Assembly: GCA_014138725.1 (NCBI GenBank)
Contig: JACJID010000001.1
Coordinates: 1,116,001-1,180,000, forward strand
Origin: Kutzneria viridogrisea
GTDB taxonomy: Bacteria > Actinomycetota > Actinomycetes > Mycobacteriales > Pseudonocardiaceae
Length of the DNA: 64,000 nucleotides
Direction of reading: 5' to 3'
A program made the translations under genes and the position numbers. The notes under the pieces were generated by a model that saw nothing but the letters and a program-made list of their open reading frames with translations, made no database searches and was not told the DNA's origin. The stretch's first letter is position 1; each line of letters starts with the position of its first letter. Below are positions 1 through 64,000 of the stretch, piece by piece.

Positions 1-2028
1 CGCGCGTCCGCGCTCGGACGCCCCTGCCTCCATCGCCAGCGCACCGGCGATTAGCCGGCACTCCGCCTCCACCACCGGCAGTCCCTGACACCGCTGTGCC
101 AGCGACTCCGCGCGGCGCTCCAGGCCTTGCCATCGGCCGGTGAGCCAGTCGTTGGTCAGGGCGGCGACCTCCAGCAGTTCGGTCAGGTGCGCCGCACCGA
201 GCGTCTGCGACCAGTGCTGGCCTCGGGCCAGGAATCGGGTGGCGACCTCGTGATGGCCGAGCCAGGCCGCGCTGTCGGCGATGTTGAGGCAGCCTCGCAT
301 CAACTGGCGGCGGAGCTCAGCGTGCTCGCTGTCACCGAGGACGAACTCGGTGTGCTCCCACGCCTCGGGCAACCCGCAGGTCAACAGGGCAGTGGCCCGG
401 TTCACCCGCACGATCGCGGCACCGACCGGGTCCAGGTCCACCGGGGACAGCGTCTCGATCTCGGCAAGCCACCGCAGGTGGGTGCTGACGTGGCGCCGAC
501 CGGCGTAGGGGTTGGCCAGGGTGGACATCACCCGCGCCGCGATCTCGGGTGCACTGTCGCGCAGTTCCGCGGCGGCGTGTTCGAGTTCGTCGTAGCCCGC
601 CTGGTGATCGCCAACCTGGCTGAGCAGCAGGACCCCGAGGTCGTTGCGCAACTGCCCACGGATTCGTTCGGGTAGCACGAGCTCGCCGAGGATCTGCCGG
701 AGGATCCGCACGCTCGCGCGGTAGTCCAGGGCCTCGAACGCCGCCGAGCCGAGCTTGACCGCGATCCGCACCCGACGCGCTTCGTCCTGCTGCTCGTCCT
801 CCACCAGCGGCGACAGCAGCTGCACCGCGGTGCTCCAGTCCCCGGCGGCCAGCGCCGTGTCCGCCTGCCCCTCGCTGTACTCACGCCAGTGATCCAGGTC
901 GCCCGCCTCCCGCAGGTGGCGGGCGACCAGCGGGGCGGGCTGGCCCGCGGCGTCAAGCAGGGTCGCGGCCCGGCGATGGGCTCGCCGCCGCTGCGAGGCC
1001 ACCACAGCGTGTTCGACCGCACGGCGGACGAACTCGCTGCGGCAGCGGTAGCCAGTTCCCGCCACGCGCAGCAGCCCATGACCAACCGCGGTATCCAACG
1101 CCGACTCACAGCGGCGAACAGGCAGTGCCGTCAGGGCGCGCAACTGGTCCTCGGTGGCACCGGTCGCCCAAACCGCCGCGGCGGTGATCACCGCTCGGGT
1201 GGCGGCGTCCAGGTCGGCCATCTCCTCGGCGATGGTGTCCACCAAGCGCGTCGGGACGTGCAGGTCGCGCAGCGCCGACCACACCGACCGGCCGCAGGAA
1301 TCGGGCTCGTGGAGAACCTGCTCCACGGCGGCGGTGATCGCCCGCGGACAGCCTGCCGAGCGGTCGAACAACGCCGTCGCCACGTCCTCGGGAATCGCGT
1401 CGCAGCCCAGCAGAGCCCGGACCAGCTCCGCGGTCTGGGTGAGGTCCAGCGGCGTGAGGGTGAGCATTGTGCCCGCCTCGGCAAGACCGACGTGGGGTAC
1501 CGGGCTCGTGTGGGCCAGTACCACGGCGAGATCGCCCGTCGCGGTACCGGTGAGGTAGTCAAGGAAGGCACACGTGGTGGTGTCGGCTTGGTCGACGTCG
1601 TCGAGCAGGAGCAGGACCGCGTCCGGTCCGCACAGCACCTGGCGCAGCGCCCGGAAGATCCGGTGCAGGTCCGGGGCACCTGCCAGCGTGGGCGGGAGCC
1701 GATCGGCCAGTTCGGGCAGCAACGGCCCCAGGGCTGCGGTGGCGTCAGGACTCCAGGGCGCGCTGGTGTCACTGAGCAGGGCTTCGAGTACCGGTGCCAG
1801 CGGCGTGCACGATCCCCGCCGGCACCTCGCGTGCAGGACGTGACGGAACGGGGCCGGCCTGATCCGCTGGAGCTCGGCGAGCAGACATGACTTGCCCATC
1901 CCGGGTCCACCCCGTACCCCGATCAGGGCGGGACGTGACCGACCGGCCACCAGCACGGCGGCCAGGATGTCATCCCGGCCGACCAGCGGTATCTGGCAGA
2001 TCCCCGTACCTCGGGTGATGACTGTCAT
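1..2028 (-). CDS. AAA ATPase regulator, probably LuxR-family LAL type (partial)
   Basis: The frame is open from an ATG at 2028 to the left window edge, at least 676 codons, so the C-terminus is missing. The N-terminus carries a Walker A motif GGPGMGKS and a Walker B-like LLLLDDVDQAD, followed by a long helical, TPR-like region rich in A/L/R. This is the architecture of large ATP-binding LuxR (LAL/MalT-type) regulators, whose DNA-binding HTH would lie beyond position 1. It follows the S8 peptidase on the same strand, but a strong hairpin separates them. The regulator class is inferred; only the ATPase part is seen directly. Confidence 0.8.
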   Translation of the reverse strand, partial: MTVITRGTGICQIPLVGRDDILAAVLVAGRSRPALIGVRGGPGMGKSCLLAELQRIRPAPFRHVLHARCRRGSCTPLAPVLEALLSDTSAPWSPDATAALGPLLPELADRLPPTLAGAPDLHRIFRALRQVLCGPDAVLLLLDDVDQADTTTCAFLDYLTGTATGDLAVVLAHTSPVPHVGLAEAGTMLTLTPLDLTQTAELVRALLGCDAIPEDVATALFDRSAGCPRAITAAVEQVLHEPDSCGRSVWSALRDLHVPTRLVDTIAEEMADLDAATRAVITAAAVWATGATEDQLRALTALPVRRCESALDTAVGHGLLRVAGTGYRCRSEFVRRAVEHAVVASQRRRAHRRAATLLDAAGQPAPLVARHLREAGDLDHWREYSEGQADTALAAGDWSTAVQLLSPLVEDEQQDEARRVRIAVKLGSAAFEALDYRASVRILRQILGELVLPERIRGQLRNDLGVLLLSQVGDHQAGYDELEHAAAELRDSAPEIAARVMSTLANPYAGRRHVSTHLRWLAEIETLSPVDLDPVGAAIVRVNRATALLTCGLPEAWEHTEFVLGDSEHAELRRQLMRGCLNIADSAAWLGHHEVATRFLARGQHWSQTLGAAHLTELLEVAALTNDWLTGRWQGLERRAESLAQRCQGLPVVEAECRLIAGALAMEAGASERGRA

Positions 2029-2100
2029 GTCGCTCAACCTAGGGACGCCGCGGTCGAGGTGACCACGGACGATGGTAGGGACCGTGCGTGAATGGCCGCG

Positions 2101-2135
2101 GTGGTGGGGCCCGCGGTCTCCGCGGGCCCCACCAC
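2101..2135. terminator. Strong hairpin terminator after the S8 peptidase
   Basis: A perfect 16-bp inverted repeat (arms 2101-2116 and 2120-2135) with a 3-nt loop starts 9 bases past the peptidase stop. It has no T-run, as is usual in high-GC actinomycetes. Confidence 0.8.
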
Positions 2136-2143
2136 CGGCGGGC

Positions 2144-4105
2144 TCAGTGCGTGGGTTTGCCGCTGGTGACGCGCAAATCGTCCACACCCGCTTCGACCAG
2201 GCTACCGGCGTCGGCGTCGGCCGCCTCGATCAGCACGCGGATCGTCTTGCCCGCCCACGGCGACAGGTCCGCGGTGGTCGTGCTCCACGTCGCGGCGGTG
2301 TCGGTGGAGGTGGACTTGCGTTCGGCGACCACGCTGCTCTGCCCACCGGAGACGACCCGGACCCGCAGGTAGTCGGCGCCAGCGGAGTTGGCCAGGTTCC
2401 CCAGGTACCAGGCCATCGACAGCGACGCCGGTGCACCCGCTGGCAGCGTCACCTCCGGGGACAGCGCGCTGGTGGTCCCGCCGTCGATGTCGTTGTCGCC
2501 CACCGACGCACCGGCGGCCGCGCCCGACACCAATGCCTTGGTGCCGGTGGGGGTGTTCCCCGGCTGTATGGCCAGCCCCGAGTAGGTCGTCTGCTGCGGG
2601 GCGGCGATCTCGAAGCGTCCCGAGGTGGCGGTGTCGGTGCCGTTGGGGTTGATCGTCCACCCGGTGGACTTCTCGAAGTCCTCGTTGTAGACGGTGGTCT
2701 GCGCACCCGGACCGGGCGGGTTGTCCCCGCCGGAGACCGCGGCCAGGGCGTTGACGATGCCCTCACCGAAGAACGAGTTCTTGGCCGGTGTTCCGGTGCA
2801 GCGGCTGTCCCCGGCAGGGCACGGGGTGTCGATGGCCTGGGTCAGCAGCATCGACCGCAGCTGGTCCACGGTGGCCTGGGGGTGGGCCGAGGCCAGCAAC
2901 GCCATGACCCCGGCGGCGTGCGGGGAGGAGGCGGAGGTGCCGTTGAAGGTGGTGTAGCCGCCGCCCAGCGCGGTGGTGTTGATCATCGCCGAGCCCTCGC
3001 CGCCGGGCGCGGTCACCTCCACGGTGTTCAGGCCGTAGTTGGAGTAGGAGGCCAGCTTCTTGTCGATGGTGTCCGCGGTGACCGAGATGGCGTTGTCCAG
3101 GTTGCCCGGCAGCAGCACGCCCGGCTGGGTGTCCAGGTTGTTGGAGTAGTTGCCGGCAGCCGCGACGGTCGCGGTTCCCTTGCCCTTGGCGTAGTCCACC
3201 GCGCGGCGCACCCCCTCGATGACCGCGGCGCCGTCCTGGTCATGGGGGTCGTTGTAGAGGTTGGGATCGACGTAGTAGCTGTTGTTGGTCACCTTGAACC
3301 CGTGGTCGGCCGACCAAACCAGGCCGCAGATCACGTTCTCCGGGAACATGTTCCCCGAGGGCTCCATCACCTTCACCGAAGCGATCCGCACGTTCGGGGC
3401 TACCCCGACAACGCCTTTGTCGTTCTTGGCAGCGGCGATGATGCCGGCCACCGAGGTGCCGTGGCCGGCGGCGGGGGCGTTGGCGTCGGGCTCCCACGCG
3501 CCCGGGGTGGTGTTGGGTTTGCCGTACAGGCAGGACACCGAGTCGGCGCTGTCGAAGTTGTCGCGCAGATCCTCATGGGTGCCCTGGACCCCGGTGTCCA
3601 GGATGCCGACCCGCACGTCCCGGCTTCCCGGGTTGATCGCCCACGCCTTGTCCGCCCCGATCTGCTGCATGTTCCAGTCCACCGGTTCGGCCGGTGCGGC
3701 GATCGCCCGGCCGAGCTCGGGTGCGAGGTGCTTGGCCGCAGGGGAATCCGCGCGAGCAGCCACGCGCGTACCCTCGTCCGGGACGTCGTAGCCGCCGCGG
3801 GTGTCACCGACCTGCTGCACGCCGGGCACCGCCCGCACCTTCGCGGCGAAGTCCTCCGCGCTGGAATGAGCGAGGACGATGCCCATCTGCGCGTAGGACG
3901 CCTGCACCGTGCCGCCGTTCGCGGTCACCGCCTTGACCGCCGGGTCGATCGCCCCCGGTGCGGTGAGCACCAGGTAGGCGTGCACCCCGGCCTCGTGCGG
4001 ACCGGCGTGTGCCGACGCGGGTGCTGCCACTCCCAACGCGGCGCACAGGACCGCTGTCAGCACGCCAGTAGTTTTCGTCCCGACCAGGAATCGGGTCTTG
4101 TCCAT
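2144..4105 (-). CDS. Secreted S8 (subtilisin-like) serine peptidase
   Basis: A 653-residue protein. The start at 4105 is chosen because GGAGGT lies 7 bases upstream. Residues 1-34 form a Sec signal peptide ending in PASAHA. An inhibitor-I9-like propeptide (about 40-105) precedes the catalytic domain. The triad is Asp170 (GILDTG), His215 (GHGTSVAG) and Ser391 (GTSASSPHAAG), with the oxyanion Asn near 319 in AAAGN. A C-terminal beta-sandwich (about 465-653) resembles accessory domains of secreted actinobacterial proteases. The protein is likely a secreted endopeptidase. Nothing nearby points to a specific substrate. Confidence 0.95.
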   Translation of the reverse strand: MDKTRFLVGTKTTGVLTAVLCAALGVAAPASAHAGPHEAGVHAYLVLTAPGAIDPAVKAVTANGGTVQASYAQMGIVLAHSSAEDFAAKVRAVPGVQQVGDTRGGYDVPDEGTRVAARADSPAAKHLAPELGRAIAAPAEPVDWNMQQIGADKAWAINPGSRDVRVGILDTGVQGTHEDLRDNFDSADSVSCLYGKPNTTPGAWEPDANAPAAGHGTSVAGIIAAAKNDKGVVGVAPNVRIASVKVMEPSGNMFPENVICGLVWSADHGFKVTNNSYYVDPNLYNDPHDQDGAAVIEGVRRAVDYAKGKGTATVAAAGNYSNNLDTQPGVLLPGNLDNAISVTADTIDKKLASYSNYGLNTVEVTAPGGEGSAMINTTALGGGYTTFNGTSASSPHAAGVMALLASAHPQATVDQLRSMLLTQAIDTPCPAGDSRCTGTPAKNSFFGEGIVNALAAVSGGDNPPGPGAQTTVYNEDFEKSTGWTINPNGTDTATSGRFEIAAPQQTTYSGLAIQPGNTPTGTKALVSGAAAGASVGDNDIDGGTTSALSPEVTLPAGAPASLSMAWYLGNLANSAGADYLRVRVVSGGQSSVVAERKSTSTDTAATWSTTTADLSPWAGKTIRVLIEAADADAGSLVEAGVDDLRVTSGKPTH

Positions 4106-4860
4106 CGCAGGGACCTCCATCACGGGTGGTGAATGCGATTCCAACCGGTGACGCTCCCGGCCCGCTCAGGTGGCGTCAATGCGTGCCGTCACCTATGAAA
4201 ATCAATTGCCGCGCGACAATATTCCACAACGAGGCGGCTCTCCGGCCGACCAACCGCGAACGACCGAAGCGGCAGGCAGGGAGGTCAGCGGCGTTCAGGC
4301 GGCATTGCATGACCCGCTGAGGTGCGTCCCTATCCGGTGGGCCATTGCGACCAACGGGCAAGACCTCTCTCGTCAACGCGGGTCACAATCGCTTGAACAG
4401 GCCTGGGCGGTGCGGCGGGTAATCAGCCCGCCGACGGCCTCAGCGACGGGTGGGCGCACAGGAAGCAGAGCTGGAGCGTGTCGTCAGTGCTTCTCCTCGG
4501 TGCTGGTCGGACCCGTTCTGGTTACGTTCACCCCTGGGACGGAGCCAGCCAAGGGTTCTCGACATCGCCGTCCTGGTCGGCCTCCCCCACAGCTCAGACC
4601 GGCGCCTCTGTGCGCGGCTGCCCGATGCCTTCCACGTCCTCAAGCTCGCAGGCAACGCAATCACCGAGGTCCGTCTGCTCGACCGGATGGGCCGCACCCC
4701 GCACACCCGTGTCGAGTACCTCGACAACCGGCAATGCGCGCGATCGGTGGCGCACTGCTCGGCCTGGTCACGGTGCTTGTCGCGGGCCGTGGTTCAGCTG
4801 TGGCGGCCGGACGTCTCGTCGCACGGCGGCCACTGGGGCAGTGCGACCGAAGGTGGTGCC
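4106..4860. other. Long gene-poor stretch with a possible transposase scrap
   Basis: No convincing intact gene. On the + strand near 4560-4740 a stretch reads like an eroded ISL3-type transposase segment (LPDAFHVLKLAG followed by EVR), but it has no start, stop or flanks that support it. The promoter of the S8 peptidase should lie in the first 150 bases; no confident boxes were identified. Confidence 0.35.
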
Positions 4861-4894
4861 ATGAGGACACCCCACTCCGGCGGGGTGTCCTCAT
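4861..4894. terminator. Hairpin downstream of a protein remnant
   Basis: Perfect 13-bp arms (4861-4873 and 4882-4894) flank an 8-nt loop. It sits just beyond the stop codon of the minus-strand remnant at 4903, as a surviving terminator would. Confidence 0.7.
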
Positions 4895-4902
4895 GGCGGC
4901 GG

Positions 4903-5072
4903 TCAAGCCACGGTGAGCACGTACTCAGCGGTGCCGGACTTGCCAGCGCTGTCGGTGCCCGTGACTGTGATCTTGTAGGTGCCCGCCTGGAACGGCGCCG
5001 AGACGTGCATCGTGGAGCTGCCTGACCCCGTCACGGTTGGCGGGCTGAAGAACGGCGTGAGTGACAGGCCGG
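4903..5072 (-). pseudogene. C-terminal scrap of a secreted protein with an Ig-like domain
   Basis: Reading into the stop at 4903, the last 50 or so residues (SLTPFFSPPTVTGSGSS, then AGTYKITVTGTDSAGKSG and YVLTV) match the repeat-like beta-sandwich found at the C-terminus of secreted actinobacterial hydrolases and proteases. No upstream coding sequence of that protein remains; the frame breaks near 5072. The terminator hairpin is retained. Confidence 0.6.
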
Positions 5073-5240
5073 ACCGAGGAGCTCCAGCACTGGTACGACC
5101 TGATGCTGCGGCGCGCCGAAGCGGCCGAGGCCCACCGCCACGCCACGCCGCCACCGCGGTCGCTGCCCATGCCCACCGAGGCCGCGATCGCCATCGCGCG
5201 GCATGTCAAGGCCATGCTGCTGCACTATCGCCAGGAATGA
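5073..5240 (+). pseudogene. C-terminal scrap of an unrecognised protein
   Basis: An open segment ending at TGA 5238-5240 encodes about 55 residues with coding-like composition (EELQHWYDLMLRRAEAAEAH, later EAAIAIARHVKAMLLHY). It lacks a start and abuts the oppositely oriented remnant at 5072, so it appears to be the end of a gene left by a deletion. Function unknown. Confidence 0.45.
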
Positions 5241-5374
5241 GCCGCCACCGCGACCGCCGGGGCGGCACCGGTCTGGGCGGCGGGAGGGAGAGCGAGCACC
5301 TTCTCGTGTCAGGTCCCCCTGCCGCCCGGGCGGCGACCGATCCCACCCCGGTTCTGGAATGGGGTCACCGCACA

Positions 5375-5839
5375 TCATCGCTGATCTTGGCCGTCACGAT
5401 CGAGGGGCTGGTCCCTTGGGGGCCAGGGCAGGGCGGCCAGGGTGGTCCACCGGTAGCCGTGCCCGGCGCCGACACGGCAGGACAGGTCGCGCTGCGGAGA
5501 CCGCCGTGGACACCGATGTGCACCGGTACGCACCGACTCTGGCGCCGGATCCTCACGCGAGCAGGCCGTTCGCGGCCCGGTCCTCGGGTTGGCGGCTGGT
5601 GGCCTGGACCCGACCTGGGGGCTTCGCGTCGTGTCACCACGCCTGGCGATCAGGTTTACGCACTGCGGGAGGGTCAGTCCTCGTAACACCAGCAGGCGAT
5701 CCACCGGTCCCCGCCACGGTCTGTCGGCGATACGCAGGGTCGCGAAAGTGGTGGGCCCCAACAGCCGGGTCCGCACGATGGGCACCTCGTAGAACCGGCC
5801 GATCGGGCGGGCATGGACCACGATGTGCTGCAGGGTGCG
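5375..5839 (-). pseudogene. Unrecognised gene cut by the IS3-like element
   Basis: From the left edge of the IS a minus-strand frame reads LQHIVVHARPIGRFYEVPIV and continues to a stop at 5375. The first 70 residues look protein-like; the rest is Pro/Arg-rich and may be non-coding. The 5' end is lost at the IS boundary near 5839. I do not recognise the family. Confidence 0.35.
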
Positions 5840-7026
5840 TGTGGGGTTCCAGAAGTCGGTCCATGCGTCCGACCTGTGACAGTGGACGCGTGACGGGCAG
5901 GGCGTGATCGCCAGTCATGGGGCTGCGTCTGCTCTACCTGATCTTCCTCCGGCTGGTGGGCCTGCTGGTGTTGCTCGGTCGTTCGTCAACCTCCAAGGAT
6001 GTCGAGTTGCTGGTGCTCCGCCACGAGGTGGCCGTGCTGCGCCGAGGCAACCCGCGACCTCGCCTGGACTGGGCCGACCGGGCCGTGTTCGCCGCGTTGG
6101 TCCGCCTGCTGCCCAAGGGGCTGCGGCTGCACCGGTTGGTCACCCCGGGCACGGTTCTGCGTTGGCATCGGCGCCTGGTGGCGGCGAGGTGGACCTACTC
6201 ACACCGGCATGGACGTCCGCCCGTCGACGATGTGATCACGAGGCTGATCAAGCGGATGGTCACCGAGAACCACAACTGGGGGTACAAGCGGATTCAGGGT
6301 GAGCTGCTCAAGCTCGGCCACCGGGTCAGCGCCTCGACGATCCGGCGGATCTTGAAACAAGCAGGCATACCTCCCGCGCCGGACCGGCGTACCGACACGA
6401 CCTGGCGGGAGTTCCTGCGCACGCAGGCCTCGACGATGCTGTCGTGCGATTTCTTCCACGTCGACTGTGCGCTCACCCTCCAGCGGGTCTCTGTGTTGTT
6501 CGTGCTGGAGGTCGCCACCCGCTCCGTCCATGTCCTCGGCACGACGACCAATCCGGACGGCGCGTGGACCACGCAGCAGGCCCGCAACCTCGTGATGGAC
6601 CTGGGGGAGTGGGTCGGCGAGGTCCGGTTTCTCGTCCGCGACCGGGCAGGTCAGTTCGCGGCTTCGTTCGATGCCGTGCTGGCTGATGTGGGCATCAAGG
6701 CGGTCACGATCCCGCCGCGTTGCCCACGGGCGAACTGCTTTGCCGAACGGTTCGTGCGCACTGCCAGATCCGAGGTCACCGATCGCATGCTGGTCCTGAG
6801 CCAGCGGCATCTGGGCGCCGTGCTGGCCGAGTACGTCCGGCATGACAACGGTCGACGGCCGCACCGGTCTCGCGAGCTTCGCCCACCGCGGCCGACCTAC
6901 CCGGTGGCGAACCTCAGCTTCCAGCGGATCAGGCGACGGCGGCTCCTCGGAGGCCTGATCAACGAGTACGAACGAGCCGCGTAAAACTACAGGTCAGCAC
7001 CAGTGGCTGACTTTTGGAACCCCACA
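5840..7026 (+). mobile_element. IS3-like insertion sequence (DDE integrase core)
   Basis: The element is bounded by imperfect inverted repeats that both begin TGTGGGGTTCCA and share AAGTC and GACCTGT further in. It spans 1187 bases with TG...CA termini. No convincing target-site duplication is visible (left flank GCG, right flank GGC), which suggests that a flank was later rearranged. Confidence 0.8.
5917..6984 (+). CDS. IS3-like transposase with integrase core
   Basis: 355 residues. An N-terminal helix-turn-helix region (LVLRHEVAVLRR) leads to an rve integrase core. Candidate catalytic residues are Asp in CDFFHVD, Asp in RDRAGQF and Glu in CFAERFVRTAR. The C-terminus ends GLINEYERAA, a signature also found in the scar at 32630. 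It is full length and single-frame, so possibly active. It is the only gene of the element at 5840-7026. Confidence 0.9.
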   Translation: MGLRLLYLIFLRLVGLLVLLGRSSTSKDVELLVLRHEVAVLRRGNPRPRLDWADRAVFAALVRLLPKGLRLHRLVTPGTVLRWHRRLVAARWTYSHRHGRPPVDDVITRLIKRMVTENHNWGYKRIQGELLKLGHRVSASTIRRILKQAGIPPAPDRRTDTTWREFLRTQASTMLSCDFFHVDCALTLQRVSVLFVLEVATRSVHVLGTTTNPDGAWTTQQARNLVMDLGEWVGEVRFLVRDRAGQFAASFDAVLADVGIKAVTIPPRCPRANCFAERFVRTARSEVTDRMLVLSQRHLGAVLAEYVRHDNGRRPHRSRELRPPRPTYPVANLSFQRIRRRRLLGGLINEYERAA

Positions 7027-7240
7027 GGCCAACCTGCACGACCGCAAGGCCGAGGCCGAAACCCAGGGCTGGCGCGGGGAACTCGCCGGCCTGGAGGTCA
7101 GCATCGCCGCCGCGGAACACAAGCTCATGGCGATGCGCGAGTTGGCCACCCGTCACCAGGTCACGCACCTGGGGATGCCCGATTTCGGGTCGGTCACCGG
7201 CCGCGCCAGCGCCGGGGAGGTCTCGTGTCGCCCGGCGTGA
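7027..7240 (+). pseudogene. 3' remnant of an unrecognised gene upstream of prepilin peptidase
   Basis: Directly after the IS right end an open frame runs to TGA 7238-7240 and encodes a charged helical segment (NLHDRKAEAETQGWRGELAG, later EHKLMAMRELATRH). It overlaps the start of the prepilin peptidase by 16 bases, suggesting the two genes were once translationally coupled. The 5' part was lost when the IS inserted or when the region was rearranged. Confidence 0.55.
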
Positions 7241-7959
7241 TCACGGTGTTCGCGATCATCGGCGTGCTGGCCGGCATGGGGGTACGGCCGATCGCGTTCG
7301 CGCTATCCGTGCCGACCGGACAGCCGCCGCGCACGTCGTGCCCGCGATGCCATGCCCTGGTGTTGCGTCGCGAGCGCCGGGCGGTTGTGGCCGTGCTGGT
7401 GGGGCGCTGCCGTTCCTGTCGCACTCGCATCGGGGTGCCGCCGGCCATGGTCGAGGTGGTCCTGGGCGTGGTGTTCGCGCTGCTCGCGTGCCGACAGTCC
7501 GGGGTGTGGGTGGCGCTGGCGTGTTGTTGGTTGGCCGCGCAGGGCGCTGCCGTGGCGTTGGTCGACGTCGCCGTGCGGCGTGTGCCGAATGTGCTGGCGG
7601 TGTCCGCCTACGCGGGCGTGGTGGCCCTGCTGGCGGTGGCCGGCGTGGTCGAGCACCATCCGGCCACTCTGTTGCGCGCGGTGCTGGCCGGGATCAGGCT
7701 GGTCGCGTTCTACGGCCTGATCGCCGTGGCCAGCCGGGGCGGGCTGGGGATGGGGGATGTCAAGCTCGCCGCCAGCCTGGGCACCGGTATGGGATGAATC
7801 AGCGTGACCGCTGTCGTTGGGGGCACGCTGCTCGGGTTGTTCCTGGCTGCGATATACGGGCTCGCGGCGATCGTCGCGAGCCGCTCGCGATGGCGCGCGC
7901 AGTTTGCCCTTGGCCCGTTCCTGATAGCGGGCGCGCTCGTCGTGCTTGTCATCGGATGA
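7225..7959 (+). pseudogene. A24 prepilin peptidase broken by one in-frame TGA
   Basis: GTG 7225 follows GGGGAGG by five bases. The frame encodes a polytopic membrane protein with a PilD-type CPRC...CRSC metal-binding pair in its N-terminal part and both A24 aspartates (ALVDVAVRR and GMGDVKLA). TGA at 7795-7797 stops it at codon 191, but the same frame stays open for 53 more hydrophobic codons to TGA 7957, where the family normally continues. TGG to TGA is the simplest explanation. The truncated product keeps both catalytic Asp residues but loses the last membrane helices, so it is probably inactive. Confidence 0.8.
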
Positions 7960-8089
7960 CCGGAATTCAGATTCGCCAAACGATCATCTGGCTGCCCGGT
8001 GCCGCCAACCGGCTGCGTGCTGGGTTGTCACGTCCCGCTGCCGTCAACGCCTCACGTGACGCCGGTGCCGGCCAGACACGCGCAGGGAA
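7960..8089. other. Short convergent intergenic region
   Basis: 130 bases between the prepilin peptidase frame and the DUF6292 gene. No gene or clear terminator was seen. Confidence 0.4.
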
Positions 8090-8674
8090 TCAGCCGGTTC
8101 GATTGTCGAGGGTCGGCTCGGGCTCGGCCCAGTCGATCAGCCGGCGGGTGAGGTCGGCGCTCACCGCGGTGCTGGGAGGCACGCGTGTGTCGGTATGCCG
8201 ACCGGTCATCACGGCGCGGACGAACGCGGCGACGGTTGCTGGCGGTGGTAGCACATCGCCGCCCAGTGACGCGGTGATCAAGAGGTCCTCGCCGCAGCCG
8301 GTTTCCACCGCGACCGCCCAGCCCTGCTCGGCGGCCCAGATCAGGGCCGCGTCCCGGTCCGGGTGGTCGGGCAGCCTGCTCTCCAGCGCGATGTAGGCGG
8401 TGGGCGCGTCGGCCCACTCCGACCAGGCCGCTTCGGGTCCGGCGCCCATGGCGTTGGCGGTTTGGGCGATGTAGTGGTGTAAGCCGTGTTCGGCCAGTTC
8501 GTGCCAGACGTCGTCGTCGGTGGGACCGTCGGCGTGTTCGGTGACAGGCATCAGGATCACGGCACATTCCCGGTCAGGACAACCGCCGAGACCGTCCGCA
8601 GGTCTGGTGTGGGTGCCCAGGTGCGGCGGAGGGGCAGGGTGGTGTGGCTGTTGGGTAGGCAGAGTCGTGATCAC
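8090..8674 (-). CDS. DUF6292 family protein
   Basis: 194 residues from GTG 8674, which has GAGGA five bases upstream and overlaps the stop of the J-domain gene by four bases (GTGA). The core GPEAAWSEWADAPTAYIALE, then LPDHPDRDAALIW and GWAVAVETGCGEDLL, matches DUF6292, a family of unknown function common in Pseudonocardiaceae and Streptomyces. It is the last gene of the unit that also encodes the mini J-protein, so a stress-linked role is possible but unproven. Confidence 0.8.
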   Translation of the reverse strand: MITTLPTQQPHHPAPPPHLGTHTRPADGLGGCPDRECAVILMPVTEHADGPTDDDVWHELAEHGLHHYIAQTANAMGAGPEAAWSEWADAPTAYIALESRLPDHPDRDAALIWAAEQGWAVAVETGCGEDLLITASLGGDVLPPPATVAAFVRAVMTGRHTDTRVPPSTAVSADLTRRLIDWAEPEPTLDNRTG

Positions 8675-9042
8675 TGGTGTCCTCGGTGGGGTGGGCCGTG
8701 GTAGCGGACAGGACCCACGCGCAGCAGCGGCGTCCGGCTCGGTGGGGCGAACGGCGTGCTGGGGGGTGGGGTACCGGGCGTCGGGGGACGGGTGTGCGTG
8801 GTCGGCTGGCGTTGCCGGTCGTACTCGGCGCGCCGGGCCGGGTCGCGCAGCACCGCGTAAGCGGCGATCACCTCGCGCAGCCCCTGTGACCCCGTGTCAT
8901 GCCCAGTGTCATGACCGGCGTCGGGCCGGGCGTCGGGGTGCTGATCGCGGACCCGGCAGCGGTAGGCGTGCGCGATCTCGGCCGACGACGCGGTGCTGAC
9001 CACGCCCAGGACGGTGTAGTAGTCGGGCAGGTCGTGGGTCAT
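8671..9042 (-). CDS. Small J-domain protein
   Basis: 123 residues. The first 70 form a J-domain (DYYTVLGV...YRCRVRDQHPD...AYAVLRDPARRAEYDR) with the HPD motif required to stimulate Hsp70 ATPase. The rest is a Pro/Thr-rich tail; there is no G/F region, zinc finger or substrate-binding domain. It is coupled to the downstream DUF6292 gene and adjacent to the Hsp20 unit. It may act as a co-chaperone for a chromosomal DnaK. Confidence 0.85.
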   Translation of the reverse strand: MTHDLPDYYTVLGVVSTASSAEIAHAYRCRVRDQHPDARPDAGHDTGHDTGSQGLREVIAAYAVLRDPARRAEYDRQRQPTTHTRPPTPGTPPPSTPFAPPSRTPLLRVGPVRYHGPPHRGHQ

Positions 9043-9067
9043 GTCGCGCTCTTTCGATCAGACGGTT

Positions 9068-9100
9068 GGGGTGGTCCCGGCTGTCTGCCGGGACCACCCC
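9068..9100. terminator. Perfect 14-bp hairpin terminator
   Basis: Arms 9068-9081 and 9087-9100 with a TGTCT loop. It lies between the small hypothetical gene ending at 9234 and the J-domain gene starting at 9042, and so terminates the Hsp20 transcript. Confidence 0.8.
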
Positions 9101-9233
9101 AGCATCGGACGAGGCTGCCAGTACGGCTCGCCGTGTCACAGTGCCGTGTTGGCGTTGGCGGGCCTGGGGGTGAGGGCCCGCGGTGTTGTGGTTACGGTGG
9201 CGAACGGCCTGACAGCACGTCCCGCGGTGTCCT

Positions 9234-9548
9234 TCAGCGACAGGTGATCGCCCTCCTTTCTGACTCCTTCCCGGGTTTCGGTCCGGGCAACAGCACTGGG
9301 GGCGGGGACCGTCCCCGGCGCCACACGAACCCGCACCGGCGATGGGCCGATCCTGCCCGTGCCGCCCTCGACGGCGGCTGGCGTGGCCATGCCTCGAAGG
9401 GCCGGTGCGGCGGGGTCGGTCGTGGCGGCCGGGGGCGGTCCCAGTTCGCCGCCACGATCGCGTCGAACTCGGCGCGCAGCAGGTCCTCATCCGCGCACAG
9501 CAGGACGAGGAACTCCTCCTGCGGGTCCATTCGCGTAGCCGACACCAT
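9234..9548 (-). CDS. Small hypothetical protein downstream of Hsp20
   Basis: 104 residues from ATG 9548 (GGGGTG six bases upstream); an internal ATG at 9530 is an alternative. The first half (MDPQEEFLVLLCADEDLLRA, then FDAIVAANW) resembles small proteins found beside stress genes in actinomycetes. The second half is Pro/Arg-rich and low complexity. It probably shares the hsp20 transcript (41-base gap). Function unknown. Confidence 0.6.
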   Translation of the reverse strand: MVSATRMDPQEEFLVLLCADEDLLRAEFDAIVAANWDRPRPPRPTPPHRPFEAWPRQPPSRAARAGSAHRRCGFVWRRGRSPPPVLLPGPKPGKESERRAITCR

Positions 9549-9589
9549 GGTGATCACCCCGTGATCAGCTCGGCGATCACGTCACCGGG

Positions 9590-10030
9590 TCAGGCTTTGA
9601 TCTCCTTGCGGGTGTCCTGCCCACTGCCGATCTCGATCTTGCGGGGCTTGGCCTGCTCGGCGATGGGAATCCGCAACGTCAGCACGCCCGCGTCGTAGTC
9701 GGCCTTGATCGCCTCGGTGTTCAGGGTGTCGCCGAGGAACAACTGCCGGGAGAACACACCCAGGGGCCGCTCGGATACTTGCATCTCCACCGACTCGGTG
9801 GAGATGGTGGGCCGCCGCTCGGCCTTGACGGTGAGCACGTTGCGCTCGATGTCCAACTCGATCGCGTCGGGATCGACGCCGGGCAGATCGAAGGCGACGA
9901 TGAACTCGTCCCCGGCGCGGTAGGCGTCCATCGGCATCGCCGTGGGACGCGACCAGGTTCCAGCGGTGTTGTTGAAGACCTGCTGGGTCAACCGGTCCAA
10001 CTGCCGGAACGGGTCGGTGCGCATCAACAT
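9590..10030 (-). CDS. Hsp20/HSP18 small heat-shock protein
   Basis: 146 residues from ATG 10030, with GGGAGG five bases upstream. It carries a complete alpha-crystallin domain ([15 protein letters not shown], then [11 protein letters not shown]) with the [12 protein letters not shown] strand and a C-terminal IPI anchor. It is a cytoplasmic ATP-independent holdase. It faces the RheA-like regulator across a 97-base region carrying the RheA-type operator, so it is expected to be heat-induced by loss of that repressor. Confidence 0.95.
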
Positions 10031-10080
10031 GACTTCCTCCCTGTGGTGTTCTGGTGCCAACGCGCAACTCCGGTATAGCA

Positions 10081-10099
10081 TGTCATCGAAACGATGACA
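10081..10099. promoter_or_regulatory. RheA-type operator copy 1
   Basis: TGTCATC-N5-GATGACA, exactly the inverted repeat I recall as the RheA (hsp18 repressor) site of Streptomyces albus. It is perfectly symmetrical over 8-bp arms and is located between the divergent hsp20 and regulator genes. Confidence 0.8.
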
Positions 10100-10106
10100 A
10101 TCTACA

Positions 10107-10125
10107 TGTCACTGAAAGGACGACA
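10107..10125. promoter_or_regulatory. Degenerate second RheA-type operator
   Basis: TGTCACTGAAAGGACGACA matches the first site at 14 of 19 positions, 26 bp further towards the regulator, and overlaps that gene's ribosome-binding region. It probably serves autoregulation. Confidence 0.55.
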
Positions 10126-10127
10126 CG

Positions 10128-10781
10128 CTGAACGACAGTGCAGGCGGATACACCGCCGTCGAGGCACTCGCCCTGGTCCAGGGCGTGCTCACCGACACCC
10201 GTGCGAGGTCGGCGACTCCCGCCGACCTCGTCGCCGCGCTCACCGCACTGCGCCGGCTCCGGGAGGAGCTGGCCGACTGGGAACCCGCACTGATCACCGC
10301 CGCACGCGCGCAGAACGTGAGCTGGGCCGCCCTGGCCCCGGCGCTCGGGGTCACCAGCCGCCAGGCCGCCGAACGCCGCTACCTGCGCCTGCGGCCCTCC
10401 GACACCGGCGAACGGACAGGCGAACAACGTGTCCGCGCCCAACGCGACAAGCGAGCGGGTGACCGGGCGGTCGCCGCCTGGGCCCGCGACAATGCCGCAG
10501 TCCTACGACAGCTCGCCGGGCAGGTCAGCGCCCTACCGGACCTTCCCCACCGCGCCCAGCATCATGCGAACCTGGTCGGTCAGGCTCTCGCCGACAACGA
10601 TCCCATCACCTTGTTGTCCCCGCTGGCCGACACGCACACCCACCTGACGGCAAACCATGCCGACCTGGCCGCCCAGATCCAGGCCATCACCGACCAGGCC
10701 ACGCAGATCCGCCACACCACCCACGCGACGCGGTCGGGCTCACCACCCACCGCGGAGCGTCGGACCAACAGCCGCCACTGA
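10128..10781 (+). CDS. rheA: HSP18 transcriptional regulator (RheA-like)
   Basis: A helical regulator facing hsp20. The HTH-like part is SWAALAPALGVTSRQAAERR. The start is uncertain: CTG 10128 has AAAGGA seven bases upstream and extends a helical N-terminus (AVEALALVQGVLTDT); the first standard start is GTG 10185 (198 residues). The product probably represses hsp20 and itself at low temperature through the two sites just upstream. The call rests on gene order, size, HTH and the matching operator. The family is often annotated HSP18 transcriptional regulator. Confidence 0.8.
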   Translation: MNDSAGGYTAVEALALVQGVLTDTRARSATPADLVAALTALRRLREELADWEPALITAARAQNVSWAALAPALGVTSRQAAERRYLRLRPSDTGERTGEQRVRAQRDKRAGDRAVAAWARDNAAVLRQLAGQVSALPDLPHRAQHHANLVGQALADNDPITLLSPLADTHTHLTANHADLAAQIQAITDQATQIRHTTHATRSGSPPTAERRTNSRH

Positions 10782-10793
10782 GCCCAGCCACTA

Positions 10794-11954
10794 AGCAGGT
10801 TGCCAGAAGTTGTGTCTGTAACTCGCGTGAGTTGACCTTGCCGTGAACGTGAAGAGCCTCGTCGGGTTGGATTCGGTTACCACACCAGACTCCACCACGA
10901 CGAGGCCTCCACCAGTATGCGCCCCGCGCATGTCTACGCCGACTTGACCCCTGCCCAGCACCTCGAACTGGTCACCGCGCTGCACGGACCCTGGCGAGTC
11001 GCCACCCGCATCGTCATCGTCTTGCTGTCCGCGTCCGGGATGAGCGCGCCCGAGATCGCGGAACTTCTGCACTACGAGCCGGTCACGGTGCGCCGCTGGA
11101 TCACCCGACACACCCGCGACGGCATCAACGGGCTACCCGACCGACCCCGCAGCGGACGCCCCCGCCTGGGCAGCCCCACGCTCGGACACCGCATCCACAC
11201 CCTGCTGCACACCCCGAAAGCCTGGACCACCGCACGACTGTGGCGCGCCGCCCGACGCCCCGAAATGAGCCTGCGCACCTTCTACCGGCGACTGCGTGAA
11301 CACGCCAGCTGGCGGCGTCCCCGGCTGATCGCCAAAGGCGACCCCGACCACGACACGACCTGCGCCACGATCCAGGCCCGCCTCGCCGCACTCCCCACCG
11401 GCTCCGTGGTTCTGGCCGAGGACGAAACCCACCTCGACCTGCTGCCGCGGGTCCGATCGTGCTGGATGCCCACCGGCCTGCGTCACCGGATCCTGACTCC
11501 CGGCAGCAACATCCGCCGCACCATCCACGGCGCGATCGACCTCACCACCGGCGCCTGGCACCACCACGTCTCCGTCAAGAACGTCTCCGTGGTGTTCTGC
11601 TACTTCCTGCAACAGGTACTCGACGCCTACCCCGACGCCCCTGTTGTCGCGGTGATCTGTGACAACGGCGGCACCCATCACAGCGGGATCACTCGCCGCT
11701 GGCTGGCCGAACACCCGCGCCTGTTACTGATCGAGGGCGCGAAATACAGCCCGCAGGACAACCCCGTCGAACGCGTCTGGGCCGGCCTCAAGCACCACAT
11801 CGCCAACACCGCGCCAGCCACGATGGCCGGCCGCGTCCGACAGGCACACGCCTACTTCCGCGACCGGAGCACCGAACAGAACCTGATCACCGCCGCGCCC
11901 TGGACCAGCCCCTGGCTACCCGAAGGTTTCGGACAAGACTTTTGGCCACGTGCT
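10794..11954 (+). mobile_element. IS630-family element (type A)
   Basis: Terminal inverted repeats CTAAGCAGGTTGCCAGAAGT and CTAAGCACGTGGCCAAAAGT (right end, reverse complement) include the TA target dinucleotides at 10792-10793 and 11955-11956. It inserted just past the stop of the RheA-like gene without disrupting it. Confidence 0.85.
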
Positions 11955-11957
11955 TAG
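10917..11957 (+). CDS. IS630-family transposase
   Basis: 346 residues. An N-terminal homeodomain-like HTH (MSAPEIAELLHYEPVTVRRW) precedes a DDE core: Asp in LAEDETHLD, Asp in VICDNGGTHH and Glu in QDNPVERVW. The stop codon TAG overlaps the right-end TA. It is full length and single-frame. Confidence 0.9.
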   Translation: MRPAHVYADLTPAQHLELVTALHGPWRVATRIVIVLLSASGMSAPEIAELLHYEPVTVRRWITRHTRDGINGLPDRPRSGRPRLGSPTLGHRIHTLLHTPKAWTTARLWRAARRPEMSLRTFYRRLREHASWRRPRLIAKGDPDHDTTCATIQARLAALPTGSVVLAEDETHLDLLPRVRSCWMPTGLRHRILTPGSNIRRTIHGAIDLTTGAWHHHVSVKNVSVVFCYFLQQVLDAYPDAPVVAVICDNGGTHHSGITRRWLAEHPRLLLIEGAKYSPQDNPVERVWAGLKHHIANTAPATMAGRVRQAHAYFRDRSTEQNLITAAPWTSPWLPEGFGQDFWPRA

Positions 11958-12199
11958 CCAGGTGGTGTCGCGCCTCGGCGTCGGCTCTGGCTGGCCTCCT
12001 CTCGCAGTAGTCATTGGTCGCCCGGCCACCAGCGCAGGATGCCAGCCAGAGCCGGACAGCACCTGCTCGATCGACCGCCATGGTCACCGTCGCACGGCCG
12101 CGCGGCCGGAGCCCGGGTTCGCTGGTGTCCGTGATCGCAGCTCTGGCCAGCCGGTCACTGACGCACCCAACCCGCCGAGAAAATCTATGCTGGCCGAGG
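11958..12199. other. Gene-less region between IS630 and the RNA candidate
   Basis: No supported coding sequence on either strand. It leads into the promoter-like sequence at 12200. Confidence 0.5.
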
Positions 12200-12229
12200 T
12201 AGACATTCTGCGATGGATGTATGTAGTCT
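12200..12229 (+). promoter_or_regulatory. Possible promoter for the RNA candidate
   Basis: TAGACA (12200-12205) resembles a -35 box and TAGTCT (12224-12229) an actinobacterial -10 box, 18 bases apart. Transcription would begin near 12236, 17 bases before the first strong helix. Confidence 0.4.
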
Positions 12230-12235
12230 TCTACC

Positions 12236-12826
12236 CGTAGCGAGAGAGACAATGTCGAGCAGGCACGGGAGATGACGGAACTACCCGTGAGGTGAGACAG
12301 GCGGTCGAGGCAAGACCAGTGCAGCAGTGAGGTCATGCTCGACAGCCGGGAAGACCGGGACCAGTGAGTGAACGATCGAGGTAGTACCCGGTTCTGATGA
12401 TGAAGTAGCAGTACGTGGGTGGAGATGTCGCGCCCACGCAGCAGGTGAAGTGAGTAGGAGAACGGTTGGTTGGGGCCGGAACCCATCAGGAGAAGCGGTT
12501 CCGGCCCCGGTAGTGAGCGAGGCGTCATGCGTGCTGGGACCGGTCTCGGTAAGAGGTCCCGACGCGCGACGTTCGTGGTAGTACACGGTAAGTGGACAGC
12601 ACATGAGAGAAGGGATGGGTCACGTCATTGGATCGGCCGCCCAGGCCCCATCGGGCCGGGCGGGTACCGCAGTCCCATCAGATTGGTAGGTGGTGCTCGG
12701 TTACGAACACGCGATCCCCGCGATGTCTGCCCGTCGAGCGCACGCGGGTACCACAACCCGATCTCACGATCGGGAAATGATGAAACCCAAAACCCTGGGG
12801 CCCCGGTGCTGCAGCGCCGGGGCCCT
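12236..12826 (+). ncRNA. Candidate large structured noncoding RNA
   Basis: About 590 bases have stops in all + frames and no plausible minus-strand gene, but are dense in perfect helices joined by purine-rich G/A segments. Helices: 12253-12261 with 12336-12344 (9 bp, enclosing 12264-12269/12284-12289); 12354-12359/12387-12392; 12414-12421/12431-12438; 12472-12483/12497-12508 (12 bp); 12536-12541/12555-12560 extended inside by TCT/AGA and outside by GCGT/ACGC; 12637-12663 (11 bp nested); 12757-12763/12768-12774; 12798-12825. The motif GGTAGTAC-N-CGGT occurs twice (12380 and 12577). It lacks hallmarks of RNase P RNA, tmRNA, 6S or SRP RNA. It may be a trans-acting RNA or a very long leader of the MerR gene. 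Inferred from one sequence only. Confidence 0.5.
12797..12826 (+). terminator. GC hairpin ending the RNA candidate
   Basis: GGGCCCCGG (12798-12806) pairs with CCGGGGCCC (12817-12825); inner GC pairs and a TGCA loop extend the stem to 14 bp. It ends 12 bases before the MerR start, so it could be a terminator or attenuator rather than part of the RNA fold. Confidence 0.6.
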
Positions 12827-12837
12827 GTGACCGTGAG

Positions 12838-13176
12838 GTGACTTTGATCCCGGACCCACGTGACACGGCCGCCGCAGACGCGGCCGACAAGTTCGATGAC
12901 GAGCACTACCCCGCCTACACGATGGGGCGGGCTGCGGAGATGCTCGGCACCACTCCGGGATTCCTGCGCAGCCTGGACGAGGCGAAACTGATCGAGCCGC
13001 AACGCTCCGCCGGCGGCCACCGCCGTTACTCCCGCTACCAACTGCGCATCGCCGCCCGAGTACGGGAACTCGTCGACCAGGGCACCGGTCTGGACGCCGC
13101 GTGCCGCATCGTCAGTCTCGAAGACCAGCTCCACGAAGCGCAACAGCTCAACGCCGACCTCCGCCGCTCCGACTGA
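12838..13176 (+). CDS. Small MerR-family regulator
   Basis: 112 residues if GTG 12838 is used; TTG 12844 has a better-placed GAGG. A MerR-type winged HTH (YTMGRAAEMLGTTPGFLRSL, then GHRRYSRYQL) is followed by a short helix that would dimerise (EDQLHEAQQLNADL). There is no effector domain and no cysteine. Proteins of this type occur singly in actinomycetes. The very long upstream hairpin-rich region is the notable context. Confidence 0.85.
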   Translation: MTLIPDPRDTAAADAADKFDDEHYPAYTMGRAAEMLGTTPGFLRSLDEAKLIEPQRSAGGHRRYSRYQLRIAARVRELVDQGTGLDAACRIVSLEDQLHEAQQLNADLRRSD

Positions 13177-13179
13177 CCC

Positions 13180-13205
13180 TCCGCGCGGTCCTCGGATCGC
13201 GCGGA
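13180..13205. terminator. Hairpin after the MerR gene
   Basis: TCCGCGCG and CGCGCGGA arms (8 bp) with a 10-nt loop, four bases past the stop codon. Confidence 0.65.
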
Positions 13206-13498
13206 ACGGAAGCGATTCCCACAGTTCATCGTTTCTCGGCCGCTTACCCGGCTGCCAACATGAGCACCGACGCCGGAACGCTCCCCCTCCTGATCATCTA
13301 CCCGCGGCCAGCCAGCGGAATCCCGTTCGCGAAGCCACCGTGCAGAGGGTTTCGAGCATTCGCACCGTGCAGTCGCCTCCGAAGATAGACCAGGACGGCG
13401 ACACGCCCGGAAATACCAACACTACCGGAGCAACGGCATCACCGGCTGTAATGCCGACCGTCACATGCTGAAGGTCATCAACTCGTTAGTTCAGAAAA
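13206..13498. other. Intergenic, no feature seen
   Basis: No coding frame, tRNA or clear repeat was found between the MerR terminator and the prepilin peptidase scrap. Confidence 0.5.
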
Positions 13499-13699
13499 GA
13501 TGTGAAGCTGGGTGGCTTGCTCGGGCTGGCCCTGGGGTGGTTGGCCTTGGTCACGGCGACTTTCCTGGGGTGGTTCGTCGCGGCCCTTGTGTGGCTGATC
13601 CTCCGGGTGGCGTGGCGAACACCGCGAGGCTCGTTGCTGCCGATGGGGCCATTTCTGGTGTTGGGTGCCTTACTTGCGATCGGAGTGCTGCCAACCTGA
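13499..13699 (+). pseudogene. C-terminal scrap of an A24 prepilin peptidase
   Basis: The frame begins at the second catalytic aspartate (DVKLGGLLGLALGW) and runs through two membrane helices to TGA at 13697-13699. The upstream two thirds are absent. It is a different paralogue from the copy at 7225, judging by residue differences in the shared region. GTG 13502 could start translation of a 65-residue membrane peptide but would leave out the active site. Confidence 0.7.
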
Positions 13700-13728
13700 C
13701 CTCGATGGGCGCCCAGCGCGGGCATCGC

Positions 13729-14466
13729 CTACTGATCGGCGCGACCAGGAGCACGCGCCGCCAAGGTAGGGATCGCGGCGATCTTTTCCGGGCTCAAGTG
13801 GTCCCAGATCAACCCGGCGGGGCGACGCGCAGGGCCACAGCGGATGACTTCGTCCGGCGTGACGATCAGGTCGACGCTGAAGTCGTGCTCGGTCTCCGGC
13901 AGCGCAGTGTCAACGACCTGTAGAGCGTGCACGGTGGTCACGATGACGGTATCCGGTCCGATCACCCCAGCCTCTTGAAGGAGAGCCACTTCCAGGTCGG
14001 AGTAGCCAGCCCCCTTCCCCAAACGGACGCCGTCACGGTTGACCGCCACGCTGCCGCAAATAATCAGGTCGATCGGACGGAGTTCGTCTACGCCGACATT
14101 GGGTGCCACGTCGGCGGCGCCCTGGCTGGACGCGGCGACATCGGGCGGAACGGGCAGTGTCGTCGGGTCGAGCAGGTAGAAGGGGTGCTGCTTCGCGAGT
14201 TTCGGCACCGCCATGTAGACGACCTTGTTCTCGCGCAGGGCTCGGACTCGGGCGGGGAGCTGGGCTTTGTCCGGGACCGCCTTGATCACGCGGCTGGCTT
14301 GCCACACGGGCAACTCGGCTAGCCGGTCGGCGGCGGCTTCGGCGCCGACGAAGTTCGGGATGCGGCCGTGGACGTCGGTGTCGAGTGCGGCGTTGTGCTG
14401 TTCGAGAAGGTCCCAGATGCGTTCGCGGATGGCGTTCTTCGCGTCGTCGACGTTTTTGCTTGTCAC
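13729..14466 (-). CDS. 5-formyltetrahydrofolate cyclo-ligase family protein
   Basis: 245 residues. The family fold is recognisable from AKNAIRERIWDLLE at the N-terminus, KVVYMAVPKL in the middle and the ATP/folate-site motif GKGAGYSDLE, followed by VTTVHALQVV. Members convert 5-formyl-THF to 5,10-methenyl-THF using ATP; this longer actinobacterial branch is less well characterised. It lies 10 bases after the XRE/TPR regulator gene, in an operon-like pair now cut off from its promoter by the IS630 insertion. Confidence 0.8.
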   Translation of the reverse strand: MTSKNVDDAKNAIRERIWDLLEQHNAALDTDVHGRIPNFVGAEAAADRLAELPVWQASRVIKAVPDKAQLPARVRALRENKVVYMAVPKLAKQHPFYLLDPTTLPVPPDVAASSQGAADVAPNVGVDELRPIDLIICGSVAVNRDGVRLGKGAGYSDLEVALLQEAGVIGPDTVIVTTVHALQVVDTALPETEHDFSVDLIVTPDEVIRCGPARRPAGLIWDHLSPEKIAAIPTLAARAPGRADQ

Positions 14467-14476
14467 AGCGCTCCTT

Positions 14477-15619
14477 CTAGGCGGCGGTCATCAGGGAGAG
14501 CAGCCGGTCATAGACCTCGCTGACGAGTTGTTCACTTCGCCAGCGTCGAAGTTCCTTTCCCGCGTCGAACACGATGTTCAGGCCACCGCCGCCTCGTGTC
14601 TCCTCGACCACGTCGATGGCCTCGTGGAGCGCGGCGGTGGCGGCGTCGAGTTCGCCTTGACGTAAATGAGCGAGACTCAGATTGCCTAGTACGATGGCGC
14701 GGGATTTGTTTTGTCGCCGGATTCCGCGCGCGGTCTTCTCCAGAACCTTCTGGGCGCGGCGGTGATCGCCGAGGAACAGATAGCAGGAGCCGGCCATGCG
14801 GTCGAACTGGGAGGGGGAGAACAAGTACCCGGCGAGGTCGTTCTCGTGTGCCTTCTCGAACCGGGTGAGCGCCTCGGAGAGCGCCTTCTCGCACGCGCGT
14901 TGGTCGCGCATCATGGCGTGCGCCTCGGCGGTGTGCAGCAGCGCCAAACCGGTGAGCACGTTGCTGGTGTGGGACGTCGTGTGGGCGCTCTGCTCGGTCA
15001 GGGAGAGTCCGACCTGGGGGTCACGCTCGCCGTACAGGGAGATGTAGCTCTTGCGTAGTAGCGCGTGCCCTTCGGCCGTCGTGTTGCCGATCTCGCGAGC
15101 AGCGGCGATGGCGTTGTCGAAGTGGGCTCGTGCGTTGTCGTGGTCCCGGCGCTGGGAGGCGTCCCAGACCAGTTGCCCCATCAACGTCGCAGCTTCGGTT
15201 TCGACCTCGCGCAGTTCCAGCCTTGTCCGGCCGTTTGGGGCGTGCTGTCCGAAGAAGGAGATCTGGCCCAGCGTGAGGCCGGCGTCTGCGAGCAGCGAGG
15301 TGGACGGCACGCGATCGTACCGCTGGTCGAGTTGTTGTACGCGCTGTCGCAAGTGTCCGACCGTGATCAAGTCCAGGCGTTGCGGCGCGACCAACGCTTC
15401 AGAGACCCGGTCAGGTGCTGGCTGGGCGGCGTATGCGGCAGGGGCGAGCAGGGTGTCGAGCGTGTCGAGCGAGACCTTCAGGGCGCCCGCGAGATCAGGT
15501 TGGTTCCACGGCTGGGGCGTTAGCGTGCCTCGTTCCCACCGGCCAACCGTCGATCGATCGATGCCCAGGTGCTCGGCCAGCGACTCTTGGGTGAAGCCCA
15601 TCGCCGCGCGGCGTCGTGC
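14477..15619 (-). pseudogene. XRE/TPR regulator truncated at the N-terminus by IS630
   Basis: From the IS boundary the frame reads ARRRAAMGFTQESLAEHLGI (HTH) followed by DRSTVGRWERG and about 300 residues of TPR-like helices (MRDQRACEKALSEALTRF, QKVLEKTARGIR). The insertion at TA 15620-15621 removed the native start and the first few residues. An internal ATG at 15601 still opens a 374-residue frame starting within helix 1 of the HTH, but the promoter is gone. Such XRE-TPR proteins are common regulators in Streptomyces and Pseudonocardiaceae. Confidence 0.8.
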
Positions 15620-15621
15620 TA

Positions 15622-16728
15622 TTGAGTCGAAAGTGATCGTTTGCCTGTATGTTGCTCACTTGTGATCGAGGTCGAGGACGCGCGTCGTCTGTCGCCCGCT
15701 GAGCGGGAGGTGCTGCGGTTGCGGGTAGTGGCCGCGTTGGAGTCCGGCACCGTCACCGGCTATCGGCAGGCGGCCGAGGTGTTCAGGGTGGCCGAGCGGT
15801 CGGTGGGCGCGTGGTGGCGGGCGTATCGGGATGGTGGCCGTGAGGCGCTGGCGGTGCGGCGGGCGCGCCGCCCTGGACCGGCCGAGCTGATCACTGCCGC
15901 CGAGCGGGGCACGCTATTCATGGCGATGGCCGACTACACGCCCGAGGAGTTGCTGATCGGTGGCCCGTTGTGGACCCGGGCGGCGGTGGTCGAGTTGATC
16001 CGGTTGGTCACCGGGGTGGTGATGACCGAGCAGGGCGTGGGGCTGTGGTTGCGTCGTCACGGGTTCACCCCGCAGCGCCCGGCCCGGCGCGCCTACGAGC
16101 AGCAACCGGCCGCGGTGCGGGCCTGGCTGGACACCGAGTATCCGGCGATCGCGTCGCGAGCCAAGGCCGAGGGCGCGGTGGTGGCCTGGGTTGACCAGTG
16201 CGGGTTGCGCTCGGATGCGGCCCCGCCGGGGCGGTCGTGGGCGCCCAAGGGACACACGCCGGTGGTGCGGGTGACCGGGAAACGGCTGCGGGTCAACGTC
16301 ATGTCCGCAGTCGCGTCCCGGGGTGCGTTGTGGTTCACCGTGTTCACCGGCCGGTTCACCGCGCCGGTGTTCACCGCGTTCCTGGCCCGGCTGGCCCGGC
16401 AGGCCGGGCGGAAGGTGTACGTGATCGCCGACCGGCACCCGGTCCACCGCAGCAGGGTGGTGCGTACCTGGCTGGAAGCCAACACCGACCGGATCGAGTT
16501 GCACCTGATGCCCGGCTACAGCCCCGAGTTGAACCCCGACGAGCTGCTCAACGCCGACCTCAAACGCAACATGCCTGCCGGTCGTGCTCGCACTGTGGAG
16601 CGGCTCGCCCGGGACACGCGCCGCTTCCTGCGCCGCCGCCAGCGCCAGCCACACCTCGTCCGTGGCTACTTCCAGGCACGCCACGTCCGCTACGCGATCA
16701 TGTAGGCAACCAAACAGTTTCGGCTCAA
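15622..16728 (+). mobile_element. IS630-family element (type B), copy 1
   Basis: 1107 bases between TA dinucleotides at 15620-15621 and 16729-16730. Ends are TTGAGTCGAAAGTGATCGTT and, inverted, TTGAGCCGAAACTGTTTGGT. Copies 2 (41022-42128) and 3 (54548-55654) have the same length. The left flank is the start of an XRE gene and the right flank the middle of a response-regulator gene, so the flanks do not derive from one target. Confidence 0.9.
15662..16705 (+). CDS. IS630-family transposase (type B, copy 1)
   Basis: 347 residues from GTG 15662 (TTG 15641 would add seven). An N-terminal HTH (TGYRQAAEVFRVAERSVGAW) precedes the DDE core: VAWVDQCGL, VIADRHPVHRS and SPELNPDELLNADLK. The sequence is identical to copy 2 at the protein level. 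Intact, so probably recently active. Confidence 0.9.
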   Translation: MIEVEDARRLSPAEREVLRLRVVAALESGTVTGYRQAAEVFRVAERSVGAWWRAYRDGGREALAVRRARRPGPAELITAAERGTLFMAMADYTPEELLIGGPLWTRAAVVELIRLVTGVVMTEQGVGLWLRRHGFTPQRPARRAYEQQPAAVRAWLDTEYPAIASRAKAEGAVVAWVDQCGLRSDAAPPGRSWAPKGHTPVVRVTGKRLRVNVMSAVASRGALWFTVFTGRFTAPVFTAFLARLARQAGRKVYVIADRHPVHRSRVVRTWLEANTDRIELHLMPGYSPELNPDELLNADLKRNMPAGRARTVERLARDTRRFLRRRQRQPHLVRGYFQARHVRYAIM

Positions 16729-16730
16729 TA

Positions 16731-16972
16731 GGTCTTGATACTCGCTTCCCGTATCCGCAGCCGTGTGCCGATGTCGGCATTCGACAGCCCTTCACCCAGA
16801 AGCCGCAGCACATCCTGCTCACGCGGGTGAGGGTGGCGATCAGCTGCTGGGCCTTCTGCCGTCGCGGCCGGTCGGTCGTGGTGATCATGCCGACGACGCG
16901 GCAAGTGACCGCGGGCGACAGGTAGGTATTTCCCTGGTGGACTGCCCGGATTCCCTGCGGCAACTCAAACAC
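16731..16972 (-). pseudogene. NarL-type response regulator remnant
   Basis: Parallels residues of the intact regulator at 19584: LPQGIRAVHQGNTYLSPAVT, then QQLIATLT. A one-base loss in the CCCCG run shifts the frame at the start of the LuxR HTH; the other frame continues with VLRLLGEGLSNADIGTRL and IREASIKT before the IS cuts it at the TA of what was a Tyr codon. The receiver domain is missing too. Confidence 0.75.
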
Positions 16973-17300
16973 GCCGAGCCATCTGGGGTAAACGTGCGAA
17001 CCTGCTGGTCAGCTTGGGTGTGGCTGTGCTGGGCGGCCCCACGTGGAGCTGACCTGTAGGAACAGGTGAGCGGCTGATGCTCACACCTTGTAGGTGTCTT
17101 CGAGTGCCAGCCGCCCGCCTGTTGATGGTGCCCATGTTTTGTGTGCCCCCGGGAAGAAGTGCACCTGCGATGTCGATCTTCTTGCATCGCCTCTGACCTG
17201 GCGTTTCTCGGAGGTAGGGGGCACCTGAAACTTCCGCTGGAGTCACCAACCTGTGCGAGCTCACGCCCGGCCGCGTCCTCTCATGCCGATGAGCGGGCGC
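16973..17300. other. Intergenic region containing an att-like repeat
   Basis: No gene. It contains one copy of a roughly 105-base direct repeat (separate entry) and no other recognisable feature. Confidence 0.5.
17047..17151. repeat. Direct repeat, left copy (tRNA 3'-flank sequence)
   Basis: Matches 31829-31940 imperfectly, including GCTGATGCTC, the small hairpin ACACCTTG-AGGTGT, CTTCGAGT and CCATGTTTTGTGTGCCCCCG. In the right copy this sequence is the immediate downstream flank of a tRNA 3' end. Here only the last few acceptor bases (GTGCCCCCGG) remain. Confidence 0.65.
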
Positions 17301-18041
17301 TCAGCCCTGGCGAGTCGGTCGAATAGTGAGGTCTCCGATTTCGACGTCGTCGGGTTGGTCGATCACGAATGCGATCGCCCGAGCCACTGCCGTGGGGTCG
17401 ATACCGAGGTTGGCCATGTTCTGCCTGACCTGCTCGCGCACGGCCGGGTCGTCGACGGCGTTGTCGACAAGCTCGGTGCGGACGTAGCCCGGGGAGATCG
17501 ACGTCGTCCGCAGAACCCCGTCGATGCTCTCCTGCCGCAGGCCCTCCAGGAGGGTGCGCACCGCGTTCTTCGTCCCGGCGTACACCGCCTGGGTGGGGAC
17601 GATCTTCAGGCCGGAGGTCGAGACGACCGTGACGAGGTGACCACTGCCCTGACGGCGGAACACTGGCAGGGCCGCGGCGATCCCATGCAGGATCCCCTTG
17701 ACGTTCACGTCGACCATTGCCGACCAGCCCTCGACGTCTAGGTCGGCGATGGTGCTGATCCTGCTGATCCCGGCGTTGCCCACCAAGACGTCCAGGCGGC
17801 CGAAGCGCTCGATGGCGACGGTGACGAGCGACTGGAGGTCGTCGGGATGGGTGACGTCCACGCGCGTGGCGGCCGCCTCGCCGCCGTCGGCTTCGATCTC
17901 GGCGACCGGCCGGTCCAGCCGGTCGGTGCGGCGGGCGCCGAGGACGACGGCGGCACCGAGTGAGGCGAGGTGGCGAGCTGTTGCTTCACCGATTCCGCTG
18001 CTGGCGCCGGTGATGGCGACGACCTTGCCGTGGATGGTCAT
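17301..18041 (-). CDS. Short-chain dehydrogenase/reductase
   Basis: 246 residues from ATG 18041 (GGAGG six bases upstream). A classical SDR: cofactor motif TGASSGIG (11-18), NAG (NAGIS) and the catalytic Ser...Tyr-x3-Lys (STSG; YAGTK). An Arg after the glycine motif (ARRTD) suggests NADP(H). The substrate is unknown. It is divergent from a TetR gene across two palindromic sites, so probably controlled by it. Confidence 0.92.
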   Translation of the reverse strand: MTIHGKVVAITGASSGIGEATARHLASLGAAVVLGARRTDRLDRPVAEIEADGGEAAATRVDVTHPDDLQSLVTVAIERFGRLDVLVGNAGISRISTIADLDVEGWSAMVDVNVKGILHGIAAALPVFRRQGSGHLVTVVSTSGLKIVPTQAVYAGTKNAVRTLLEGLRQESIDGVLRTTSISPGYVRTELVDNAVDDPAVREQVRQNMANLGIDPTAVARAIAFVIDQPDDVEIGDLTIRPTRQG

Positions 18042-18061
18042 GAAGATCCTCCGGGTAGAAT

Positions 18062-18073
18062 GGACACATGTCC
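18062..18073. promoter_or_regulatory. TetR operator site 1
   Basis: GGACACATGTCC, a near-perfect palindrome immediately upstream of the SDR start. It shares its half-site with the second copy 33 bp away (three helical turns). Confidence 0.6.
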
Positions 18074-18093
18074 GGTTACCTCGACGACCTTAG

Positions 18094-18107
18094 CGGACAC
18101 GTGTCCG
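18094..18107. promoter_or_regulatory. TetR operator site 2
   Basis: CGGACACGTGTCCG, a perfect 14-bp palindrome overlapping the GTG that I favour as the TetR start codon. Confidence 0.65.
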
Positions 18108-18670
18108 ATTCTGTCCAGGGCGGCGGAACGCGGCGTGCGGACGCACAGCGCAACCGCGAACGAATCCTTCAAGCGGCACGCGATCTCGTGCGCGAGCCGG
18201 GAGAGCTGAAGCTCAACGCGGTCGCGAAGGCCTGCGGCATCGGGCAGGGCACGCTGTACCGGCACTTCCCGACCCGTGAGGACCTCCTCGCCGAGGTGTA
18301 CCGCCATGAGGTGGACGAACTGGTTGCCGCAGCTCCGCGGCTGCTGGCCACTCACCAGCCGCTGGACGCGCTGGCGGAGTGGTTCGACCGGGTCGCCGCC
18401 TACGCCCGGGTCAAGCGCGACGTGTTCGCCGCCGTCGAGGCGGCGACCTGGCGCGACCTCGCTGCCCACAGCCTCGGCCCGATCGGTGAGGCGGTGGAAC
18501 TGCTGCTGGCGGCCGGCCGCTCGGCCGGCGGCGTCCGCGCCGACGCCGAAGCCCGCGACGTCATCGTGCTCATCAGCTGGTTGTCGCGGCTGGACGACGC
18601 CGAACTCGACGCCCGAGGGCCGCGGCTGCTGTCGATCCTCGTCGATGGTCTCCGCGCACACCACCCCTGA
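18101..18670 (+). CDS. TetR-family regulator
   Basis: 189 residues from GTG 18101. An upstream ATG at 18068 is in frame, but it would place both operator palindromes inside the coding sequence, so the later start is favoured. The HTH is LNAVAKACGIGQGTLYRHFP; the ligand domain is a short AcrR/SACE-like helical bundle. It probably represses the divergent SDR and itself. Confidence 0.88.
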   Translation: MSDSVQGGGTRRADAQRNRERILQAARDLVREPGELKLNAVAKACGIGQGTLYRHFPTREDLLAEVYRHEVDELVAAAPRLLATHQPLDALAEWFDRVAAYARVKRDVFAAVEAATWRDLAAHSLGPIGEAVELLLAAGRSAGGVRADAEARDVIVLISWLSRLDDAELDARGPRLLSILVDGLRAHHP

Positions 18671-18895
18671 GGCGAATGCGCCGTGGGCAAAACGCTCATG
18701 ACGCCGTCCGCGCGGCGCACGGTCATGCCGCGAAGCGGGTGTTCGTCGTTCCGGAGATCGGCGGTCGATGGGGGCACTTGCTGTTCGGTGGGTGTCACGA
18801 TGGCGCGGCGAGCGGTGGCGGCGTGGGTGGCTTCCTGAAGGCTGGCACAGCCCGTCCGGCCCAGACATAACGACGAACGTGCGCGAATTAGATAG
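18671..18895. other. Intergenic, no feature seen
   Basis: No supported gene between the TetR stop and the radical SAM remnant. Confidence 0.45.
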
Positions 18896-19396
18896 CTTCG
18901 CCGGCTACAGCCACGAACGGCTGATGATTACTGTCGCCGCGAAACCTATGGTCAGCGGCGCGCAGTTCTGTGGAGTGCCCCCGGGACGGTTCGGGTCCAT
19001 CGATGCTGACCCCGACCGTGAAGTCGTGCCACCTGAACAGCTCGCACCACTGGTCGGTGATCAGCGTCGCGCCCGTCTGCACACGTGCTGAATCCGGCCT
19101 TGCGCGCGAAGCGGTTCGAACGGCGCTAGGAGTTCGACCAACCGTGATCGGCCGATGGCCAGGGATTCGCTGCCGTGCCACACGATCCCGACCGGTGCCC
19201 GCGCTGACCACCGGGGCGGGATGGCCGCCGCGATGGTCTCCGCCGTGGCGGGCACCATCCGCTGGCTGAGGTCCCGTTGCGGTAGGTAGCAGTAGGTGCA
19301 GTCGAGCGGGCACAGGATGGTGGGTTGAAGGATGATCGCCGTCGGCGTGGTGGAAACCCGCGGGTGCGCAGTGATCGGTGAACCCGGTCCAGCCAC
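18896..19396 (-). pseudogene. Radical SAM/SPASM peptide maturase remnant
   Basis: ATG 19396 opens a frame with the cluster motif CPLDCTYC (Cys29, 33, 36) in LQPTILCPLDCTYCYLPQRD and a WHGSESLAIG segment. It resembles maturases that cross-link ribosomal peptides. A one-base insertion near 19085 (after IQHV) shifts it; the other frame continues QTGATLITDQWCELF and VGVSIDGPEP before decaying. The C-terminal SPASM part is absent. No intact precursor peptide was recognised upstream. Confidence 0.7.
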
Positions 19397-19583
19397 GCGG
19401 TGTCCAGGCCGGCATCCTGTCGACGGGCGCGTTCGCCCCGCGGCCTTACCACGAGGTCACACAGCCTGTGGGTCACGCTGGCAACGAGCTGGCCCCGCTC
19501 GCTGTCCTCCACGAGACACAAGCTGCTCGCGGCCTTCCTCCACCGCCACATCGCGGTTCTACCCTGGTGACCGCCAGCCTGGT

Positions 19584-20252
19584 CTACCCATCCTGGCCGC
19601 GGCGTGGAGTCGGTCCCGCGTCGTGGGCCAGCAATGCGATTTGCACGCGGTTCGTGCAGCCCAGCTTCGCCAACATACGGCTCACGTAGGTCTTGATGCT
19701 GGCTTCCCGCATCCTCAACCTGGTGCCGATGTCGGCATTGGACAGGCCTTCGCCGACCAGCCACAGTACGTCGCGCTCGCGGGGGGTGAGGGTGGCGATC
19801 AGCTGCTGGGCCCTCTGCCGCCGGGACTGGTCGGGGCTGGTGATCATGGCGACGACGCGGCGGGTGACCGCTGGTGACAGGTAGGTGTCGCCGCGATGGA
19901 CCACGCGGATGCCGTGCAGCAATTCCTCCGCGGCCGAGCGTTTGAGCAGGAAACCGGTGGCGCCGGCCTGCAGGGCGGCGGTGATGTTGGAGTCCTCGTC
20001 GAAGGTGGTCAGCACGATCACCCGGGTCTTCGGCGCGGCCCGACGCAGTCGCGGTATCGCGGTGAGCCCGTCCATGCCTGGCATCCGTAGATCCAGCAGC
20101 ACCACGTCCGGCTGCTCCACCAGCGTCCTGTCGATCGCCTCCAGGCCGGTGCTGGCCTGGCCGATGACGATGATGTCGTCGGCCGCGGAGAGCAGGGTCG
20201 TGATCCCGGCCCGCAGCACGGGTTCGTCATCGGTGATTAGGGTGCGGATCAC
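19584..20252 (-). CDS. NarL/FixJ-family response regulator
   Basis: 222 residues. Receiver domain with the phosphoacceptor Asp54 (VVLLDLRMPG), acidic pair TDDE (7-10) and Lys104. The LuxR HTH (LTPRERDVLWLVGEGLSNAD, then REASIKTYVSRMLAKLGC) is at about 145-205. It follows the histidine kinase gene by 78 bases on the same strand and is its evident partner. It is a DNA-binding transcription factor; targets unknown. Confidence 0.95.
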   Translation of the reverse strand: MIRTLITDDEPVLRAGITTLLSAADDIIVIGQASTGLEAIDRTLVEQPDVVLLDLRMPGMDGLTAIPRLRRAAPKTRVIVLTTFDEDSNITAALQAGATGFLLKRSAAEELLHGIRVVHRGDTYLSPAVTRRVVAMITSPDQSRRQRAQQLIATLTPRERDVLWLVGEGLSNADIGTRLRMREASIKTYVSRMLAKLGCTNRVQIALLAHDAGPTPRRGQDG

Positions 20253-20330
20253 GCGGGGCCTCGTATCGCTGGTGCTGAAAGACTGGGGTGGGCTTGGTGT
20301 CGTGGTGATGGTCGCGCGCCGGGCCGTTGC

Positions 20331-21593
20331 TCACTGGTCCGGCTCACGGTCGACGATTGCCACGGTGTCATAGGGCAGGATCGCGGCCACTCGGAACCCT
20401 CCCTCGGGTGTGCTTCCCGCGTGCAGGACGCCGCCGGCCAGCCGGACGCGTTCGTTGAGACCCACCAGGCCCAATCTCGTACCCGGTGAGGCCGGTGCCG
20501 CGAGCGGGGTGGCCGTGTCGTTGCGGACCTCGACCAGCAGTGCGTCCGGTTCGTAGTGGACCGACACGGTGATCGGTGCACCCCGGGCGTGCTTGTGCGC
20601 GTTGGTCAGTCCTTCTTGGACAACCCGGTACACCGCGTGGCTCACCGCGGCCGGCAACTTCCGCGACGGTCCCCGTTGCTGGAAGTCCACCCACACGCCG
20701 CTGGCCCGTGACCCCTCGACCAGTCGGTCCACCTCCTGCGCGGTGTGGGCGTGTTGGCCCGCGCTTCCGGCACCGTCGAAGGCCAGAGCACCGACCATCG
20801 TCGCCAGGTCCTCCATCGCACCGATCGCGGCGCCGTGCAGCGTGCGGACCGTCTGCCGTGCCATGTCCGGCGCGGCCAACTGCACTTCCAGCGCGCCGGT
20901 CAGCACCGAGATCAGGCTCAGCCGGTGGCCCAACCCGTCGTGCATGTCCTGGGCGATCCGGTTGCGTTCGCGCAGCCGGGCCTGGGCGGCCAGCAGTGAC
21001 CGCTCGCGGGAGGACTGCCGCTCGTACCGGGTGTGGGCACTGGCCAGCAGGTGGCGCTGGGCTACGTGCCGGCCGGCGAGGAACGGCAGGAGCACCGTCG
21101 AGGCGAACACGGCCACCGCCAGGGCCGCCACCGCGATGCTGCTGACCTCGGTGGGCAGGCGCATGGCCCAGACCAGCGCGGTGATCACGAGAACACAGCC
21201 CGCCCACGCCGGCCGAGCGATCCGGTAGCCCGCCGAGTACGCGAGCACCACGGTCACCACACCACCCAGGTGTGGCGGTTGCAGCACAACACCCGCGGCC
21301 AGCGGCAGCGCCGGAGCCGACAACCACGGCCGCAACCCCAGCACGGCCAGCAGCACCGCCACCGAGATGACCATCTCGCCGCCGGTGCGGGGAACACCGT
21401 CGTGCGGGCCGGTCACGCCCACCACGCTGATGAGCACCTCGAGGACGGCGACCCCCAGGACGACGGTGACCTGCCGCAGCACCTCGTGCGCGGTCACCGC
21501 CCGCAGGTCGGCCAGTACCGTCGGAGCGAACTCGGCATATGCGCGTCTCGCTTCGACCACCAGTGCGCGAAGGAATGCCTGTGTCGTGCGCAC
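20331..21593 (-). CDS. Sensor histidine kinase (HisKA_3/NarX type)
   Basis: 420 residues. Four to six membrane helices in 40-175, then a dimerisation/phosphoacceptor helix with His218 (RNRIAQDMHDGLGHRLSLI) and an HATPase domain (GLTNAHKHA; GTRLGLVGLNERVRLAGG). There is no obvious extracellular sensor domain, so it likely senses the membrane. It pairs with the response regulator just downstream and shares strong similarity with the orphan kinase at 23140, suggesting duplication. Confidence 0.95.
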   Translation of the reverse strand: MRTTQAFLRALVVEARRAYAEFAPTVLADLRAVTAHEVLRQVTVVLGVAVLEVLISVVGVTGPHDGVPRTGGEMVISVAVLLAVLGLRPWLSAPALPLAAGVVLQPPHLGGVVTVVLAYSAGYRIARPAWAGCVLVITALVWAMRLPTEVSSIAVAALAVAVFASTVLLPFLAGRHVAQRHLLASAHTRYERQSSRERSLLAAQARLRERNRIAQDMHDGLGHRLSLISVLTGALEVQLAAPDMARQTVRTLHGAAIGAMEDLATMVGALAFDGAGSAGQHAHTAQEVDRLVEGSRASGVWVDFQQRGPSRKLPAAVSHAVYRVVQEGLTNAHKHARGAPITVSVHYEPDALLVEVRNDTATPLAAPASPGTRLGLVGLNERVRLAGGVLHAGSTPEGGFRVAAILPYDTVAIVDREPDQ

Positions 21594-21892
21594 CTGCGAA
21601 GCCTAGAAGCGAGCCCCCCGGTACGTCGCTCATCCAACGTCGCTGTTCGGGGGCGACGAAAGTAAACACCGATTGCCCCATTTCCTCACCGTACCTGACG
21701 TTTCGTGGTGTTGACCGGCTGTCGTCCGTGACGGCATGTGCCGCTTCAGTCGTCGGTGGCACACTCGGGTTAGGGAATCGCCGTCGGTCACACTGCCCCG
21801 CGCTACCCGAGGACGAGGTTTCGCGGTTACTCTGTGCCGCGTTTTTCCAACGAGGTAGGTCCTCCTCCTCGTGGGTGAGAGGATTTTTTGTC

Positions 21893-23152
21893 ATGACCCC
21901 ACAAACCCGACCGTCCGAGGTTGAGATTGCGGCTGTCGAACGGTGGTTGCTGCGCAACGGTCTGCCGCTGGTCATCAAGGGCAACGGGGGGTTCCCGCTG
22001 TTCGTGCGGATGCTGCCCGTGCTGCTGGCCGTGCTGTCCTTCAAGTTCTTCGACGCGCTCGGCGACCTGCTCCTGCCGGATGGGGACACCGACTTCACGG
22101 TCAACCAGATGCTGCTCATAGTGGCCTCGTTCCTGGGCTTGTTGGTCAGCGTGACGGTGGTGCCGCTGGCCGGAGTCCGGCTGCGCGACCGGGTCCGGTG
22201 GCTGCGCACCGGGACGGCCTCGCCCGTGGTCGCGGGGGTGTTCGTCGTGGGCTACCTCGCCGCGGGCGGGCTCGCCGAGCACAGTCCCCAGGTCCTCGCG
22301 CTGAGCGCTGTCCAGGTGGCGGTGATCCTGGTGCTCGGCTACGTCCTGGTGGCCACAGGTGTCGCCGCGATCATGGTCTGGTCGGCGCGGCGTGCCTGGC
22401 AACAGTTGGCCACCGTGGTGCACCTGAGCACCCGGGCGATCCCGATGCTGCTGCTGTTGGTGACCTTCCTGTTCGTCAGCCCGGCGAACTGGATGATGGC
22501 CGCCTCGCTGCCACGCTCCCAGGTGTGGTCGGTGATCCTGGTGTTCTTCGTGGTGATGCTGCTGTTCCTGTCGGTGCGGCTGCCCGACGAACTGCGGGCG
22601 CTCACCGTGGACCTGGGCCAGCAGACCGCCACCGAGGCCTGCGCGGGCACCCCGCTGGAGGGGTTTCCCGCCCGGATCCGGTACTGGACGAAGCATCCGC
22701 TGCGCCGCCGTGAGCGCGCCAACGTCGTCCTGATCCTGTTGATCGGACAGGTGGTCCAGGTGGTGCTGCTCGGTGTGCTGCTGTGGGTGTTCTTCATGGT
22801 GTTCGGGCACATCGCGGTCCGCCCGGAGGTGATGGAGAAGTGGGTGGGACACCCACCCACCTCGGGCACCGTGTTCGGGGTACCGGTGCCGGTGTCCAAC
22901 GAACTGATCCAGGTCTCCATCGTCATCGCCGGGTTCGCCTCGCTGTACTTCGCCATCTACGAGGTCACCGATGCCAAGTACCGCGCGGAGTTCTTCGACG
23001 TACTGATCGTCGAGTTGGACCGGACGCTGCTGGTGCGCGAGTGCTACCTGACGCTGTTGGAGACCGACGTGGACAACGCGACCACCATTCTGCCCCCACC
23101 CGAGGACCCACTCGTGCGACCGGACTGGCGCCAGCATGGTCAGCTGGAGTAG
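21893..23152 (+). CDS. Polytopic membrane protein, unknown function
   Basis: 419 residues from ATG 21893 (GAGAGGA nine bases upstream). About seven or eight hydrophobic helices (e.g. MLLIVASFLGLLVSVTVV, AIPMLLLLVTFLFVSPA, VVQVVLLGVLLWVFFMVF). The C-terminus is cytoplasmic-looking and acidic. I do not recognise the family. It sits between two histidine kinase genes transcribed the other way and overlaps the second convergently by 13 bases. It may be part of the signal-sensing machinery, but that is speculation. Confidence 0.8.
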   Translation: MTPQTRPSEVEIAAVERWLLRNGLPLVIKGNGGFPLFVRMLPVLLAVLSFKFFDALGDLLLPDGDTDFTVNQMLLIVASFLGLLVSVTVVPLAGVRLRDRVRWLRTGTASPVVAGVFVVGYLAAGGLAEHSPQVLALSAVQVAVILVLGYVLVATGVAAIMVWSARRAWQQLATVVHLSTRAIPMLLLLVTFLFVSPANWMMAASLPRSQVWSVILVFFVVMLLFLSVRLPDELRALTVDLGQQTATEACAGTPLEGFPARIRYWTKHPLRRRERANVVLILLIGQVVQVVLLGVLLWVFFMVFGHIAVRPEVMEKWVGHPPTSGTVFGVPVPVSNELIQVSIVIAGFASLYFAIYEVTDAKYRAEFFDVLIVELDRTLLVRECYLTLLETDVDNATTILPPPEDPLVRPDWRQHGQLE

Positions 23153-24771
23153 GAGTCCTTGCTCACCAGGGCGTTGTCGGCGAAGCAGAACCGGACGACG
23201 GTGAAGTCGGGTCCGTTGAGCGGCTGTTGGTCGGCCAGGTAGTAGCGGCACACCGCGTGCGGCGGCACGGGCGGCTGACCGGACCGGATGTCCAGCAGCG
23301 CCGGTTCAGACGGCTCGGGCAGCACGGCCAGCACCTCCGGTTCGGACTGCCCGACCCAGACCGCGTCGTAGACCGACCGTGACACGGTCGCCCCGTAGCC
23401 GGTGCCGACCATCCAGAAGAACAGACTCACCACACCCACCGCGCACACCCCCGCGGCGATCAGCGCACCGGTGCCAGCATGGGCCCGCGCCGTGCCCCGC
23501 GGGGCCGGGTCGGCTCCCAGTTCGGCCTCGGGATCGGGCCCGGCCGGGTCGTCCTCGGTGGACACCGGCGAGTCCGTTGCCTGGTAGGGCAACGTCGCGG
23601 CGACCCGGAACCCGCCGTCGGGGGCGGCACCGGAGTGCAGAACACCACCGGCCAACCTGACGCGTTCGGCCAGGCCGACCAACCCCAACCGGGTACCCGG
23701 CGCCGCCCGATCGGCGGTGTTCACCGACGGGCCGTTGCGGACCTCGACCAGCAACCCGTCGGGCTCGTGGACGACCGACACGGTGATCTCGGCGCCCGCG
23801 GCGTGCTTGTGCGCGTTGGTCAGTCCTTCCTGGACCACGCGGTAGGCCGCGTGGCTGACCGCTGCGGGCAGGTCCACCACGGGCCCGGCGCTGCGCAGCT
23901 CCACCGGCACCCCGGTCGCCCGCACCCCGGCGACCAGGGCGGGTATCGCCTCCACGGTGTGGGGACCGCGTTCGTCGGCGGAAGCTGCGTCGGGGGCCAG
24001 GGTCCCGATGATCTCGCGGAGTTCGGCCGCCGCGTCGTGGGCGGTGGTGTGCAGTGCCTGTACCGTGTCGCGGACCTCGGCGGGCAGGCCGGTGTTGAGT
24101 TCCATGGTCGCCGACAGCACAGAGATCAGGCTCAACCGGTGGCCCAACCCGTCGTGCATGTCCTGAGCGATCCGATTGCGCTCACGCAGCCGAGCCTGCA
24201 CGGTCAACAACGCCCGCTCCCGGCGCACCTGACGCTCCTGCCAGGCCAGCGCCCGCGCCAACTGCGCGCGCTGCGCGGCATAGCGGCCGATCAAGAACGG
24301 CAACAGCAGACCCATGCACACAAACACCACCTGTTGTGCTCCGGCAACCGGAGAACGCAGCACCGCGTGCAGATCGCCCGACAGCGCCATGCTGACCGCC
24401 ACCGCGACGATCAGCGCCGCCGCCGACCGCTGCCAGCCCGCGATGCGGTACCCGGCCCAGAACACCAGGACCAGCACGGCGGCCGTGCTCAGGTCCCACG
24501 GATAAGCCAGCGGCAGCCCGACGACCAGCGTCACCGACGGCAACAGCCACCGCAGCAGCAACAACGCCACCAACACGGCCGCAAGCCCGGCAAGCTGCCC
24601 GCCCGTCAGGCCGGTGAGCACACCCGCACTGGCCACGTCCACACCAACGACCAAGGCGATGAGCCCGATCTCGGACACCACGCGCCAGCGCGGCACCCGG
24701 CGCAGGTCGTCGACAGCCTCCCGCGCACGATCGACAGGCCACCGTGCCACCCCGCTGAGCAGTTCCCGCAC
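23140..24771 (-). CDS. Histidine kinase with C-terminal membrane helix and tail
   Basis: 543 residues. N-terminal membrane helices (35-165), His206 in RNRIAQDMHDGLGHRLSLI, and an HATPase domain (GLTNAHKHAAG; GTRLGLVGLAERVRLAGG). Unlike the kinase at 20331 it continues past the ATPase into a linker, a membrane helix (about 434-456, AAGVCAVGVVSLFFWMVG) and an 87-residue tail with two cysteines (HAVCRYYL; VRFCFAD) and a VGQSEPEVLAVLP stretch. No response regulator is adjacent. It may feed the regulator at 19584. Confidence 0.88.
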   Translation of the reverse strand: MRELLSGVARWPVDRAREAVDDLRRVPRWRVVSEIGLIALVVGVDVASAGVLTGLTGGQLAGLAAVLVALLLLRWLLPSVTLVVGLPLAYPWDLSTAAVLVLVFWAGYRIAGWQRSAAALIVAVAVSMALSGDLHAVLRSPVAGAQQVVFVCMGLLLPFLIGRYAAQRAQLARALAWQERQVRRERALLTVQARLRERNRIAQDMHDGLGHRLSLISVLSATMELNTGLPAEVRDTVQALHTTAHDAAAELREIIGTLAPDAASADERGPHTVEAIPALVAGVRATGVPVELRSAGPVVDLPAAVSHAAYRVVQEGLTNAHKHAAGAEITVSVVHEPDGLLVEVRNGPSVNTADRAAPGTRLGLVGLAERVRLAGGVLHSGAAPDGGFRVAATLPYQATDSPVSTEDDPAGPDPEAELGADPAPRGTARAHAGTGALIAAGVCAVGVVSLFFWMVGTGYGATVSRSVYDAVWVGQSEPEVLAVLPEPSEPALLDIRSGQPPVPPHAVCRYYLADQQPLNGPDFTVVRFCFADNALVSKDSYSS

Positions 24772-25210
24772 GCGGCCACCCTAGCCACCGTGCCGCTCGA
24801 CCAGGACCGACCGCCACCGTGCGGCCGCCACGGGCTGGCGTGATGTGCGTGACCGGCACTGAACTCACCCACGACGGTTCGGCGATTTCCCCCAGACCAG
24901 ACCATCCATTCTTTAGTAACCCGAACACGTCAACTTTCGTCAACACCCACGTTGACGAAAGATGACGTTGACGCTCGAATCTTGACCGCGAACAACAGTG
25001 CGCCGCCACAGAATTCGCCTCCGGCTACACAACCGGAGAGAACGCAACTCGACGGAGTGAAGTGCCTCGGGCGCTGCGCCCCTGTTTCTGCTACGGTCGC
25101 CGCGGTTCGAATTATCGACCTGACTCCAATGCGCCGCTCGTTTCGGCAGGGAAAAGACGACTGCCGTGACAACGAACACAGCCGTGGTCAACCAGTGAAG
25201 GAGACGGTAG
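24772..25210. other. Divergent promoter region
   Basis: 439 bases between the orphan kinase and the first Tap-like peptidase. It contains a long palindrome (separate entry) and repeated TTGACG motifs; no gene is seen. Confidence 0.5.
24928..24967. promoter_or_regulatory. 40-bp palindrome, probable operator
   Basis: CGTCAACTTTCGTCAA and TTGACGAAAGATGACG form 16-bp arms with one mismatch around an 8-nt spacer. A further GTTGACG follows. Its location between a kinase and a secreted peptidase suggests a regulator binding site. Confidence 0.55.
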
Positions 25211-26815
25211 GTGTTTCGCAGGAAACTTCTCGTGGGGGTCGTCGTGACCGCGGCGGCAGCCTCGGTGACGGTGGGCACCGCCGCGGCGGCGCAGGGCGGC
25301 TCCGGACCGGACTGGTCGCCGTGCACCGACCTCCAACCGCTGGAGTGCACCACGATCGCGGTGCCCATGGACTACAGCCGCCCGGACGGCCCGCAGCTCA
25401 CCCTGGCGCTCAGCCGGCTGAAGGCCAAGGAGCCTGAGCACCGCAGGGGCGTGCTGTTCACCAACCCCGGCGGGCCCGGCGGTGAAGGTCGCGAACTGCC
25501 GACCGGCTACGCCGACGACCCGATCGCCAAGGTGTACGACCTGATCGGCATCGACGTGCGTGGCCTCGGCGGTTCCACCCAGCTCAACTGCGAGGTGCCC
25601 GGCGTCGCGGCCCCAGAGACCACCCGGCCCAGCGATCAGCAGTTCCGGCAGATCGCCGAGGCCGAGCGGCAGTGGGAGGCCGGCTGCCAGCGCGGCGGCG
25701 GGGAACTGCGCCAGTACGTCACCACCGCGAACACCGCGCGGGACATGGACCGCGTCCGGCAGGCGCTGGGCGAGGAGAAGATCAACTATCTGGGCGTGTC
25801 CTACGGCACCTGGCTGGGCGCGGTCTACGGGCAGCTGTTCCCCGAGCACCTGGACCGCAGCGTGCTGGACTCCTCGCTGGACCCCACCACCACCTGGCAC
25901 GACCAGGCCTATGACGTGGTGGACACGATCAAGGCCAACTTCGGGAAGTGGGCGGCCTGGGCGGCCGACCGGGACGGCACCTTCCGGCTCGGTAACACCC
26001 CGCGCAAGGTGCGGGCCAGTGTGGACAAGATCGCCGCCGCGCTGGCGACCAAGCCGGTCGGCGGGCTGGCCAACCAGTCCGAGCTGGACCTGACCGTCGG
26101 CCAGTTCACCAGGTACCGGCAGAGCTGGGCCCCGCTGGCCAAGCAGCTACAGAAGACCCTGGCCGAGCTGCCGCTGCCCACCGGGGACCCGAAGCTGGCC
26201 GAGAGCAACCGGCGGGCCGCCGCCGCGGCCGGGCAGCTGGCGGCGAAGGCGAAGACCGAGAACGGCGTGTACCGCAGCGTGGTCTGCGAGTGGGCCTGGC
26301 CGACCAACCTGGACGGCTACTACCGGGACATGCGCCGGGTGCGGGACGACTTCCCCTACGGCAACACGGTTTCCCAGATGGCGCCGAACAACTGCGCCTT
26401 CCACCGGCACCAGGGCGAGCCGCTGCCCAGGATCGGCCGGGCGCAGTACGGCAAGGGCCTGGTGCTGGCCTCCGACGGGGACACCCAGACCCCGTTGGCC
26501 AACGGCGAGGCCATGGCCCGAACCCTGGGCAGCACGCTGATCGCGGTGCACGACGAGGGACAGCACGGGCAGTACAGCGCCGGCCCCTCGGACCCGAACA
26601 TCCCGGTCAAGCCGAACACCTGCGTCAACGAGAAGGTCAACGCCTACCTGATCGACGGCAGGCTGCCCGCCGGCAACCGGGTGGACTGCGCCACCGCCAA
26701 CCCCCCGGCTGCCGTGCCCACCGACCCGGCACCAGGTGTGCTGGACAGCATCGAGGACCTCGGCCACCTCGCCGAGCAACTCCTGCACACCATCCTGCCC
26801 CACTCCGCCCGGTGA
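25211..26815 (+). CDS. Secreted Tap-like S33 peptidase (alpha/beta hydrolase)
   Basis: 534 residues from GTG 25211 (AAGGAG upstream). Signal peptide to about residue 27. Hydrolase motifs: oxyanion loop TNPGGPGG, nucleophile Ser197 in GVSYGT, acid near Asp422/424 (ASDGDTQTP), His452 (DEGQHGQY). The C-terminal TAP-like region is present. The family releases N-terminal tripeptides or acts on oligopeptides outside the cell (SlpD/E, Tap). A paralogue lies 2 kb downstream. Confidence 0.92.
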   Translation: MFRRKLLVGVVVTAAAASVTVGTAAAAQGGSGPDWSPCTDLQPLECTTIAVPMDYSRPDGPQLTLALSRLKAKEPEHRRGVLFTNPGGPGGEGRELPTGYADDPIAKVYDLIGIDVRGLGGSTQLNCEVPGVAAPETTRPSDQQFRQIAEAERQWEAGCQRGGGELRQYVTTANTARDMDRVRQALGEEKINYLGVSYGTWLGAVYGQLFPEHLDRSVLDSSLDPTTTWHDQAYDVVDTIKANFGKWAAWAADRDGTFRLGNTPRKVRASVDKIAAALATKPVGGLANQSELDLTVGQFTRYRQSWAPLAKQLQKTLAELPLPTGDPKLAESNRRAAAAAGQLAAKAKTENGVYRSVVCEWAWPTNLDGYYRDMRRVRDDFPYGNTVSQMAPNNCAFHRHQGEPLPRIGRAQYGKGLVLASDGDTQTPLANGEAMARTLGSTLIAVHDEGQHGQYSAGPSDPNIPVKPNTCVNEKVNAYLIDGRLPAGNRVDCATANPPAAVPTDPAPGVLDSIEDLGHLAEQLLHTILPHSAR

Positions 26816-26820
26816 CCGCA

Positions 26821-26864
26821 GGGCCGCCGAGGGGCGGGCACCAGCTCGCACCCCTCGGCGGCCC
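26821..26864. terminator. Strong hairpin terminator
   Basis: GGGCCGCCGAGGGG (26821-26834) pairs perfectly with 26851-26864 across a 16-nt loop, five bases after the peptidase stop. Confidence 0.8.
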
Positions 26865-26983
26865 GCGCGCTCCGCTCACCACCGCCCCGGTCGGTCGCGT
26901 GACCACCTGAGACATCCATCCCAGGGCTGCCGCACCCGCGGACCAAGTCAGCCCCCACAACCACGAACACCGGAGGACCACCC

Positions 26984-27379
26984 ATGGACGACGTGACCCT
27001 GGACGACGCGGCCGTACTTCCCGTACTGATCCTCACGCTGGTGGTCGCGGTGTTCTCCACCGTCGCACTGTGGCGGGTGTTCACCAAGGCGGGCCGGCCC
27101 GGCTGGGCCGCGATCATCCCGATCTACAACCTCTACGTCCTGCTGAAGATCGCGGGCCGACCGGGCTGGTGGCTTCTGCTGTTCCTCATCCCGATCGTGG
27201 ACATCGTGGTGAGCATCGTGGTGTGCCTGGACCTGGCTCGCGTCTTCGGCAAGAGCGGTCTTTTCGGCTTCGTCGGTCTGTTCGTGTTCAACATCATCGG
27301 CCTGGCCGTCCTGGCCTTCGGCAACGCACGCTACGTCGTCTCGCGCCACGACGGCCCCCAACCGCAGCTGGCGTCCTGA
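26984..27379 (+). CDS. DUF5684-like small membrane protein
   Basis: 131 residues with about four hydrophobic helices. WRVFTKAGRPGWAAIIPIYN followed by GRPGWWLLLFLIPIVD is typical of the DUF5684 family (also seen in fusion with signal peptidases). Preceded by CGGAGGACCACCC. Function unknown. It probably has its own promoter since a terminator precedes it. Confidence 0.85.
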   Translation: MDDVTLDDAAVLPVLILTLVVAVFSTVALWRVFTKAGRPGWAAIIPIYNLYVLLKIAGRPGWWLLLFLIPIVDIVVSIVVCLDLARVFGKSGLFGFVGLFVFNIIGLAVLAFGNARYVVSRHDGPQPQLAS

Positions 27380-27434
27380 ACACCCAAGTCCCGGTCATCG
27401 TCACACGACTTCCCACTCCTACCAACACCCGAGC

Positions 27435-28445
27435 GTGCCTGTGTCCATGAAGGACTATGAGAACCGTGAGCCATCGACCGGGCATTTGGCTGCCACGGCG
27501 CACCCCGCCGAGGACCGGTCGACGCCGCGCGACCGGGACCAGCCGGTCCGTCCGGCGCGGTGGTTGATCACCGCGCTGGCCGGACTGCTTATCCTCATCA
27601 CCAGCTACCTGTTCGCCGTGCGCACCACCACGGGCCAAGCACTGGACAACGCCGCACTGAGTGGTGCCGCCCAGGAGGAAGCGGTCCTGATACGCGAGGC
27701 CACCGGGGACCTCGACCAGATCACCGTGTACTCCCTGGCCGTCGCGGTGCTGCTGGTCGGCCTGATCGGACTGCTCCGCCGACGCCCGGATCTGGCCCTC
27801 GCGGCGGTCGGGGTGATCGTCGCCGGACAGATCATCACCCAGTCGCTCAAGCGGTTCGTGCTGCCCCGACCCGATCTGGTGCCGATGGTCGGACACTTCG
27901 CGGCCAACAGCTTCCCCAGCGGGCACACCACCATCGCCATGACGGTGCTGTTCGCCCTGCTGATCGTCACCTCGTACAAGTGGCGGGGCCTGGCGATGGT
28001 GCTCACGCTGACCTGGGCGGTGGCCATCGGCGCCGACACGCTGACCGCCAGGTGGCACCGGCTCAGCGACACCATCGGCGCCGACGCGGTCGCGCTGATG
28101 TGCGCCTGCGCCGCGTCCTGGTGGCTGGCCCGGCGCGGGGCGATCATCCGGCAGACCGGCCGACGCCGCGTCCTGCGCGTGGTGTTCGTGTCCTTCGTGG
28201 CGCTGCTGGGAGTGCTGGCCGCTGTCCTGGGCGGGGGCGTCGGCGTCTACGCCCTCCGGAACTGGGGCGACCCGCAGCGCTTCGACACCGGGCAACTCGA
28301 CATGGTCTACGACGGCGCGGTCCTCGTCGCCTCCGCCTGTTCGATCATCACCGCGCTGCTGTTCTGGGCCAGCTGGCGGCGTTTGGACATCGCACCCAGA
28401 ACCAGGGGCTCCAGGGCGACCGTCGGTGTACCGGAGGTCGTCTGA
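27435..28445 (+). CDS. PAP2-superfamily membrane phosphatase
   Basis: 336 residues. The phosphatase signature is spread over three motifs: KRFVLPRPDL, SFPSGHTT and ARWHRLSD (conserved Ser-Gly-His and the Arg/His/Asp of motif 3). About six membrane helices. Such enzymes remove phosphate from lipid or polyprenyl phosphates at the membrane's outer face. GTG 27435 and GTG 27441 are both possible starts. 55 bases follow the DUF5684 gene, so they may be co-transcribed. Confidence 0.9.
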   Translation: MPVSMKDYENREPSTGHLAATAHPAEDRSTPRDRDQPVRPARWLITALAGLLILITSYLFAVRTTTGQALDNAALSGAAQEEAVLIREATGDLDQITVYSLAVAVLLVGLIGLLRRRPDLALAAVGVIVAGQIITQSLKRFVLPRPDLVPMVGHFAANSFPSGHTTIAMTVLFALLIVTSYKWRGLAMVLTLTWAVAIGADTLTARWHRLSDTIGADAVALMCACAASWWLARRGAIIRQTGRRRVLRVVFVSFVALLGVLAAVLGGGVGVYALRNWGDPQRFDTGQLDMVYDGAVLVASACSIITALLFWASWRRLDIAPRTRGSRATVGVPEVV

Positions 28446-28678
28446 CATCTCACCGCGTGCTGTTCGAGGATCAGCCGGGCCGCCCCAACGGCCGGGCGGG
28501 GACGCGGCCGCAAGGCTGCCAGCAGTCATGAACTCCTGCAGTGCCCACCGGGTCACCGCTGGGCTGACGGCAGCGGGCGGTGGATCCGACCTCGTTGTGT
28601 CCCACAGCGAAGTACTCAGGTCCGTTGTCCATCACGAATTTTTTCTTTTGGCGCACAAGTCGATGAGGGAGTCGCGAG

Positions 28679-30259
28679 GTGATCGGTAGGAAAGGATTCG
28701 CACTGGCCTCGGCCTGCGTCATCACGGCCGTGGTCGTCACCGGTTCGGCGGAAGGTGCCTCGACGGTGGCGTGGTCGTCGTGCACGGACACCGACCTGGC
28801 CGGCCTGGACTGCGCCAGGGTCGGCGTGCCGATGGACTACCAGCAGCCGGACGGCCCTCAGGTCGACATCGCGATCAGCCGGCTGAGGGCCACCGATCCC
28901 GGCCGCCGCAGGGGAGTGCTGTTCACCAATCCCGGCGGCCCCGGCGGGGCCGGGCTGTCGATGCCGGCGGACTACCGGGAACAGCCCATCACGGCGGTGT
29001 ACGACATCATTGGGCTCGACCCGCGTGGCGTCGGCCGGTCCACCCAGCTGACCTGCCAGGCCAACGAGGGCGGTCCCGACCTGACCAGCCGGCCCACGGA
29101 GGCCGAACTGCCCCGGTTCACCGAGGTCGCCCGGCGGGATGAGGCCGCCTGCCTCGCCACGGGCGGGCAGTTGCGCCGACAGGTCACCACGATGAACACC
29201 GCGCGGGACATGGACCGGGTCCGGGCCGCCCTCGGCGAATCCAAGATCAACTATCTGGGTATGTCCTACGGGACCTTCCTCGGCGCCGTCTACGGCCAGC
29301 TGTTCCCCAACCACCTGGACCGCAGTGTGCTGGACTCCGCGATGGACCCGAACGAGCCGGTGCGCCAGCAACTCGCCGACGCGCTCGGGGTGATCAAGAC
29401 CAACTTCGACGCGTGGGCGGCCTGGACCGCGGACCGCAACGGCACCTTCCACCTCGGCACCACGCCACGCGCCGTGCGCGCCTCGATCGAGAAGATCGCC
29501 GCGGCCACCGCCGTGAAGCCGGCCGCCGGGTTCGACAACCAGACCGACTTCGACACCGCCGTCGGCACGTCCACCCGCTACCGACCGCTGTGGGCGGCGT
29601 TCGCCACGAACATGTACAAGGCGCTGACCGAACTGAAGGTCGCGGCGAAGGACTCCGCGCTGGCGGCGGACAACAAGCGTGCCGTGGCCGCCATGAAGCA
29701 GCTTTCCGCTCCGGTCAACGGGGTCTACAACGCGGTGACCTGTGAAACGCCGTGGCCCACCGACATGGACACCTACTACCGCGCCATGCGCACCGCCCGC
29801 GACAGCATGCCCTACGGCAACGCCGTGTCCTACGTGGCGCCGAACAACTGCGCCTTCAGCAAGGTCGGCTTCGAGGCACCCACCCCGATCGGTACCGCTC
29901 GGTACCCGCGCGGGCTGGTACTCCAGGCCACCGGTGACGTGAACACGCCGTACATCAACGGTGTGCACATGGCCGCGACCCTGGGCAGCGTGCTGATCAC
30001 CGTGCCCGACGAGGGTTTTCACGGCGAGTACAACGCCTCCGGCGACGCCAGCATGCCGGCCAAGCCGAACAAGTGCGTGGACGACAAGGTGAACGCCTAC
30101 CTCGTCGACGGGGTTCTGCCGACCGGCCGGGTCGACTGCGCCAGCGTCAACCCGCCGGAAGCGGCCGCACCCGACAACAAGCCGGCCGGCCCCGTGGTGC
30201 TGCTGTCCAGCCTGGGCGCGCTCGCGGAGAAACTGCTCACCGCCGTACTTCACCGCTGA
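28679..30259 (+). CDS. Secreted Tap-like S33 peptidase, paralogue 2
   Basis: 526 residues from GTG 28679. Signal peptide to about residue 27; TNPGGPGG, Ser196 in GMSYGT, Asp near 418-420 (GDVNTP), His in DEGFHGEY. Closely related to the protein at 25211 over the whole length, including cysteine positions (WSSCTD, APNNCAF, NKCVDD), so the pair arose by duplication with two membrane-protein genes between them. Confidence 0.92.
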   Translation: MIGRKGFALASACVITAVVVTGSAEGASTVAWSSCTDTDLAGLDCARVGVPMDYQQPDGPQVDIAISRLRATDPGRRRGVLFTNPGGPGGAGLSMPADYREQPITAVYDIIGLDPRGVGRSTQLTCQANEGGPDLTSRPTEAELPRFTEVARRDEAACLATGGQLRRQVTTMNTARDMDRVRAALGESKINYLGMSYGTFLGAVYGQLFPNHLDRSVLDSAMDPNEPVRQQLADALGVIKTNFDAWAAWTADRNGTFHLGTTPRAVRASIEKIAAATAVKPAAGFDNQTDFDTAVGTSTRYRPLWAAFATNMYKALTELKVAAKDSALAADNKRAVAAMKQLSAPVNGVYNAVTCETPWPTDMDTYYRAMRTARDSMPYGNAVSYVAPNNCAFSKVGFEAPTPIGTARYPRGLVLQATGDVNTPYINGVHMAATLGSVLITVPDEGFHGEYNASGDASMPAKPNKCVDDKVNAYLVDGVLPTGRVDCASVNPPEAAAPDNKPAGPVVLLSSLGALAEKLLTAVLHR

Positions 30260-30821
30260 TCACACACCATTCACCCGCCGGAGGCATATCGATTGTCAAC
30301 TCCGCTGCGTGTCGAGATCGTTGAGACCAACGAGCACAGCACCGACCCTGTCGATGCCCCTGAGTACGGGTGACAGATGGAGTCTCGGTGTTCGGTATGG
30401 CGCTGTCGAACGTCGTGTGGGGCTCGAAAACTCGTCGCTGCAGCTCGACCTCTGTAAGGTGGGGGAGTCGGGACGCTGGGTTCGAAGCGAAATCCGGAGG
30501 CGGCGACCCTTTTACTTCACGACAGATCTTGTCCCCCAGTAGCGCCTGATCGTGCCGCTGAACTGCGGAAACAGAGAATCCGCTGCATGTGACAGTTCTG
30601 GTGACGTCACTTGACGGCCGAGTAGCCACGGTCACTCCGCGGTGCGTTGTCAGCGCCGCCAGCCTGCGCGAACCAGCAGGAGTAGATGACGCATCCCGGA
30701 CTTCGAGGCCTCCGAACCCGTCGCGGTCACTCGGCACGCCGCTCTGCGCCGTGCGGCTCGAAGCGGCGCGGATCCCATCTACCGGGGCGGCGATCACGTA
30801 CTCGAGCCCTACCCGGGTCCG
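30260..30821. other. Gene-less region with a degenerate tRNA-derived site
   Basis: No supported coding frame. It holds the left copy of an att-like repeat (30528-30600) preceded by a degraded tRNA-Pro-like stretch from about 30463. Confidence 0.5.
30528..30600. repeat. att-like direct repeat, left copy
   Basis: CTTG(T)CCCCCAGTAGCGCC, GATC-TGC-GCTGA and GGAAACAGAGAATC are shared with 32463-32540. The shared core includes the anticodon-loop bases of tRNA-Pro(GGG). Upstream at 30463-30525, GTCGGGACG, GGTTCGAA and GCGACCC look like a scrambled remnant of the same tRNA. Confidence 0.6.
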
Positions 30822-31508
30822 TCAGCGGTAGAGCGCGTCAAAGGCTGCCCTGGTGGCCACCGCGCTCACACCGGCTACCAGTCCCGCGATGATTCCGACC
30901 TTCAGCAGACCTCGGTCCAGCGCCCCGCGGTCGGTTGCCAGCGCGGGCGCCGCCGCTGGGCCGGCGAGGCCGGCCGGCTGGGTCGAGAAGGTGAAGGCAC
31001 CAGCGACGGGCCTGGGCATCCGATGCACGACCTGGGCCGCCTCGATCAGCCGGGCCGCGACGGGCTGCCCGTCGCAGGCCAGCACCTCCAGCCGCCCCCG
31101 ACCGTGTTCGGCCAGCTCGCTGAACCGCCGGTCGGCAGAGGCCACCAGGAACACCAAGCCCGGCCCGCCGTTCCGGACTCTGCCGTGGTGCAGCCTGCGG
31201 GCATGGTGCAGAAGCACATGGTCCGCCGCATCCGGATGCGGTGAGGTGCGCAGCGGGCCGATCTGGTATTCGGCCAGCAGCGAGGCGATCGGGTCTGGCT
31301 CCCCGTCAGGGACGGCGTAGCCAGCCACCGTGTGATGCACCTCGGCTCCAGCGGTGGCCCGTAACACCTCCAGGGACGCGCGCAACGCCCGTTCCCGAAC
31401 TTTGATCGAGCCCAGCAGGTTCTCTAGATCGATCAGCAGGACCCTGGTCGCCTGCTCGTTCGCTGCGCTATCGGCCGTGTGCTCAGCCTCGGTGGCCAGT
31501 GGGCACAT
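30822..31508 (-). CDS. NYN-domain (PIN-like nuclease) protein with C-terminal membrane helix
   Basis: 228 residues. RVLLIDLENLLG gives the first acidic patch, ADHVLLHHARR the middle and LVFLVASADRRFSELAEHG the third, as in NYN/PIN-like RNases. The last 35 residues include a hydrophobic helix (LKVGIIAGLVAGVSAVAT), so the protein may be membrane-anchored. No clear neighbours: it lies between tRNA-derived scars. RNA cleavage is the family expectation, not shown here. Confidence 0.75.
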   Translation of the reverse strand: MCPLATEAEHTADSAANEQATRVLLIDLENLLGSIKVRERALRASLEVLRATAGAEVHHTVAGYAVPDGEPDPIASLLAEYQIGPLRTSPHPDAADHVLLHHARRLHHGRVRNGGPGLVFLVASADRRFSELAEHGRGRLEVLACDGQPVAARLIEAAQVVHRMPRPVAGAFTFSTQPAGLAGPAAAPALATDRGALDRGLLKVGIIAGLVAGVSAVATRAAFDALYR

Positions 31509-31828
31509 CGCCAGCCGAGATCACCCGGTCGTGGCCCGCTGGCTGCGCCCCCGGCCGGCCGGCACCCGCTGCTGTCGTGGACTGAAATCCGCTGCGGCGA
31601 GGAGGCTGGACGCCTTGACGTAACTGGGATACCGCCAATAGCCGACGAGCCGTGCGGCCGATTGCACGATGCAGCGTCCAAATCGTGAAGCTGCGGTGAA
31701 TGGGAGTGACGTACCGGAGTGATCCGATTACTACTTGTTCCGAGTGGGCAATTGGCTACGAAGGGCGACGGGCAAGAGCGAGGCTCGTGTTGTGACCACC
31801 TCGGCCACGAGCGGTCTCGGTGGCCTGC
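31509..31828. other. Intergenic, no feature seen
   Basis: No supported gene or RNA feature; it leads into the right copy of the tRNA-flank repeat. Confidence 0.45.
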
Positions 31829-31940
31829 GAAGCTGACCTGCGAGAACGATCGAAAAGCTGATGCTCGCCTACACCTTGAAGGTGTCTTCGAGTACCAGCA
31901 GGGTGCTTGTTGATGTTGCCCATGTTTTGTGTGCCCCCGG
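31829..31940. repeat. Direct repeat, right copy (tRNA 3' flank)
   Basis: Partner of 17047-17151. It runs straight into a tRNA 3' fragment, showing that the repeat is the tRNA's downstream flank including a short ACACCTT-AAGGTGT hairpin. Confidence 0.65.
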
Positions 31941-31972
31941 CAGGACTCGAACCTGCGCGCCTTCGGCTGCAG
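31932..31972 (-). tRNA. 3'-half tRNA fragment (possibly Cys-GCA)
   Basis: Minus strand: a T-arm with stem GCAGG/CCTGC around TTCGAGT, acceptor strand CGGGGGC and discriminator A. Upstream, a GAAG-type anticodon stem strand and a possible CTGCAGC loop are seen, then homology stops. With no 5' half it is a pseudo-tRNA, as left by site-specific integration. The GCA anticodon is a guess from the truncated loop. Confidence 0.6.
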
Positions 31973-32379
31973 GGAGGTGAGGGGGAGACTTCGTCGGGGT
32001 CCGAGTGATCAAGTGGAGTTGATCACTTGTGGTCGGGTTCGCGTACTTTGGCGGGCCCGGTGGTGCGGTGAGGGTGCCGATTTGGCGTGAACGGGTCCAG
32101 ATGGGCTGGTACAGCGTCTACGGGGCGTGTAGGGGCGTCGGTCTGCGGCAAGGGCTGTCAACGGTGGCGAACGGGTGTCGTCTGCGGTCGGTTGGTGGTG
32201 GTTGGGGTCGGTGAATGTCGGTTGGTAGATCCACCTGATCGTGTGGCTGGAACCGCGACCCCATGACAGTGTCACAGTCAAAAATTTGGGTCCACGCTCC
32301 TGTTTCGCTCCTGTTTGGCCGGTTTGATCTTGGTTGAGGCCACAGTGGACGGTCGCGGCAAGATCGTCATGCGCGTACG
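31973..32379. other. Intergenic between two tRNA scars
   Basis: No coding frame with support. Contains G-rich runs and tRNA-neighbour sequence only. Confidence 0.45.
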
Positions 32380-32424
32380 AAAAAGGCCCGCCGAACTGGG
32401 TTTTTCCCAGTGTCGACGGGCCTT
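32380..32424 (-). terminator. Rho-independent terminator of the tRNA-Pro remnant
   Basis: On the minus strand GGCCCG...CGGGCC encloses CACTGGG-AAAAA-CCCAGT and ends in TTTTTCG, a textbook intrinsic terminator 10 bases past the tRNA 3' end. Confidence 0.8.
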
Positions 32425-32434
32425 GTTCTGACCG

Positions 32435-32476
32435 TCGGGACGACAGGATTTGAACCTGCGACCCCTTGACCCCCAG
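32435..32476 (-). tRNA. 3'-half of tRNA-Pro(GGG), pseudo-tRNA
   Basis: Read on the minus strand: anticodon loop CTGGGGG (anticodon GGG), TCAAG stem strand, T-arm GCAGG-TTCAAAT-CCTGT, acceptor CGTCCCG and A73. Homology ends exactly at the anticodon loop, a usual crossover site for tyrosine integrases. The 5' half is absent in the window, so this is a displaced attachment site still followed by the native terminator. Confidence 0.8.
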
Positions 32477-32540
32477 TAGCGCCCGATCATGCTGCTGACC
32501 TGAGGAAACAGAGAATCTGCTGCGTGGTGTGGGTCTGTTG
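32463..32540. repeat. att-like direct repeat, right copy
   Basis: Shares about 60 imperfect bases with 30528-30600, from the anticodon-loop core into non-tRNA sequence (GGAAACAGAGAATCTGCTGC). Confidence 0.6.
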
Positions 32541-32629
32541 CCGTTAGTTGACGTCGGCTCAAGGCCGTTCTGGTATGCATGTCGCTCCTGTTCTGCTCCT
32601 GCTCTTGCTGCGGTGTGCGCTCGTGCACC

Positions 32630-32723
32630 TGGCGCGCCTCGCGCTTGGAGCCTGATCAATGAGCACGAGGATGCAGCCTGAAGCTGCTGGTCAGCGTTGG
32701 TGGCCGACTTGTGGCACCCCACA
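32630..32723 (+). mobile_element. Right-end scar of an IS3-like element
   Basis: Encodes a transposase C-terminus SLINEHEDAA-stop, parallel to GLINEYERAA of the element at 5840, followed by a terminal repeat whose reverse complement TGTGGGGTGCCACAAGTCGG matches that element's end. The rest of the IS is gone. Confidence 0.75.
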
Positions 32724-33214
32724 CGCTCGCAGCGGTGCATCGAGGCGTTCGCCAGCGCAGCGGACAGCTGTTGCCCGAGTGCCCTGAGCAGGAAGAACTC
32801 GTCCGGTGACGGACCGCGTGAGGCTTTCACCACCAGGCGGCCGATGCCGGCGCCCAGCCCGGTCAGCGGATAGGCCCAGCGCCACATGCCGTCCGCCAGG
32901 ACGATCTCGCCGCCGGCCTCGCCCAGGTCGCGGACGTGCCGGTCCAGCTCGGGATCCGGTACCGGACCGCGTGGCACCGGCTCCAGTCGGCCGTCCGCGA
33001 CGACGTAGACGGCCACCACCTCACCGGCGTTCAGCGACGGCACGGTGGTGACAGCGAGCCGGACGATGTCGTCGGCCTCCCGGCCGTCGAACATCATCAT
33101 GGAGATCGCGAGCAGTCCGTACAGGTTCGCCAGCTGCTGTCGCCACCAGCCGCCCGGTCCGCCTTGGCCCTGCACCGAAACGGTGGTCCTCCATGCGTTC
33201 CCCTCGCCAAGCAC
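32724..33214 (-). pseudogene. GAF-domain sensory protein truncated by the IS scar
   Basis: From ATG 33214 about 163 residues read as the N-terminal GAF-like region of PucR/CdaR-type or similar regulators (LANLYGLLAISMMMFDGREA, EVVAVYVVADG, LTGLGAGIGRLVVKA, LRALGQQLSAALANA). At 32723 the gene meets the IS end and the frame runs into IS and tRNA sequence without further homology. The expected C-terminal output domain is absent. It is divergent from the stress operon and might once have controlled it. Confidence 0.7.
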
Positions 33215-33422
33215 CCTACTCGCGGCAACCCGACCCGGCAGGTTGATTGCGAACCGGAAATTCGACCTCGCAGGCGCATGTGGTCAAGCCCGTTCCGGTG
33301 CCAGAGTCGTCACTGCCACCGGTGCCGCGCCCGGAGCAGGAAGCAAGAGAAGGCAACGGAAACACGGACGTGAGCCTTACTGCCGGCGGCGGACGTGCTG
33401 CGGACAAGGAAGGAGCGAAACT

Positions 33423-33869
33423 GTGACATTGATGCGTTTTGATCCGTTCCGCGACCTGGATCGGCTGACCGAGCAGGCCTTCGGCCGCGGTTCGCGGGCC
33501 ATGCCGATGGAGGCGTTCCGGCGTGGCGACGAGTTCGTGGTCGCGCTGGACGTGCCCGGAGTCGACCCGGCCGATGTGGACGTGACCGTGGAGCACAACG
33601 TGGTGAGCGTGCGCGCTCGTCGCCGCCCGCTGCACGCGGACGACGATGAACTGGTGATCGACGAGCGGCCGCAGGGCGAGTTCAGCCGGCAACTGTTCCT
33701 GGGCGACAACCTCGACAGCGCCAAGCTGTCCGCGAACGTGGACCGAGGTGTCCTCACAATCACCGTGCCGGTCGCCGAATCGAGCAAGCCGCGCCGGGTG
33801 GAGATCGGCCGCGACACCGCCGAACGCCGCACCATCGAGACCGGCTCCCGCGAGCCGGCACACGCCTAG
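33423..33869 (+). CDS. Hsp20 family small heat-shock protein (island copy)
   Basis: 148 residues from GTG 33423 (AAGGAG seven bases upstream). Alpha-crystallin domain with [42 protein letters not shown] and a TVPV anchor. Related to, but distinct from, the Hsp20 at 9590. First gene of the chaperone operon; it holds unfolded proteins for the DnaK/ClpB team encoded behind it. I found no HspR HAIR box (CTTGAGT-N7-ACTCAAG) in the 200 bases upstream. Confidence 0.95.
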   Translation: MTLMRFDPFRDLDRLTEQAFGRGSRAMPMEAFRRGDEFVVALDVPGVDPADVDVTVEHNVVSVRARRRPLHADDDELVIDERPQGEFSRQLFLGDNLDSAKLSANVDRGVLTITVPVAESSKPRRVEIGRDTAERRTIETGSREPAHA

Positions 33870-33880
33870 GAGGAGTGAAG

Positions 33881-34387
33881 ATGGCCGCGCAGCAGGACGC
33901 GCCTGCGCCCACCGCACCCCCGCACGGGAGCGAACACCGCAGGACAGTCGGCGAGTACCCCGCCTACGATGACGCCGAGCGGGCGGTGGAGTACTTGACC
34001 GATCACGAATTCCCGGTCGAGCGGGTCGCCATCGTCGGCACCGACGTGCGGCTGGTCGAACAGATCGTGGGCCGGGTGAACTACGCGGGCGCCGCCTTGC
34101 GCGGGGCCGGTTCGGGCGCGTTCACCGGCGTGCTGATCGGCTGGTTGTTCGGACTGTTCAACTGGGTCGCACCGATCGTCGCGTCGCTGACACTGGCCGC
34201 GTACGGGCTGGTCATCGGCGCGGTGCTGGGCGCGATCTTCGGTCTCGTCGCGCACGCGCTGCAGCGCGGCCGCCGGGACTTCGCCTCCATCCGCGCGATG
34301 GCCCCGAGTCGCTACCAGGTGGTCGCCGACGTCGAGGTGGCCGACCGGGCGCGCGCCCTCCTGGCCCGGATGGACGGGGGCAAGTGA
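33881..34387 (+). CDS. General stress protein 17M-like membrane protein
   Basis: 168 residues from ATG 33881 (AGGAGGA upstream). An N-terminal cytoplasmic part ([25 protein letters not shown]) resembles the general stress protein family; two glycine-rich membrane helices follow ([35 protein letters not shown]), then [17 protein letters not shown]. It overlaps dnaK by one base (TGATG), so the two are translationally coupled. Function uncharacterised. Confidence 0.85.
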
Positions 34388-36240
34388 TGGCCAGGGCTGT
34401 CGGCATCGATCTGGGCACTACCAACTCGGTGATCGCCGCGTGGGAGGGCGGCGAGCCCGCCGTGATCCCCAACGCGGAGGGCTCCCGCACTACCCCGTCG
34501 GTGGTCGCCTACACCGAGTCCGGCGAGCGGCTGGTCGGTCAACTGGCCCGCCGCCAGGCGATCCTCAACCCCAAGGGCACCATCTACTCGGCGAAACGAT
34601 TCATCGGCCGCAGGTTCGACGAGGTCGCCGAGGAGGCACGGGCGGTCGGCTTCGACGTGGTCGAGGGCGACGGCGGCGTGGTCCGGTTCAAGGTCCGCGG
34701 CAAGCTGCACGCGCCCGAGGAGATCAGCGCACAGGTGCTGCGCAAGCTCGCCGACGACGCCGGCAAGGCGCTCGGCGAGAAGGTCACCGAGGCCGTGATC
34801 ACGGTGCCGGCGTACTTCAACGACGCGCAGCGGCAGGCCACCAAGGACGCCGGCCGGATCGCCGGCCTCGAGGTGCTGCGGATCATCAACGAGCCGACCG
34901 CCGCAGCGCTGGCCTACGGACTGGACAACAAGGGCCACGAGACCGTGCTGGTGTTCGACCTGGGCGGCGGCACCTTCGACGTGAGCCTGCTCGACGTCGG
35001 CGACGGCGTCGTCGAGGTGCGCTCCACGGCGGGCGACACCCACCTCGGCGGCGACGACTTCGACCGCCGGATCGTGGACCACCTCGCCGAGCAGTTCCAG
35101 CGCGACAACGGCATCGACCTGCGTTCCGACCCGCAGGCGCTGCAACGGCTGTTCGAGGCCGCCGAGAAGGCCAAGGTCGAGCTCAGCTCGGTCAGCCAGA
35201 CCACCGTGAACCTACCGTTCATCACCGCCGACCGGGACGGCCCCAAGCACCTGACCACCACGCTGATGCGGTCCGTGTTCGAGGAGATCACCCGCGACCT
35301 GGTCGAGCGCTGCCTCGACCCGGTCAAGCGGGCGATGGCCGACGCCAAGGTCACCGCCAACGACATCGACGAGGTGATCCTGGTCGGCGGCTCCACCCGG
35401 ATCCCAGCCGTGCAGGCCCTGGTCCGTCGGCTCACCGGCGGCAAGGACCCGAACATGAGCGTGAACCCGGACGAGGTCGTCGCGCTCGGCGCAGCGGTGC
35501 AGGCCGGCGTGCTCAAGGGCGACGTGAAGGACGTGCTGCTGCTCGACGTCACGCCGCTGTCGCTGGGAGTGGAGACCCGTGGCGGGGTAATGACCAAGAT
35601 CATCGAGCGGAACACCACAATCCCGGCCCGCCGCACCGAGGTGTTCTCCACCGCCGAGGACAACCAGCCCGCAGTGGACGTGGTGGTGCTGCAGGGCGAG
35701 CGGGAACGCGCGGCGGACAACCGGGTTCTCGGCCGGTTCCAGCTGACCGACATCCGACCGGCACCGCGTGGCGAGCCGCAGATCGAGGTCACCTTCGACA
35801 TCGACGCCAACGGCATTCTCGACGTCACCGCGAAGGACAAGGACACCGGCGCCCAGCAGAGCATCACCATCAGCGAGAGCTCCAACCTCAACCAGGCCGA
35901 GATCGAGCGCATGGTGAGCGAGGCCGACCGCAATCGGGCCGACGACGAACGGCTGCGCACCGAGGTCGACGCCCGCAACGCCCTCGACACCGTCGCGTAC
36001 CAGGTGGAGCGGGCCCTCACCGACAGCACACCCGAACATGAGCGGGCCCGTGCGCAACTGCTGGTGGAACAGGCCCGTGACGCTGTCAAGTCGGAGGCGC
36101 CGCTGGACCAGATTCGGTCGCTGAACTCGGAGTTGCAGCAGGTGCACGCGTCGCTGAGCGTGCCCCGTCGCGACGACGGCCGGAGTACCTCGTCGGACAG
36201 CGACGACGACGTGGTCGACGCCGAGTTCGACCGGACGTGA
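34387..36240 (+). CDS. dnaK: Molecular chaperone DnaK (Hsp70)
   Basis: 617 residues: nucleotide-binding domain with [29 protein letters not shown] and [11 protein letters not shown], linker [13 protein letters not shown], and a substrate domain to about 600, with an acidic C-terminus ending in [13 protein letters not shown] complete Hsp70. It is likely an accessory copy, since its operon has a GrpE, J-protein, modulator and ClpB of its own rather than the HspR-type dnaK-grpE-dnaJ-hspR order. It refolds clients with GrpE and CbpA. Confidence 0.97.
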
Positions 36241-36249
36241 GGGACAGGC

Positions 36250-36780
36250 ATGAACAATCCGGAGCACGCTGCGGCGGACCACGCTGCCACTGCGGCCGAT
36301 GTCGGGGCCGGCGCCGACGCGCGCCCCGAGGCGCCGGCCCCGACCCCGCAGGCTCGGATCGAGGATCTCGAAGACCGATGGCGGCGGGCGATGGCGGAAC
36401 TGGACAATCTGCGCAAGCGCCACGCGGTCGAGCTGGGACGGGTGAGAGCCGCCGAACGGGCGAGGGTCGCCGCGGCGTGGCTGCCGGTGCTGGACAACCT
36501 AGAGTTGGCGCTCGCGCACGCGGATGCCGACCCGGGCAGCATCCTGGAAGGTGTGCGTTCGATCCGGGACCAGGCCGTCCAGATGCTCGCCGCGCTGGGA
36601 TTTCCCCGCGACGACGAGACCGGTGTGCCGTTCGACCCGAGCCGGCACGAGGTGGTCGCCGTGGTCGACGACGTGGAGACGGAACCGAACACGGTGGTCC
36701 ACGTGGTGCGGCCGGGCTACGGCGAGAGTGGCCACGAGCTGCGGCCGGCGGCCGTCACAGTGGCCGGGGCCCGGGAGTGA
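36250..36780 (+). CDS. grpE: GrpE nucleotide-exchange factor
   Basis: 176 residues. A long N-terminal helix (LEDRWRRAMAELDNLRKRH) and the beta-wing (GVPFDPSRHEVVAVV; TVVHVVRPGY) are both recognisable. It releases ADP from DnaK. It follows dnaK by nine bases and precedes the J-protein by six, within the chaperone operon. Confidence 0.93.
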   Translation: MNNPEHAAADHAATAADVGAGADARPEAPAPTPQARIEDLEDRWRRAMAELDNLRKRHAVELGRVRAAERARVAAAWLPVLDNLELALAHADADPGSILEGVRSIRDQAVQMLAALGFPRDDETGVPFDPSRHEVVAVVDDVETEPNTVVHVVRPGYGESGHELRPAAVTVAGARE

Positions 36781-36786
36781 TGGTCC

Positions 36787-37641
36787 GTGGCGACCGACTT
36801 CTATGACACGCTCGGCATTGCCCGCGACGCGTCTGCCGACGACGTCCAGCGGGCATACCGGCGACTGGCCCGCCGGTACCACCCGGACGTGAACTCTGAT
36901 CCGGGAGCCGAGGAGCGCTTCAAGGAGGTCAGCGAGGCGTACCAGGTGCTGTCCGATCCGGAGCAGCGCGGCCGGTACGACCGGTTCGGCGTGGACTTCC
37001 GCCGGGTTGCCGAGGACGCCGGTCGGTCGCGCAGAACCTCGGCGGCGCGGGGCTTCCAGGGCATCGACATCGAGGACCTGCTGAGCGGGTTGTTCCGTGG
37101 CCGCGGCCGGGTTCCCGGCGCCGACCAGGAAGCGGTGCTCGAGCTGTCGGTCGAGGAGGCGTACCGCGGCGGGCACCGGCGGTTGACGCTGCCCAATACC
37201 GACAGACGGTACGACGTCATGGTGCCGCCCGGAGTCGTTGACGGGCAACGGATTCGGCTCGCTGGACAGGGTGGGCGCGGCGCGGGCGACGCACCGGCAG
37301 GGGACTTGTACCTGGTCGTGCGGATCCGACCGCATCGGCGTTATCGATTGTCCGGCAGGGACATTCACCTCACGCTGCCGGTGACGCCGTGGGAGGCCGC
37401 GCTCGGCACGACGGTGTCGGTGACCACGCCCGGCGGCGAGGTGAAGGTCCGCGTGACCGCCGGATCGTCCAGCGGCCGGCGGCTTCGACTGCGCGGCGAG
37501 GGCATGCCGAATCCACGCGGCACAGCCGGCGACCTGTACGCCGAGGTGCGGGTGATGGTGCCCCAGCACCTCACCCGGCGTGAACGCAAACTCTTCGAAG
37601 AACTGGCCGCTGTGTCCGAGTTCACCCCAAGGAGGACCTGA
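36787..37641 (+). CDS. cbpA: CbpA-type DnaJ co-chaperone
   Basis: 284 residues. J-domain with HPD (RRLARRYHPDVNSD) and YQVLSDPEQRGRYDRFG, a short G/R linker, then the C-terminal substrate-binding domain (ELSVEEAYRGGHRRLTLP; GDLYLVVRIRPHRRYRLSG; DLYAEVRVMVP). There is no zinc-finger region, as in CbpA. A GTG start at 36787. Its stop overlaps the cbpM start, supporting partnership with that modulator. Confidence 0.93.
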   Translation: MATDFYDTLGIARDASADDVQRAYRRLARRYHPDVNSDPGAEERFKEVSEAYQVLSDPEQRGRYDRFGVDFRRVAEDAGRSRRTSAARGFQGIDIEDLLSGLFRGRGRVPGADQEAVLELSVEEAYRGGHRRLTLPNTDRRYDVMVPPGVVDGQRIRLAGQGGRGAGDAPAGDLYLVVRIRPHRRYRLSGRDIHLTLPVTPWEAALGTTVSVTTPGGEVKVRVTAGSSSGRRLRLRGEGMPNPRGTAGDLYAEVRVMVPQHLTRRERKLFEELAAVSEFTPRRT

Positions 37642-37937
37642 TGGCCGCATACCAACTCGTCCGGCCGGTGCTGCTTAGCGCCGAGACGGTGGCCGCACGC
37701 AGCGGGCTGCATCCAGATCTGGTCCGCCGCTACGCCACGTTGGGCCTGGTGGAGAGCACGACCGACCGGACCGGGCGGCTGTGGTTCCCACCGGCGACGG
37801 TGCCGGTGCTGGCCCGCGTGCAGCGGCTGCGCAGCGGTCTGGCGCTGAACTACGCGGCGATCGGGCTGGTGCTCGACCTGCTCGATCGGATCAGGGTGCT
37901 GGAAGCCCAAGTCGGGAGCCAACAGCGATGGACATGA
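37641..37937 (+). CDS. cbpM: Chaperone modulator CbpM-like (MerR-type HTH)
   Basis: 98 residues. It starts at ATG 37641, overlapping the dnaJ stop (TGATG). A MerR-like HTH ([20 protein letters not shown]) and a short helical tail ([14 protein letters not shown]) match CbpM, which binds the J-domain of CbpA and restrains it. Its end overlaps the clpB start by ten bases. Confidence 0.88.
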
Positions 37938-40543
37938 GCGAACTAACCCAGAAGTCGCAGGAGGCGCTGCGGGACGCGCAGGCCGTCGCGACCCGGCAGG
38001 GGCACACCGAGACCGACGACGAGCACCTGCTGCTCGCCCTGCTCGACCAACCCGACGGCCTGGCTCCCCGGCTACTGGAACGGGCTGGCGTCGACGTGTC
38101 CCGGTTGCGCGCGGCGGTGCAGGAGGAATTGGGCCGCCGGCCGAAGGTGACCGGACCGGGCGCGGCCCCCGGGCAGGTGTACCTGACCCGTCGGCTAGCC
38201 GCGCTGATGGAATCGGCGGAGCGGGAAGCCAAGCGCCTCAAGGATTCCTACGTCTCCGTTGAACACCTGCTGCTGGCACTGCTCGACAACGGACCGTCCG
38301 GCCGGCTGCTCACCGAGGCGGGACTGACCAGGGAACGGTTCCTGACCGCGCTCACCGAGATCCGGGGCAACCAGCGGGTCACCTCCGCCACCCCGGAGGG
38401 CGCGTACGAGGCGTTGGACAAGTACGGCCGCGACCTGGTCGCCGACGCACGGGCCGGCAAGCTCGACCCGGTGATCGGCCGGGACACGGAGATCCGGCGG
38501 GTGGTCCAGATCCTCTCCCGCAAGTCCAAGAACAACCCGGTGTTGATCGGCGACCCTGGCGTGGGCAAGACCGCCATCGTGGAGGGCCTGGCGCAGCGGA
38601 TCGTGCGCGGCGACGTGCCGGAGGGCCTGCGCGACCGCACGATCTTCTCGCTGGACATGGGGGCCCTGCTGGCCGGCGCCAAGTACCGCGGGGAATTCGA
38701 GGAGCGGTTCAAGGCCGTGCTGGCCGAGGTGAAGGCCGCCGACGGCCGGATCCTGCTGTTCGTTGACGAGGTGCACACCGTGGTCGGCGCCGGCGCGACC
38801 GAGGGCGCGATGGACGCCGGCAACATGCTCAAACCGATGCTGGCCCGCGGCGAACTGCACATGATCGGCGCGACCACGGTGGACGAGTACCGCAAGCACG
38901 TCGAGCCGGACGCCGCGCTGGAGCGCCGATTCCAGCCGGTGCTAGTGGACGAGCCGACGGTCGAGGACACCGTCTCCATCCTGCGCGGGCTGCGCGAGCG
39001 GTTCGAGGTGTTCCACGGCGTCAAGATCCAGGACTCCGCACTGGTCGCGGCGGCCACCCTGTCGCACCGGTACATCACCGACCGGTTCCTCCCGGACAAG
39101 GCGATCGACCTGGTCGACGAGGCGTGCGCACGGCTGCGCACCGAGATCGACTCCATGCCGGCCGAGCTGGACGAGCTGACCCGGCGGGTGACTCGGCTGG
39201 AGATCGAGGAGGCCGCACTGGCCAAGGAGGACGATCCGGCCAGCCGGACCCGGCTCGCCGACCTGCGCCGCGAACTGGCCGACCTGCGCGCGGAGGCGGA
39301 CGCCAAAACCGCCCAGTGGAGCGCGGAACGGCAGGCCATCCGCCGGGTGCAGCAGCTGCGCTCGGAGCTGGAACGGCTGCGGCACGATGCCGAGGAGGCC
39401 GAGCGCACCTACGACCTCAACCGCGCCGCGGAGCTCCGCTACGGCCAGATCCGCGAGCTGGAACGCCGCCTGACCAGCGAGGAGGAGCAGTTGGCCGCCA
39501 AGCAGGGCGGCGCACGGCTGCTGCGCGAGGTCGTCACCGAGGACGAGATCGCCGAGATCGTCGCCTCCTGGACCGGCATTCCGGTCGCCCGACTCCGCGA
39601 GGGCGAGCGCGCGAAGTTGCTGCGCCTGGACGAGATCCTGCACGAGCGGGTGATCGGCCAGGACGAGGCGGTGCGGCTGGTCGCCGACGCGATCATCCGG
39701 GCCAGGTCAGGCATCCGCGATCCGCGCAAGCCGATCGGCTCGTTCGTCTTCCTCGGCCCCACCGGCGTCGGCAAGACCGAGCTGGCCAAGACGCTGGCCG
39801 CGGCGCTGTTCGACAGCGAGGAGAACATGGTCCGCCTCGACATGAGCGAGTACCAGGAACGGCACACGGTCAGCCGGCTGCTCGGCGCGCCGCCCGGCTA
39901 CGTCGGCTACGCCGAGGGCGGCCAGCTCACCGAGGCGGTGCGCCGAAAGCCGTACTCGGTGGTGCTGTTCGACGAGATCGAGAAGGCGCACCCGGACGTG
40001 TTCAACACGCTGTTGCAGGTCCTCGACGACGGCCGGATCACCGACGCGCAGGGCCACACCGTCGACTTCCGCAACTCTGTGGTGATCATGACCTCCAACA
40101 TCGGCTCGCAGCATCTGCTGGACGGCGTCACCGCGACCGGCGAGATCAAGCCGGACGCCCGCGACGTGGTGTTCGCCGAACTGCGCCGGCACTTCCGGCC
40201 GGAGTTCCTCAACCGGGTCGACGACATCGTCCTGTTCACGCCGCTGGGGCGGCCGGAGATCGAACGCATCGTGGAACTCCAGTTCGGGCAACTGCGGGAC
40301 CGGCTCGCCGAGCAGGGCGTGTTCATCGAGCTGACGGAGGCGGCCCGCAAGCTGATCGCCGGCCGCGGCTTCGACCCGGTCTACGGGGCACGCCCGCTAC
40401 GACGATTCATCTCCCACGAGGTCGAGACCAGGATCGGCCGAGCGCTGCTGCGTGGCGAGCTCGTCGACGGGCAGGCGGTGACGGTCGACGCGCAGGATGG
40501 TGAACTCGTCGTGCGCCTCGGGGCGGCGGGGGTGGCGGCATGA
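37928..40543 (+). CDS. clpB: ATP-dependent disaggregase ClpB
   Basis: 871 residues from ATG 37928. Clp N-domain (two repeats, about 1-145), AAA-1 with GDPGVGKT near residue 210, the coiled-coil M-domain (about 410-530), AAA-2 with GPTGVGKT near 609, and the C-terminal D2 small domain. All Walker B motifs ([18 protein letters not shown]) are intact. It rescues aggregates together with DnaK. Its stop overlaps the thioredoxin start (ATGA). Confidence 0.97.
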
Positions 40544-40983
40544 CTACGGTCGTGTGTGGCCACTGTGGACACCGCAACCGGCTGCCGCCGGCGGCAGCCG
40601 GCCGGCCGAGGTGCGGCAACTGCCACGAGCCGCTGCCGTGGATCGTGGACGCCGGTGACAACGACTTCGCGGAGATCGCCGAGCGAGCGACGCTTCCCGT
40701 GCTTGTCGATCTGTGGGCGACGTGGTGCGGGCCGTGCCTCAGGATCAGCCCCGCCCTGGTGCGGCTGGCGCAGGAGAAGGCCGGCGAGCTGAAACTCGTC
40801 AAGGTCGACATCGATCGGGCGCCGGTGCTGTCCAAACGGTTCAGCGTGCTCGCCGTGCCGACCCTGCTGGTGCTCAAGGAAGGTCAGGTCGCCGCACGGC
40901 ACGCCGGCGCCGCGCCCGTGCCGGAGCTGCGGTCCTGGTTGGACCGCGTGCTCGCGAACCGCAGCGAGGAGGCCAGGACATGA
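40540..40983 (+). CDS. Zinc-ribbon thioredoxin (Trx2 type)
   Basis: 147 residues. Two CxxC pairs (Cys6/9 and Cys25/28) form an N-terminal zinc ribbon as in E. coli Trx2, followed by the thioredoxin fold with WATWCGPC (Cys63/66) and cis-Pro in AVPTLLVL. It reduces disulfides in the cytoplasm; the zinc ribbon suggests an oxidative-stress role. It overlaps clpB by four bases and precedes a small ORF now interrupted by IS630. Confidence 0.93.
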
Positions 40984-41021
40984 CCAGGAACCAGATGCGG
41001 CACTGGTCGCCGTCGCAGCTA

Positions 41022-42128
41022 TTGAGCCGAAACTGTTTGGTTGCCTACATGATCGCGTAGCGGACGTGGCGTGCCTGGAAGTAGCCACGGACGAGGTGTG
41101 GCTGGCGCTGGCGGCGGCGCAGGAAGCGGCGCGTGTCCCGGGCGAGCCGCTCCACAGTGCGAGCACGACCGGCAGGCATGTTGCGTTTGAGGTCGGCGTT
41201 GAGCAGCTCGTCGGGGTTCAACTCGGGGCTGTAGCCGGGCATCAGGTGCAACTCGATCCGGTCGGTGTTGGCTTCCAGCCAGGTACGCACCACCCTGCTG
41301 CGGTGGACCGGGTGCCGGTCGGCGATCACGTACACCTTCCGCCCGGCCTGCCGGGCCAGCCGGGCCAGGAACGCGGTGAACACCGGCGCGGTGAACCGGC
41401 CGGTGAACACGGTGAACCACAACGCACCCCGGGACGCGACTGCGGACATGACGTTGACCCGCAGCCGTTTCCCGGTCACCCGCACCACCGGCGTGTGTCC
41501 CTTGGGCGCCCACGACCGCCCCGGCGGGGCCGCATCCGAGCGCAACCCGCACTGGTCAACCCAGGCCACCACCGCGCCCTCGGCCTTGGCTCGCGACGCG
41601 ATCGCCGGATACTCGGTGTCCAGCCAGGCCCGCACCGCGGCCGGTTGCTGCTCGTAGGCGCGCCGGGCCGGGCGCTGCGGGGTGAACCCGTGACGACGCA
41701 ACCACAGCCCCACGCCCTGCTCGGTCATCACCACCCCGGTGACCAACCGGATCAACTCGACCACCGCCGCCCGGGTCCACAACGGGCCACCGATCAGCAA
41801 CTCCTCGGGCGTGTAGTCGGCCATCGCCATGAATAGCGTGCCCCGCTCGGCGGCAGTGATCAGCTCGGCCGGTCCAGGGCGGCGCGCCCGCCGCACCGCC
41901 AGCGCCTCACGGCCACCATCCCGATACGCCCGCCACCACGCGCCCACCGACCGCTCGGCCACCCTGAACACCTCGGCCGCCTGCCGATAGCCGGTGACGG
42001 TGCCGGACTCCAACGCGGCCACTACCCGCAACCGCAGCACCTCCCGCTCAGCGGGCGACAGACGACGCGCGTCCTCGACCTCGATCACAAGTGAGCAACA
42101 TACAGGCAAACGATCACTTTCGACTCAA
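41022..42128 (-). mobile_element. IS630-family element (type B), copy 2
   Basis: 1107 bases flanked by a clean TA duplication (41020-41021 and 42129-42130). Its flanks rejoin in frame, so here, unlike copy 1, insertion was simple. It separates thioredoxin from the last two operon genes, and the transposase runs against the operon, so it should be polar. Confidence 0.9.
41045..42088 (-). CDS. IS630-family transposase (type B, copy 2)
   Basis: 347 residues from GTG 42088; identical in protein sequence to copy 1. DDE motifs VAWVDQCGL, VIADRHPVHRS and NPDELLNADL are intact. Confidence 0.9.
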   Translation of the reverse strand: MIEVEDARRLSPAEREVLRLRVVAALESGTVTGYRQAAEVFRVAERSVGAWWRAYRDGGREALAVRRARRPGPAELITAAERGTLFMAMADYTPEELLIGGPLWTRAAVVELIRLVTGVVMTEQGVGLWLRRHGFTPQRPARRAYEQQPAAVRAWLDTEYPAIASRAKAEGAVVAWVDQCGLRSDAAPPGRSWAPKGHTPVVRVTGKRLRVNVMSAVASRGALWFTVFTGRFTAPVFTAFLARLARQAGRKVYVIADRHPVHRSRVVRTWLEANTDRIELHLMPGYSPELNPDELLNADLKRNMPAGRARTVERLARDTRRFLRRRQRQPHLVRGYFQARHVRYAIM

Positions 42129-42165
42129 TAACAGACGTCGACGAACGCGGAGCGAAGGAGTGGTG

Positions 42166-42429
42166 ATGACCGCGACCGTGGATCCGCATCTGATGTATGT
42201 GCGGAACGTGCTGCCTCGCACCCCTCAGGGCTGCGAGGAGTGCCTAGTGGGCGGATCCAGTTGGCCGCACCTGCGGCTGTGCCCGAGGTGCGGGCACGTC
42301 GGCTGCTGCGACTCATCGCCGATGCGGCACGCCAGCCGGCACGCGCACGCGGTCGGCGATCCGATCGTCGAGTCGTACGAACCGGGTGAGAACTGGCGAT
42401 GGTGCTACGTCGACCAGGCCTTCGCGTGA
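42166..42429 (+). CDS. UBP-type zinc finger protein
   Basis: 87 residues from ATG 42166 (AAGGAG five bases upstream). Cysteines and histidines in GCEECLVGG, LRLCPRCGHVGCCDSS and MRHASRHAHAVGDP form the ZnF-UBP fold; ENWRWCYVDQ closes it. In bacteria it is typically found next to redox or chaperone genes; the ligand is unknown. Its stop overlaps the GTG of the next gene. Confidence 0.88.
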   Translation: MTATVDPHLMYVRNVLPRTPQGCEECLVGGSSWPHLRLCPRCGHVGCCDSSPMRHASRHAHAVGDPIVESYEPGENWRWCYVDQAFA

Positions 42430-43245
42430 CCGCCCGCGTGGGGCAGCCGCTGCTGGAGACGCCGGACCCGGACGGCGCCTTCCCCCGACTGACCGACGAG
42501 CAGATCAAGACCCTGGCCCGACTCGGCTCCGTGCGGCCGACGAGGGTCGGCGACCGGCTGTACGAGCAGGGTGCGCCGGCCGGCGACTTCTACGTGGTGT
42601 TGGCCGGGATGGTGGCCGTGGTCGAGGGCCTCGGCGCGCGGCAGCGCATCGAGCAGGTGCACGGCCCCCGCCGCTTCCTCGGCGAAGTCGGTCTGTTGGA
42701 AGGGCAACCGGCCTTCGTCGACGTGATCGTCGCGCAGCCGGGTGAGGTGCTCGCCGTGCCGCTGGATTCCCTGCGGCCGGTGGTGCTCGGCAATCCGGCG
42801 CTCGGCGAGGAGATCCTGCGCGCCTACCTGATCCGACGGTCGCTGCTGATCGGGCACGGCGCCGGCCTGCGGATCATCGGCTCGTGTTTCTCGCCGGACA
42901 CCCGGCGACTGCTGGAGTTCGCCGCCCGCAACCGGCTGCCACACCGGTATCTGGACGTGGAGAAGGATGCCTCGGCGGAGACGCTGCTCACCCGGTTCGG
43001 TCTGCCGCCGGACGAGACCCCGGTGGTCGTCCTGCACGGCGCGGACCTGCTGCGCAACCCCAGCAATGCCGAACTGGCCAGCAGGATGGGGTTGCGCCGA
43101 CTGGAGCCGCAGCCCGACGTGTCCGACCTGCTCGTGATCGGCGCCGGTCCGGCGGGACTGGCCACGGTCGTCTACGGCGCGTCGGACGGGCTGACAGTCG
43201 CCGCAGTGGACGGCACCGCCACCGGCGGACAGGCCGGCACCACCT
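42426..43245 (+). pseudogene. cNMP-domain/thioredoxin-reductase fusion truncated by IS5
   Basis: GTG 42426 overlaps the preceding stop. Residues about 25-140 are a cyclic-nucleotide-binding-like beta-barrel (GDRLYEQGAPAGDFYVVLAG; GPRRFLGEVGLLEGQPAFVD), 145-215 a thioredoxin-like module lacking a CxxC, and from about 230 the FAD domain of thioredoxin reductase (LLVIGAGPAGLATVVYGASD; GGQAGTTSK). IS5 inserted there; the CxxC and NADPH parts are missing and not found beyond the IS. The product is inactive as a reductase. Confidence 0.9.
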
Positions 43246-44260
43246 CTAAGTGCCCGTTTTCGAACTGAGGGCCGGGTGTGAAGGTGGGTGACGAGACAGG
43301 GGAACTCCTGGTAGATCGGACGTTGTCGAAGCGCCGTTCCGCCAGGAGTTCCGTTGCTATCGTGCCCGATGCCCGCGGGCGAGGCCACCGCGGGTGCCTC
43401 GTGCTGCCGGCTGGCCGCAACCCACCAGCCCACACGGCGTGCCAACCGGTATCCCTCGGATGTCACCGACGCGCAGTGGGCGGTGTTGGACCCACTGCTG
43501 CCGGATCCGGCCTGGCTGGGTGGCCGGGGTGGCCGTCGAGAGCGGCACTGCCGCCGGGTGATCGTGGACGCGATCTTGTACCTGGTGGACAACGGCATCA
43601 AGTGGCGTGCGCTGCCGGCGGACTTCCCGCCCTGGCCGACGGTCTACAAACGGTTCGCCCTGTGGGAGAAATCCGGTGCGACGCAGCGGATCCTGGACGG
43701 GCTGCGGGACCGTGCCCGGCTGGCGGCGGGCCGGGTGGCGGCGCCGTCAGCGGCGGTGATCGACTCGCAGTCGGTCCGCGCGGCCGAGACCGTGGGACGG
43801 GCCACTCGCGGGTGGGACGCGGGCAAGAAGGTCAACGGCCGCAAGCGCCATATCGTGGTGGACACCGTCGGGTTCGTGCTGGCGGTGCTGGTGACCCCGG
43901 CCTCGATCCAGGACCGGGTCGCCGCCCGCGCACTGCTGCTGTGACTGGGTGCCACGGTCGGTGACCGGATCCGGTTGGTGTGGGCCGACGGCGGCTACAC
44001 CGGCACCTTGCTGGACTGGGCGCGACAAGCGCTCGGCGTGGTGGTGGAGATCGTCAAACGCCCCGACCTGCCCCACTTCACGGTGCTGCCCCGCCGCTGG
44101 GTGGTGGAGCGGAGCCTGGCGTGGATCACCGGTCACCGCCGCTGTGTCCGTGACTACGAACGACTTCCACACCACCACGAAGCGATGGTCCGCTGGGCCA
44201 TGATCCGCATCACCAGCCGCCGATTGACACAGACCCTGTAGATCAGAAACGGGCACTTAG
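43246..44260 (+). mobile_element. IS5-family element
   Basis: Ends CTAAGTGCCCGTTT and, inverted, CTAAGTGCCCGTTT, bounding about 1.0 kb with one split transposase gene. Right flank is not the rest of the truncated reductase, so a deletion accompanied or followed insertion. Confidence 0.85.
43372..44241 (+). pseudogene. IS5-family transposase with an in-frame stop
   Basis: The frame reads YPSDVTDAQWAVLDPLLPDP, NGIKWRALPADFPPW, VIDSQSV and HIVVDTVG to TGA 43942-43944, then continues in the same frame with VWADGGYTG and RRWVVERSLAWI to 44241. The catalytic Asp residues lie on opposite sides of the stop; CGA to TGA is the likely change. Probably dead. I chose ATG 43372 as start; others are possible. 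Confidence 0.85.
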
Positions 44261-44261
44261 T

Positions 44262-44640
44262 GTGTGGAGGCAGATTATCGAGCAGGCCAGACTGAGGATG
44301 GCCTGGTGGATATTGGCACGCCCCTCAGTGCAAACTCGTAGCGGTCGGAGCCTTCTAACCAGGCGAAGGTGTGCTCTTCTGGCCATCGGACCTTGCCCAG
44401 GCCGGAGCCGTGCTCCTCGCCCCGACGCGCGATCTGTGGGGAAATTCCCTTGTAACGCATCTGATCCCGGTGACCATCGGAGTCGTAAACCCGATCGGCG
44501 TACATCGTCTCGGAGCGACGGCGAGGACGGTTGCGTCGTTCCCGCATCGAAGGGATCGACTGGATTAGTGGCATCAACTGGGTGATGACAAGGCGGTTGC
44601 CGCCGGTGAGCGAGGCCTGCACCGGGTGCTGCGACCCGAC
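44262..44640 (-). pseudogene. IS5-family transposase remnant (different subgroup)
   Basis: Minus strand: VQASLTGGNRLVITQLMPLI, ETMYADRVYDSDGH and ISPQIARRGEEHGSGLGKVR match the C-terminal half of IS427-type transposases; a frameshift leads to ANIHQAILSLACSIICL. The N-terminal half is absent. Confidence 0.75.
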
Positions 44641-44746
44641 CAAGAAGAGTAATTACGGTAGCCGATGCACACGCTATGGGGCGGGGTCGAATGTGGGTGT
44701 CGCTGCTGCCGCCCGGCAAACCGACCCCGCGCAGCCTGACTCCAGT

Positions 44747-44774
44747 GGTGTCCACCCGTCTCCGGGCGGACACC
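44747..44774. terminator. Hairpin after the DJ-1/PfpI gene
   Basis: GGTGTCC-CCCG and CGGG-GGACACC arms with one unpaired base on each side and a TCTC loop, ten bases past the stop. Confidence 0.7.
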
Positions 44775-44783
44775 ACGGCCTGT

Positions 44784-45500
44784 TCAGGGGCGTTGCCAGA
44801 CCGCGCCGCGCTGTTCGTACTCCAGCACGGACTCGACACCGACACTAACGGCGGACCCCAATTCGCGAGTGACCAGCCAGAGCGCGAGATCGAGACCAGA
44901 GGTGACGCCGCCCGCGGTGACGAGGTCACCGTCGTCGACGACCCGTGCGTCGACGACCTGACCCTTCTGAGCGGTGAGGTCGGCCTTGGCGAGGTGGTGG
45001 GTCGTGCACGGGCGGCCTCGGGTCAGACCGGCAGCCGAGAGCACCATGACGCCGGTGCACACCCCAGCGATGATCATCCCTGCCTGGTGTGCCCGGACCA
45101 GATTACGCAGGACTTCCCTGTCCTTGATCAATGCGTTGACACCGGGCCCGTCCTTGGCGGCATAGCCGCCACCGGGCACGATCAGCAGGTCGGCGTCCGT
45201 CGGGTGCCACGCTGTCGGGACGGCAATCCTGGTCCCGAAAGTCGCGACCACTTCACCGGGCACGCCTGGCCTCACCAACGTCGTCCGTACCTGCCCACCG
45301 GCGTGCACCGCGTGACCCAGCACCTCAACCGGACCGACGAAGTCCTGCTCCTCGACCCCATCGAACATCAAGATCTGGACACGTAACGGCCCTTCGCGCC
45401 CTGTCTTGTCCGCCGCCGAAGCCGCAGGCGCCGCCAGCGGTCCAACCGCGATGGCACCCGTAGCGGCGACTGTCCCCTTCAGAAAGTCCCTGCGTTCCAT
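44784..45500 (-). CDS. DJ-1/PfpI-family protein with Tat signal
   Basis: 238 residues. A twin-arginine start (ERRDFLKG) and a hydrophobic stretch to an AASAA cleavage region indicate export through Tat. The mature domain has the nucleophile elbow AGVCTGVMVLSAAGL with Cys148, LLIVPGGGYAAKDG and THHLAKADL. Family members include isonitrile hydratase-like and AraC-associated glutaminase-like proteins; the exact reaction is unknown. Confidence 0.9.
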   Translation of the reverse strand: MERRDFLKGTVAATGAIAVGPLAAPAASAADKTGREGPLRVQILMFDGVEEQDFVGPVEVLGHAVHAGGQVRTTLVRPGVPGEVVATFGTRIAVPTAWHPTDADLLIVPGGGYAAKDGPGVNALIKDREVLRNLVRAHQAGMIIAGVCTGVMVLSAAGLTRGRPCTTHHLAKADLTAQKGQVVDARVVDDGDLVTAGGVTSGLDLALWLVTRELGSAVSVGVESVLEYEQRGAVWQRP

Positions 45501-46249
45501 CCATCAGCCCTTCGAAGTCGTGGTTCCAATCTTTGACAAGTCGTGGCGGAAACGTGCCGAGTTCCCGCCCGGCTTTCACCCGTTATTGTGGATGACGTCG
45601 ACGATCCGTGCTATAGCACAACGCTTTCGAGGCCGTCGCACGGGGTTGCGAAATTGAGCTGGGCGAAGCTGGCACCAGACTGCCCGTGGTCCGGGCCTGG
45701 CATGGTCGCCACGCCGATTCGTTCCAGCCGCAGCACCGCATGGAGAATCCGGTCCAAGTCGGTGCCCACCCTCCACAGCACGCGGACGATCCCGGCGTGC
45801 CTGGCCTGCTGGACCTGACCCGACACCGAGCCGGTTGACCACCAGCAGGGCGGATGCCCGTCGCGACGTCGTCACGACGGCCGACGCTCGCCAAGCAGTG
45901 AGCAGGTCCAAACCCCACGCGTCACCGAGCGTATTGATCGCGCCACCCCGACGTCCGGCAGGCCACAGCGCAAGCCTCTGCCGTGTACTCACCGGACGCT
46001 GTTGGAACCCACGTCGCAACAGGCCGGCCGCTACGAGCCCGAACCGCAGCGCAACCAAGAGGGTCAGCCCCTGCCCATCATCTGCAAGTAGTTCCCGGTC
46101 GGAACACCGACACCGGTCTCGGTGTCGAATCCCGGTCCAACCTTTGGCAGTGTCGGGCCGGGCGACGCCACAATCTTCCCGAGCACCCTGGGTGAGGACC
46201 GAGACTATCGCTTCACCGGAAGTTGGCGGATAATTTGAGGTAATCTCAC
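45501..46249. other. Degraded region, no intact gene
   Basis: On the minus strand at 45611-45826 one frame looks protein-like (HAGIVRVLWRVGTDLDRILH) but has no family I recognise. The rest resembles frameshifted coding debris. No regulatory feature is identified beyond the expected promoter of the DJ-1 gene near 45501-45560. Confidence 0.4.
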
Positions 46250-46665
46250 GTGGTTGCTTTGCTGAGTCGTTTGAAGCAGGTCAGCGCTGCGGCCAGGGTG
46301 GCGAAGGCGCAGTAGTTGACGGCCGTGCGCCCATAACGGATGACGAGCCTGCGGTAGCCGAACAGCCACGAGATCGTGCGCTCGACGACCCAGCGGTACC
46401 GCCCGAGTCGTTGCGAGAACTCGATGCCCTTACCGGCGATGCGCGGGATGCTGCCGCGGTCACGTCACCATCGGCGGAGGTGGTCGACGTCGTAGGCCTT
46501 ATCCGCGTGCAGCTTCGCCGGCCGAAAGCGGCGCGGACCACGACGGGAGCGGACACGCGGTATCGCCCGAAGCATCGGCTTGAGCGCCTGACTGTCGTGC
46601 AGGTTCGCGCCCGAGACGCCGACCACCAACGGCAGCCCGGCCCGGTCGGTCACCACGTGGAGCGG
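46250..46665 (-). pseudogene. IS5-family transposase remnant
   Basis: Reads DRAGLPLVVGVSGANLHDSQ, KLHADKAYDVDHLRRW, in-frame TGA, then IPRIAGKGIEFSQRLGRYRW and VVERTISWLFGYRRLVIRYG to the normal C-terminus. The 5' half is missing where it joins the HxlR gene at 46665. Confidence 0.8.
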
Positions 46666-46667
46666 GC

Positions 46668-47055
46668 AGGCTCACCGGACCTCTACGCCGCCGACTGCCC
46701 GGTCCGGCCGATCTATGACGACATCACCAGCCGTTGGGCCACCTTGGTGCTGACCACGCTGATGACCCGACCGCATCGCTTCTCGCAGCTCGCGGCCCGC
46801 ATCGGCGGCATCAGCGAGAAGATGCTGGCCCAGACCCTGCGAGCCCTCACCCGGGACGGACTGGTCAACCGCACCGTGGTTCCCACCGTGCCCATCCAGG
46901 TCACCTACGAACTGACCGCATTGGGCACGGATCTGACACCGCACCTGGCGGCCCTGGTCACCTGGGTCTCCCGCCACACCAGCACGATCCAGGCGGCCCA
47001 GGCCGGCTACGACGCCGACATACCGATCCCACCCGCCGTGGCGAACCGCCGCTGA
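46668..47055 (+). pseudogene. HxlR-family regulator, N-terminus replaced by IS debris
   Basis: From about 46668: PDLYAADCPVRPIYDDITSR, then ISEKMLAQTLRALTRDGLVN and VTYELTALG, a typical winged HTH with the conserved Cys (DCPVR). The natural start is gone; the frame stays open upstream to ATG 46411 through antisense IS5 sequence, giving a possible 214-residue chimera. Whether it is expressed is unknown. Confidence 0.75.
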
Positions 47056-47164
47056 CCTCGCTCACACCGATCGAGGGCGGTCAAGGGCCAACGCGGCAGG
47101 TGCGGGTGCGACATCGGCGAGGTCGACCTCCGTGGTCGAGGCCGACCTCGCCGAGGCCGTGAGG

Positions 47165-48151
47165 TCAGTGCAGCGGCAGGCTTTCGAGGGTGAACACCGG
47201 GCTGGTCAGCGGAGCGCCGTCCAGGTAGGTGTCCATCTGGGAATTCGTCACCAGCAGCCGGTCTCCGCTCACGGCGACGCCGGTGGTCGTGTCGGCCCCC
47301 GGGTAGGTGCGTTCGGAGACGATGCTGGCCTGGGTGTCGTCCTCGGACAGTCGCACGGTGGCGATCTCGTTGTTCACCGAACGGGCGACGTACAGGGTGT
47401 TGCCTCGCCGCGCGATGCCGTCGGCACTGGTCAGGGGCGGTGCGGTGATCTTGCGGACTTCGCCGGTGGCCAGGGTGAGCCGGTAGAGCGCTCCGCTGTA
47501 CCAGTAGCCGATGATCAGGGACTTACCATTGGGGGCGGCCACGATGCCGTTGCCGTTGGACTTGCCGGCCACATAGTCCGGCAAGTGGTAGGCCACCTCC
47601 AGAGTCCGCTGGGCCCCGGTGGCGGGGGCGTGCACCGCGGCGGCCGGAATCCGGTAGACCACGGCACGGAAGGAGTCGGTGATGTAGACGTCCCCGTCGG
47701 GGGTGACGGCCCCGTCGTTGACGAGGGTTGGCTCGCCCGTGTCGGGGACGGTGTAGCTGGCAACGAGCTTGCCGTTGTCGGCGTAGACGAAGAAGCGTCC
47801 GGTGAAAGCGCCGGCGACCAGTAGCCGATCGCCGGTGATCTTGACCCCGGTGGCTTGGGTGCGGCCGTCCTGGCCGCCCGGCAGGAAGGGGTCGAGCGTC
47901 CTCGCGCCGACGCGCCCACGGTAGACGGTGCCGTCGGCGATGCTGGCGGTGTAGACGTAGTGGTTGTCGGCCGCGACGCTTTCCGGGAAGGCATTGCGGC
48001 CGTTGATCGTGATCGGGTAGCCGCCGCACTCATGGCCATGGGCCGGCGCGGCGGTGGCGGGAACGGTGAAAGCGGTCAGGGCGGCGGACATCGCGGCGAG
48101 GGTGAGCAGCGCACGCCGCCACGCTGTGGGTGCGATGGTGCGGGTGGACAT
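47165..48151 (-). CDS. Secreted SMP-30/gluconolactonase-like beta-propeller protein
   Basis: 328 residues from ATG 48151 (GGAAAGG upstream). Signal peptide to about residue 34 (TVPATAAPA). The body is built of repeated YVYTAS.., GVKITGDRLLVAGA.., NDGAVTPDGDVYITDSF.., GIARRGNTLYVARS.. blades. DGAVTPDGDVYITD and the Asn/Asp positions suit metal binding as in SMP-30. The substrate is unknown. It follows the QorB-like gene by 51 bases and is probably co-transcribed. Confidence 0.85.
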   Translation of the reverse strand: MSTRTIAPTAWRRALLTLAAMSAALTAFTVPATAAPAHGHECGGYPITINGRNAFPESVAADNHYVYTASIADGTVYRGRVGARTLDPFLPGGQDGRTQATGVKITGDRLLVAGAFTGRFFVYADNGKLVASYTVPDTGEPTLVNDGAVTPDGDVYITDSFRAVVYRIPAAAVHAPATGAQRTLEVAYHLPDYVAGKSNGNGIVAAPNGKSLIIGYWYSGALYRLTLATGEVRKITAPPLTSADGIARRGNTLYVARSVNNEIATVRLSEDDTQASIVSERTYPGADTTTGVAVSGDRLLVTNSQMDTYLDGAPLTSPVFTLESLPLH

Positions 48152-48202
48152 CGTGCTGGACCTTTCCAATGGACTCGGCGGGAAGTGTCTCGCTGACGCT
48201 GA

Positions 48203-49063
48203 TCAGCGCAGCGCGTCGGCGACCGCGTCGGCCAGGGACGTGGTCGGCCGTCCGATCAGCCGGCTCAGGTCGCCGGAGTCGGTGTAGAACTCACCGCGGC
48301 CAAGACCGAGATCGGCGTCGGCGAGGGCGGCCGCCACCTCGGCGGGCAAGCCCATACCGGTCAGCGCCTCGGCAAGCTTCGCCGCGGGCAGGTCGGTGTA
48401 GGCGATCGGCTTCCCGGTGGCGACCGAGACGGTGGCGGCGAGTTCGGCCAGGGTGAACGCCTCGTCCCCGCCCAACTCGTACACCGCACCGGCGTGGCCT
48501 TCGCCGGTCAGCACGGCCGCGGCTGCCGCGGCGTAGTCGGCGCGGGACGCGGCGCTGATCCTGCCCTCCCCCGCCGCCCCGACGAAGGCACCGTGCTGGC
48601 GGGCCATGGGCAGTAGGGCGGTGTAGTTCTCCAGGTACCCACTGTTACGCAGGAGCACGCTGGGGACCTCGCGCTCCCACAGGTACTCCTCGGTGTCGCG
48701 GTGCGTGGCAGCGAGGATCGTGGTGGCCGTGTCGGCGTGCACCATGCTCGTGTACGCCACCAGGGACACCCCAGCGGCCAGCGCGGCGTCGATGGCACGC
48801 CGATGGTTGGCGAGGCGCTCCTCCACCGGGATCGTGGCCGAGATCAGCAGCAGCTTGTCGGCTCCCGCGAAGGCCGCCACGAGGCTGTCCGGGTCGGCGA
48901 AGTCGGCCCGGCGCACCAGGACACCGCGGTCGGCCAGGTCCTTGATCCCCGCGAGGTTCCGGCCGGTTGCGATGATCTGCGAGGCGGGAACTCCGTGCCG
49001 CAGCAACGCTTCGACGGTGAGCCTGCCCAGCTGGCCGGTGGCTCCGGTGACAACGATTGACAT
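48203..49063 (-). CDS. NmrA-like NAD(P)H-quinone oxidoreductase (QorB type)
   Basis: 286 residues. Rossmann motif VTGATGQLG at the N-terminus, ATGRN after beta-2 (as in NADP-binding members), DKLLLISA, YTSMVHAD and LRNSGYLENY. Length and motifs fit QorB/YtfG-like reductases. The divergent HxlR gene is the usual partner of this family, which responds to quinones or electrophiles. Confidence 0.88.
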   Translation of the reverse strand: MSIVVTGATGQLGRLTVEALLRHGVPASQIIATGRNLAGIKDLADRGVLVRRADFADPDSLVAAFAGADKLLLISATIPVEERLANHRRAIDAALAAGVSLVAYTSMVHADTATTILAATHRDTEEYLWEREVPSVLLRNSGYLENYTALLPMARQHGAFVGAAGEGRISAASRADYAAAAAAVLTGEGHAGAVYELGGDEAFTLAELAATVSVATGKPIAYTDLPAAKLAEALTGMGLPAEVAAALADADLGLGRGEFYTDSGDLSRLIGRPTTSLADAVADALR

Positions 49064-49184
49064 CGACGATCCCCATTTCCGCCGCGGTCTCTCGCGGCAT
49101 CACGGGGTGAACGATGACCTCATGACTTACTGTTGGGAAGTAGCCACTTTTTGGTAAGGTAACCACCTGTCCGAAAGCAATGAG

Positions 49185-49598
49185 GTGAGCGCGGTGGCAA
49201 CCGTCAAGTCCGTGACCGAGGCGACATCGTCGTGGGACCCGTACGCGCGTGGCTGCCCGTCACGGGACCTGCTCGACCGGATCGGCGACAAGTGGTCCAT
49301 CCTCGTGCTCGGCGAACTCGGCAAGCAGGGGCCGTGCCGGTTCACCCAGCTGCGCAATCGGTTGTCGGGGGTGAGCGAGAAGATGCTCACCCAGACCCTG
49401 CGCGCCCTCGAGCGCGATGGCCTGGTCCGGCGAACGGTCTATCCGGTGGTGCCGGTGCGGGTCGAGTACGAGCTGACTCCGCTCGGCCAGACGCTGCGGG
49501 TGCCCCTGAAGGCGCTCACGGAGTGGTCGGTGCGGCACCTGGCGGAGGTCCTCGCCGCCCGCGAGGTGTACGACGCCCATGCCGGGAACAAAGGGTGA
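49185..49598 (+). CDS. HxlR-family regulator
   Basis: 137 residues from GTG 49185; GTG 49194 has a better-placed GAGG. The conserved Cys is in YARGCPSRDLLDRIGDKWSI; the winged HTH includes FTQLRNRLSGVSEKMLTQTL and VEYELTPLG. Divergent from the QorB-like gene, it probably represses it and is released by thiol oxidation of the Cys, as in QorR/YodB. That mechanism is inferred from the family. Confidence 0.92.
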   Translation: MSAVATVKSVTEATSSWDPYARGCPSRDLLDRIGDKWSILVLGELGKQGPCRFTQLRNRLSGVSEKMLTQTLRALERDGLVRRTVYPVVPVRVEYELTPLGQTLRVPLKALTEWSVRHLAEVLAAREVYDAHAGNKG

Positions 49599-49786
49599 CG
49601 GGTGGCCTCGATCATGCACAAAACCGTTGGTGCACAACGACTTTCGAATTCAAAAATAGGCACTCAACTTGTTGTTTAGGCGACCCGCGGCGGTCAACGA
49701 AAACAACTCCTTCACTTGCCGAGGCAAGTCAAAAGGTAACTCATCAAGAGTTTCCTTAGCAAGTGTTTCGAGTTGTATGGACAAGC

Positions 49787-50262
49787 ATGATACGGCTCAT
49801 GGACACCCGGTCGCCCTGGCTCGACGACGACCAGCAGGAGCTGTGGCAGGCGCTCCTCACGGTCGTCATCGCCCTCCCTGCAGCCCTTGACCGCCACTTG
49901 CAGCGAGACGCGGGCATCTCCGATTTCGAGTACGGGTTCTGGCTCAGCTGGCCATTGCCAACGAGGCCACGATGCGGCTCAGTGACCTGGCCCGCCTCTG
50001 CGACAGCACCCAGCCCCGGCTGTCGAAGGTGATGGACCGCTTCGAAGCCCGCGACCGGGTCGTCCGCCGCCTCGACCCAGCGACGGTCGATACACCCTCG
50101 CCACCCTGACCGACGCTACCCGGCGGAAGCTCGCCGAGTGCGCGCCGGAACACGTCGCACAGGTGAAGCGGCTCGTGTTCGATCCGCTCAGCGCCGCCAC
50201 CTCGCAGCCGGGCTCACTCGCATCGCCGCTACCGTGCGCCGGGAACTCGAAGGACGCTGAGG
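49787..50262 (+). pseudogene. MarR-family regulator with several frameshifts
   Basis: ATG 49787 (or 49799) begins LDDDQQELWQALLTVVIALP and DAGISDFEYGFWLS; near 49950 the frame shifts to AIANEATMRLSDLARLCDST and KVMDRFEARDRVVRRLDP; near 50085 it shifts again to LATLTDATRRKLAECAPEHV. At least two, probably three indels. Confidence 0.8.
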
Positions 50263-50901
50263 GCCGTCCTCCAGTGGATCATGGGCAGATCTGCGACCCC
50301 AGTAACGCGGCAGTGCGGCGTTCTCCGCTCCCGGCGGCAGCCGTGCTCGCCGAACACTACCCGCGAGTGGAGTTGCGGATAAGCGAGTACGAACCGCACG
50401 AGGCCTTTGCCGCGCTGCTGGCCGACGACGTCGACCTTGCCCTCACCTATGACTACGACCTCGCACCGGCCACTACGGACCCGCCGTCAGCTCAAGTCTG
50501 CTATGGGCAGAGAGGTGGGGCGTTGCCGCCCCGGCGGTTGACGAGGTGAGCGCGCGCGGCGGCAACACGGTGGCAGTCTTCGAGGCGTTCCGTGAGCACA
50601 GTTGGATGGTCAACTTTCGCGACACCGCCGACGAGGACGTGGTTCGCAGGCTGGCGGCGATGAGGGGTTCACTCCGCGCATCACGCATCGTGCGGACAGC
50701 CTGGGGTTGGTGGAGGATCTCATCGCGACCGGCCCGGCACCGGTCATCGGCCTGCTGCCGGCGGGTTATGGGCCGCGAACCGAGGTCGCACTGTTCCCGC
50801 TCGCCGGGCCGGAGGTGCGGCAACGCGCCTTCGCTTGTACCCATCGCGGGCGGGAGGTGTGGCCGCCGCTGTGGCTGGTTCTCGGGCTGCCGGGACGCTG
50901 A
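50263..50901 (+). pseudogene. LysR-type substrate-binding domain remnant
   Basis: Segments LAEHYPRVELRISEYEPHEA, LLADDVDLALTYDYD, SWMVNFRDTADEDVV, FTPRITHRADSLGLVEDLIA and GPAPVIGLLPAGYGPRTEVA lie in order but in different frames. The N-terminal HTH is missing. A decayed LTTR following the decayed MarR gene. Confidence 0.7.
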
Positions 50902-51075
50902 TGACGGTTACTCCATCTCAGGCGGATGGACGCAATCGCGACGCTCACATCGGTCTGCTCTCGTGTGCCCTCGCTGTGTGCGCTCGCGCCTCTGTGGCGG
51001 GCGGGTCCTCGTCGACCCGATGGTCAAATTGGTAGCCAAACACTGATCACATCATTCTAGGTTGGCTCTTCGCTA

Positions 51076-52208
51076 GTGTCCTGCGTCTTAAGTTCGTCCC
51101 TGAAGTGTAGGGTCGGTGGATGGCACGTACTGGCCGACCGATGCCCGAGCTGACGCTGACTGACCAGGAACGGGACACGCTGGAGCGGTGGGCGCGCCGG
51201 GCGAAGTCGTCGCAGGCGTTGGTGTTGCGTTGCCGGATCGTCCTGGCCTGTGCGGACGGCTTGGCCCGCAAGGACATCGCCGAGAAGCTGCGTGTGAATC
51301 CAGCGACGGTGACCAAGTGGCGGGGACGGTTCCTGAAGCGTCGGCTGGATGGCCTGGTGGACGAGCACCGTTCGGGACGGCCACCCTCGATCGCACTGGA
51401 CCAGGTCGAGGACGTGATCGTGGCGACGCTGGAGCAGACTCCGACCAACGCCACACACTGGTCCCGCGCGACGATGGCCGAGCGCTCGGGCCTGTCCAAG
51501 TCCACGATCGGGCGGATCTGGCGGGATTTCGGCCTCAAGCCCCACCAGGCGGACACCTTCACGCTGTCCACCGACCCGTCGTTCGTGGACAAGGTCGTCG
51601 ATGTCGTGGGCCTATACCACAACCCACCCGACCGTGCGGTCGTGCTGTGTGTTGACGAGAAGTCCCAGATCCAGGCGCTGGACCGGTCCCAGCCGGTGCT
51701 GCCGATGATGCCGGGCATGCCCGAACGGCGTACACACGACTACAGTCGTAACGGGATCACCACCTTGTTCGCGGCCTTCGACGTCGCCAGCGGGACCGTG
51801 ATCGGCGAGCCGCATCGTCAGCACAGGGCTGCGGAGTTCCGCAAGTTCCTGGCCACCATCGACAAGACCGTGCCGGCCAGGCTGGACATCCACATGGTGT
51901 GCGACAACTACGGCACGCACAAGACGCCCGCGGTCAAGGCGTGGCTGGCCAAGCATCCCCGGTTCCACATGCACTTCACCCCCACCGGATCCAGCTGGCT
52001 CAACCAGGTCGAGCCATGGTTCAGGTTCCTGACCGAGCAGAAGATCCGCCGTGGGGCCCACAAGAGTGTGCGGGCACTGGAGAAGGACATCCGTGCCTGG
52101 ATCGCTGACTGGAATGACCATCCGCGGCCGTTTCTGTGGACCAAGAGCGCTGAGGAGATCATGGGGTCGCTCGCCCGATTTTGTCGCCCAAGTTCTGACG
52201 CAGGACGC
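51076..52208 (+). mobile_element. IS630-family element (type C)
   Basis: Inverted ends CTAGTGTCCTGCGTCTTAAG and CTAGCGTCCTGCGTCAGAAC include TA dinucleotides at 51074-51075 and 52209-52210, as expected for the family. Unrelated in sequence to types A and B. Confidence 0.85.
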
Positions 52209-52211
52209 TAG
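51120..52211 (+). CDS. IS630-family transposase (type C)
   Basis: 363 residues. HTH ([20 protein letters not shown]), second HTH ([17 protein letters not shown]), then the DDE core: [28 protein letters not shown] and [11 protein letters not shown]. The [12 protein letters not shown] linker is typical. Complete and single-frame. Confidence 0.92.
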
Positions 52212-52221
52212 CTTACTAGCC

Positions 52222-53432
52222 TGTCCGTGCCGAGAAATACGTCCGTGCAGGTCAGCAGGCATCGGAGTATGACCGGTCGCCGTCCGGCATGATCGCGGCT
52301 CGTGCTGGTCCGCTTCACCTACCTCGCCGTCACCCACGCCTTCGCCGCGCTGCGGCTACTGCGCATGACCGACCGTGAGAAGGACATCGAGATCCTCGCG
52401 TTACGCCATCAACTCACGGTCTTGCACAGACAACTCGGCAAGCGGCGCCCACGACTGAGACCCGAGGACAGGGCGTTGCTCGCAGCCCTGCTCGTGCCGC
52501 TGTCGCGCGCGACGTTGCGCCGGCTCCAGCTGCTGGTCAGTCCAGACACAGTGCTGCGGTGGCATCGCAACCTGGTGAAAACCCGCCACGCCCGCGCAAG
52601 TGTGCACCGAGGGCCCGGGCGTCCGCGTACTGTCGCGTCGATCCGCCGGCTCGTCCTGCGCCTGGCGACCGAGAACCCCTCGTGGGGTTATCGGCGCATT
52701 CACGGCGAACTCGCGCTCCTGGGTGCCACGATCGCTGCCTCCACGGTGTGGGAGATCCTCAAGTCTGCCGGCGTCGATCCGGCCCCGCACCGGACGACCG
52801 TTACCTGGGCCGACTTCCTGCGCTCGCAGGCTGAGGCAATCCTGGCGATGGACTTCATCGAAACGGTCACGCTCACCGGGCAGCGCCAGTACATCCTCGC
52901 CGCCATCCACCACGCTGGCCGGCGCGTCCGAATTCTCGGCACTACCGCCCACCCCACCCATGCCTGGGTCACCCAGGCCGTCCGCAACCTGCTCATGGAC
53001 TTGGAGGACGCCGGGAACCTCGCGCGGGTCAGGCTCCTCATCCGCGACCGCGACGCCAAATACCCCGCGCTGCTCGACGCGATCCTCAGCGCCGCCGGAA
53101 TCTCCACAGTGTTGACCGGTGTCCGGATGCCCCGCATGAACTCGATCACCGAACGCTGGGTGAAGACGCTGCGCACGGAATTGCTGGACCGCATGCTGAT
53201 CTGGAATCAGACCCACCTCCGGCACGCGCTGCGCGAGTACGAGCGGCACTACAACCTGCACCGAACTCACCGATCCCTCGCCGCCGCAGCACCCCTGCGA
53301 GCCCGGCCCCAGCCCTTTGAACCTGACCGGATCGAACGCCTCGCCGTACGCCGGCGAGACCGTCTCGGCGGAGTCCTCCATGAGTATCGACATGCCGCTT
53401 GACCTGCATGGACGTAGTTTTCGGCACGCACA
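52222..53432 (+). mobile_element. IS3-like insertion sequence, second type
   Basis: Ends TGTCCGTGCCGAGAAATACG and, inverted, TGTGCGTGCCGAAAACTACG, both continuing into TCC-TGCAGGTCA. 1211 bases, flanked by GCC on both sides (possible 3-bp duplication). Confidence 0.8.
52302..53402 (+). CDS. IS3-like transposase with integrase core
   Basis: 366 residues; HTH region (EILALRHQLTVLHRQLG), YRRIHGELALLG linker, core Asp in AMDFIETV, Asp in IRDRDAKYP, Glu in NSITERWVKTLR; C-terminus GGVLHEYRHAA resembles that of the element at 5840. Intact. Confidence 0.92.
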   Translation: MLVRFTYLAVTHAFAALRLLRMTDREKDIEILALRHQLTVLHRQLGKRRPRLRPEDRALLAALLVPLSRATLRRLQLLVSPDTVLRWHRNLVKTRHARASVHRGPGRPRTVASIRRLVLRLATENPSWGYRRIHGELALLGATIAASTVWEILKSAGVDPAPHRTTVTWADFLRSQAEAILAMDFIETVTLTGQRQYILAAIHHAGRRVRILGTTAHPTHAWVTQAVRNLLMDLEDAGNLARVRLLIRDRDAKYPALLDAILSAAGISTVLTGVRMPRMNSITERWVKTLRTELLDRMLIWNQTHLRHALREYERHYNLHRTHRSLAAAAPLRARPQPFEPDRIERLAVRRRDRLGGVLHEYRHAA

Positions 53433-53714
53433 GCCGTCGACCATCGTATTCCGAAAGTTCAAGGTGGCTCGGGCGATCCAAGCAATGGGGACCTGCTATG
53501 TGCGGTGTGCAACAGTGTAGACAAGCGGGGATATTCCTACTGGGAGCTGTACGAGCAGATGGGAACATTCCCGAACGGAGGCCTTCCATGGTGAGTGATA
53601 GAATAGTTAGTAGGGTAGAGTTGACCTCTCGAAGCCGAATTCTCCCTTGCCGTGTGATGCTCTGGCGCTTGATTTGCACGGCCGCATAGCGCTCAAATAG
53701 ACGTTACTCGTCAG
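53433..53714. other. Low-GC intergenic region
   Basis: A/T-richer than the surroundings, no supported gene. It leads into the large palindrome. Confidence 0.45.
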
Positions 53715-53752
53715 CAAGGGTTGGCTCAAATTGAAATTTGAGCCAACCCTTG
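53715..53752. terminator. 38-bp perfect palindrome, probable terminator
   Basis: CAAGGGTTGGCTCAAATT and its exact reverse complement are separated by only GA; CTCG and CGAG flank it outside. It lies 72 bases beyond the DUF4265 stop and could terminate transcription from both sides. Confidence 0.65.
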
Positions 53753-53824
53753 CGAGAAGTCATGCCGAGCCTCAATAACCTCCTTTTCTGATCGTTTGAC
53801 TTGTATAATGGAGCGGGATTGGTG

Positions 53825-54334
53825 TTATATCTTAATAGATTCCCAGGCGTCGCCAATGCACCCTTCCTCGTACTCCCACCAGCCCTCTGATTCGCCACGG
53901 TGTAGCAGGCGCTTCACTTCGTGGAGATTTACGTCTGGTGGTACGCTGAGAGCGACCATGCCGAACTGCTCAATGCCTTCGCCGTCGACGCCGAGCGGAG
54001 AGAAGGCATCTAGTACTGCTTGTCTGCTACCGGCTAGCGGACCATCAGGAAAGGGGATTATGCGAATGGTACACGCTCCGGACCATGAGATTTTTTCCAT
54101 GGCCCATAGGGTTCCATTATTACTGGTTGAGACTCGGACGATGTCACCTACTGCAACATTACGAGCAAACCATGGTATATTGTCAACTTGAACTAGTTCG
54201 CCTTCTGTAAGAGGAATTCCCCAGAGGCCTTCGTTGTCGACCGGAGGCCAGCCATCCTGACTCGGCTGTAATAGGAATCGAACGCGGACGTGGTTCGCTT
54301 TGGTACTCTGTGGAGAAATCTCTTGCTCGGTCAC
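53825..54334 (-). CDS. DUF4265 protein on a lower-GC islet
   Basis: 169 residues. VRVRFLLQPSQDGWPPVDNE, GLWGIPL, VDNIPWFARNVAVGDIVRV and GACTIRIIPF fit DUF4265, a family of unknown role seen in actinobacteria and often in variable regions. Third codon positions and flanks are markedly A/T-richer than neighbours, indicating recent transfer. It is bounded by IS elements on both sides. It could be an immunity-type protein, but no toxin gene is next to it. Confidence 0.8.
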   Translation of the reverse strand: MTEQEISPQSTKANHVRVRFLLQPSQDGWPPVDNEGLWGIPLTEGELVQVDNIPWFARNVAVGDIVRVSTSNNGTLWAMEKISWSGACTIRIIPFPDGPLAGSRQAVLDAFSPLGVDGEGIEQFGMVALSVPPDVNLHEVKRLLHRGESEGWWEYEEGCIGDAWESIKI

Positions 54335-54545
54335 GTGGGTATAGTACCTGATCGATCAGGCTTGTGGGTAGGTACCTGCGCTGGCGGCCGTATTGCGTAC
54401 TGGCATCGGTGTTCCATTTTGAGAAGTGGTCGGCGATGCAAAAATTAGCTACGTGGATCGAAATGTGGCAGAGTAGTTCAAAGGCTGATTTCCAGGAATG
54501 GATGTTAACGTCTGCGGTGGTGGGCGGCGAGGTGGGCGGTATGGT
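54335..54545. other. Low-GC sequence left of IS630 copy 3
   Basis: Continues the A/T-rich islet. A + frame (KLATWIEMWQSSSKADFQEW) is open up to the IS but has no recognised family, start or end. Confidence 0.35.
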
Positions 54546-54547
54546 TA

Positions 54548-55654
54548 TTGAGTCGAAAGTGATCGTTTGCCTGTATGTTGCTCACTTGTGATCGAGGTCG
54601 AGGACGCGCGTCGTCTGTCGCCCGCTGAGCGGGAGGTGCTGCGGTTGCGGGTAGTGGCCGCGTTGGAGTCCGGCACCGTCACCGGCTATCGGCAGGCGGC
54701 CGAGGTGTTCAGGGTGGCCGAGCGGTCGGTGGGCGCGTGGTGGCGGGTGTATCGGGATGGTGGCCGTGAGGCGCTGGCGGTGCGGCGGGTGCGCCGCCCT
54801 GGACCGGCCGAGCTGATCACTGCCGCCGAGCGGGGCACGCTATTCATGGCGATGGCCGACTACACGCCCGAGGAGTTGCTGATCGGTGGCCCGTTGTGGA
54901 CCCGGGCGGCGGTGGTCGAGTTGATCCGGTTGGTCACCGGGGTGGTGATGACCGAGCAGGGCGTGGGGCTGTGGTTGCGTCGTCACGGGTTCACCCCGCA
55001 GCGCCCGGCCCGGCGCGCCTACGAGCAGCAACCGGCCGCGGTGCGGGCCTGGCTGGACACCGAGTATCCGGCGATCGCGTCGCGAGCCAAGGCCGAGGGC
55101 GCGGTGGTGGCCTGGGTTGACCAGTGCGGGTTGCGCTCGGATGCGGCCCCGCCGGGGCGGTCGTGGGCGCCCAAGGGACACACGCCGGTGGTGCGGGTGA
55201 CCGGGAAACGGCTGCGGGTCAACGTCATGTCCGCAGTCGCGTCCCGGGGTGCGTTGTGGTTCACCGTGTTCACCGGCCGGTTCACCGCGCCGGTGTTCAC
55301 CGCGTTCCTGGCCCGGCTGGCCCGGCAGGCCGGGCGGAAGGTGTACGTGATCGCCGACCGGCACCCGGTCCACCGCAGCAGGGTGGTGCGTACCTGGCTG
55401 GAAGCCAACACCGACCGGATCGAGTTGCACCTGATGCCCGGCTACAGCCCCGAGTTGAACCCCGACGAGCTGCTCAACGCCGACCTCAAACGCAACATGC
55501 CTGCCGGTCGTGCTCGCACTGTGGAGCGGCTCGCCCGGGACACGCGCCGCTTCCTGCGCCGCCGCCAGCGCCAGCCACACCTCGTCCGTGGCTACTTCCA
55601 GGCACGCCACGTCCGCTACGCGATCATGTAGGCAACCAAACAGTTTCGGCTCAA
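54548..55654 (+). mobile_element. IS630-family element (type B), copy 3
   Basis: 1107 bases between TA at 54546-54547 and 55655-55656. Two Ala-to-Val changes in the transposase distinguish it from copies 1 and 2. Confidence 0.9.
54588..55631 (+). CDS. IS630-family transposase (type B, copy 3)
   Basis: 347 residues from GTG 54588. GAWWRVYRDGG and RRVRRPGP replace GAWWRAYRDGG and RRARRPGP of the other copies. The DDE core is unchanged. Confidence 0.9.
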   Translation: MIEVEDARRLSPAEREVLRLRVVAALESGTVTGYRQAAEVFRVAERSVGAWWRVYRDGGREALAVRRVRRPGPAELITAAERGTLFMAMADYTPEELLIGGPLWTRAAVVELIRLVTGVVMTEQGVGLWLRRHGFTPQRPARRAYEQQPAAVRAWLDTEYPAIASRAKAEGAVVAWVDQCGLRSDAAPPGRSWAPKGHTPVVRVTGKRLRVNVMSAVASRGALWFTVFTGRFTAPVFTAFLARLARQAGRKVYVIADRHPVHRSRVVRTWLEANTDRIELHLMPGYSPELNPDELLNADLKRNMPAGRARTVERLARDTRRFLRRRQRQPHLVRGYFQARHVRYAIM

Positions 55655-55666
55655 TAAGCTTGTTGT

Positions 55667-55870
55667 TTAAGCGGTTCGGCGCGGTTTGGTGCCCTTCTTA
55701 TGGTGCACCGGCCGGGTGTATGCCTGGCCGGTAGCCAGGACGAGACCGACATCGAAGCCTTGTGCGGCAACACGGTTCTTCGAGTCAGCGGGACGGCCCG
55801 GCCCCGACCTGGTGGGTTTCGGTGTCGCCGCTGGACGCGCGGGAGCCTGTCGCGTATCTGTTGATCTCAT
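55667..55870 (-). pseudogene. Transposase C-terminal remnant
   Basis: GPGRPADSKNRVAAQGFDVG and KKGTKPRRTA resemble the basic C-terminus of a large actinobacterial IS701-like transposase group. The rest is absent. Confidence 0.55.
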
Positions 55871-57002
55871 CTGGTCAATAAGGCGTTCGTGTTCTTCTGG
55901 TGGGCGAAGAGTTTGCTGAGGTTATGGACGGTTCCGAGGAGCTTGGCCTCGGTGTGAACCGCGTCAGCACCTCGGCGCTGGAGGCGGCGTCCGAATCGTT
56001 GGAACAGCTGGGCGAACCCGGGCTCAACCAACGCGCCCCGCCATTTGTAGAGGCCCCGGCCGGTGGGTGTAGCCAGCCGGGCGGCCATCTCGCGCCAGCC
56101 CGCGGGAACGGGCTTGTCCTCTCGTGAGGCCTCCCGGCCGGTCTGGATTCTCTCGTCTGTCACCGAGACCAGCAGCGGCAGCTCGTTGAGCGCCTGGAAG
56201 TTCTCGGTGGAGGCGTAACCGCTATCGGCCAGCCACACCTTGACCTCGTCGGCGATTCCGGCCGCGTGACTGTTGCGTCGGGCGTTGCCCACTATGGGGA
56301 CCAATGCGGTCCTATCGACGGGGTTGTCGTGCACGTCGACCGCGAGCAGCAGCTGGTTGCGGGCGCTGACGATCTGCAGGTTGTGGCCCTGACAGTAGCC
56401 CCCGCGCTTGTTCAGCATCAGTCGTGAGTCCGGGTCAGTGAGCGAGGCTCGGGCCATGGCTGACGGCACCGGCGCGGGGCGACGAGCGCACTCCAGCGCT
56501 GTCCTCGCCCGGTCCAGCCTCACGCGCTGCCGGACGATGACGGCCTTGGTGTTCAGTGGGACTGGGGGACGCCCGTTGGCGGCCCGCCATCCCGCCGCCT
56601 GGTCGTGGAGGGTCCGCCGAGCGTGGTCGTCGAGCCTGGCCTGGTGAGCGACGGTCACCAGGCCAGGCGCCGCTCGGCGCGGGCGACCATCCGCTCAAAC
56701 GCTTCGACTTTGGCCCGCAGGTCGCTGGGCGGCGGCAAAGCCCGCTGGTAGAGCTTGTCCCTGGCGGCCCGAGCCCGGCCTAGTCGGTCGGCCAAGCGCG
56801 ATAACCGGGCAGGGGCGCTGCTCCCAGCACGGTCGGAGGATGGTGGCAGCCGCAGCGCCTCGGCGCGCAGGGCGTCTTCGGCGATCTGGCGCATCAACGC
56901 GTCGACATCGGCCTCCGCCTGGGCGATGGTCTCCTCCAACCGATCCAGGCGGTGGTTCGCGTCGCGGCTGGCGTTGGCCTCTATCGGAGAGCCGTCCACC
57001 AC
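55867..57002 (-). pseudogene. IS1182-like transposase, split and 5'-truncated
   Basis: Upper part 56655-57002: VDGSPIEANASRDANHRLDR and a coiled stretch (RLADRLGRARAARDKLYQRA). Lower part 55867-56658: RASLTDPDSRLMLNKRGGYC, VWLADSGYASTENFQALNEL and VEPGFAQLFQRFGRR. The frames change at a GTGA overlap at 56655-56658, probably a frameshift of one gene. Sequence upstream of 57002 no longer encodes the N-terminus. Confidence 0.75.
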
Positions 57003-57441
57003 ATCACGTGGATCAGCCCAGCGGGGTCATGCCAGGCCGCGGCGTACCCAACAGCCTGACCCGACGTCCAGTCACGACCGCTCATCATGACGGACTCAGT
57101 TGCACCAGACAGTCGTGCACCGAGGAAATGCCAGGTGTTTGAGACTGATCTTGGGTGACATCGCCGTGAGACGACCAAAAAATCGCAGGTCAGCGGAGAT
57201 CAACATGTCACACGCGGTGAGAACCTACATGCGTCTGTAGGGTCCCGATTTCGATGGCCCTTTCCCGAAGATCTTGGCCCCTGGATGGCCCCGGGTCCAT
57301 CCAACTGGGATTGATCTTTCCAGCTGGTCCATGGGCCGTTCGAGTGGGACCTGGCGACTCACCGCTGCCTGGCGAACCGCGGCGCGGCCGAGTGGAGTAG
57401 CTCTGTAGGTGTCCGGCGGCTCACCGGCGGCAGGGAGCACC
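57003..57441. other. Intergenic before TnsA; possible transposon end
   Basis: No gene. TGTAGGGTCCCG at 57236 followed by GATGGCCC at 57253 and again at 57284 could be the left end with TnsB-type sites of the Tn7-like element, but the repeats are short. Confidence 0.3.
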
Positions 57442-58173
57442 ATGGCGGCTACGTCGAACGACCTTCCGCTGTCTGTCCGTGTCCGGCTTCCCGGCCAGGC
57501 CGACGAAGTCGTGTCGCCCTGGTCCGAGATCAGCACGGGAACCTTGGGCGTGGCCGTGCCTTGGCGGACCTTTCGCTTCTACCAGGGGCAAAACCACTAC
57601 TCGGGCAGCTTCTGGTCGGCGACCGTGGGCGATCTCGTCCTCTACGAGTCGCGGCTGGAACTTGCTCGGCTGCTGTTCGCCGACTTCGACCCGTCGGTGC
57701 GGCATATCGTGGCTCAGCCGTTCCTCCTGCACGCGGACATCGAGGGGCGCGTGCGCCGCCATGTCCCGGACTACCTGCTGCTCACCGACTCCACGCCAGT
57801 CGTGGTCGACGTGAAGCCGTCCCGGCGCGCGACGGCCCCGACGGTGGCGCGGACGCTGGTGTGGACGAGGCGGGCGGTCGAGTCGCGCGGGTGGCGCTAC
57901 GAGGTCTGGACCGAGCCGGCAGCGGTCGAGCTGGCCAACGTCCGGCTGCTGGCCGGCTACCGCCGCCCCTGGCTGTTCGGCCAGGCCGTGGTGGACGAGC
58001 TGCGAACAGCGGACCTGAACGGCGTGACGCTGGGCGAGGCGTTCCGGGCCCTGCCCACACAAGCGCCGGATGTCGCACGGGCCGTCGTTCTGCATCTGCT
58101 GTGGCGGCAGCACTTCCGCGTCGACCTGTCCCGGCCACTCGGCGCCACGACCGTGCTGCGGGTCGCATCGTGA
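57442..58173 (+). CDS. TnsA-like transposase endonuclease subunit
   Basis: 243 residues from ATG 57442 (GGGAG five bases upstream; an upstream GTG 57409 is possible). The restriction-like core has Glu in LVLYESRLELARLLF, Asp in VRRHVPDYLLL and the VVDVKP lysine, in the order E-D-K of TnsA nucleases. In Tn7-like elements TnsA cuts the 5' strands while TnsB joins the 3' ends. Here the tnsB partner is truncated just downstream, so the nuclease is orphaned. Complete and free of frameshifts. Confidence 0.85.
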   Translation: MAATSNDLPLSVRVRLPGQADEVVSPWSEISTGTLGVAVPWRTFRFYQGQNHYSGSFWSATVGDLVLYESRLELARLLFADFDPSVRHIVAQPFLLHADIEGRVRRHVPDYLLLTDSTPVVVDVKPSRRATAPTVARTLVWTRRAVESRGWRYEVWTEPAAVELANVRLLAGYRRPWLFGQAVVDELRTADLNGVTLGEAFRALPTQAPDVARAVVLHLLWRQHFRVDLSRPLGATTVLRVAS

Positions 58174-58400
58174 CCGCCGCCGGGGTGCGCATCGGCGTGG
58201 GCACTCAGATCAGCTTCGACGGCGAGTTGCTCAAGGGCTTCGTCCTCGTCCAGGTCGCCCTCGGTGTGGCTGATGGGGTTGCGGATGGCGTTGCATTGGG
58301 CGTGGCCGTAGCGAACGCGGCCGAGCGGCACCGTCCCAGCCTCCTCCCACGAGGACGACGCGACGGCGACCGCCGATGCGTACAAAGAGGTTTCTCATGA
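58170..58400 (+). pseudogene. TnsB-like transposase, N-terminal fragment
   Basis: GTG 58170 overlaps the tnsA stop (GTGA) and reads VRIGVGTQISFDGELLKG, typical of the start of actinobacterial TnsB-like proteins, then changes at about 58225 to unrelated repeats (VALGVADGVADGVALGVAVA) and stops. More than 90 percent of the gene is gone. Confidence 0.6.
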
Positions 58401-58473
58401 CATCAGCGGACTCCCGAACGGGTCCTGACAGTAACGAAGCAGGCTCCCAGTCGGCCGGGATTTCCGTCCCGGG

Positions 58474-59103
58474 TCAGCCGAAATGGTCGCCAAGACCGCC
58501 ACGAAGCAGGTCGAAGGCGTGGTTGGCGTTGGCCACGGCCTCGGGGTAAAGATCGTCGGCGCGGCGCCCCTCGGCCAGTTGCCGCCAGTTCAGCTCGACC
58601 AGGACCAGAAAGGTCCGGTTGATCTGGCGGGCGGCCAGGTATGCGGTCGTTTGAGCGGCGTTGGCCGCACGCAACGCGTCGGTCAGCGCGGCGTCGCCGC
58701 GGGTTCCGTACTGCATCAAGCGGGCCGTGAGGCTGTCGGTCGTGGAGACCATCCGATAGAAGGCGAGCACCTCGGGGTCGTCGCACAGGCCATAGGCCGG
58801 ATCGCGCTCGGCCAGTCGGTCCAGGAAGAACCGGTGCAGCGCGGCCAACGGCGTCTCCCCCGCCGCACGGTCCAGGACCACCCGGGCGGTCTCGGTCTCA
58901 TGATCGGCGAAGCGGTGCAGCACCAGGTCTTCCTTGGTCGGGAAGTACTTGAACAGGGTGCGCTTGGAGACCTCCGCCGCCTCGGCCACCTCCACGACCG
59001 AGACCCGGTCGAAGCCGGACCGCAGGAACAGCGCGATCGCCGCCTTGGAGATCGCGGTCCTGGTCTGCAGCTTCTTACGCTCTCGCAACCCGGTCACCGG
59101 CAA
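58474..59103 (-). CDS. TetR-family regulator of the flavoprotein gene
   Basis: 209 residues. HTH VVEVAEAAEVSKRTLFKYFP with upstream TRTAISKAAIALFLRSG; the C-terminal ligand domain is helical. It is divergent from the monooxygenase gene with a 32-bp palindrome in the 70-base gap, so it probably represses both genes until a drug or aromatic ligand binds. Confidence 0.93.
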   Translation of the reverse strand: MPVTGLRERKKLQTRTAISKAAIALFLRSGFDRVSVVEVAEAAEVSKRTLFKYFPTKEDLVLHRFADHETETARVVLDRAAGETPLAALHRFFLDRLAERDPAYGLCDDPEVLAFYRMVSTTDSLTARLMQYGTRGDAALTDALRAANAAQTTAYLAARQINRTFLVLVELNWRQLAEGRRADDLYPEAVANANHAFDLLRGGLGDHFG

Positions 59104-59123
59104 ATCCTACACCAAGGCGGTAA

Positions 59124-59155
59124 GTAAACCTGGTATACATATCTACCGGGTTTAC
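59124..59155. promoter_or_regulatory. TetR operator (32-bp palindrome)
   Basis: GTAAACCTGGTA and TACCGGGTTTAC (one mismatch) flank TACATATC in the middle of the divergent promoter region. Confidence 0.7.
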
Positions 59156-59173
59156 CGAAGGAGTGGAGGGGCG

Positions 59174-60655
59174 ATGGAGACTGAGGTCATCGTGGTGGGC
59201 GGTGGGCCGACCGGGTTGATGCTGGCCGCCGAACTGGGCCTGGCCGGGGTGCGGACCGTGGTGGTGGAGAAGCTTGTCGAGCGCAGCGGCCAGTCCAAGG
59301 CTGGCGGCCTACAGCCGCGCACCGCCGAGGTGTTGGACCAGCGTGGCCTGCTCGACAACGTGCTGGACCGCGCGACGGCGCGGCGCGGGTCGGGCGGTCA
59401 CTTCGCGGCTCTGCCGGTGCCGCTGGACTGCCGGCCCTGGCGGACCCGGCATCCGTGGGGTGTGCCGATTCCGCAGGCCCGGGTCGAGGAAGTGCTGGAG
59501 AAGCGGGTCGTCGAGTACGGCATCCCGGTGCTGCGCGGGCACGAACTGGTGACACTGGATCAGGACACCGAGGGCGTTACCGGGACCGTGACCGGTCCGG
59601 ATGGCGAGGCGGTGCGGCTACGTGGGCAATACCTGGTCGCTTGCGACGGCGCGCACAGCAGGGTGCGCAAGCTGGTCGGCGTCGGTTTCCCCGGTACGGC
59701 GGGCACGATCTCCGCGGTCGTCTCCGATGTCGTGCTGACCAGCCGGTCGGACGCGGTACCGACCACAGTGGAGCATTTCAGCCGGCACGTCCGCGGTAAG
59801 GACGGCCACTGGACGGCACTGTCTCCATTGGATAATGGGTGCTACCGGCTGATGTTCGGCTCGCCGACCCGGGTCCCCCGGGATACCCCGGTCACCTTGG
59901 CCGAGGCGCGCACCGCACTGCAGGCCGTGTACGGCGAGGAAACCGACCTCCAGGAGATCCGGTGGGCATCGCGGTTCAGCAACGCCTCGCGGCAGGTCGA
60001 CCGGTATCGGGTGGACCGGGTGTTCTTCGCCGGCGACGCGGCGCACATCCACCTCCCGGTCGGCGGGCAGGGCATCAACCTCGGCATCCAGGACGCGGTC
60101 AACCTCGGCTGGAAGCTCGCGGCGCGCCTGCGTGACCGGGCGGGAGACGCGTTGTTGGACGGCTACCACGTCGAGCGCCACCCGGTGGCCGCCCGGGTGC
60201 TGAACAACACCAAGGCGCAGGGCGTGCTGATGAACGTGATCGAGGACGAGAACGTCGCGGCGCTGCGCGACATCGTCCTCGATCTCGCGCGGACACCCGA
60301 CGGCAACCGCTACCTGGCCGGCATGATTTCCGGCCTCGACGTGCGCTACGGCGACTCGGAGCATCCCCTGGTGGGCTCCCGGATGCCCGATCTCGGGCTG
60401 ACCACGGCCGTCGGCCCGACCCGGATCTGCGACCTGCTCCGCGGCGGTCGGGGCCTGCTGCTGGAACTCGACGGCGAGGCGACGCTGGCCGGCCACGCGC
60501 GGGGCCGGGTCGACCACGTGTCGGCGACCGTGACCGAGGACTGGCGGGACGCGGTGGACGCGCGGGCGGTGCTGGTTCGCCCGGACGGCCACGTGTGCTG
60601 GGCAGCGGGTGCTGAGAGCCCAGAAGCCGCGCTGCTCCAATGGTTCGGCCGGTAA
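59174..60655 (+). CDS. FAD-dependent monooxygenase, rifampicin monooxygenase-like
   Basis: 493 residues from ATG 59174 (GAAGGAG upstream). FAD motifs: GGGPTGLMLAAEL (9-21), DG motif YLVACDGAHSRVRKLVG, GD motif VFFAGDAAHIHLPVGGQGIN and LGIQDAVNLGWKL. Length and the C-terminal thioredoxin-like region fit the PheA/TfdB group that includes Rox, which hydroxylates rifamycins. Other aromatic substrates are equally possible. Under control of the divergent TetR. Confidence 0.9.
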   Translation: METEVIVVGGGPTGLMLAAELGLAGVRTVVVEKLVERSGQSKAGGLQPRTAEVLDQRGLLDNVLDRATARRGSGGHFAALPVPLDCRPWRTRHPWGVPIPQARVEEVLEKRVVEYGIPVLRGHELVTLDQDTEGVTGTVTGPDGEAVRLRGQYLVACDGAHSRVRKLVGVGFPGTAGTISAVVSDVVLTSRSDAVPTTVEHFSRHVRGKDGHWTALSPLDNGCYRLMFGSPTRVPRDTPVTLAEARTALQAVYGEETDLQEIRWASRFSNASRQVDRYRVDRVFFAGDAAHIHLPVGGQGINLGIQDAVNLGWKLAARLRDRAGDALLDGYHVERHPVAARVLNNTKAQGVLMNVIEDENVAALRDIVLDLARTPDGNRYLAGMISGLDVRYGDSEHPLVGSRMPDLGLTTAVGPTRICDLLRGGRGLLLELDGEATLAGHARGRVDHVSATVTEDWRDAVDARAVLVRPDGHVCWAAGAESPEAALLQWFGR

Positions 60656-60665
60656 TGATCGTCTA

Positions 60666-60694
60666 GGTTCCCCCTCAGACAACGAGGGGGAACC
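60666..60694. terminator. Hairpin after the monooxygenase gene
   Basis: GGTTCCCCCTC pairs perfectly with GAGGGGGAACC across a 7-nt loop, eleven bases past the stop. Confidence 0.8.
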
Positions 60695-60714
60695 CGTTCG
60701 ATTAGTGAGTACAT

Positions 60715-61131
60715 TTGTCGACGGTCGCGGTGGCGGCGACACTCCTGTCGCCGGCCACGGCGACCGCGGCCACGACCGGCGGGACGATGACCGAACGGTG
60801 GCAATACGTGCTCACCGACGGCGACGGCTACGACCCCGCCGATCCGGCGCTGGAGACGGCGCTCGGCCGGGTCGATGGCGACGCGAAGAGGCACTGGGGC
60901 GCACTGGACAAATCGACCGGACGCACCGCGTTGTGGGCCGACCTGGCCGGTGACGACGAGTGGTACACCACCGAGTCGGTAGCCCGATTGGTCACCATGT
61001 CCACCGCGTACGCGAGCAAGGGCTCGGCCCTGGCCGGCGACACCGGCCTGGCCACGGACATCCGGGACGCCGTGCGGTGGATCGCGTGGCGGCCAGCCGA
61101 GCTCGCGGCTCGCCGAGTTCGGCATCGGTGA
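60715..61131 (+). pseudogene. Polysaccharide lyase family 8 N-terminal fragment
   Basis: After a partial signal peptide (VAVAATLLSPATATA) it reads ERWQYVLTDGDGYDPADPAL, then ALWADLAG and MSTAYASKGSALAGDTGLAT, DIRDAVRWI, the start of hyaluronate/xanthan-lyase-type PL8 enzymes. It breaks after about 130 residues; the catalytic part is missing. Confidence 0.7.
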
Positions 61132-61159
61132 CCTCGAGTACGGGCCTGGCGAGCACCAT

Positions 61160-61600
61160 GGTTTTCTCCTTGCACTCGCGGAAAGTCGTCCTTGCCGGGC
61201 GGCTCGACGGTCTTGGCGATCGCGGCCCGTGCCGCCTCCCCTGACCGCGGTCCGGTCGCCGGCAATGCGTGCATGATCATCCCTTCGAGCAGCGCGTCCA
61301 GGCGTGCGGCGTCGTCCGCGCCTGTGAAGCGGGCCAGTACCTGCTGGCTGCTCCTGGTCCACCTCTGGGCCAGGACGCGCAGTTCGGGGTTGCGCAGTGC
61401 CGCGAGGTGCAACTAGAAACGAGGACCGCGCTGCGCCGGCGGGCAGGACTCGCATGGACGAGGTCGACCAGCACCTCGACGAACTCCTCGCGGGTTCCGA
61501 CGTCCTCGACGAGTGTCTCGAACACCGCGGTCTGACACCTGTGCTCCGCCTGCCGCGGCGAATGCAGCCCCCGACAGGCCTTCCTGAACGTGAAAACTCG
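61160..61600 (-). pseudogene. TetR-family ligand-domain remnant
   Basis: Minus-strand pieces FETLVEDVGTREEFVEVLVD, then after a stop LAALRNPELRVLAQRWTRSS and LDALLEGMIMHALPATG resemble a TetR C-terminal domain. The HTH is absent and one stop interrupts it. Confidence 0.55.
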
Positions 61601-61632
61601 ACGTCGCGAGTTTTACGTTGGCGAGGCTGGCG

Positions 61633-62439
61633 TCAGGTGTCCGTGCCGACGCGTTCGAAGGCCAGTGTGGGCAGGTCGACCGCGTGCGCGCCGCCGTCGG
61701 CGACCAGTACCGCGCCGGTGATATACGACGATTCCGGCGAGCCGAGGAACCGAACGATGGAAGCGATCTCGTCCGGTTCGGCCGGGCGTCGGAGCGGGAC
61801 CTCGGCGGTCGCCCGGCGGTAGCCCTCGTCGCGTCCTCCGGCAAACCCGGCCGCCTCGGCGAACTGGTCCATCTCGCCGTCGGCCATCGGGGTGCGGACC
61901 CAACCGGGGCAGACCGCGTTCGCGCGGACACCGTGGGGCCCGTAGTCCCGGGCGATCGACCGGGTGAGGCCGATCAGCGCGTGTTTCGCGACGGTGTACC
62001 CCGCGACGTTGGGGCCGGCGAACAGACCGGCCAACGAGGACACGATCACCACCTGTCCTCCGGCTTCCACGAGCGAGGGCAGCGAGGCCCGGCAGAACAC
62101 GAACGCGCTCGACAGGTTCGAGCGCAGCGCGAACTCCCACTCCTCGTCGTCGGTGTCGGTCACCGACGACAGCCCGTGCCCGCCGGCGTTCGCGACCACG
62201 ACGTCCAGCCGTCCGAACCGGCCGATGATCTCCGCGACCGCGTTCTCCGCGTCCGAGGTCACGCTGGCATCACATGCGATGACGTGCGCGCCGGTTTCCT
62301 CCGCCACCTTCTCCAGCGGTTCACGCCGCCGTCCGAGGACCACCACGTTCGCGCCCTCGGCCGCGTAGCGGCGGGCCACCGCCGCGCCGATGCCTGTACC
62401 GCCGCCGGTGACCGCGACGACCCTGATCTCTGTACTCAC
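61633..62439 (-). CDS. Short-chain dehydrogenase/reductase
   Basis: 268 residues from GTG 62439 (AAAGGA six bases upstream); the frame is open further upstream but without homology. TGGGTGIG cofactor motif, GRRRE after beta-2 (NADP-type), ANAGG, catalytic SSLAG and YTVAK, and a C-terminal SYITGAVLVADGG. The substrate is unknown. 65 bases after the MBL gene, likely the same transcript. Confidence 0.92.
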   Translation of the reverse strand: MSTEIRVVAVTGGGTGIGAAVARRYAAEGANVVVLGRRREPLEKVAEETGAHVIACDASVTSDAENAVAEIIGRFGRLDVVVANAGGHGLSSVTDTDDEEWEFALRSNLSSAFVFCRASLPSLVEAGGQVVIVSSLAGLFAGPNVAGYTVAKHALIGLTRSIARDYGPHGVRANAVCPGWVRTPMADGEMDQFAEAAGFAGGRDEGYRRATAEVPLRRPAEPDEIASIVRFLGSPESSYITGAVLVADGGAHAVDLPTLAFERVGTDT

Positions 62440-62504
62440 CCGGAGTCCTTTCCCTTGTCCTGAGCTGACTGCGTCCATGCCGGAGCTACGTCGCGGAGTT
62501 GCGG

Positions 62505-63287
62505 TCATGCGGCCAGGTCCAGCCATTCCCCGATGGGCAGCACGTGGGCGCGTTGTCCGGCGTGCGTGCGGAACTCGTTCTCCGGGTCGGGGACCTCGAC
62601 GTAGCCCGCGATCTTGTCCGGCTGCTCCGCCTCGTAGTGCATCGGCACCGCGTACCGGGCGTCGAGGATCTCCGCTGCCGCGGCTGCCTGCCCCGGGTCC
62701 AGCGCGGCGGGCAGCGGGCTCGGCGGCTGCAGGTGCGGCGCGTCGACCACCGCGCCGTTGGCGGGCAGGAACACCGCGTCGAACGGACCGAACCGGCGCG
62801 CGATGCGCCACCAGTAGCCGTGGAACATCGTGTCACCGCCGTGGAAGACCCGCTGCCCGTCGGCCTGCACCACCCAGTTCAGCTGGGGATCACCCAGCCC
62901 GTCGACGGCGGGGACCGCGGTGACGCGGAACGGCCCGATTTCGTTGGTGCTCCAGGCATCCACAACCTCGGCGGTCAGCCGGTGCAGGGCCAGCTCGCGC
63001 TCGGCCGGCAGCGTGGTCACGTTGTCCACGTCATCGCCGGGACCGGGCGCCGGTCGCAGCACCGGCGCCCCCGGCGTCAGCACGTCCGCGAGCGCGGCCG
63101 CGTCGGTGTGGTCCCGGTGCAGGTGCGTGACCAGCGCGGCGGTGACGTTCCCGCTCGGCGCCACCAGTCCCTCACCTGCCTTCCACCCCGTGAACACCGG
63201 TGAGAGGTCCCGAACATGGTCGATCACCAGTCGCGTGCCACCCGCCTCGATCTCCAGTCCGGCCCAACCCAGCCGTCGCACCCGCAT
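62505..63287 (-). CDS. Metallo-beta-lactamase-fold protein (UlaG-like)
   Basis: 260 residues from ATG 63287 (AAGGAG seven bases upstream). Metal motif THLHRDHTD (His55, His57, Asp59, His60), LGWAGLEIE at the N-terminus, FHGGDTMFHGYWW and AVPMHYEA supplying the other ligands. It belongs to the L-ascorbate lactonase/NAPE-PLD-like branch of MBL proteins. The substrate is unknown. It is divergent from the TetR gene. Confidence 0.9.
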   Translation of the reverse strand: MRVRRLGWAGLEIEAGGTRLVIDHVRDLSPVFTGWKAGEGLVAPSGNVTAALVTHLHRDHTDAAALADVLTPGAPVLRPAPGPGDDVDNVTTLPAERELALHRLTAEVVDAWSTNEIGPFRVTAVPAVDGLGDPQLNWVVQADGQRVFHGGDTMFHGYWWRIARRFGPFDAVFLPANGAVVDAPHLQPPSPLPAALDPGQAAAAAEILDARYAVPMHYEAEQPDKIAGYVEVPDPENEFRTHAGQRAHVLPIGEWLDLAA

Positions 63288-63323
63288 CCCGCACTCCTTC
63301 ATCCCGGTGGATGCCACCAAAGT

Positions 63324-63369
63324 TAGCGTACGGGCGTTCGCCAAATCAATAGCGAACGCGCGTACGCTA
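63324..63369. promoter_or_regulatory. TetR operator (18-bp arms)
   Basis: TAGCGTACGGGCGTTCGC and GCGAACGCGCGTACGCTA differ at one position and flank a 10-nt A/T-rich spacer. The site ends 10 bases before the TetR ATG. Confidence 0.75.
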
Positions 63370-63379
63370 TTCTCCTCAC

Positions 63380-63982
63380 ATGTCACCGCGACGCTCAGCG
63401 GCCGAAGCCCAGGCCACCAGGGGTCGGATCCTTGGCCGTGCCGCCGAGATCGCCTCCGAGGAAGGGCTGGACGGCATCACCATCGGCCGGCTCGCCGAGG
63501 AACTGGAGATGAGCAAGTCCGGGGTGCACAAGCACTTCGGCACCAAGGAGACGCTGCAGATCTCCACATTGGACAAGGCGTTCGTGGACTTCTGGCACCG
63601 GGTGGTCGAGCCCGCGCTGGCCGAGCCGCCGGGTCTGCGTCGGCTGCGCGCGGTGTGCGCCAATTCCGTGGACTACCTGGAAGCGCCGCTACTGCCCGGC
63701 GGCTGCCTGATGACCGCGGCGCTCAGCGAGTATGACGGCCGCCCCGGCCGGGTCCGCGACGCGGTGGCCGAGGTGTGGTCGCGCTGGCGGGAACAGCTGC
63801 GAGCGGACCTGGCCGTGGCGGTGGACAACGACGAGCTACCCGTCGGCTTCGACGTCGACCAGGCGCTGTTCGAGATCGTCGCCGCCGGGCTGGCACTGAA
63901 CGCGGCCATGCAGCTCCAGCACGACCGGACGGCCGCGGGCCGGGCCCGCCGCGCGATCGACCGGGCCCTGGACCAGTCCTGA
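63380..63982 (+). CDS. TetR-family regulator of the MBL/SDR unit
   Basis: 200 residues. HTH ITIGRLAEELEMSKSGVHKH preceded by TRGRILGRAAEIASEEG; the C-terminal domain (PLLPGGCLMTAALSEYDGRP) is of the TetR_C_6-like group. It probably represses the divergent MBL and SDR genes and itself through the palindrome. Right-most complete gene of the window. Confidence 0.93.
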   Translation: MSPRRSAAEAQATRGRILGRAAEIASEEGLDGITIGRLAEELEMSKSGVHKHFGTKETLQISTLDKAFVDFWHRVVEPALAEPPGLRRLRAVCANSVDYLEAPLLPGGCLMTAALSEYDGRPGRVRDAVAEVWSRWREQLRADLAVAVDNDELPVGFDVDQALFEIVAAGLALNAAMQLQHDRTAAGRARRAIDRALDQS

Positions 63983-64000
63983 CCGCACGTCAGACCAGGC

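Follow-up and report, generated by a model that had tools for sequence, protein, structure and literature searches.

The locus lies in the 10.2 Mb genome of Kutzneria viridogrisea (G000, contig C1), within a stretch of 64,000 nucleotides that was analysed as a whole and is called the window here. A small merR gene on the forward strand is preceded by a structured RNA of about 600 bases and a promoter/operator site, and the other neighbours typed in the window are two transposase-like genes, an Hsp20 gene, a cyclo-ligase gene and a gene for an HTH/TPR protein. The gene adjoining merR belongs to the 5-formyltetrahydrofolate cyclo-ligase family (13732-14466, reverse strand; Pfam 80.9 bits). The transposase-like genes, with DDE_3 domains, are located on either side of the RNA-merR region at 10917-11957 (+) and 15641-16705 (+), the former sitting between this region and the Hsp20 gene (9590-10081, reverse strand). 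An inverted repeat, GGCTCTGGCTGGC / GCCAGCCAGAGCC, occupies approximately 11983-12054, after the first transposase-like gene and ahead of the promoter site. A scan for tRNA and tmRNA genes gave no hits. The same stretch is present in a Kutzneria MAG (locus L018), and the 641-base query is 86% identical to locus L009 from the same genus. A second copy was not found in the host genome, where the next-best DNA match covers just 23 bases and the 3' core model R1 gives one match at E <= 0.001. A weak R1 match elsewhere in the window (32972-33097, forward strand; 20 bits, E 0.005) is probably a chance hit. The features of the locus are the following, where paired cells and same-branch double changes refer to alignments of related leaders and "slid" to displaced controls:

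12180..12207 (+): promoter/operator site AAAATCT-N13-TAGACATT, an imperfect inverted repeat (AAAATCTA...TAGACATT)
12200-12205 (+): likely -35 element TAGACA, within the operator site
12224..12229 (+): likely -10 hexamer TAGTCT, 18 bp past TAGACA, from sequence and column conservation
12236..12830 (+): structured RNA, from fold score and nhmmer conservation upstream of the relatives' merR genes, with both ends predicted
12264..12289 (+): conserved 5' hairpin with loop AUGACGGAA (192/192 cells paired in 25 leaders; double changes 2 vs 0 slid)
12472..12508 (+): 12-bp helix of the variable middle domain (216/248 cells paired; double changes 5 vs 0-2 slid)
12535..12561 (+): middle-domain helix (139/172 cells paired; double changes 1 vs 0 slid)
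12616..12790 (+): 3' core (R1 self-match of 145.9 bits at 12614-12791)
12623-12629/12776-12782 (+): P1, closing the junction of P2, P5 and P6
12630-12636 with 12711-12717, unit 12630..12717 (+): P2 (169/175 cells paired; innermost pair G-G here)
12637-12663 (+): P3, enclosed by P2
12664-12704 (+): P4, enclosed by P2
12718..12747 (+): P5 hairpin (helix 8, two-sided changes in 10/12 pairs; 77.2% of cells paired)
12757..12774 (+): P6 hairpin (helices 9 and 10, two-sided changes in all 7 pairs)
12798..12825 (+): GC-rich terminal hairpin, followed by the merR ribosome-binding site (276/300 cells paired; double changes 3 vs 0-2 slid)
12838..13176 (+): small HspR-like merR gene, 112 aa from GTG 12838, with TTG 12844 as the likely true start

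The predicted fold of 12236-12832 (forward strand) has an energy of -269.4 kcal/mol, compared to -237.0 +/- 6.8 for 100 dinucleotide shuffles (z -4.78), and none of the 100 shuffles folded as low. Together with the conservation and the paired changes described below, this confirms the central observation of the initial annotation, which had proposed a large structured noncoding RNA upstream of merR. Its view of the stretch as lacking plausible coding also holds, as the conserved core lacks a consistently open frame, the best one being open in only 21 of 56 relatives. When contiguous standard pairs were counted from the ends proposed for each helix, the 9-bp (12253/12344), 8-bp (12414/12438), 12-bp (12472/12508) and 7-bp (12757/12774) helices proved exact. 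Three others exist in shortened form: the hairpin given as 14 bp has 13 contiguous pairs, the helix given as 13 bp with a bulge (12529-12565) has four outer contiguous pairs, with the middle-domain helix 12535-12561 lying inside it, and the nested helix given as 11 bp (12637-12663) has six pairs followed by an interruption. Two exact copies of the repeated motif GGTAGTAC-N-CGGT are present, at 12380-12392 and 12577-12589. Allowing one mismatch gives three matches in the window where 0.08 are expected, which is unlikely to occur by chance.

Conservation was evaluated helix by helix in 25 long leaders, being those with a leader cut out among 26 hand-picked names. The 9-bp helix 12253/12344, previously described as a closing helix, is not conserved (92/155 cells paired, 59%) and lies outside the MFE fold. 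For the 8-bp helix 12414/12438, 82/120 cells are paired, and for the four outermost pairs of 12529/12565, 29/80. The initial annotation did not list P1 and P2, the outer helices of the 3' core, nor the hairpin at 12264-12289, whose pairing is the best conserved in the 5' part. P1 alone shows little covariation, and neither P1 nor P2 has double changes among the 25 long leaders, for P2 because it is nearly invariant. The internal loops within the P2-P4 unit are conserved as well. In one consensus fold, pyrimidines at 12230-12238 pair with the ribosome-binding site at 12830-12838; this pairing is weak in the window, and part of 12230-12238 precedes the predicted transcript start. The terminal hairpin was also considered as an intrinsic terminator. 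A scan for T-run terminators found none at this position, so that it does not qualify by the T-run rule, though the terminator-like GC-rich stem is present and conserved.

Related leaders were collected through the merR gene, using the best 80 of 457 confirmed merR relatives. An nhmmer search with 12200-12840 against 99 loci gave 82 matching stretches, which among the matches listed lie mostly just upstream of merR. Coverage by relatives climbs sharply near 12170-12180, at AAAATCT....TAGACATT, and continues through to the merR ribosome-binding site. The extrapolated MerR start follows the site (<=4 substitutions) at 83 nt in a single instance and at approximately 300-950 nt otherwise. The shorter leaders that were inspected retain the 5' end and the 3' part, which identifies the middle as the variable part of the RNA. 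Five Nocardia loci (L059, L065, L075, L086 and L087) have the promoter site, a leader of about 350-425 nt and a terminal GC hairpin, but give no R1 match. In L059, L086 and L087 the 5' hairpin is similar to that of the window, and the Nocardia leaders probably represent the same RNA in diverged form.

The 3' core was studied in three alignments. A1 was built with MAFFT from 69 cores of >=170 nt, reduced to 66 by removal of the outliers L061, L081 and L053, to 60 by a 93% identity filter and to 56 by dropping L041, L039, L037 and L032 with their long insertions; its RNAalifold consensus is the 53-pair structure evaluated here. A2 (72 rows, 69 after removal of window 32972, L081 and L084) and A3 (107 rows, 104 after removal of the first L135 copy and identical rows) were aligned to the model, and their counts therefore lean toward the structure. 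In A1, 87.9% of cells are paired, compared to 81.9% in shuffled and 29-42% in slid controls, the structure itself being derived from this alignment. Two-sided changes occur in 201 cells of A1 against 79.2 in shuffled controls, pairs being kept through changes as in a structured RNA. Double changes from one standard pair to another on the same branch of a FastTree tree number 32 in A1 (1-8 slid), 57 in A2 (0-7 slid) and 55 in A3 (0-6 slid). No pair reached E < 0.05 in an R-scape-like G-test of our own with APC, either under one null applied to A1 or under a second applied to A1, A2 and A3; the best structural pair under the first null on A1 was 12761-12770 (E 3.4). The evidence for covariation, whose absence the initial annotation had regarded as decisive against an RNA, thus rests on the compensatory double changes rather than on any single significant pair.

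The covariance-model comparison suggested in the initial annotation returned no known family: Rfam 15 gave no match in the whole window at gathering, and at E <= 10 the seven matches in 11900-13250 were all far below gathering scores and none was plausible. Furthermore, such an RNA is not named in the portions of the open-licence PubMed Central literature that were available. The proposal of an undescribed RNA is in agreement with these results, with the compensatory changes in a conserved structure and with its occurrence in 83/394 genomes. Overall, the sequence seems to specify a genuine RNA of about 600 bases with an elaborate fold, found again in many soil actinobacteria and without a match to any Rfam family.

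The distribution of the RNA was determined with R1 in a sample of Actinomycetes genomes. This search gave 123 matches in 83 of 394 genomes and 20 of 138 genera, with up to five per genome; the window's own copy is included, and the fast filters used lose some weak matches. One weak tandem copy (L135, 23.3 bits), obtained from a search of the fetched loci, brings the set to 124 copies. In a phylum-wide sample 11 of 396 genomes match. They belong either to the host genus or to a single further genus in its class, and the class sample had already included each of them. One locus labelled Acidimicrobiales (L055, 84.8 bits) may reflect a binning error. At L173 (G369 C1), two cores of 111.6 bits each are found in opposite orientation, approximately 2.7 kb apart. 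A single strict core pattern had no matches in viral contigs.

The RNA is closely linked to merR. In 109 of the 124 copies a MerR start, extrapolated to query residue 1, is found 12-162 nt (median 37) past the core, two of these linked matches being weak (L218, 32.1 bits; L219, 30.9 bits). The linkage extends to whole genomes: MerR is detected at E <= 1e-20 in 93 of 394 genomes, namely 82 of the 83 RNA-positive and 11 of the 311 RNA-negative genomes, so that 11 MerR-positive genomes are without a core match. The sole RNA-positive genome without MerR at this threshold is G221, whose core (locus L211, 86.5 bits) has a poor promoter site.

The encoded protein has a MerR-type DNA-binding domain (Pfam MerR_1, 45.6 bits; cut-off 21.6). 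Its TTG at 12844 aligns with the ATG of the relatives on a reading of the sequences, rendering the GTG at 12838 the less likely start. The protein is nearest to HspR and reaches 51.8 bits with the NCBIfam HspR model NF047375, below the cut-off of 105. No relative was found in the PDB by sequence at E <= 0.001. Of 83 clustered neighbourhoods (82 loci and the window), 18 contain ORFs for DEAD-box helicases, 15 for cold-shock proteins and 7 for Hsp20, with cluster names assigned from one annotated locus and a Pfam match. In one Streptomyces locus the order is merR - hypothetical - csp - csp - helicase - CBS - SCO5918 family. This arrangement, with merR beside csp, helicase, CBS and SCO5918 family genes, suggests placing S. 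coelicolor SCO5917 in the same merR group. That gene, named as an HspR homologue, is reported to show the strongest polysome association of any gene at 42 C versus 30 C (9.2-fold; PMC6009599). Several Streptomyces merR genes in csp/helicase clusters have no leader, and those of L064, L067, L071 and L074, beside csp, helicase and CBS genes, have neither a site nor a core match.

From the likely -35 and -10 hexamers, transcription would start near 12236. A promoter at 12200, as the initial annotation had it, is plausible in this form (TAGACA at 12200, an 18-bp distance and TAGTCT at 12224), although a strict scan for the sigma-70 consensus found no promoter. Sites were collected with <=2 substitutions (n=220). 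The pattern AAATCT-N11-15-TAGACATT with <=1 mismatch occurs within 1000 nt upstream of 106 of the 124 core copies, whereas the reversed-pattern control upstream of the 124 cores gave 0. The same pattern downstream of cores was found six times, and most of these instances are presumed to belong to the following cassette in a tandem locus. Within 1300 nt upstream, the site (<=1 mismatch) is present in 69 of 81 sequences, the window included. The host genome contains one exact site, the next having two mismatches. In 16 hand-chosen RNA-carrying genomes, 28 of 31 sites (<=1 mismatch) lead into an RNA core by position, so the site appears to be dedicated to the RNA cassette; of the other three, two precede a merR gene with the terminal hairpin only and one precedes no recognised merR. 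Locus L251 (G267 C1:8792400-8797400) has an exact site at 2044, with no core listed nearby and no merR downstream, and is possibly a remnant or another target. The HspR-like MerR encoded downstream probably binds the conserved site. HspR itself is associated with the HAIR element, which differs from the site found here.

No merR lies within 400 nt in 15 of the 124 copies, and 11 of these 15 have kept the site. Five are the upstream members of tandem pairs (L189, L180, L146, L182 and L135), each with its own site 175-185 nt before the core match. At L168 two cassettes lie together without merR, the downstream gene being on the other strand. The terminal hairpin is present in each cassette of the four tandem loci inspected (L146, L189, L168 and L182), and the tandem units are thus cassettes of site, RNA and hairpin. 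In addition, the single copies L176, L186, L198 and L199 have an exact or one-mismatch site, the core and the terminal hairpin, and the 2.5 kb that follow contain no significant match to merR. L211, L215, L216 and L220 are without a good site and score approximately 30-87 bits. Some scores in the merR-less group are low (23-52 bits for L135, L182 and L146; 29.7 bits for L220), and several of these copies look decayed. Of the changed pairs in the 12 merR-less copies of A3, 41 of 76 are still paired (0.54), compared to about 0.67 pooled in merR-linked copies (0.53-0.73 by identity bin) and 0.18 for random single changes. Such a somewhat lower retention is expected if some of the copies are relics, and part of their pairing history may predate the loss of merR. 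Given this history and the decay of some copies, the autonomy of the merR-less copies is likely rather than proven.

The interpretation that we favour, with moderate confidence, is that of a new structured-RNA family with a transcript of its own, in which the HspR-like MerR is autoregulated, merR is expressed by read-through and the RNA acts in its own right. Transcription would start about 30 bases past AAAATCT-N13-TAGACATT, which overlaps the -35 element and is probably bound by the HspR-like MerR encoded downstream. Three parts are predicted in the folded RNA: a 5' hairpin and a multi-branched 3' core, both conserved, and a lineage-specific middle between them. Most transcripts would stop at the GC-rich hairpin and some would read through into merR, by which the regulator would control its own synthesis together with that of the RNA. 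The RNA may then act as a molecule itself, either in trans or in a complex with protein, and its role would probably concern stress physiology. An RNA gene of this type is favoured by the combination of structure, distribution, linkage to merR, co-occurrence, a dedicated site and the existence of merR-less copies, the last of which argues for an own role of the RNA. Against it count the lack of any significant pair in the G-tests, the alignment of A2 and A3 to the model and the derivation of the structure from A1, as well as the decayed merR-less copies, a terminal hairpin without a T run and the fact that only one RNA-positive genome (G221) is without MerR. A stronger version, in which a new class of large actinobacterial RNAs acts in trans and has its own dedicated MerR switch, with the RNA as the main, tandem-multiplied product and merR as an accessory expressed by read-through, is a tentative proposal that we consider somewhat less probable than not.

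The main rival is a purely cis-acting leader (an attenuator, riboswitch or temperature-sensitive element) that sets merR expression and of which the merR-less copies are relics. This is in line with the 109 copies directly before merR, with conserved junctions and internal loops that resemble a sensing fold, with the decay of some merR-less copies and, should that gene carry the RNA, with the polysome association of SCO5917 (PMC6009599), which may be an orthologue. However, several merR-less copies retain site, structure and hairpin, and at L092 and L253 a merR gene has the same site without the RNA. Moreover, the predicted accessibility of the merR ribosome-binding site hardly differs between 30 C (mean 0.40) and 42 C (0.42) in 68 leaders, a set in which the window's own leader is counted twice and ribosome-binding sites were picked by a simple motif. 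A purely cis-acting role is regarded as the less likely of the two readings. The initial annotation had offered an unusually long leader controlling MerR as its other option; the merR linkage fits this description, while the 15 copies without merR, 11 of them keeping the site and some in tandem cassettes, do not, and the RNA is probably more than a leader. An RNA thermometer was considered separately and set aside, since no opening on warming is predicted; the accessibility modelled for the window's 8-base site falls from 0.57 at 30 C to 0.47 at 42 C.

Two further explanations carry very little weight. The stretch might be no RNA at all, being either coding or a set of palindromic DNA-level repeats or operators, and high GC content does yield long chance frames. 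This is highly improbable in view of the lack of a consistently open frame, leader lengths ranging from approximately 300 to 950 nt and compensatory changes across a multi-helix fold. A divergent member of a known family such as Ms1/6S is just as improbable. 6S RNA is shaped as a long rod with a central bubble, and the fold described here is a multi-branched junction. Ms1 is, like the present RNA, structured and widespread in actinobacteria, and the cyclo-ligase family gene at 13732-14466 is of a type that commonly neighbours 6S RNA in other bacteria (PMC9130861). However, cyclo-ligase was not recognised among the ORF clusters common to >=5 neighbourhoods, of which only some were named, and a plausible Rfam match is lacking. 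The same source places Ms1 beside HAD hydrolase and oxidoreductase genes, unlike the neighbours in the window, and the word MerR is absent from its main text (PMC9130861).

Partial likeness is found to several other systems. The HspR autoregulated operon (NF047375) shares an HspR-branch MerR protein and a palindrome-like site at its own promoter, but here a structured RNA lies between promoter and gene and the protein scores well under the family cut-off. The cold-shock gene cspA is known for a long structured leader. The present RNA resembles such leaders in this respect, and some Streptomyces merR genes lie beside cold-shock and DEAD-box helicase genes; it differs in being much longer and more elaborate, in having no predicted temperature effect at the ribosome-binding site and in occurring in copies without the gene. 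OLE, GOLLD, ROOL and raiA are large orphan bacterial RNAs of hundreds of bases with elaborate conserved structures, whose function is unclear or was long unclear. The RNA described here is of a similar sort in size and elaboration of its conserved structure, but is distinguished by the absence of an Rfam match and by its association with merR and with a putative operator for the encoded protein.

About a fifth of the sampled Actinomycetes genomes contain this structured RNA family, which Rfam lacks. Experiments can build on its defined promoter site and dedicated regulator, and on natural copies that either have or lack the gene for this regulator. The family may also bear on the strong translational heat response of HspR-like genes such as S. 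coelicolor SCO5917, if these genes carry the RNA.
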